Virus record (IMG/VR): IMGVR_UViG_3300043466_002109
Span: 1-20,792 of that record
Direction: 5' to 3' (one strand)
Source of the DNA: a virus
Length of the DNA stretch: 20,792 nucleotides
The position numbers were made by a program, and so were the translations under genes. The notes under the pieces were generated by a model, which saw nothing but the letters and a program-made list of their open reading frames with translations, made no database searches and was not told the DNA's origin. Positions within the stretch are counted from its first letter, which is position 1; the number at the start of each line of letters is the position of its first letter. Positions 1-20,792 of this stretch are shown here, piece after piece.

Positions 1-851
1 GATGCTCTAGATGGCGCTGAAGGTGGTTTAGTTGCTGTTGTTGGTCTAGGTTTTGGCTGTGGCTTATTTGTTGATGGTTGTGGTTTAGTTGTAGGTGAGG
101 GTTTGGTTGGTTCTGGAGTTGCCGTTGGTGAAGGACGACGATTTTTCCACCAATCTCTTAATTGGTTAGCAAATAATAATCCTTCTGCAGCATTTAATAC
201 ATTATCTAGCATTGAATTGCCGTCACCTTTATCATCCGTTGTAGTGTCATCATCTGTTCCTGTTGCGCCAGCTGCTGCACCACCAGCTGCTGCACCACCA
301 ACAACAGAATTTCTAGTATTTTTCTTTATTTTATTTCTACCGCGAGTTCCTACAGTCATTAACTGTAAGGCATTCATCTCTGCTCTCAACTGATCTATTT
401 GAAATTTAACAGTTCTTGATCTAAGAGGTGCTCTGACGAAAGAAACATTCATATCTTTTTTAGTAAACTTTCTCTGTGTTCTAAATGAACCTAGATCATT
501 ATACAAATTTTCTATCAGTACTGTGTTTCTTTCTGTGATAGAAGTTAGTGTGTTTAGTTTATTGTTTAAAGTAACAAGTGAATCTACAGTAAACTTTTTA
601 AATCTTCTTTCTATTGTTGCTTTTTTTCTGTTTTCTGATTCTTCTTTTTGTTGTTGTGGAGTCAACTTTCCATATTTCGATTGAGCGACTTGTGCTATCA
701 ACTCTGATCCCGTTAGAGACTTGACTATATTAAACACTGAATATCGCATAGCCAAATCTTCTCTGACCATAGAAACAAATGCAGCAGAAAGAGGCAAATT
801 CTTTCTGGATTTTATTGTGTATAGTTTTGATGATAGATCTGCTAATGACAT
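1..851 (-). CDS. Probable tape-measure or hub-associated tail protein (N-terminal part; runs off the left edge)
   Basis: The reading frame opens at ATG 851-849, overlapping the stop of the gp51-like frame (TAATG), and stays open to base 1, giving 283 codons; the C-terminus lies outside the window. Residues 1-60 are mixed and helical (MSLADLSSKLYTIKSRKNLP at the start). Residues about 60-195 are charged, Lys/Arg/Gln-rich and helix-prone, compatible with a coiled coil. A short Gly/Ala repeat (GGAAAGGAAAGA), an Asp/Thr patch, a helical stretch ending in RDWWKNRR, and a Pro/Thr-rich linker to the window edge follow. I see no catalytic motif. Established knowledge: in contractile and siphophage tails the gene after the tail chaperones is usually the tape measure, and T4 gp29 is its T4 form. 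The assignment is inferred from position plus the helical N-terminus. A hub or other structural protein is the alternative. Confidence 0.5.
   Translation of the reverse strand, partial: MSLADLSSKLYTIKSRKNLPLSAAFVSMVREDLAMRYSVFNIVKSLTGSELIAQVAQSKYGKLTPQQQKEESENRKKATIERRFKKFTVDSLVTLNNKLNTLTSITERNTVLIENLYNDLGSFRTQRKFTKKDMNVSFVRAPLRSRTVKFQIDQLRAEMNALQLMTVGTRGRNKIKKNTRNSVVGGAAAGGAAAGATGTDDDTTTDDKGDGNSMLDNVLNAAEGLLFANQLRDWWKNRRPSPTATPEPTKPSPTTKPQPSTNKPQPKPRPTTATKPPSAPSRA
268..297 (-). repeat. 15-bp tandem repeat, two exact copies, coding for GGAAA units
   Basis: The plus-strand 15-mer CCAGCTGCTGCACCA occurs twice back to back (268-282 and 283-297). On the minus strand it encodes repeated Gly-Gly-Ala-Ala-Ala in the linker of the probable tape-measure protein. 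The unit is a multiple of three, so copy-number change would keep the frame. Confidence 0.85.
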
Positions 852-1057
852 TATCGTTTTTTCGGTTTAAGTAGTTTTTTCATAGTTTCCTGAGACTCAA
901 CTTTCGTTTTGTTTATTCTATCTGTCTCTTCCTTCACCCAGTTATTCACCATTGAAATATACATATCTCGTTCCCATGGTAACATATTCTCAAGTTCAGT
1001 TAACGTATATTTGTACTGGTGAGTTAATGTGAACATATTATTGTAATATGCGCGCAA
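851..1057 (-). CDS. gp51: gp51-like small tail-assembly chaperone, probably made as a -1 frameshift extension of gp26
   Basis: A 68-codon frame ending in TAA at 853-851. It contains the segment LTELENMLPWERDMYISMV and a charged Lys-rich C-terminus. The 'sLtElenMlPWERdiY' pattern is one I associate with small proteins lying between gp26 and the tape measure in marine T4-like phages and with tail chaperones generally. If translated alone it would start at TTG 1057 or at the first in-frame ATG, 1036; neither has a Shine-Dalgarno sequence upstream, unlike most genes here. The frame is open upstream without a stop into the end of gp26, where a T TTT TTT heptamer gives an in-frame -1 fusion. I therefore read it as the C-terminal part of a gp26-gp51 fusion of about 326 residues. 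The role is inferred as a transient assembly factor for hub and tape measure. The match to T4 gp51 itself (249 aa) is by position and role only. Confidence 0.6.
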   Translation of the reverse strand: MRAYYNNMFTLTHQYKYTLTELENMLPWERDMYISMVNNWVKEETDRINKTKVESQETMKKLLKPKKR

Positions 1058-1087
1058 TGACCCATCGCGGAAAGTTAGATAAAAAAA
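1051..1087 (-). other. Putative programmed -1 frameshift site: slippery heptamer plus downstream hairpin
   Basis: Reading leftward, gp26 ends GAT TTT TTT ATC TAA. The last T of GAT plus the two TTT codons form the heptamer T TTT TTT (1087-1081) in the correct phase for tandem -1 slippage. Eleven bases later the minus strand reads CGCGATG-GGT-CATTGCG (1069-1053), a 7-bp stem with one G-U pair and a 3-base loop. After slippage the frame reads YLTFRDGS and then enters the small gp51-like ORF with no stop. The heptamer, phase and open frame are directly visible. That slippage occurs is inference from the lambda G/GT type of tail-chaperone frameshift. Confidence 0.65.
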
Positions 1088-1830
1088 TCGTTGAGACCCT
1101 CCAATACCAAATCATGTTGAAATGAACACTTCTCGCATGCATGTTTAACTTCTTTTTTAATTATTGGTAGACTGTTGAAAAATTCTAAGATCTTATCGAA
1201 TTGTTCTTGCGTCAAAGATTCTAGAAATTGTTTAAATTCTTCTAGCGATGATTCTTTGGAATAATAAACATTATTTGCGTCGAAGACGTATTCTGTACAA
1301 TCAAAAATTAACTCATAAATTTGTTCAGCATCTTCTGATAATATTAAATTCTTTATACTCTTAAATGTTTCTAGAGTTGGATACTTTAACTGCATACCAA
1401 CATCTTTTGTCATGTATACTTTTGTAGGTAAGTCGTTTATAGGTGGCTTGATCTCTAATAGATTCACCTTAACAGACATAAGGTTTTTACATTCCACTTG
1501 AACTTCTTCGCCTTGATCATCTGTGTACGATTCTACAATATTACGGCACACATATGCAGTATCTACTGTTTCTCCAACAGATCTAGCGCGAATGTTTAAA
1601 AACAAATATTCGATATCAAAAATTGGAATTGAGTTTATATCCAAATCATCAACCAAACAATTGTTAATAACTTGTTTAATTGTGTTTAAAACTGTTTGTT
1701 CTTCTTCAGTTTGCAGTGCCATTAACAACAACTTTTCTTCTTTAACCAAAAAAGGTCTAAACTTTATTGGTCTAGGAACAGACACTAGTTTTATTTCAAA
1801 TACAGGTAAATCAATTTTGGGCATTGGCAT
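1075..1830 (-). CDS. gp26: gp26-like baseplate hub assembly protein / tail chaperone (T4 baseplate family)
   Basis: A 251-residue protein (T4 gp26 is 208). The start is ATG 1830, with AGGAAA about 8 bases upstream overlapping the previous gene's end; the gap to that gene is 5 bases. N-terminal MPMPKIDLPVFEIKLVS is followed by the FRPFLVKEEKLLLMAL segment typical of the T4 baseplate (gp26) family. It contains C95, C114 and a C-terminal HACEKC (H230, C232, C235, then H239), suggesting a small metal-binding site. The ending VLEGLNDFF resembles ends of other phage tail-chaperone proteins. Residues 195-222 are acidic and helical. In T4, gp26 is needed for hub assembly; by position between a tube-fold gene and the tape measure it also matches the lambda gpG slot. 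Its last codons contain the slippery heptamer. Family assignment is fairly secure; metal binding is inference. Confidence 0.8.
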   Translation of the reverse strand: MPMPKIDLPVFEIKLVSVPRPIKFRPFLVKEEKLLLMALQTEEEQTVLNTIKQVINNCLVDDLDINSIPIFDIEYLFLNIRARSVGETVDTAYVCRNIVESYTDDQGEEVQVECKNLMSVKVNLLEIKPPINDLPTKVYMTKDVGMQLKYPTLETFKSIKNLILSEDAEQIYELIFDCTEYVFDANNVYYSKESSLEEFKQFLESLTQEQFDKILEFFNSLPIIKKEVKHACEKCSFQHDLVLEGLNDFFI

Positions 1831-1835
1831 AACAA

Positions 1836-2486
1836 TTATTTCCTACTGGTTATTTCTAAATCTCTAAAGAAAAATGATGCGGTTACTTTATGAAATCCAT
1901 CATCCATCCAATTCGCTGGCATAGACTGAATGTTTAATGGATACAAATCGATTAAATTTACAGTTATGTGCTTAAATGCGTTGGGTGATGATTTGTTGTA
2001 TGAAGAAGTAGTATCTTCAAACATTAGTAATTCTACTTGACCTACGATTTCGTCAAAGTATCTATTTTGGACATTGTTTGGAGAAATTTCATATATCCAG
2101 TTACTCAATATCCCATAAATTGGAGTATTGTCATTCACATAAAATGTGAAACTGACCTCGTTCATATCGCGATTGAATGGCACCTTAACTTTTAATTTAC
2201 CAGGAATTTTGTATTCCAACGCTGTTAAACTTTGCCCAGGAAACTCTATTGAGTCACACAAATAAATCATATTCTCTATATCTTCTTTCACATCTGTGGC
2301 AAAAGATGGAATCGATAAGAACCTAGCAGCAAACTTAGAACTTCTAATTAAATTTTGCTGTGTAAATCTATCAATATTATATGTTGAACTCAATCTCTGT
2401 GAATCCAATAAATCAATTTCTTTCAATTGATTTTCGGGTTGAGTTGGTGATTGTGAAAACAGTTGTTTTAAGAAATCGAATGCCAT
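1836..2486 (-). CDS. Tail-tube-fold baseplate protein, probably gp54-like tube initiator
   Basis: 216 residues, starting at ATG 2486 within a TAATG overlap with the upstream gene. The central part carries the pattern seen in tail tube and tube-cap proteins: CDSIEFPGQSL, then a basic IPGKLKVKVPFNRD strand, then SFTFYVNDN, and late strands ending KVTASFFFRDLEI. T4 has three paralogues of this fold (gp19, gp48, gp54). gp48 is clearly encoded at 3491-4843, so gp54 (tail tube initiator, which sits on gp48 at the hub) is the best remaining match, although T4 gp54 is longer (320 aa). The N-terminal 45 residues are polar and Gln-rich, possibly an assembly arm. The gene lies directly before gp26, which is also where simple phages put their tube gene. 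A divergent gp19-type tube protein is the alternative. Confidence 0.55.
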   Translation of the reverse strand: MAFDFLKQLFSQSPTQPENQLKEIDLLDSQRLSSTYNIDRFTQQNLIRSSKFAARFLSIPSFATDVKEDIENMIYLCDSIEFPGQSLTALEYKIPGKLKVKVPFNRDMNEVSFTFYVNDNTPIYGILSNWIYEISPNNVQNRYFDEIVGQVELLMFEDTTSSYNKSSPNAFKHITVNLIDLYPLNIQSMPANWMDDGFHKVTASFFFRDLEITSRK

Positions 2487-3034
2487 TATTTTTTATACAC
2501 CATTTTTTGTACTGGAAGAAATACTGCTGTTTCCCAATTGTTAGGTTCAACGTAAATCAAAGAGGATCTAATATGCGAAGAAAGATATCGTTTTACACAA
2601 GATTCTATTATCTTAAATCTACGAGAACCAGCCAACAAATCATACGATAAATTAAATCTTGTTGTGTCATTATATTTATCGTTACTGATAAAATCCATCA
2701 ATTTATCAAGCAAAACCAAACGGCTCATCGGATCCAAATAGTGGAGATTTAATCCTAGGAATCCATCGGAATACATTTCCATAGGAATTACCAGTGGAAA
2801 CTTATCCCACACTGGAAGGACATCTTTTAGTTTTGGATCATATGCAAAAAAGTACATTCGACCAATAAATGCCTTTGCTGAGATTCTGGAGGCATCGTTC
2901 AATACATTAGAACGATCAGTTGGCATTTTTAATTTAAAAAGTTTACCCTGCAACCAACTTCTAGCCTGATCAGTTCTTGGTCTGATTCCAGCAGCATTCA
3001 TCTCTCGAGATAATTTTGTGAGTAGCCCAGCCAT
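2486..3034 (-). CDS. Conserved T4-like phage protein, possibly DNA end protector gp2
   Basis: 182 residues with ATG 3034 in a TAATG overlap with gp4. The core reads GRMYFFAYDPKLKDVLPVWD, then FPLVIPMEMYSDGFLGLNLHYL, and later WETAVFLPVQKM near the C-terminus. I recognise this as a conserved protein in marine T4-like phages that lies beside gp4. T4 places gene 2 (DNA end protector, bound to packaged DNA ends and blocking RecBCD) next to gene 4, so gp2 is the likeliest counterpart. T4 gp2 is 274 residues, so this would be a short form. The N-terminal 40 residues are basic (Arg/Lys-rich), which fits DNA contact. No enzymatic motif is visible. The identity rests on context and recalled pattern, not on a search. 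Confidence 0.45.
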   Translation of the reverse strand: MAGLLTKLSREMNAAGIRPRTDQARSWLQGKLFKLKMPTDRSNVLNDASRISAKAFIGRMYFFAYDPKLKDVLPVWDKFPLVIPMEMYSDGFLGLNLHYLDPMSRLVLLDKLMDFISNDKYNDTTRFNLSYDLLAGSRRFKIIESCVKRYLSSHIRSSLIYVEPNNWETAVFLPVQKMVYKK

Positions 3035-3468
3035 TAAATTCCTAGATTCTTTTCAGTTATTACCTTAAATTTCCAATTTTTATCTTTGCAATACTCTATC
3101 GCGGCTTTCCATTTCGCCTCATTTATTCCATAAGTAACAACTTCTTGGATGTATTGTTTTGTGATTTTTTTCCTGGCAGTCGGTGGTATGGATTGCTTTT
3201 CGGGCTTCACTTCTAGTATTATGGTTTCTATGAGGTTTTGTTTGTTTCTAGTTCTTACCAGAAAGTCTGGAAAATATCTGTGCCAACGGTTATCCACTGG
3301 CGATAAATATGGTATGATAATTTCCTCACTCGACCATTCAATCACGCTTGAATTTTCATCCAAGTGCACCATAACTCGACGTTCCCAAAGAGATCTGTAC
3401 CAGATATTTGTTGGGTCGCCTAAATATTTATTAGGGTTTTTTGGGATATATTTTCCTGAATAAGCCAT
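3034..3468 (-). CDS. gp4: gp4 head completion protein (TnsA-like nuclease fold)
   Basis: 144 residues from ATG 3468 (T4 gp4 is 150); a TTG one codon upstream is also possible but ATG is preferred. The motif series matches the TnsA-like endonuclease fold: YRSLWERR with E29, a beta strand region ending EEIIIPY, HRYFPDF with D68, and ILEVKPEK with E86 and K88. All the expected acidic and Lys residues of a restriction-type active site (E...D...ExK) are present. In T4, gp4 finishes filled heads before tail joining and is needed for infectivity. It is the first gene of the leftward operon, diverging from gp48 across a 22-base gap, and it is coupled to the next gene through TAATG. Confidence 0.85.
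   Translation of the reverse strand: MAYSGKYIPKNPNKYLGDPTNIWYRSLWERRVMVHLDENSSVIEWSSEEIIIPYLSPVDNRWHRYFPDFLVRTRNKQNLIETIILEVKPEKQSIPPTARKKITKQYIQEVVTYGINEAKWKAAIEYCKDKNWKFKVITEKNLGI
3302..3309 (+). promoter_or_regulatory. Possible late promoter box GATAAATA for the rightward operon
   Basis: GATAAATA lies inside the gp4 gene on the opposite strand, about 180 bases before the gp48 ATG. It fits NATAAATA, 7 of 8 bases to the T4 late box. A weaker CCTAAATA (3419-3426) is closer to gp48. One of these must serve the plus-strand operon if it has its own late promoter near its head. Confidence 0.3.
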
Positions 3469-3472
3469 CAAC

Positions 3473-3480
3473 TATTTATA
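3473..3480 (-). promoter_or_regulatory. T4-type late promoter box TATAAATA for the leftward operon
   Basis: The minus strand reads TATAAATA exactly, four bases before the gp4 ATG. This is the T4 late promoter octamer recognised by gp55-type sigma. With the T4 spacing the start site would fall at or just inside the ATG, so the transcript would be leaderless. The match is exact, but the region is AT-rich and the geometry is odd. Confidence 0.45.
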
Positions 3481-3490
3481 GGAATATTTA

Positions 3491-4843
3491 ATGGTAGGCA
3501 TAGCGACAGCAGTCAAATTTCTTCTTAAGAGAGGAAGCCAAACAGCATCTAAGGCTCCTAGAGGAACATCTGCAGGAAGATCAGTCCTTAATAATAGAAC
3601 GGTTGGGCAACGAATAGCAGCTGGAACTATAGCAGCAGGCATTACTGGTGGAATAACGGCAGGTTTTTTGGGTAGTGAGCAATCAGATCAATCGCAAACA
3701 GATATACTGAATCAAACCACAGGTAAAAACAAAACTGAAGCGAGTAATCTAAACAAAAAAGACTTGCAAATTATTAAATTTCCGCCAGACATAGAAAACT
3801 CGCCAGTCCCACATGTTTTAATAAAAATATATGAAACAGAAACTGGAAGTGTTGCTACAACTGATCTAACCGCTACCAGTTTTAATGCTGGAGTCAGCGA
3901 AATTGCTCAAAAAGTAGAAGATGTTAATATAGGTGAGGTGATTGGCGCATTGGGTGGTGCTAAAATTGCTGCTACTCCAGCTGGATTACTCGCAGTGGGC
4001 GGTAAATGGAGGGCTGCGGCTGGATTGTTGGCTGCTGGCGCTGCTGGCGGAGCAGCATTAGTTGGTACTGGTGCAGCAGGAGCAATTACATCTGAAACTA
4101 TTGATTTAATAGGAAGTCAAATTGGAGTGAATAATACTTCTGAAAGATTTGTAAGTTTAATTAAAAATTTCGCTTTAAAACGAAACATAGAACAATTAAA
4201 AGTCGCGATAGCACTTTTAATGCCAGAAACTCTTGCTGTAAGTTATCAGAATAGATTTGATGAACTGAGTTTCACACAAGCAGCTGGAGTTGGTGGTTTG
4301 TTAGCCCAAGCAATGGGGTCTATGAAAGGAACATCTGGCGGTAATCCTGATCCATATATCATAGAAGCAGCAGGCAGAGTCGCGCAGGGTTTATTGACTG
4401 ACGATTTTAAGAGAATTGGATTATTTGCAACGACTGGCAGAACTATAAACCCTCAGCCAGAGATGATATACAACGCGCCAACATTGCGTGAATTTACTAT
4501 GGATTTTAGATTAGTTCCAAAAAATCAGGTAGAAGCAGCCCAAATTAATTCTGTTTTAACCAACCTTAAATATTTTGCTGCTCCTAAAATTCCAACAGAA
4601 ACTGGTGGCAGATATTTCATACCACCTGCGCAATTTGAGTTGGAATTTTATGATGCGGAAAACAATTTAAATCAATTTTTATTTAAAACTAAAAAATGTG
4701 TGCTCGAGGATATCTCAATAGACTATACAGGAAATGGGTCATTTGCTACTTTTTATGATGGGTCTCCAGTAGAAACTAGATTAAGTTTGAGATTTAGAGA
4801 AACTGTGTTTATTGATAAAAATGCAGTAAGTCAAGGATACTAA
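3491..4843 (+). CDS. gp48: gp48 baseplate tail tube cap
   Basis: 450 residues (T4 gp48 is 364). ATG 3491 has AGGA 8 bases upstream. The C-terminal third holds the recognisable tube-cap pattern: YNAPTLREFTMDFRLVPKNQ, then a helical stretch before KYFAAPKIP, YFIPPAQFELEFYD, FKTKKCVLEDISIDY, FATFYDGSPVETRLSLRFRE. gp48 caps the hub dome and forms the platform on which the tail tube polymerises. The N-terminal two thirds carry two unusual Gly/Ala-rich hydrophobic stretches at residues about 41-61 and 153-198, long enough to span a membrane. It heads the rightward operon; gp53 follows after two bases. Confidence 0.82.
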   Translation: MVGIATAVKFLLKRGSQTASKAPRGTSAGRSVLNNRTVGQRIAAGTIAAGITGGITAGFLGSEQSDQSQTDILNQTTGKNKTEASNLNKKDLQIIKFPPDIENSPVPHVLIKIYETETGSVATTDLTATSFNAGVSEIAQKVEDVNIGEVIGALGGAKIAATPAGLLAVGGKWRAAAGLLAAGAAGGAALVGTGAAGAITSETIDLIGSQIGVNNTSERFVSLIKNFALKRNIEQLKVAIALLMPETLAVSYQNRFDELSFTQAAGVGGLLAQAMGSMKGTSGGNPDPYIIEAAGRVAQGLLTDDFKRIGLFATTGRTINPQPEMIYNAPTLREFTMDFRLVPKNQVEAAQINSVLTNLKYFAAPKIPTETGGRYFIPPAQFELEFYDAENNLNQFLFKTKKCVLEDISIDYTGNGSFATFYDGSPVETRLSLRFRETVFIDKNAVSQGY

Positions 4844-4845
4844 CC

Positions 4846-5529
4846 ATGTATTTTAAACAGTTTCCAAAAATAGGATATTCTTTTGATTTATCTGAACGCG
4901 GCAAAATTACTGCGGTTACAAATATATTTACTAGGTTTAAGATAAAAGAAAACGTTTTAAATAATGCTTATGCGTTATACAAATATCAATACGAAGACAA
5001 TGATACTCCAGAAATAGTTTCTTATAAAGAGTATGGGGATCCTCAATATCATTGGGTAATTGCGGCAGTCAATCAAGTATTAGACCCACTGTTTCAATTT
5101 CCTCTACAAAGAAGTGCATTAGAAAAGAAAATCGTAAAGCAGTATGGATATACTAGCATCAACGAAGCATATGCTGCAATTCATCATTATGAATATGAAG
5201 TAAAGAGCACTCTTTCAGAAGTAAATGGTCCGACAACAGTTACAACTAATACGAGTATTGTTACTTTAAACACATACAATCATGTGACAGAGACATTAAA
5301 TACTGTTGCATTAAATACACCTACAACAGAAAGTGTTGTTTTTAGAGCAAATAATGCAGATCCAGCAACTAGCATTGTTGCAACGCTCACAAAAGTGTCA
5401 ACGTATAAGCCAGTATATGTTTATGATTATGAGAACAATTTAAACGAGGCAAACAGACAAATTAAACTGTTAAAACGTGATTATATACAACCATTATTAT
5501 TAGAATTTCAATCTACGCTAAATGATTAA
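4846..5529 (+). CDS. gp53: gp53 baseplate wedge protein
   Basis: 227 residues (T4 gp53 is 196). It starts at ATG 4846, two bases after the gp48 stop. The N-terminus FKQFPKIGYSF, then ALYKYQYEDNDTPEIVSYKEYG and PQYHWVIAAVNQVLDPLFQFPL, matches the gp53 wedge family (short start-up strand, helical YQ segment, 'YG.P.YHW...' motif). T4 gp53 completes wedges and lets them join around the hub. Residues about 125-185 are a Thr/Val/Asn-rich insert between the conserved core and a C-terminal helix (NNLNEANRQIKLLKRDYIQP), which is typical of the family end. The stop overlaps the start of the gp27-like gene by 8 bases. Confidence 0.85.
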   Translation: MYFKQFPKIGYSFDLSERGKITAVTNIFTRFKIKENVLNNAYALYKYQYEDNDTPEIVSYKEYGDPQYHWVIAAVNQVLDPLFQFPLQRSALEKKIVKQYGYTSINEAYAAIHHYEYEVKSTLSEVNGPTTVTTNTSIVTLNTYNHVTETLNTVALNTPTTESVVFRANNADPATSIVATLTKVSTYKPVYVYDYENNLNEANRQIKLLKRDYIQPLLLEFQSTLND

Positions 5530-6871
5530 TGATCTTAATGTAAATACATCCTCGCGTGACGCTGTAATCTTAGAATTAAAATTAGTTAGTTCTAACGGCA
5601 AAGTTGCAGATCTATTAGATAAGTTTAACGCAATAAACATATATGAGGATATCTTTCAATCTGTAGTAACAGGAACAATTCAATTAGTTGAAGGTATCAA
5701 TTTATTCTCAGAGCATGCAATCCATGGTAATGAATACATATACATAACTTTTGGGCGACCAGGAGAAATTGGATTCTCTGAAAGATATACCAAAGTGTTT
5801 CGCATATTCAAGGTTTCTGACAGAGAAAAATCTGGAAATGGTCAGATTCAAACTTATGTTCTTCATTTTTGTTCAGAAGAATTAATATTCTCAAATCAAC
5901 AAAAGATATCTAGATCATACAGTGGCAGTAACACCTCTGAGTATGTTGGAAATATATGTCTATATGATTTAAAATGTCAATTCTCTAAATTGATAGATTT
6001 TGAAAACTCTTCTGGTCCAACTGACTTTGTTCTTACAAGAAAACGACCATTAGATGCAATACAATATTTTGCTGAGAGATCATTTAGTCCATCACTATCT
6101 CCATTTGTATTTTTTGAAAATAAAAATGGATTTAATTTTATATCATTGCAATCTTTGTATAAAAGAGATCCGATAGCAACCATACAATTTAACACAGCAA
6201 AATTTACTGACGAACGCAATAAAGCACCATTTTTAAACTCAACGAACATTAATCAGTTTAAATTCAATAAAAATTTTGATGTAGCACAAGCAACAAAAGA
6301 AGGTTTATATAGTTCTAAACTGTTTACGTTAGATTTAATAACACAAAAATACACCGAGAATAAAATTTCGCTTCTTAACGAATTAAACACAGATGTTATG
6401 ATTGATGGATTTTTTCCATTCAACGATGCTACGAATAGAAATAATAAAGCATTATATGAAGAATTTGATTCTGGGATTAAATACTGGTTAACAAATAAAG
6501 GCAGATCAAATCAACCATATTTTATAAACAAACGATTTAGAGATAATGATAGTTTTGTTGAGGATTATTTGGTACAAAGAAGTATGCAAATAGAACTTAT
6601 AAACAACAGCGAATTACATTGCGTAGTTCCTGGTAATCCGCAATATACTGCAGGATTTACACTAAATTTAAACATACCAGCATTTACGCGAAATTTAGAA
6701 AACGAAAGAATTTACGATCCATATTATTCTGGAAAATATCTAATTACTGCAGTTCGTCACGTCCTAGTTCCAGGTTCAATGCAAACCATTTTAGAATTAT
6801 CGAAAAATTCTATTAAGACATCATTGGGATTTGCGAATGGCAATGAATATAAGAAGGCGCAGAAACTATAA
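5522..6871 (+). CDS. gp27: gp27-like baseplate hub protein
   Basis: 449 residues (T4 gp27 is 391). ATG 5522 overlaps the gp53 stop by 8 bases, so translation is likely coupled. The N-terminal barrel-like region (INIYEDIFQSVVTGTIQLVE) with a following VFRIFKVSDREK...TYVLHFCSEE segment is the gp27/gpD-type hub pattern: a strand describing an 'embedded' ligand domain, then LTRKRPLDAIQYFAERS. A second barrel domain follows and the C-terminus GKYLITAVRHVLVPGSMQTILELSKNS is typical of hub proteins. In T4, three gp27 copies form a torus that holds the gp5 trimer. Here gp5 is the next gene (TAATG overlap), which supports the pairing. Confidence 0.75.
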   Translation: MINDLNVNTSSRDAVILELKLVSSNGKVADLLDKFNAINIYEDIFQSVVTGTIQLVEGINLFSEHAIHGNEYIYITFGRPGEIGFSERYTKVFRIFKVSDREKSGNGQIQTYVLHFCSEELIFSNQQKISRSYSGSNTSEYVGNICLYDLKCQFSKLIDFENSSGPTDFVLTRKRPLDAIQYFAERSFSPSLSPFVFFENKNGFNFISLQSLYKRDPIATIQFNTAKFTDERNKAPFLNSTNINQFKFNKNFDVAQATKEGLYSSKLFTLDLITQKYTENKISLLNELNTDVMIDGFFPFNDATNRNNKALYEEFDSGIKYWLTNKGRSNQPYFINKRFRDNDSFVEDYLVQRSMQIELINNSELHCVVPGNPQYTAGFTLNLNIPAFTRNLENERIYDPYYSGKYLITAVRHVLVPGSMQTILELSKNSIKTSLGFANGNEYKKAQKL

Positions 6872-8460
6872 TGACACCTGATTTTTTAGGTTTAAATAAA
6901 TTTGTTTGGTGGTTCGGTGTTGTCGAAAACCGAATAGATCCACTCGAACTTGGTCGATGCCAAGTTAGATGTTTTGGCTGGCACACTGAAGATATAAATC
7001 AAATTCCTATCAATAAACTTCCTTGGGCGCACCCAATACTTCCTTATGGTGTAACAGCAGTGCAGCCACCAGCAGAAGGAACAATGGTTTTCGGTTTTTT
7101 TGCTGACGGTGAAACAGGCGAATATCCAATTATAATGGGTACAGTCCCTGGTATACCTGCAGAAATCCGTCAAAACAATATGGGATTCGCAGATCCATAT
7201 ACCGATGAAGAAAAATCATTAAGCGATTTTCCTAGAAAAATTAAAAATTACATGATGAGAACAAATGCGAGTGGACTAGCATTTACAAATGACGCTGCAA
7301 AACGCAATCCATCAAGATTAAATGAGCCTACAGTTTCTAGACTTGCTAGACCAACAAGAGTTAATGGCGAAGATGCATCATATCAAGGTATAGAGCCAGC
7401 ATCAATAGCAAATACTACTATCGAGATTCAACGAAAAACTCGATATGCAAATGTTGTCAGCGCTTCTGGATATAAGTGGAGTGAACCATATCCGTCATTT
7501 AATGCTATGTATCCATTTAACAATGTAACAGAGACTGAATCTGGACATGCCTTTGAACTTGATGATACTCCTGACTTTGAGCGTGTGCAATTATCTCATA
7601 GAACAGGTTCTACGCTAGAATTTTTACCAGAAGGTCATGTTAAACTTAAATCTCAAAAATCTAGATTTGATGTAACCATGGGAAATCATCAGTCTTATGT
7701 AAATGGAAGTAAAGACGAAACTGTTCAATCAGACATGTTTTTGAGAATTAATGGTAAATTAGTAATTCAATGCGCTGGTTTAGACATTTCTTCTCAAGGT
7801 CCTATTAACATGAAAGGCACTGATGTTAATATAAAGGCGGATGGAAACTTAAATCTTGGTTCTGGAGCAGCAACCAGAATATCAGCCTTTGATGTTGAAC
7901 TATTGGGTTCAAACTCATTTAGATCTTTCGGTGGTCTCGAGGCGACAATGCAGAGCGCGGCAACGGCTTCTGTTGGTGGGTTGAACACTTTATTAAGTGG
8001 TGGAACAATTGAACTGGAAGGGATTCTGTTAAAGAGTACATTTGGAGTCCATGATTTCCTAACGCCACTACCAGTTACTGCTAAATTAGGTAAGGTTGCT
8101 AAATCTGCCTCACCGCCAACAAATTCTGCAGCTGAACTAGGACCTAGAAATTCTCCATTCGCAGCATCAACACCTAAAACAGATAAGTTCTCTGCAATCG
8201 AAACAACGACCACAGAGACAGCAAATACGCCTGTAACGCAATCCCTTGGTTCTGCTCCAAATATTCCAACAATTACAGGCGAAACGATTGCTGAGATTGA
8301 TAAGATTACAGGTGCATTAAAGGTGAGCATCACATTGCCGCAAGTTAACATTACAGATGATGCTCAAAATCCTCTGCAAGTGTCAACAGAAACAGATACA
8401 GGTACAATTGAAGCCCCTGAATTTACCAGCGCAGCGGCGACCGCTAACACAACGGGATAA
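6871..8460 (+). CDS. gp5: gp5-like central spike protein, no lysozyme domain
   Basis: 529 residues (T4 gp5 is 575). ATG 6871 lies in TAATG with the gp27-like stop; AAGAAGG is about 12 bases upstream. Residues 10-110 form the OB-fold (WWFGVVENRIDPLELGRCQV, PWAHPILP, PPAEGTMVFGFF, YPIIMGTVPG). A spike-type linker (YANVVSASGYKWSEP) is followed by FELDDTPDFERVQLSHRTGS and repeated short strands around residues 245-345 (VDVTMGNHQ..., GPINMKGTDVNIKADGNLNL), as in VgrG or gp5 beta-helix needles. No E-x8-D-x5-T lysozyme motif is seen between OB-fold and helix. The C-terminal 120 residues are Ala/Thr/Ser/Pro-rich with little structure apparent. The role is the membrane-piercing trimeric spike under the gp27 hub. 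Confidence 0.82.
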   Translation: MTPDFLGLNKFVWWFGVVENRIDPLELGRCQVRCFGWHTEDINQIPINKLPWAHPILPYGVTAVQPPAEGTMVFGFFADGETGEYPIIMGTVPGIPAEIRQNNMGFADPYTDEEKSLSDFPRKIKNYMMRTNASGLAFTNDAAKRNPSRLNEPTVSRLARPTRVNGEDASYQGIEPASIANTTIEIQRKTRYANVVSASGYKWSEPYPSFNAMYPFNNVTETESGHAFELDDTPDFERVQLSHRTGSTLEFLPEGHVKLKSQKSRFDVTMGNHQSYVNGSKDETVQSDMFLRINGKLVIQCAGLDISSQGPINMKGTDVNIKADGNLNLGSGAATRISAFDVELLGSNSFRSFGGLEATMQSAATASVGGLNTLLSGGTIELEGILLKSTFGVHDFLTPLPVTAKLGKVAKSASPPTNSAAELGPRNSPFAASTPKTDKFSAIETTTTETANTPVTQSLGSAPNIPTITGETIAEIDKITGALKVSITLPQVNITDDAQNPLQVSTETDTGTIEAPEFTSAAATANTTG

Positions 8461-8463
8461 ATA
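8456..8463 (+). promoter_or_regulatory. Possible late promoter box GATAAATA at the end of gp5
   Basis: GATAAATA spans the gp5 stop codon, one base before the ATG at 8465. It fits NATAAATA. It could drive the 674-codon gene and gp25-gp8 downstream. With T4 spacing, the start site would fall just inside the small ORF, so it may serve the gene at 8722 rather than the 62-codon ORF. Confidence 0.35.
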
Positions 8464-8464
8464 C

Positions 8465-8653
8465 ATGTGCTTGTTAGCAGAAGATGTGACGAAATATAAC
8501 ATGATCATGAAAAAAATTGGAGTCTATGAGGCTCTAACAGAATCTGACATAAAATTTCTAGAAGAACACAAGATCGAACATATTTACAAATCATACCAAG
8601 TTCTTTTGGATATGATGAAACAGAGAGGTAACGTGTCTTCATTGGTAAAATAA
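8465..8653 (+). CDS. Small hypothetical protein, 62 codons
   Basis: The reading frame is open from further upstream, but that part overlaps the gp5 coding sequence and has no support, so ATG 8465, four bases after the gp5 stop, is the sensible start. A second start (ATG 8501, MIMKKIGV) would give 50 residues. The product is charged and helix-prone: YEALTESDIKFLEEHKIEH then YKSYQVLLDMMKQRG. I see no metal site, membrane segment or known motif and do not recognise the family. The position between the spike and a large structural gene suggests a minor structural or assembly factor. The stop is followed by about 70 bases without clear coding. Confidence 0.5.
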   Translation: MCLLAEDVTKYNMIMKKIGVYEALTESDIKFLEEHKIEHIYKSYQVLLDMMKQRGNVSSLVK

Positions 8654-8721
8654 TTGGAAAAATTATCAAAATAATTCTCTGTTTAATCGGAGGATTACCG
8701 TTACTTCAGACCTTGTCAATC

Positions 8722-10737
8722 ATGTTTACAGGGAAGCCCATTGCATTTTCAAAGGGAAGTTTCGGTAGCCTTGGCGGTAAATTTGAAGAACTCTCGAAGA
8801 AAATTTCTGAAAGTGTGAAGAGTGGAAAAGAGTGGCTGAATAACTTTAAAAAAGACTTTATCAACCCTCTTCTCAATGGCACAGTTATAACGCAATACAA
8901 AAGAGATGCGAATGGGAACATAATTCGCGATGAAAATGGTAACGCTCTCGTAGAAAAATCTACTGAATTTATTGCACCATTAGCAGAACTTAATGCTAAA
9001 ATCGACAGATATACTGCAAACAATTACGCTGGATTACAAGCTGCACTTCCAGGGTTGTTTAGCAACACAGAACCAACTATTGTTGCAGCCAGAAATAGTT
9101 TGTTGGACAAACTCGGTAAAGTAGATCAAGCAGCATCTTATCGTATTGGTCCATTTACTATTGGAGAGTTGAGTGAAATAGGAACATCTGCTGATACCAG
9201 TTTTACTCAAACAATCAGCGACTTCACTGATCACACTAACCAATTAGCAGGTGTCAGTTACGACAGCGTCAAATTTACACTGCAAAGAATTTACGGTAAT
9301 GTATCAATCGCTAATGCAACAGCCAATATTATATCATCAGCAGTAGTATCTCCAAATTTAAGGTCTAGCGTCTATCCTACTACCAATATCGGCGATCTAA
9401 TTGTCATTAATAGTGAAGAACGACGAGTAATTGATAAAGGATTTACTTCTGCGCCGTCTGGAACAGTTTCTGTTACTGCAAACAGCGTTATAGTAACCAG
9501 TGCATCTGTTGCAACACTGAATTTGGCTGACTGTTTATTAAGTTCTACTGGAACTTTAAAGGTTGGAAATGGAACATTCATAAACGTCAACAACGAAATT
9601 CGCCAAGTAAATAGCATTAATGCTCTAGGCGATTACTTGTCGGTCTATGTGCCATTTAGAAACGCAGCAACTGCTCAGCCATTCTACAAAGAAACAACTT
9701 TTAATGTAAATACTGCCTTTGCTACAACTGCAACAGATCAAACCGTGAAGGTTAAATCAGAATTTATCGCCAATAGTTTGTGTTTGGATAATGTAATTAC
9801 TGGTCGTGGTACATCGTTTACGACGCATTTAGCCGCAAATAACAAAATATACTACGACGAAAAAGAATATTTCGTTATTTCTGTTACAGACACAGCAATT
9901 GTCGTTGATGAGCCACTAAGATTTACCAATAACTTTCCGATTTTTAAAGTTACTGGGGAAACATCTGCCCTTAATTTTGCAGAAGATAGCAATTCACCAG
10001 ATGACATTTTGAGCACATTCAGCCTTGTCGGTCAATTAACCAACGACAAAAACTTCCTGGACGGGTTTAGTACAACAGTCAGAAGGGCTAATGGTGAATA
10101 TCAAACTGTAAATGCTGCTAATGCATCAGATTCAGCGCAATCTCTATTGCAAGCTGAACTGATTAGAAGGGGTAGTTCGTTGATTACAGAAATGATCAAT
10201 GACCTCCGCGGAGACGCTATTAATAAACTCACCACCTCTCAAGTTGTTGCTCAAATTGCTGGATTCGAAAATAGAATTACAACTATTCGCAATGACGTCA
10301 AAGACGTGGTTGAACAGGATCTTGCAGTCATAAACAAGGTTAAGGGTCTGTTGAAGGGGTTGATTAAACTCTTTACAACCTCTTGCTCTAAGAAAAAGCG
10401 CAAAGATGGAGACGCTACTTCAGATGACTATCTAGACTTGATTCTGGTTCCAAACCCAGAAAGACAAGGTTGTGATGCTACAACTAGCGATTTTATAGAA
10501 ATATTGGACGATATCGATATTGAATTTAATGATCCAGAGACGACAAATCCAAATACCTTTAATCCGCCTTCTGGAGTTATCCCTCAAAACGATATGTTAA
10601 ATCCTGGTGATCAATTGGTTGGTCCATATCCAGGTCGTCCAGTGGTTGGTGTCGACGATGATGGATTAAGAGATAACCTTGATAATAATGATCCAAATAT
10701 AAAGGCGCCAGAAGATCCTTGCGCCAAACCATGCTAA
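8722..10737 (+). CDS. Large structural protein of unknown function with repeated beta modules and a Cys-rich tail
   Basis: 671 residues from ATG 8722; TTG 8713 in frame is an alternative. A strong GGAGG (8689-8693) lies 19-28 bases upstream, too far for either start, so the N-terminus is uncertain. Residues 1-70 are Lys/Ser-rich (FGSLGGKFEELSKKISE) with a helix. Residues about 205-410 hold three copies of a short beta module (pattern: anchor residues, 'vGd.i.i....R.V', a value, then a hydrophobic strand). Residues about 470-555 are helical (LLQAELIRRGSSLITEMIND; FENRITTIRNDVKDVVEQDL). The C-terminal 120 residues are acidic, Asp/Asn/Pro-rich and end in DPCAKPC, with further Cys in TSCSKKKRK and RQGCD. 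It sits between the spike genes and gp25, so it is almost certainly virion or baseplate related, but no T4 counterpart is recognised. Confidence 0.65.
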   Translation: MFTGKPIAFSKGSFGSLGGKFEELSKKISESVKSGKEWLNNFKKDFINPLLNGTVITQYKRDANGNIIRDENGNALVEKSTEFIAPLAELNAKIDRYTANNYAGLQAALPGLFSNTEPTIVAARNSLLDKLGKVDQAASYRIGPFTIGELSEIGTSADTSFTQTISDFTDHTNQLAGVSYDSVKFTLQRIYGNVSIANATANIISSAVVSPNLRSSVYPTTNIGDLIVINSEERRVIDKGFTSAPSGTVSVTANSVIVTSASVATLNLADCLLSSTGTLKVGNGTFINVNNEIRQVNSINALGDYLSVYVPFRNAATAQPFYKETTFNVNTAFATTATDQTVKVKSEFIANSLCLDNVITGRGTSFTTHLAANNKIYYDEKEYFVISVTDTAIVVDEPLRFTNNFPIFKVTGETSALNFAEDSNSPDDILSTFSLVGQLTNDKNFLDGFSTTVRRANGEYQTVNAANASDSAQSLLQAELIRRGSSLITEMINDLRGDAINKLTTSQVVAQIAGFENRITTIRNDVKDVVEQDLAVINKVKGLLKGLIKLFTTSCSKKKRKDGDATSDDYLDLILVPNPERQGCDATTSDFIEILDDIDIEFNDPETTNPNTFNPPSGVIPQNDMLNPGDQLVGPYPGRPVVGVDDDGLRDNLDNNDPNIKAPEDPCAKPC

Positions 10738-10762
10738 ATATACCAATAGCAAAGGTGTTTAG

Positions 10763-11155
10763 ATGCCGATTACCACAAGAGAATATAAAGATTTAGATTT
10801 AAATTTTAGAGCGCACCCAGTCACTAAAGATGTGATAAAGCGTACTGGTAATGCAGCCATAATTGGAGCATTGCGCAATTTAATTTTAACTAATCTTTAT
10901 GAAAAACCATTTCAGCCAACCTTTGGATCCAGAGTTCGTGGATTACTTTTTGAGGATGTGTCATACATTACAGCCAGCGTTCTTCAAAGTGAGATAAGCA
11001 AAACAATAGAGAATTTCGAGCCACGTGTGGGCATTGATGCTATAAAAGTTCAGGCTAATCCAGAAGAAAATCGATATGATGTTGCTATTCGTTTTTACAT
11101 AAATAATCTAGAAGCCCCAGTTACAATCAACTTTTTCTTAGAGAAAATCCGTTAA
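10763..11155 (+). CDS. gp25: gp25 baseplate wedge protein (gpW/gp25 family)
   Basis: 130 residues (T4 gp25 is 132). ATG 10763 has AAAGGTG about 8 bases upstream. It has the family pattern FRAHPVTKDVIKRTGNAAI, then LILTNLYEKPFQPTFGSRVR and the conserved EPR motif at residues 86-88 (NFEPRVG), ending in a strand pair (YDVAIRFYIN, PVTINFFLEK). It belongs to the conserved core wedge of contractile injection systems (TssE, Mu gp46-type) and anchors the first sheath ring in T4. The gene is coupled to gp6 by TAATG. A weak late-box-like GCTAAATA straddles the previous gene's stop. Confidence 0.92.
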   Translation: MPITTREYKDLDLNFRAHPVTKDVIKRTGNAAIIGALRNLILTNLYEKPFQPTFGSRVRGLLFEDVSYITASVLQSEISKTIENFEPRVGIDAIKVQANPEENRYDVAIRFYINNLEAPVTINFFLEKIR

Positions 11156-13224
11156 TGGCAAATACAGACCAGAAACTCGTAGTCTCTGAGTTAGACTTCG
11201 CGCAAATAAAAAATAATCTTAAGAACTTCCTCAGAGATCAATCTGAATTCTCAGACTTTGATTTTGAGGCAGCTGGTATTAATGTTATCTTAGATATTCT
11301 AGCATATAATACTCATTATATGGCATACTATAATAACATGATTGCCAACGAAATGTTTTTGGACACAGCATTATTACGCGATTCTGTGGTTTCTCACGCT
11401 AAAATGCTGGGCTATACTCCAGTGTCATCTATTTCTCCAAGAGCAACTGTAAATTTGCAGATAACAAGACCTGCTCTCGACACAACTGCAACATTGACGT
11501 TACCTAAATTTACTCGTTTTCAGTCAACACCTTTAAACGGCGTTTCATACACATTTGTGAACATCGATGCAAAAACTGTGGACTATGATCCAACTTGTAA
11601 TCGATTTTGTTTTGACGATTTGTTTATCTACCAAGGTCAACCATTATCATATACCTTTCCATACAACGCAACCAATAACGAATCTCAATCATTCGAATTG
11701 CCAGATTCTGGAATAGACACTAGTACAATAGAAGTATTGGTGCAAGAATCCTCAACAAGTTTAAAAACAGAAAGATATTTACTATCAACTGATGTGACTT
11801 CTGTGACATCAGAAAACGCAGTTTTCTTTATAGAAGAAACGCGTGGCGGTAAGTATAGAATTTATTTTGGTGATGGCGTTATTGGTAAATCGCTCGTCGA
11901 TGGAAATATCGTTATAGTCAATTATCTAAGAACAGATGGCGCTGCAGCAAATAAATCTAATGCGTTTAGTTTAATCGATTCCGTAGGCGGATTCAGCACT
12001 TCTATAATTTATCCCGTAAAAGCAGCATCTGGTGGAAATGGGCAAGAATCAGTATCTAAAATTCGATTCAGTGCACCAAAGGCATATGTTTCTAGCAATC
12101 GTGGCGTCATGAAAGAAGATTTGATTGCTTTAATTAACAAAAATTACCCATATTTTGAATCAGTAAACGTTTGGGGTGGTGAAGAAAATGATCCACCGAT
12201 TTATGGTAAGGTGTTTATTGCAGCCAAACCAACACTTGGCTTTGAAATAACTGAATCTGAAAAACTAGAAGTAATCAATGACGTAATTAAACCTGTTTCT
12301 GTTGTTACAGTTTTACCTGAATTTGTTAACGTTGATTATAACTATCTTAACATTTTGGCAGAAATTTACTACGATAAAACAAAGACAACTAAATCTTCTG
12401 ACGCTATAGCGTCAACTGCTAGAACTGCAATCATAAACTTTAAGAATGCTGAATTAGATAACTTTAACAGCAAATTTAAATTATCTAGATTATTAAGATC
12501 TATTGATGATTCAGATACTTCTATTTCTTACTCTGATGTTGTTACTTTGATTGAAAAACGACTATCACCGCAAATCGGCACTTCTAGAAATTATAAGTTA
12601 GAGTTTGGTACCAGTATTTCGCGCGAAGACACTGAAAATAGAATATACTCTACACCAGCATTTACAAAATATGACGGCGAAGGTGTAATTCGCTCATGTT
12701 TTTTTGAAGAAACACCAGGAAGTTCCTCTGGAATAGAATCTATAGAAATAGTAAGTGCGCCAACAGAATACAATTCAATACCAACGATTGTTATTAGCGG
12801 CGATGGTGTAGGTGCTAACGCATACCCAGTAGTTGTTAATGGTAAAATTACTGAGATTATTGTTGATAAACCTGGAATAAATTATACAACTGCAACGGCA
12901 TTATTGTATTACCAGGACGAATTCGATAATACAGCAAGTTTTACTGTTAACATTCAAGGCAGATATGGCATTCTAAGAAGTTACTTTTTTGATGATAACA
13001 ACATTAAAACAGTACTCAATGCTGAAGCAGGAACGATAGACTATACACTCGGAACTATCTCGCTACGAGAATTTGATCCTGTATCAGTTTCTGATCCAAT
13101 CAAAATCTTAAGAATTATTGCAAAACCAAAAACAAATAACTTTGAATCAGCGCGCAGTAGAATTATAACCATCGACGAAGAAGATTCTAACGCGATTAAA
13201 ATTTCTGTTAAGACTGTAGAATAA
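11155..13224 (+). CDS. gp6: gp6 baseplate wedge protein (gpJ-like)
   Basis: 689 residues (T4 gp6 is 660), ATG 11155 in TAATG with gp25. The N-terminus reads SELDFAQIKNNLKNFLRDQS, then INVILDILAYNTHYMAYYNN and MFLDTALLRDSVVSHAKMLGY, the hallmark of gp6 and the baseplate J family. The core dimerising domain includes GKYRIYFGDGVIGKSL and NGQESVSKIRFSAPK. gp6 forms the inner ring that joins the six wedges. Residues about 527-600 (ESIEIVSAPTEYNSIPTIVI ... GKITEIIVDKPGINY) look like an inserted beta module related to ones in gp7 and gp8. The gene is coupled to gp7 by TAATG. Confidence 0.92.
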   Translation: MANTDQKLVVSELDFAQIKNNLKNFLRDQSEFSDFDFEAAGINVILDILAYNTHYMAYYNNMIANEMFLDTALLRDSVVSHAKMLGYTPVSSISPRATVNLQITRPALDTTATLTLPKFTRFQSTPLNGVSYTFVNIDAKTVDYDPTCNRFCFDDLFIYQGQPLSYTFPYNATNNESQSFELPDSGIDTSTIEVLVQESSTSLKTERYLLSTDVTSVTSENAVFFIEETRGGKYRIYFGDGVIGKSLVDGNIVIVNYLRTDGAAANKSNAFSLIDSVGGFSTSIIYPVKAASGGNGQESVSKIRFSAPKAYVSSNRGVMKEDLIALINKNYPYFESVNVWGGEENDPPIYGKVFIAAKPTLGFEITESEKLEVINDVIKPVSVVTVLPEFVNVDYNYLNILAEIYYDKTKTTKSSDAIASTARTAIINFKNAELDNFNSKFKLSRLLRSIDDSDTSISYSDVVTLIEKRLSPQIGTSRNYKLEFGTSISREDTENRIYSTPAFTKYDGEGVIRSCFFEETPGSSSGIESIEIVSAPTEYNSIPTIVISGDGVGANAYPVVVNGKITEIIVDKPGINYTTATALLYYQDEFDNTASFTVNIQGRYGILRSYFFDDNNIKTVLNAEAGTIDYTLGTISLREFDPVSVSDPIKILRIIAKPKTNNFESARSRIITIDEEDSNAIKISVKTVE

Positions 13225-16200
13225 TGTTTGCGAATAACTACATTTCAACGATTGTTGAGAACCAGTTACCTGAGTTCATTCGTGCAGATCATCCAACATT
13301 CGTATTGCTTTTGAAAAAGTATTATGAATACATGGAGCAAACCAACAAAACACTAGATGTTGGTAAAAATCTATATGACTACATGGACGTTGATACAACT
13401 CGAGCTGATTTGATCAAATACTTCAAGTCTAAAATTATTCCTAATTTTCCTGAAGAAACTGAGTTATCAACTGAAAAATTAATTAAAGCAGCAAAATTTT
13501 TCTATTCTAAAAAAGGTTCTGCAGACTCCTTTAAATTTATTTTCAGAACATTGTATGGTCAAGAGGTTGAAGTATATTTTCCAAAAGAAGATATATTGAA
13601 AGCATCTGATGGAAAATGGAAATTACCGAAAGCAATTAGATTGTCGTTCTATGACAAAAGTGCACTAATTCCTGGTGGTAATGTTAACGTTTTCGCTGTA
13701 ACCGCAAATACAATAAATTCTAATGGAATTAATTTTGTAACAAAAGACGTCACTGTTAATTCCTACATTCGTATAGGCGACACACGCCGCAAAGTGGTTT
13801 ATGTAAACACCGCTGGAGATTACATTAAGGTTGATTTGCCCTTCCCTAACGTAAAGGATGTTGATGGGGTTGTTGTCAATCAAACTTTTGATTCTGTTAG
13901 AATTTACAAAGTTGAGTTGAGCGAATACTCAAATTTTAATGTTAAGTTATTAGAAAAGCGTGGAGGAATTGGTGAGATTTCTAGAACGACTTGCGTTATC
14001 GAAAAGGCAATATTAACAGTAGACGGCGAAACTGGAAGAGAATTCGTTGAGTTATACATTTCAAACATATTTAAATTGTTTGATCCTGGCGAAAATCTTG
14101 TCGTCGAATATGAAGACGAAAATGGAATCAGCAGAACATTTAAATCTAAGATCATTTCTTTAATTTCAAATATAAAACTCTACAAGAATAGATTCAATGT
14201 AGTACAAACTGGAAGAAAATACTTTACTGGCGACCCAGTAGTCATATATGGTGGATTAAACGACAGTGTTGATGCAGTAAAAGCGATTGCTGTTGTTAAT
14301 AATGTTTCATTGGGTTCTATTGAATCTATTACTGTGGCAGAACCAGGTTATCTGTTTAGAGACGACCCAAATTCTTTAGTTAGAGTGTTATCTAACACTG
14401 GTGTTGGAGCAAATATTCAAATATCTGGCATATGGGAAGATGGTGCTAATAGTGAAACTTTTGAATTTAATACTGATGCTATTGAATTCAAAACTGACAT
14501 AGCATTAAATACAACACAATATGACTTTGATAACGTCACAACATTTATAAATTTAACAGCTGGCTTTGGCAACACAACAACATCAGTAAATCTAAAAACT
14601 GCCACATATACAGCAAGCACTGTAAACGATTATTACAAGTCTTTTATAGTTAAAATAATAAGCGGAACTGGATCTGATGGTTCTGGAACAAAAATAAATT
14701 CAGCTGTTATTACTGCTTACAATGGAACAAGTAACGTCGCCTCATGGGGAACAACTAAATCTATTACTGGTACTGTAAACGTTACAAGTGGTAGCACTGG
14801 AGTTGTCGGTAATACAACAGTATCTCATGAAACACAATTCGTAGATGGATCAATTCCTGGGTTTTACACATACCTTGCAGCTGGTAAAGACATTGAAATT
14901 GCTGGTGAAACTAGAACTATTGCAACAGTAACAAACAACCACCATTTGACAGTTACTTCTGCATTTACAACTTCTGCATCAAATGTTAAACTTAATGCCA
15001 ATTCAACATTAACAACTGCTCCAGATAGCACAAGTAATTGTTTATTGTCTGTTGGGTTTGATACCACACTTGGATCAGCATTTTCATATGAAACAATAAG
15101 ATTGGGTAAAGTTAGATTTCTAGATCTAGAAGATGGTGGATCATTCTTCGAAGAGCCGCCAACATTTGATGCGATTTCTATGCATGATACCGATTATTCC
15201 CTCGATGAAGGATTTTTGGTTATTCCTAAAGGTCAGTTTTCGAACTATAACCGCGAAGGAACTCCACCATCTATAAGACTCGCTTCGGGTAATGCAGTCT
15301 ACAGCCTAGCGAATGGATATTATACTGGTACAAGATTATTCCTTGATGTTGGCGACACTTCACACTTTTCTACGGTAGTTGATTACATTGTAACTGATCC
15401 AGGATCATCAGCAAATGTTAAGACAGTATATCTTGATAGAGTTTTCGAAAACAATATAGATTCAACAACAATATTAAACAAAAGCCTATTTTTCGACTTT
15501 AGACCTAATGTCAGAGGAACGGGTAAAATTGGAACATTACTATTAAAGAAGGGTGGAACTGGCTATAGTGTTACGGATAATGTTGAGTTTGTCGGAACAG
15601 GTTATGGTGCTAATGCATACCTAACTGTTTCTAGTGGAGTAATAACAGGAATAACTCTAGACAATAGAGGCGAAGGTTATCCAGCTGTTCCATCAATTAT
15701 TATAAAAAATGGTTCCGCAGTTTCTAGCGGCACTGGTGCTGAATTCCAAATATATCTATTAAGTGACGGTGAATCTTTTGCTGCAGAAACTTCTGACATT
15801 GGTAGAATTCAAGATTTTAGAATGATAAACAGAGGATTTGATTACGCCAATACTCCGTTTGTTTCTTTAAGAGTTGCTGATATTTTGACTGATAATCTAG
15901 CCGCAGGAAAAGTTATTATTGAGGGGGATTCTGTCTGGCAAGGTGGTGCTACGAATTCAGGAGCAACATTCCAAGCAATTGTTGATGGAGCCTTTAGAGC
16001 CGATGCAACTAACACTGTTATTCGTGTGTTTAATTATTCTGGCTCACTTAACACTCAGCTACCAATTAAAGTTGCAACGCAAGCTGGAAATTTAACACTA
16101 AACGTATCCACACAAAATGCAAACATATCATTTAATAATACCAATGAGATAAAGAATCGCAAATACCCAGTATACTATGGCGATGGATCAGCAAAAGCAA

Positions 16201-16934
16201 ATGCAGAATTTTCTAATGGATTGATAAACTATGATGGATTCTACTTGAACACAGATGGGTTTATAAGTGCAGATAAAAAATTACAGAATAAAGACTACTA
16301 TCATAACTTCTCTTATGAGATTGAATCTGAAACATCATTGGACGATTACAAAGAAACTGTAAATCGTGTCGCTCATCCAGCTGGTTTACAATTATTGTCT
16401 AGATATCTAGCAAAAGATATTCTGTTAACTGGTAATGATACGAAATCCAATCTGCATTCCTCTAACTCAGCGCAAACGACAAATGCTAATACTTCGTTTG
16501 CTAGCAACGTCTTTTATGGTAATTCTGCCTCTCTATTCTCAACAACAACTGCAGTCGGCGATATTGTCATAATAAATACATCAACAACAGCGCAAAATAG
16601 AAAATATAGTCGACTAGTTACTAGAGTTGTGAACGATACAACATTATGGCTGGAAGAGCCAATCGGTGGATTGGGTGACGGTAAGATTAGAACCACAGCG
16701 GCATGTAACGAGATAATCGTATTTTCTAATTCTTCTGCAATTACTGAAAGTTTGATTGCTGGTGATGATATTAGATTTAATATTAGTAGCACAATATATG
16801 ACAGAGAAGTTGTAAGTATAAGCGGAAACACCATTACATTAAATACAACTGTACCAGCTGCTGCTAATGTATTGTACAATAAAATTCCAAGTTACAATGT
16901 TGTCGGGTTTGATATAATTAAAACGAACGGATAA
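13224..16934 (+). CDS. gp7: gp7-like baseplate wedge initiator
   Basis: 1236 residues (T4 gp7 is 1032), ATG 13224 in TAATG with gp6. Residues 1-140 are helical and well conserved in style: VENQLPEFIRADHPTFVLLL, YYEYMEQ, FFYSKKGSADSFKFIFRTLY, then EVYFPKEDILKASDGKW. The rest is beta-rich with repeated modules: one 'IRIGDTRRKVV' type at residues 156-219, another near 522-590, two at the C-terminus, and 'GGTGY...' modules near 365-407 and 769-848. Residues about 990-1066 contain FYLNTDGFISADKKLQNKDY, YHNFSYEIESE and RVAHPAGLQLL, which I recognise from the C-terminal half of this protein in other marine T4-like phages. Position between gp6 and gp8 fits gp7, on which wedge assembly starts. Identity with T4 gp7 rests on context. 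Confidence 0.7.
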   Translation: MFANNYISTIVENQLPEFIRADHPTFVLLLKKYYEYMEQTNKTLDVGKNLYDYMDVDTTRADLIKYFKSKIIPNFPEETELSTEKLIKAAKFFYSKKGSADSFKFIFRTLYGQEVEVYFPKEDILKASDGKWKLPKAIRLSFYDKSALIPGGNVNVFAVTANTINSNGINFVTKDVTVNSYIRIGDTRRKVVYVNTAGDYIKVDLPFPNVKDVDGVVVNQTFDSVRIYKVELSEYSNFNVKLLEKRGGIGEISRTTCVIEKAILTVDGETGREFVELYISNIFKLFDPGENLVVEYEDENGISRTFKSKIISLISNIKLYKNRFNVVQTGRKYFTGDPVVIYGGLNDSVDAVKAIAVVNNVSLGSIESITVAEPGYLFRDDPNSLVRVLSNTGVGANIQISGIWEDGANSETFEFNTDAIEFKTDIALNTTQYDFDNVTTFINLTAGFGNTTTSVNLKTATYTASTVNDYYKSFIVKIISGTGSDGSGTKINSAVITAYNGTSNVASWGTTKSITGTVNVTSGSTGVVGNTTVSHETQFVDGSIPGFYTYLAAGKDIEIAGETRTIATVTNNHHLTVTSAFTTSASNVKLNANSTLTTAPDSTSNCLLSVGFDTTLGSAFSYETIRLGKVRFLDLEDGGSFFEEPPTFDAISMHDTDYSLDEGFLVIPKGQFSNYNREGTPPSIRLASGNAVYSLANGYYTGTRLFLDVGDTSHFSTVVDYIVTDPGSSANVKTVYLDRVFENNIDSTTILNKSLFFDFRPNVRGTGKIGTLLLKKGGTGYSVTDNVEFVGTGYGANAYLTVSSGVITGITLDNRGEGYPAVPSIIIKNGSAVSSGTGAEFQIYLLSDGESFAAETSDIGRIQDFRMINRGFDYANTPFVSLRVADILTDNLAAGKVIIEGDSVWQGGATNSGATFQAIVDGAFRADATNTVIRVFNYSGSLNTQLPIKVATQAGNLTLNVSTQNANISFNNTNEIKNRKYPVYYGDGSAKANAEFSNGLINYDGFYLNTDGFISADKKLQNKDYYHNFSYEIESETSLDDYKETVNRVAHPAGLQLLSRYLAKDILLTGNDTKSNLHSSNSAQTTNANTSFASNVFYGNSASLFSTTTAVGDIVIINTSTTAQNRKYSRLVTRVVNDTTLWLEEPIGGLGDGKIRTTAACNEIIVFSNSSAITESLIAGDDIRFNISSTIYDREVVSISGNTITLNTTVPAAANVLYNKIPSYNVVGFDIIKTNG

Positions 16935-16937
16935 ACA

Positions 16938-18557
16938 ATGAAGTCTATAATAACAAAAGATTTTGGGATTACTAACGCAGAAAATTTTGAGTCAATGGTT
17001 TCGTTACCATTGTCCAGAGTTTATGTTATGGTTGGAAAAACAACACCTTGGGCAAATACTTCTAATCCAACAACTTTAGACGACATTACAGTACAAACAC
17101 CGTATGACACCACGAGTTATAAGAATCAAATTTTTAACGACGCTGAATTGATCAAACGTGTAACTAGCAGCGATATCCAACCAGTTATCCCTAGAGTCGA
17201 CTGGGCTAATAACGAAGTCTATGTTGCCTACGATCAAACTGCAAATCTTTTTACAAAAGTCTTAGACACTGCTTATACCAGTGGTTCTGTTAACGTTGGT
17301 AGCGGTTTATTGAATACTATTAATGCAAACGGCATTAATTTTACAACAGTAACCCCATCTATCTCTATTGGATCCATAATTAAAATTGGCGACGAAAGAA
17401 AAGAAGTGGTCAGTTTTAACTCTACTGCATTAGTTGTTAACACTTCATTCGCCAGCGCATATTCTTCTGCAAATTTGTTTAAAACAACAGTAACTACAAC
17501 GCAATATGCAAACAAATTTTACGTCAGAAACACTAAAGATCAGGTCTTTAAGTGTTTGTTCAATAATGGAGGCATTGTCAGCAATACTATGCCTCAGATT
17601 TCTATAGGTGGAGAACTTCCTGAAAACCCATATGTGGAAACTGCCGATGGATATAAATGGAAGTTTATGTATACAATCCCAACTGGATTAAAGAATAAAT
17701 TTTTTACAGACAAATATATGCCAGTTCTTCGCGACACTATCGTATTTGATAATGCTAAAGACGGGCGAATCGACATCGTTAAAATTATAAATGGTGGCTC
17801 AGGTTACTATGGCGGAACAACAGTCAGTAACTATGCCATTGTCGATGTAGATGGTGATGGAACATTGGCTGACATTACAGTTGATGTGGTTGATGGAGTA
17901 ATTACTGATATCAATATAGTTAATGGCGGAAACAATTATACGAGAGCAACCATAACTTTAGATGATCCAATCAAACAATTAATCGGTACTACAGCAAATT
18001 TGCAGGCAATCATAAGCCCGCAATACGGTCACGGTTCAGACGCGGCGAGAGAACTCGGCGCTTCAAGCCTAATGATATCTATGGATTTCTCAAGCGACGT
18101 CGATGGAAATCTTCCTACTCAATCCAATGGTAAGGATACAATTAGACAATTTTCTTTGGTGAGAGACATTAAACTTAAGACTGGGTCTTTGGCTACTGGT
18201 TCGGTTTATCCGATGTATACAAAGGTGTTTACTTCTAATCCTCCTGTTGATTTCGATAATAATGCTGAGATTTATGTTGGGTCGAGTTACGAAACAGCGG
18301 TATTTAAAGCGAGAGTTGTCCATTTTGACAGCGCATCAAATGTGTTGTATCTAAATAATCTTGTTGGCGATTTGACTGCAGTAGAAAATGAGGCAGTTCG
18401 CCAAAAAGACGCTCCTTCCTCGTTCGCTAAAGCATTTAACGTTGTTTCCCCTGATATAAATATATTTTCAGGCGAAATACTCTATGTTGAAAATAGAGAT
18501 AAAATTACAAGAAATCTCTCTCAAACCGAAACATTAAAACTTGTTGTTGAATTTTAA
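16938..18557 (+). CDS. gp8: gp8 baseplate wedge protein
   Basis: 539 residues (T4 gp8 is 334). ATG 16938 lies three bases after the gp7-like stop. The N-terminus SRVYVMVGKTTPWANTSNPT (residues 26-45), followed by LIKRVTSSDIQPVIPRVDW, is the gp8 signature. The middle has VRNTKDQVFKCLFNNGG, ADGYKWKFMYTIPTGLKNKF, both typical of gp8. Extra length comes from two inserts: a 'SIGSIIKIGDERKEVV' beta module near residues 115-181 and a 'GGSGYYGG...GGNNY' module near 277-358. gp8 binds gp7 and gp10 in T4 wedges. The C-terminus (ETLKLVVEF) resembles other gp8 ends. A late-type promoter box lies inside its 3' end. Confidence 0.85.
   Translation: MKSIITKDFGITNAENFESMVSLPLSRVYVMVGKTTPWANTSNPTTLDDITVQTPYDTTSYKNQIFNDAELIKRVTSSDIQPVIPRVDWANNEVYVAYDQTANLFTKVLDTAYTSGSVNVGSGLLNTINANGINFTTVTPSISIGSIIKIGDERKEVVSFNSTALVVNTSFASAYSSANLFKTTVTTTQYANKFYVRNTKDQVFKCLFNNGGIVSNTMPQISIGGELPENPYVETADGYKWKFMYTIPTGLKNKFFTDKYMPVLRDTIVFDNAKDGRIDIVKIINGGSGYYGGTTVSNYAIVDVDGDGTLADITVDVVDGVITDINIVNGGNNYTRATITLDDPIKQLIGTTANLQAIISPQYGHGSDAARELGASSLMISMDFSSDVDGNLPTQSNGKDTIRQFSLVRDIKLKTGSLATGSVYPMYTKVFTSNPPVDFDNNAEIYVGSSYETAVFKARVVHFDSASNVLYLNNLVGDLTAVENEAVRQKDAPSSFAKAFNVVSPDINIFSGEILYVENRDKITRNLSQTETLKLVVEF
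18455..18462 (+). promoter_or_regulatory. Exact late promoter box TATAAATA inside gp8
   Basis: TATAAATA followed by TATTTT, close to the T4 late consensus, lies about 105 bases before the ATG at 18568. It could give extra transcription of the DUF4815-type gene and what follows. The box is inside codons, so chance cannot be excluded. Confidence 0.4.
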
Positions 18558-18567
18558 GGTGTAACTA

Positions 18568-20792
18568 ATGGCAGAATTTAACGCAGAACCATACTGGGAC
18601 GATTTTGAGGCGACTAATGGCGCCCTAGAAAAGAATTATATGAGAATTCTTTTTCGCCCTGGATATGCTGTACAGGCTCGTGAACTTACACAAATTCAAT
18701 CTATTCTGCAAAACCAAATTAAACAATTTGGAGACCATGTCTTTCAAGACGGATCCCCAGTTATCGGCGGTCATCTTACTCTAGACACATCAATTAATTA
18801 TGTTAAACTTGATAAACAGTATGATAATCGCGACGTTGATTTAGAGGACTTCTTAGGGCTAACCGTATTTAACAGTGGTTCTCCTAAAACTCGTGCTAAA
18901 GTTATACAAACCTATTTCGCAACAAATGATAGAACTCTATTAGTTAAATATCTTCGCGGTTCTACGTTTACAGCCAGCCAAACTATCTCTACTGGCGCTG
19001 GTAATAGTGCTAACGTTGTTGCAACTAACCCAACTGGAGTAGGTTCAGTCGTTTCTATCAACAAAGGCGTTTTTTACGTTGATGGATTTTTTGTAACGGT
19101 TGCACCACAAACAATTGTGTTGGAACCATATAGTTCAACACCAACTTATAGAGTCGGTCTACAAATCGATGAAGAGTTTGTTACCGAATCAGTTGATACA
19201 GCATTGTTGGATCCAGCGCAAGAAGCCTTTAACTATCAGGCTCCTGGTGCACACAGATACCAATTTAATCTAGTATTGGCTAAAAGAAGCATTAACTCTG
19301 TTGATGATAGAAGATTTTTTGAATTGCTCAGAGTTGAAAATGGCGTTGTAACAAAACAAGTCAGTTATCCAATTTACTCTGAGTTAGAGAAAACTCTTGC
19401 TCGCAGAACATATGATGAATCTGGTAACTATGCTGTAAAACCATTTCGTGTTAATATAAGCGCGAATACACCAGCTACAAGCACTGCTGCAAATAACTCG
19501 TTTATTGTAAATATTGAACCTGGTAAAGCCTATGTAAAAGGTTTTGAATTCGAAACCATAGGAACAACAAAGGTTTCTGCGCAGCGCGCAAGAAATACTA
19601 AAAACAATAAAGATTATGATTTGTCAGTTTACTATGGAAATAGAGTACAGGTAACAGATGTGCTCGGTAGCGAAACTAATGGTATTACGTTTTCTGATAA
19701 TCTGGACCAAGTCGATGTTCACTGCGTAGCAAACTCAGTTGTAGACTTATCAGGTGAAACATCGAAATATTATGCAACCAGAATTGGAACAGCAAAATTA
19801 AGAAACTTCGATAGAACTTCTTCTCAAAGTGTGTTCCACACATATTTAACAGATGTTAATTTTACGCCAATTATAGGTCTTGCTGGATCTAATGCTGCGA
19901 ATGTATCCTCAATTAATTTAGGAGCGCACTTCTCAGCCAACACTGGAGCATATGTTGGTGGAACTGTGACCATGATTGACACTAATGTCGGTCAATCTGG
20001 AAAAATTGTTTATTACAACGGAACAACTAAAATCGCAAGTTTAGATTCCAGTTTTACAACTGCACCAGTTACAAATGATCGTTTCTCGCTATCAATGCCT
20101 ATTGGTTCTGCAGAATCGATTATGATTGCTAATACAACGTCGTTTTCTACTGCAAATCTACAAGCAAATGTTTCTGTCAACAGCAAAGACACTTTAGGCA
20201 ATACAGTAATTGAAGATTCTTTATACAACAAAATGTTGTTCGAACTTCCAAATTACTATATTGAACGCGATAGCGATGTATCTGTAGATGTATATAAAAG
20301 ATATATCTTAAAAAATCAAACTTTTAGTTCTAATGGTGCTTGTACTATTTCTTCTCCTTCTAGCACTGATACATTTGATTTCGGCACAAACGGGCAAACT
20401 GTTTCTAGTGCAGATATTAATGAAAACATTATAGTTGTTGCTGCAGCGGGTGCCACAGCCAATTCTGAAAATATTGGGCGCATCATAGATTTAACTGCAA
20501 GCCCTAGAAGCGTTTATAGAACTGGCGCGCAAACATTAACCATTAATACACAAAATTTTGCTGGTGCATCATTTACTGGCGACATATATATCACAACTAA
20601 ACTTGTTAACGCCAACGGTACAACCAGAAGAGTTAAAACCTTAATTGAATCTAACGCAGCTCTAACTTCTGGAGACACACTTTCTTCTGCTGCTGATGCC
20701 AATAATTATACAGAAGTTAAGATAAATTCTTCTAATGGTATTGCATGGTTTACATCTGCAAATGTTATAGCCAAAACTCCTGACCAAAAACA
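18568..20792 (+). CDS. DUF4815-type virion structural protein (N-terminal part; runs off the right edge)
   Basis: The frame is open from ATG 18568 to the window end (741 codons plus two bases). AAGGTG lies 7 bases upstream and the gap to gp8 is 10 bases. The N-terminus is diagnostic: EKNYMRILFRPGYAVQAREL, then TQIQSILQNQIKQFGDHVFQ and DGSPVIGGHL, the pattern of DUF4815 proteins found in marine T4-like phages. Later strands include GVFYVDGFFVTV, DDRRFFELLRVENG and NIEPGKAYVKGFEFE (a repeated 'G.ayV.G.e' feature). The rest is Ser/Thr/Asn-rich beta sequence. It occupies the place of T4 gp9/gp10 after gp8, so a peripheral wedge or fibre-attachment role is a reasonable inference. No enzyme motif is seen. 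Confidence 0.8.
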   Translation, partial: MAEFNAEPYWDDFEATNGALEKNYMRILFRPGYAVQARELTQIQSILQNQIKQFGDHVFQDGSPVIGGHLTLDTSINYVKLDKQYDNRDVDLEDFLGLTVFNSGSPKTRAKVIQTYFATNDRTLLVKYLRGSTFTASQTISTGAGNSANVVATNPTGVGSVVSINKGVFYVDGFFVTVAPQTIVLEPYSSTPTYRVGLQIDEEFVTESVDTALLDPAQEAFNYQAPGAHRYQFNLVLAKRSINSVDDRRFFELLRVENGVVTKQVSYPIYSELEKTLARRTYDESGNYAVKPFRVNISANTPATSTAANNSFIVNIEPGKAYVKGFEFETIGTTKVSAQRARNTKNNKDYDLSVYYGNRVQVTDVLGSETNGITFSDNLDQVDVHCVANSVVDLSGETSKYYATRIGTAKLRNFDRTSSQSVFHTYLTDVNFTPIIGLAGSNAANVSSINLGAHFSANTGAYVGGTVTMIDTNVGQSGKIVYYNGTTKIASLDSSFTTAPVTNDRFSLSMPIGSAESIMIANTTSFSTANLQANVSVNSKDTLGNTVIEDSLYNKMLFELPNYYIERDSDVSVDVYKRYILKNQTFSSNGACTISSPSSTDTFDFGTNGQTVSSADINENIIVVAAAGATANSENIGRIIDLTASPRSVYRTGAQTLTINTQNFAGASFTGDIYITTKLVNANGTTRRVKTLIESNAALTSGDTLSSAADANNYTEVKINSSNGIAWFTSANVIAKTPDQK

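Follow-up and report, generated by a model that had tools for sequence, protein, structure and literature searches.

A stretch of 20,792 nucleotides from a virus (IMG/VR record IMGVR_UViG_3300043466_002109; hereafter the window) appears to carry one tail assembly chaperone gene that is decoded in two ways, as gp26 and, through -1 slippage of the ribosome, as a gp26-gp51 fusion. We put the probability of this reading at about 0.9; in this marine T4-type phage, ribosome slippage very probably lets a single gene yield both forms of the chaperone. According to the original prediction, gp26 and a gp51-like tail are joined by a programmed -1 frameshift and form a pair of the lambda G/GT type; comparative evidence strongly supports this.

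Layout of the chaperone locus

The gp26-like gene lies on the minus strand (1830-1075), and its short product (TAC-N, or "G") has 251 residues. Its 3' end reads GAT TTT TTT ATC TAA, so that the slippery heptamer T_TTT_TTT (1087-1081, minus strand) sits in the phase required for two-tRNA -1 slippage, one codon ahead of the zero-frame stop TAA (1077-1075, minus strand). The -1 frame has no stop until 853-851 and encodes a C-terminal extension of 76 residues plus stop (1081-851, minus strand; YLTFRDGS...KPKKR). The predicted fusion thus comes to 250 + 76 = 326 residues, with LEGLNDFF running directly into YLTFRDGS. The small open reading frame has no ATG at its natural start, the first candidates being TTG 1057 and ATG 1036. 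All of this (the in-phase heptamer and its position, the stop, the open -1 frame read as YLTFRDGS, products of 251 and about 326 residues, the missing ATG) had been described in the original prediction and is borne out by the window sequence. The locus has the marks of a G/GT pair, with an in-phase -1 heptamer just before the stop of the short reading frame and an open -1 extension that is conserved as protein with no start of its own. Upstream of gp26 is the tail tube gene (1836-2486; phrog_45); downstream, the start of the next gene (851-3, minus strand, cut by the window edge) overlaps the fusion stop as TAATG.

The gp26 product matches PF12322 (E 1.5e-53) and phrog_150. For the small open reading frame the hits are phrog_634 (2.5e-17; "baseplate hub assembly catalyst") and the C-terminal end of phrog_150. 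The short form is homologous to T4 gp26, and the extension to the C-terminus of T4 gp51. The predicted fold matches gp26/gp51-like phage proteins. The closest public phages by gp26 are cyanophages, at about 39% identity. Sequence and fold searches of the PDB for a solved chaperone relative gave no significant match; for the gp26 fold, HK97 gp13 (2ob9) ranked 13 with E = 5. Elsewhere in the window, the gp4-like head closure gene (3037-3471, minus strand) matches a TnsA-like endonuclease N-terminal domain (PF08722, 1.3e-22).

In the mechanism proposed here, most ribosomes would terminate at TAA 1077-1075 and release gp26. A minority, with two phenylalanine tRNAs on U_UUU_UUU, would slip back one base and stay in the -1 frame to complete the 326-residue gp26-gp51 fusion (TAC-NC, or "GT"). 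On the model of lambda G/GT and T4 gp26/gp51, the domain common to both products would coat the tape measure protein, while the extension would bring in the tail tube or hub. The site, its phase and conservation, the coding constraint beyond it and the homology of the proteins are what the sequences show; from them we infer that ribosomes slip here, how readily they would do so and what part the products would play in assembly. The role as tape measure chaperone is suggested by homology with T4 together with analogy to lambda. Two points count against the mechanism: in E. coli constructs U_UUU_UUU shifts less readily than A_AAA_AAG (PMC5009743), and the structure downstream of the site in the window is weak and varies among relatives.

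Conservation of the slip site

The slip site is kept throughout a wide range of relatives. A first scan of viral contigs gave 79 relatives (39-100% identity) whose junction could be read. Every one has T_TTT_TT[TCA] in phase, almost without exception 10 nt ahead of the zero-frame stop, and in all 79 the -1 frame is open into a gp51-like extension. A profile scan found the in-phase heptamer in 78 of the 78 loci read, within 16 nt of the stop in 77 and 31 nt before it in the remaining one (L182); it is likewise present in nine of nine MC09-like loci. It is also carried by 18 public phages, a set that takes in Kyanoviridae at one end and non-T-even Straboviridae at the other: S-ShM2, P-SSM2, MC09, Yut3, Desulfovibrio 7757, Rhizobium IG49, Aeromonas CC2, Vibrio XZ1, BUCT-ZZ01, P-HM1, AG-345-O18, HTVC008M, EniLVp02, phiM19, Astolliot, ACG-2014d, ACG-2014b and S-MbCM6. 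These represent Kyanoviridae, HTVC008M, Straboviridae (CC2, XZ1, EniLVp02) and phages of Rhizobium, Sinorhizobium, Desulfovibrio, Pseudomonas and Stenotrophomonas. Comparison of homologous junctions, the check put forward with the original prediction, shows the T run kept in phase across these sets and the fusion continuous in the 79 relatives of the first scan. A viral scan with Yut3 as query returned two near-identical loci only, and one with Vibrio D524 gp26 returned no relatives.

Exceptions to the heptamer in the wider scans are the Ackermannviridae loci and L090, whose junction shows an apparent indel. In the Ackermannviridae (L087, L200, L207) the junction reads ATT TTC in place of the TTTTTT heptamer, and in two Vibrio phages (L088, L204) it reads CTT TTC or GCT TTC with TAATG; the -1 extension is conserved in both groups. 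These five loci would use either a weaker shift or reinitiation. The mechanism at the Ackermannviridae junction is uncertain, and reinitiation could operate in Vibrio D524 and GR28A.

Elements that may stimulate the shift

A Shine-Dalgarno-like GAGG (1101-1098, minus strand) ends 10 nt before the heptamer and is a candidate 5' stimulator. GAGG or GAAGG is conserved at this spacing among the relatives. Over the 30 nt upstream of the heptamer the mean anti-Shine-Dalgarno pairing energy is -7.50 kcal/mol, versus -5.54 +/- 0.13 after synonymous resampling (the same amino acids re-coded at the codon frequencies of these genes) and -2.6 in the rest of gp26. Where the site encodes glutamate, the codon is GAG in 72 of 102 cases, against a background of 22%. 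As an initiation signal the element seems ill placed, since no start codon follows it at a usable spacing of 4-12 nt in 112 of 124 loci. In dnaX and in numerous IS elements an upstream Shine-Dalgarno element is known to stimulate the -1 shift (PMC5009743), and the slip here is probably helped by pairing of the ribosome's anti-Shine-Dalgarno sequence to the GAGG.

The hairpin to which the original prediction drew attention is present in the window (7 bp, 1069-1053, minus strand, after an 11-nt spacer) and is followed by a second (1051-1033, minus strand), but neither is conserved: across 25 relatives 61.1% of cells pair, versus 61.4% in shuffled controls, and the hairpin was rejected as a conserved stimulator. 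The role of the two hairpins is doubtful. Folding z is about -0.5 for 33 nt that hold the first hairpin and about -1.8 for both together, and the regional average lies only slightly above background structure (z -0.96 vs -0.32). In other sublineages the strong stems, where there are any, are unrelated to these. One sublineage (L018, L024, L036, L044, L046, L016) has its own stem of 8-10 bp, UUCCGUGGUA...UACUACGGAA, about 8 nt past the heptamer, a candidate lineage-specific 3' stimulator. The stimulator backed by sequence conservation is the upstream Shine-Dalgarno-like element, not a hairpin.

Codon choice and alternative explanations

Because a Phe-Phe pair could be kept for protein reasons, the proper test of the slip site is synonymous choice. 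Among 121 distinct loci (filtered to <10% shared 15-mers), T is the last base of the codon before Phe-Phe and TTT is the first Phe codon at the junction in 121/121, compared with 11/152 internal Phe-Phe sites of the same genes and 21/118 at a conserved internal Pro-Phe site; the loci have common ancestry, and these and the other locus counts are not independent. Chance is excluded for the junction TTTTTT. Past the junction, between the gp26 stop and a conserved Met, diversity in the -1 frame by codon position is 0.29/0.27/0.50, a pattern which indicates that residues upstream of that Met are under coding constraint.

Both results bear on the possibility that two separate genes are present, the gp51-like reading frame being translated from its own start (TTG 1057 or ATG 1036) or by ribosomes that reinitiate once gp26 has terminated. 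GenBank records do carry a separate "baseplate hub assembly catalyst gp51", and an ATG overlaps the gp26 stop in 11 of 124 loci as well as in the heptamer-less Vibrio phages GR28A and D524. Independent translation does not account for the coding constraint upstream of the conserved Met, however, and it leaves the synonymous fixation of the heptamer unexplained. In 25 of 124 loci (the 11 overlapping ones among them) an ATG stands no more than three codons from the slip site, so those loci could also make a free small protein, but the other 99 have no such ATG. The placement of the conserved Shine-Dalgarno-like element ahead of the heptamer, with the scarcity of starts after it, also speaks against separate translation, as does the containment of the whole gp26-like domain in T4 gp51. 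We regard separate genes as very unlikely in the window.

The codon at the second Phe site is free to vary, being TTC in 72, TTT in 49 and TTA in three of the 124 loci, and a fixed first codon with a free second one fits the pattern expected of tandem tRNA slippage. The same counts weigh on transcriptional slippage, in which RNA polymerase on the T run would alter the base count of the mRNA and standard translation would then yield the fusion. The window and many relatives do have seven T, and bacterial RNA polymerase is known to slip in this way where nine A or T stand in a row (PMC5009743); the 72 TTTTTTC loci, with six T only and the phase strictly kept, make this explanation less likely still than separate genes. 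A sequencing or assembly error in a truly single in-frame gene, suggested by the homopolymer at the junction and by the difference there between L090 and its close relative L089, is refuted by the recurrence of this junction, TTTTTTC versions included, in 18 public phages and well over a hundred contigs, and by a zero frame that almost always stops shortly past the slip site.

The gene downstream of the fusion

In relatives the gene after the fusion encodes 560-880 residues, several of the products with lysozyme or transglycosylase domains. This size and these domains would suit a tape measure protein but do not prove one, and it is plausible that the next gene in the window encodes it. By sequence the downstream gene has no match to T4 gp29 (PF25671), and homology to gp29 on that basis was rejected. 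The HTVC008M record annotates a tape measure two genes downstream of its gp51. In S-ShM2 (L197:1094-7962) the first gene after the chaperone encodes 1083 residues with a phage tail lysozyme domain and the second 1205 residues with a peptidase C39 and lysozyme pair; one of the two is probably the tape measure.

Origin of the separate genes of T4

In T4 each of the two forms has its own gene, and the two genes are divergently oriented; the window instead has a single gene with a shift site. The original prediction was right that genes 26 and 51 of T4 are separate, but gp51 is more than a counterpart of the extension: it is homologous to the fusion over the full length and paralogous to gp26 (BLASTP 2e-6; both PF12322). 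It covers phrog_150 over nearly its whole length plus phrog_634 (1.2e-23), and it aligns gap-free through the predicted fusion junction, colinear with the fusion. The slip sites are erased in both T4 genes, gene 26 ending GAG TTC TTT GAG and gene 51 reading GAC GTG TTT AAG. Since Straboviridae beyond the T-evens (CC2, XZ1, EniLVp02) keep the slip site, it would appear from these sequences that the T-even layout is derived, by duplication.

T4 gp26 (L082:5803-6429) also has a weak hit (E 9e-4) to phrog_1140, the profile of the gp28 family, and the end of T4 gp28 (L082:8349-8882), GNIIGLFE, resembles the gp26 end RGLKEFFELL; gp28 may be a third paralogue.

A broader scheme stands, in our estimate, at even odds. 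Beyond the T-evens, a fixed pair of U_UUU_UUY and a Shine-Dalgarno-like GAGG/GAAGG 10 nt upstream would drive the shift throughout the T4-like group, with 3' stems varying by lineage; the Ackermannviridae would have swapped in AUU_UUC, and the T-evens would have swapped the shift for gene duplication.

Annotation and comparison with known systems

None of the public records inspected annotates the joined gp26-gp51 product; gp51 is either separate or unannotated. In the GenBank records of ACG-2014d, ACG-2014b and S-MbCM6 (L208, L209, L210) the gp51-like extension is left as a gap between gp26 and the next gene. If the present reading holds, the "gp51" gene of the cyanophage records examined, or the unannotated gap, is the end of a fusion and re-annotation is due; abundant marine T4-type phages would be grouped with other long-tailed phages whose chaperone pairs arise through a frameshift, and the separate genes 26 and 51 of T4 would become the derived case.

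The original prediction knew of no such shift pair in T4-like phages, a view now superseded: according to papers that cite it, Vladimirov, Gautam and Davidson 2022 (Virology 566:9-15) identified the tail chaperone genes of T4-like phages, and the biology would, going by those citations, be largely published already. The citing papers describe some T4-like phages with separate short and long chaperone genes (PMC10885494) and poly-T slip signals in T4-like TAC-N genes (PMC12846349). The conserved Shine-Dalgarno-like element and the lineage survey may be new detail.

The locus resembles lambda gpG/gpGT in having a short chaperone, a -1 shift just before its stop, a long fusion and then a long gene, maybe the tape measure; it differs in its poly-T slip site, and the likeness is one of arrangement. 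Xu, Hendrix and Duda reportedly described this frameshift in 2004 as conserved among long-tailed phages. A 2016 review also held G-T frameshifting to be widely conserved, with T4 as an exception. For Vandenendeviridae/Andersonviridae, the account of Pseudomonas phage Adele (PMC12846349) describes a poly-T slip motif near the TAC-N end and a -1 extension that annotations usually list as a hypothetical gene of its own, much as here, but the motif is GTTTTT and the myovirus lineage another. E. coli dnaX shares an upstream Shine-Dalgarno stimulator of the -1 shift (PMC5009743), but has an A_AAA_AAG site and a defined stem-loop, and its shift yields the shorter product. With T4 gp26/gp51 the window shares PF12322 and phrog_150 in the short form and phrog_634 homology in the extension; T4 has separate genes, whereas the window, like most other lineages examined, has one gene and a -1 shift.
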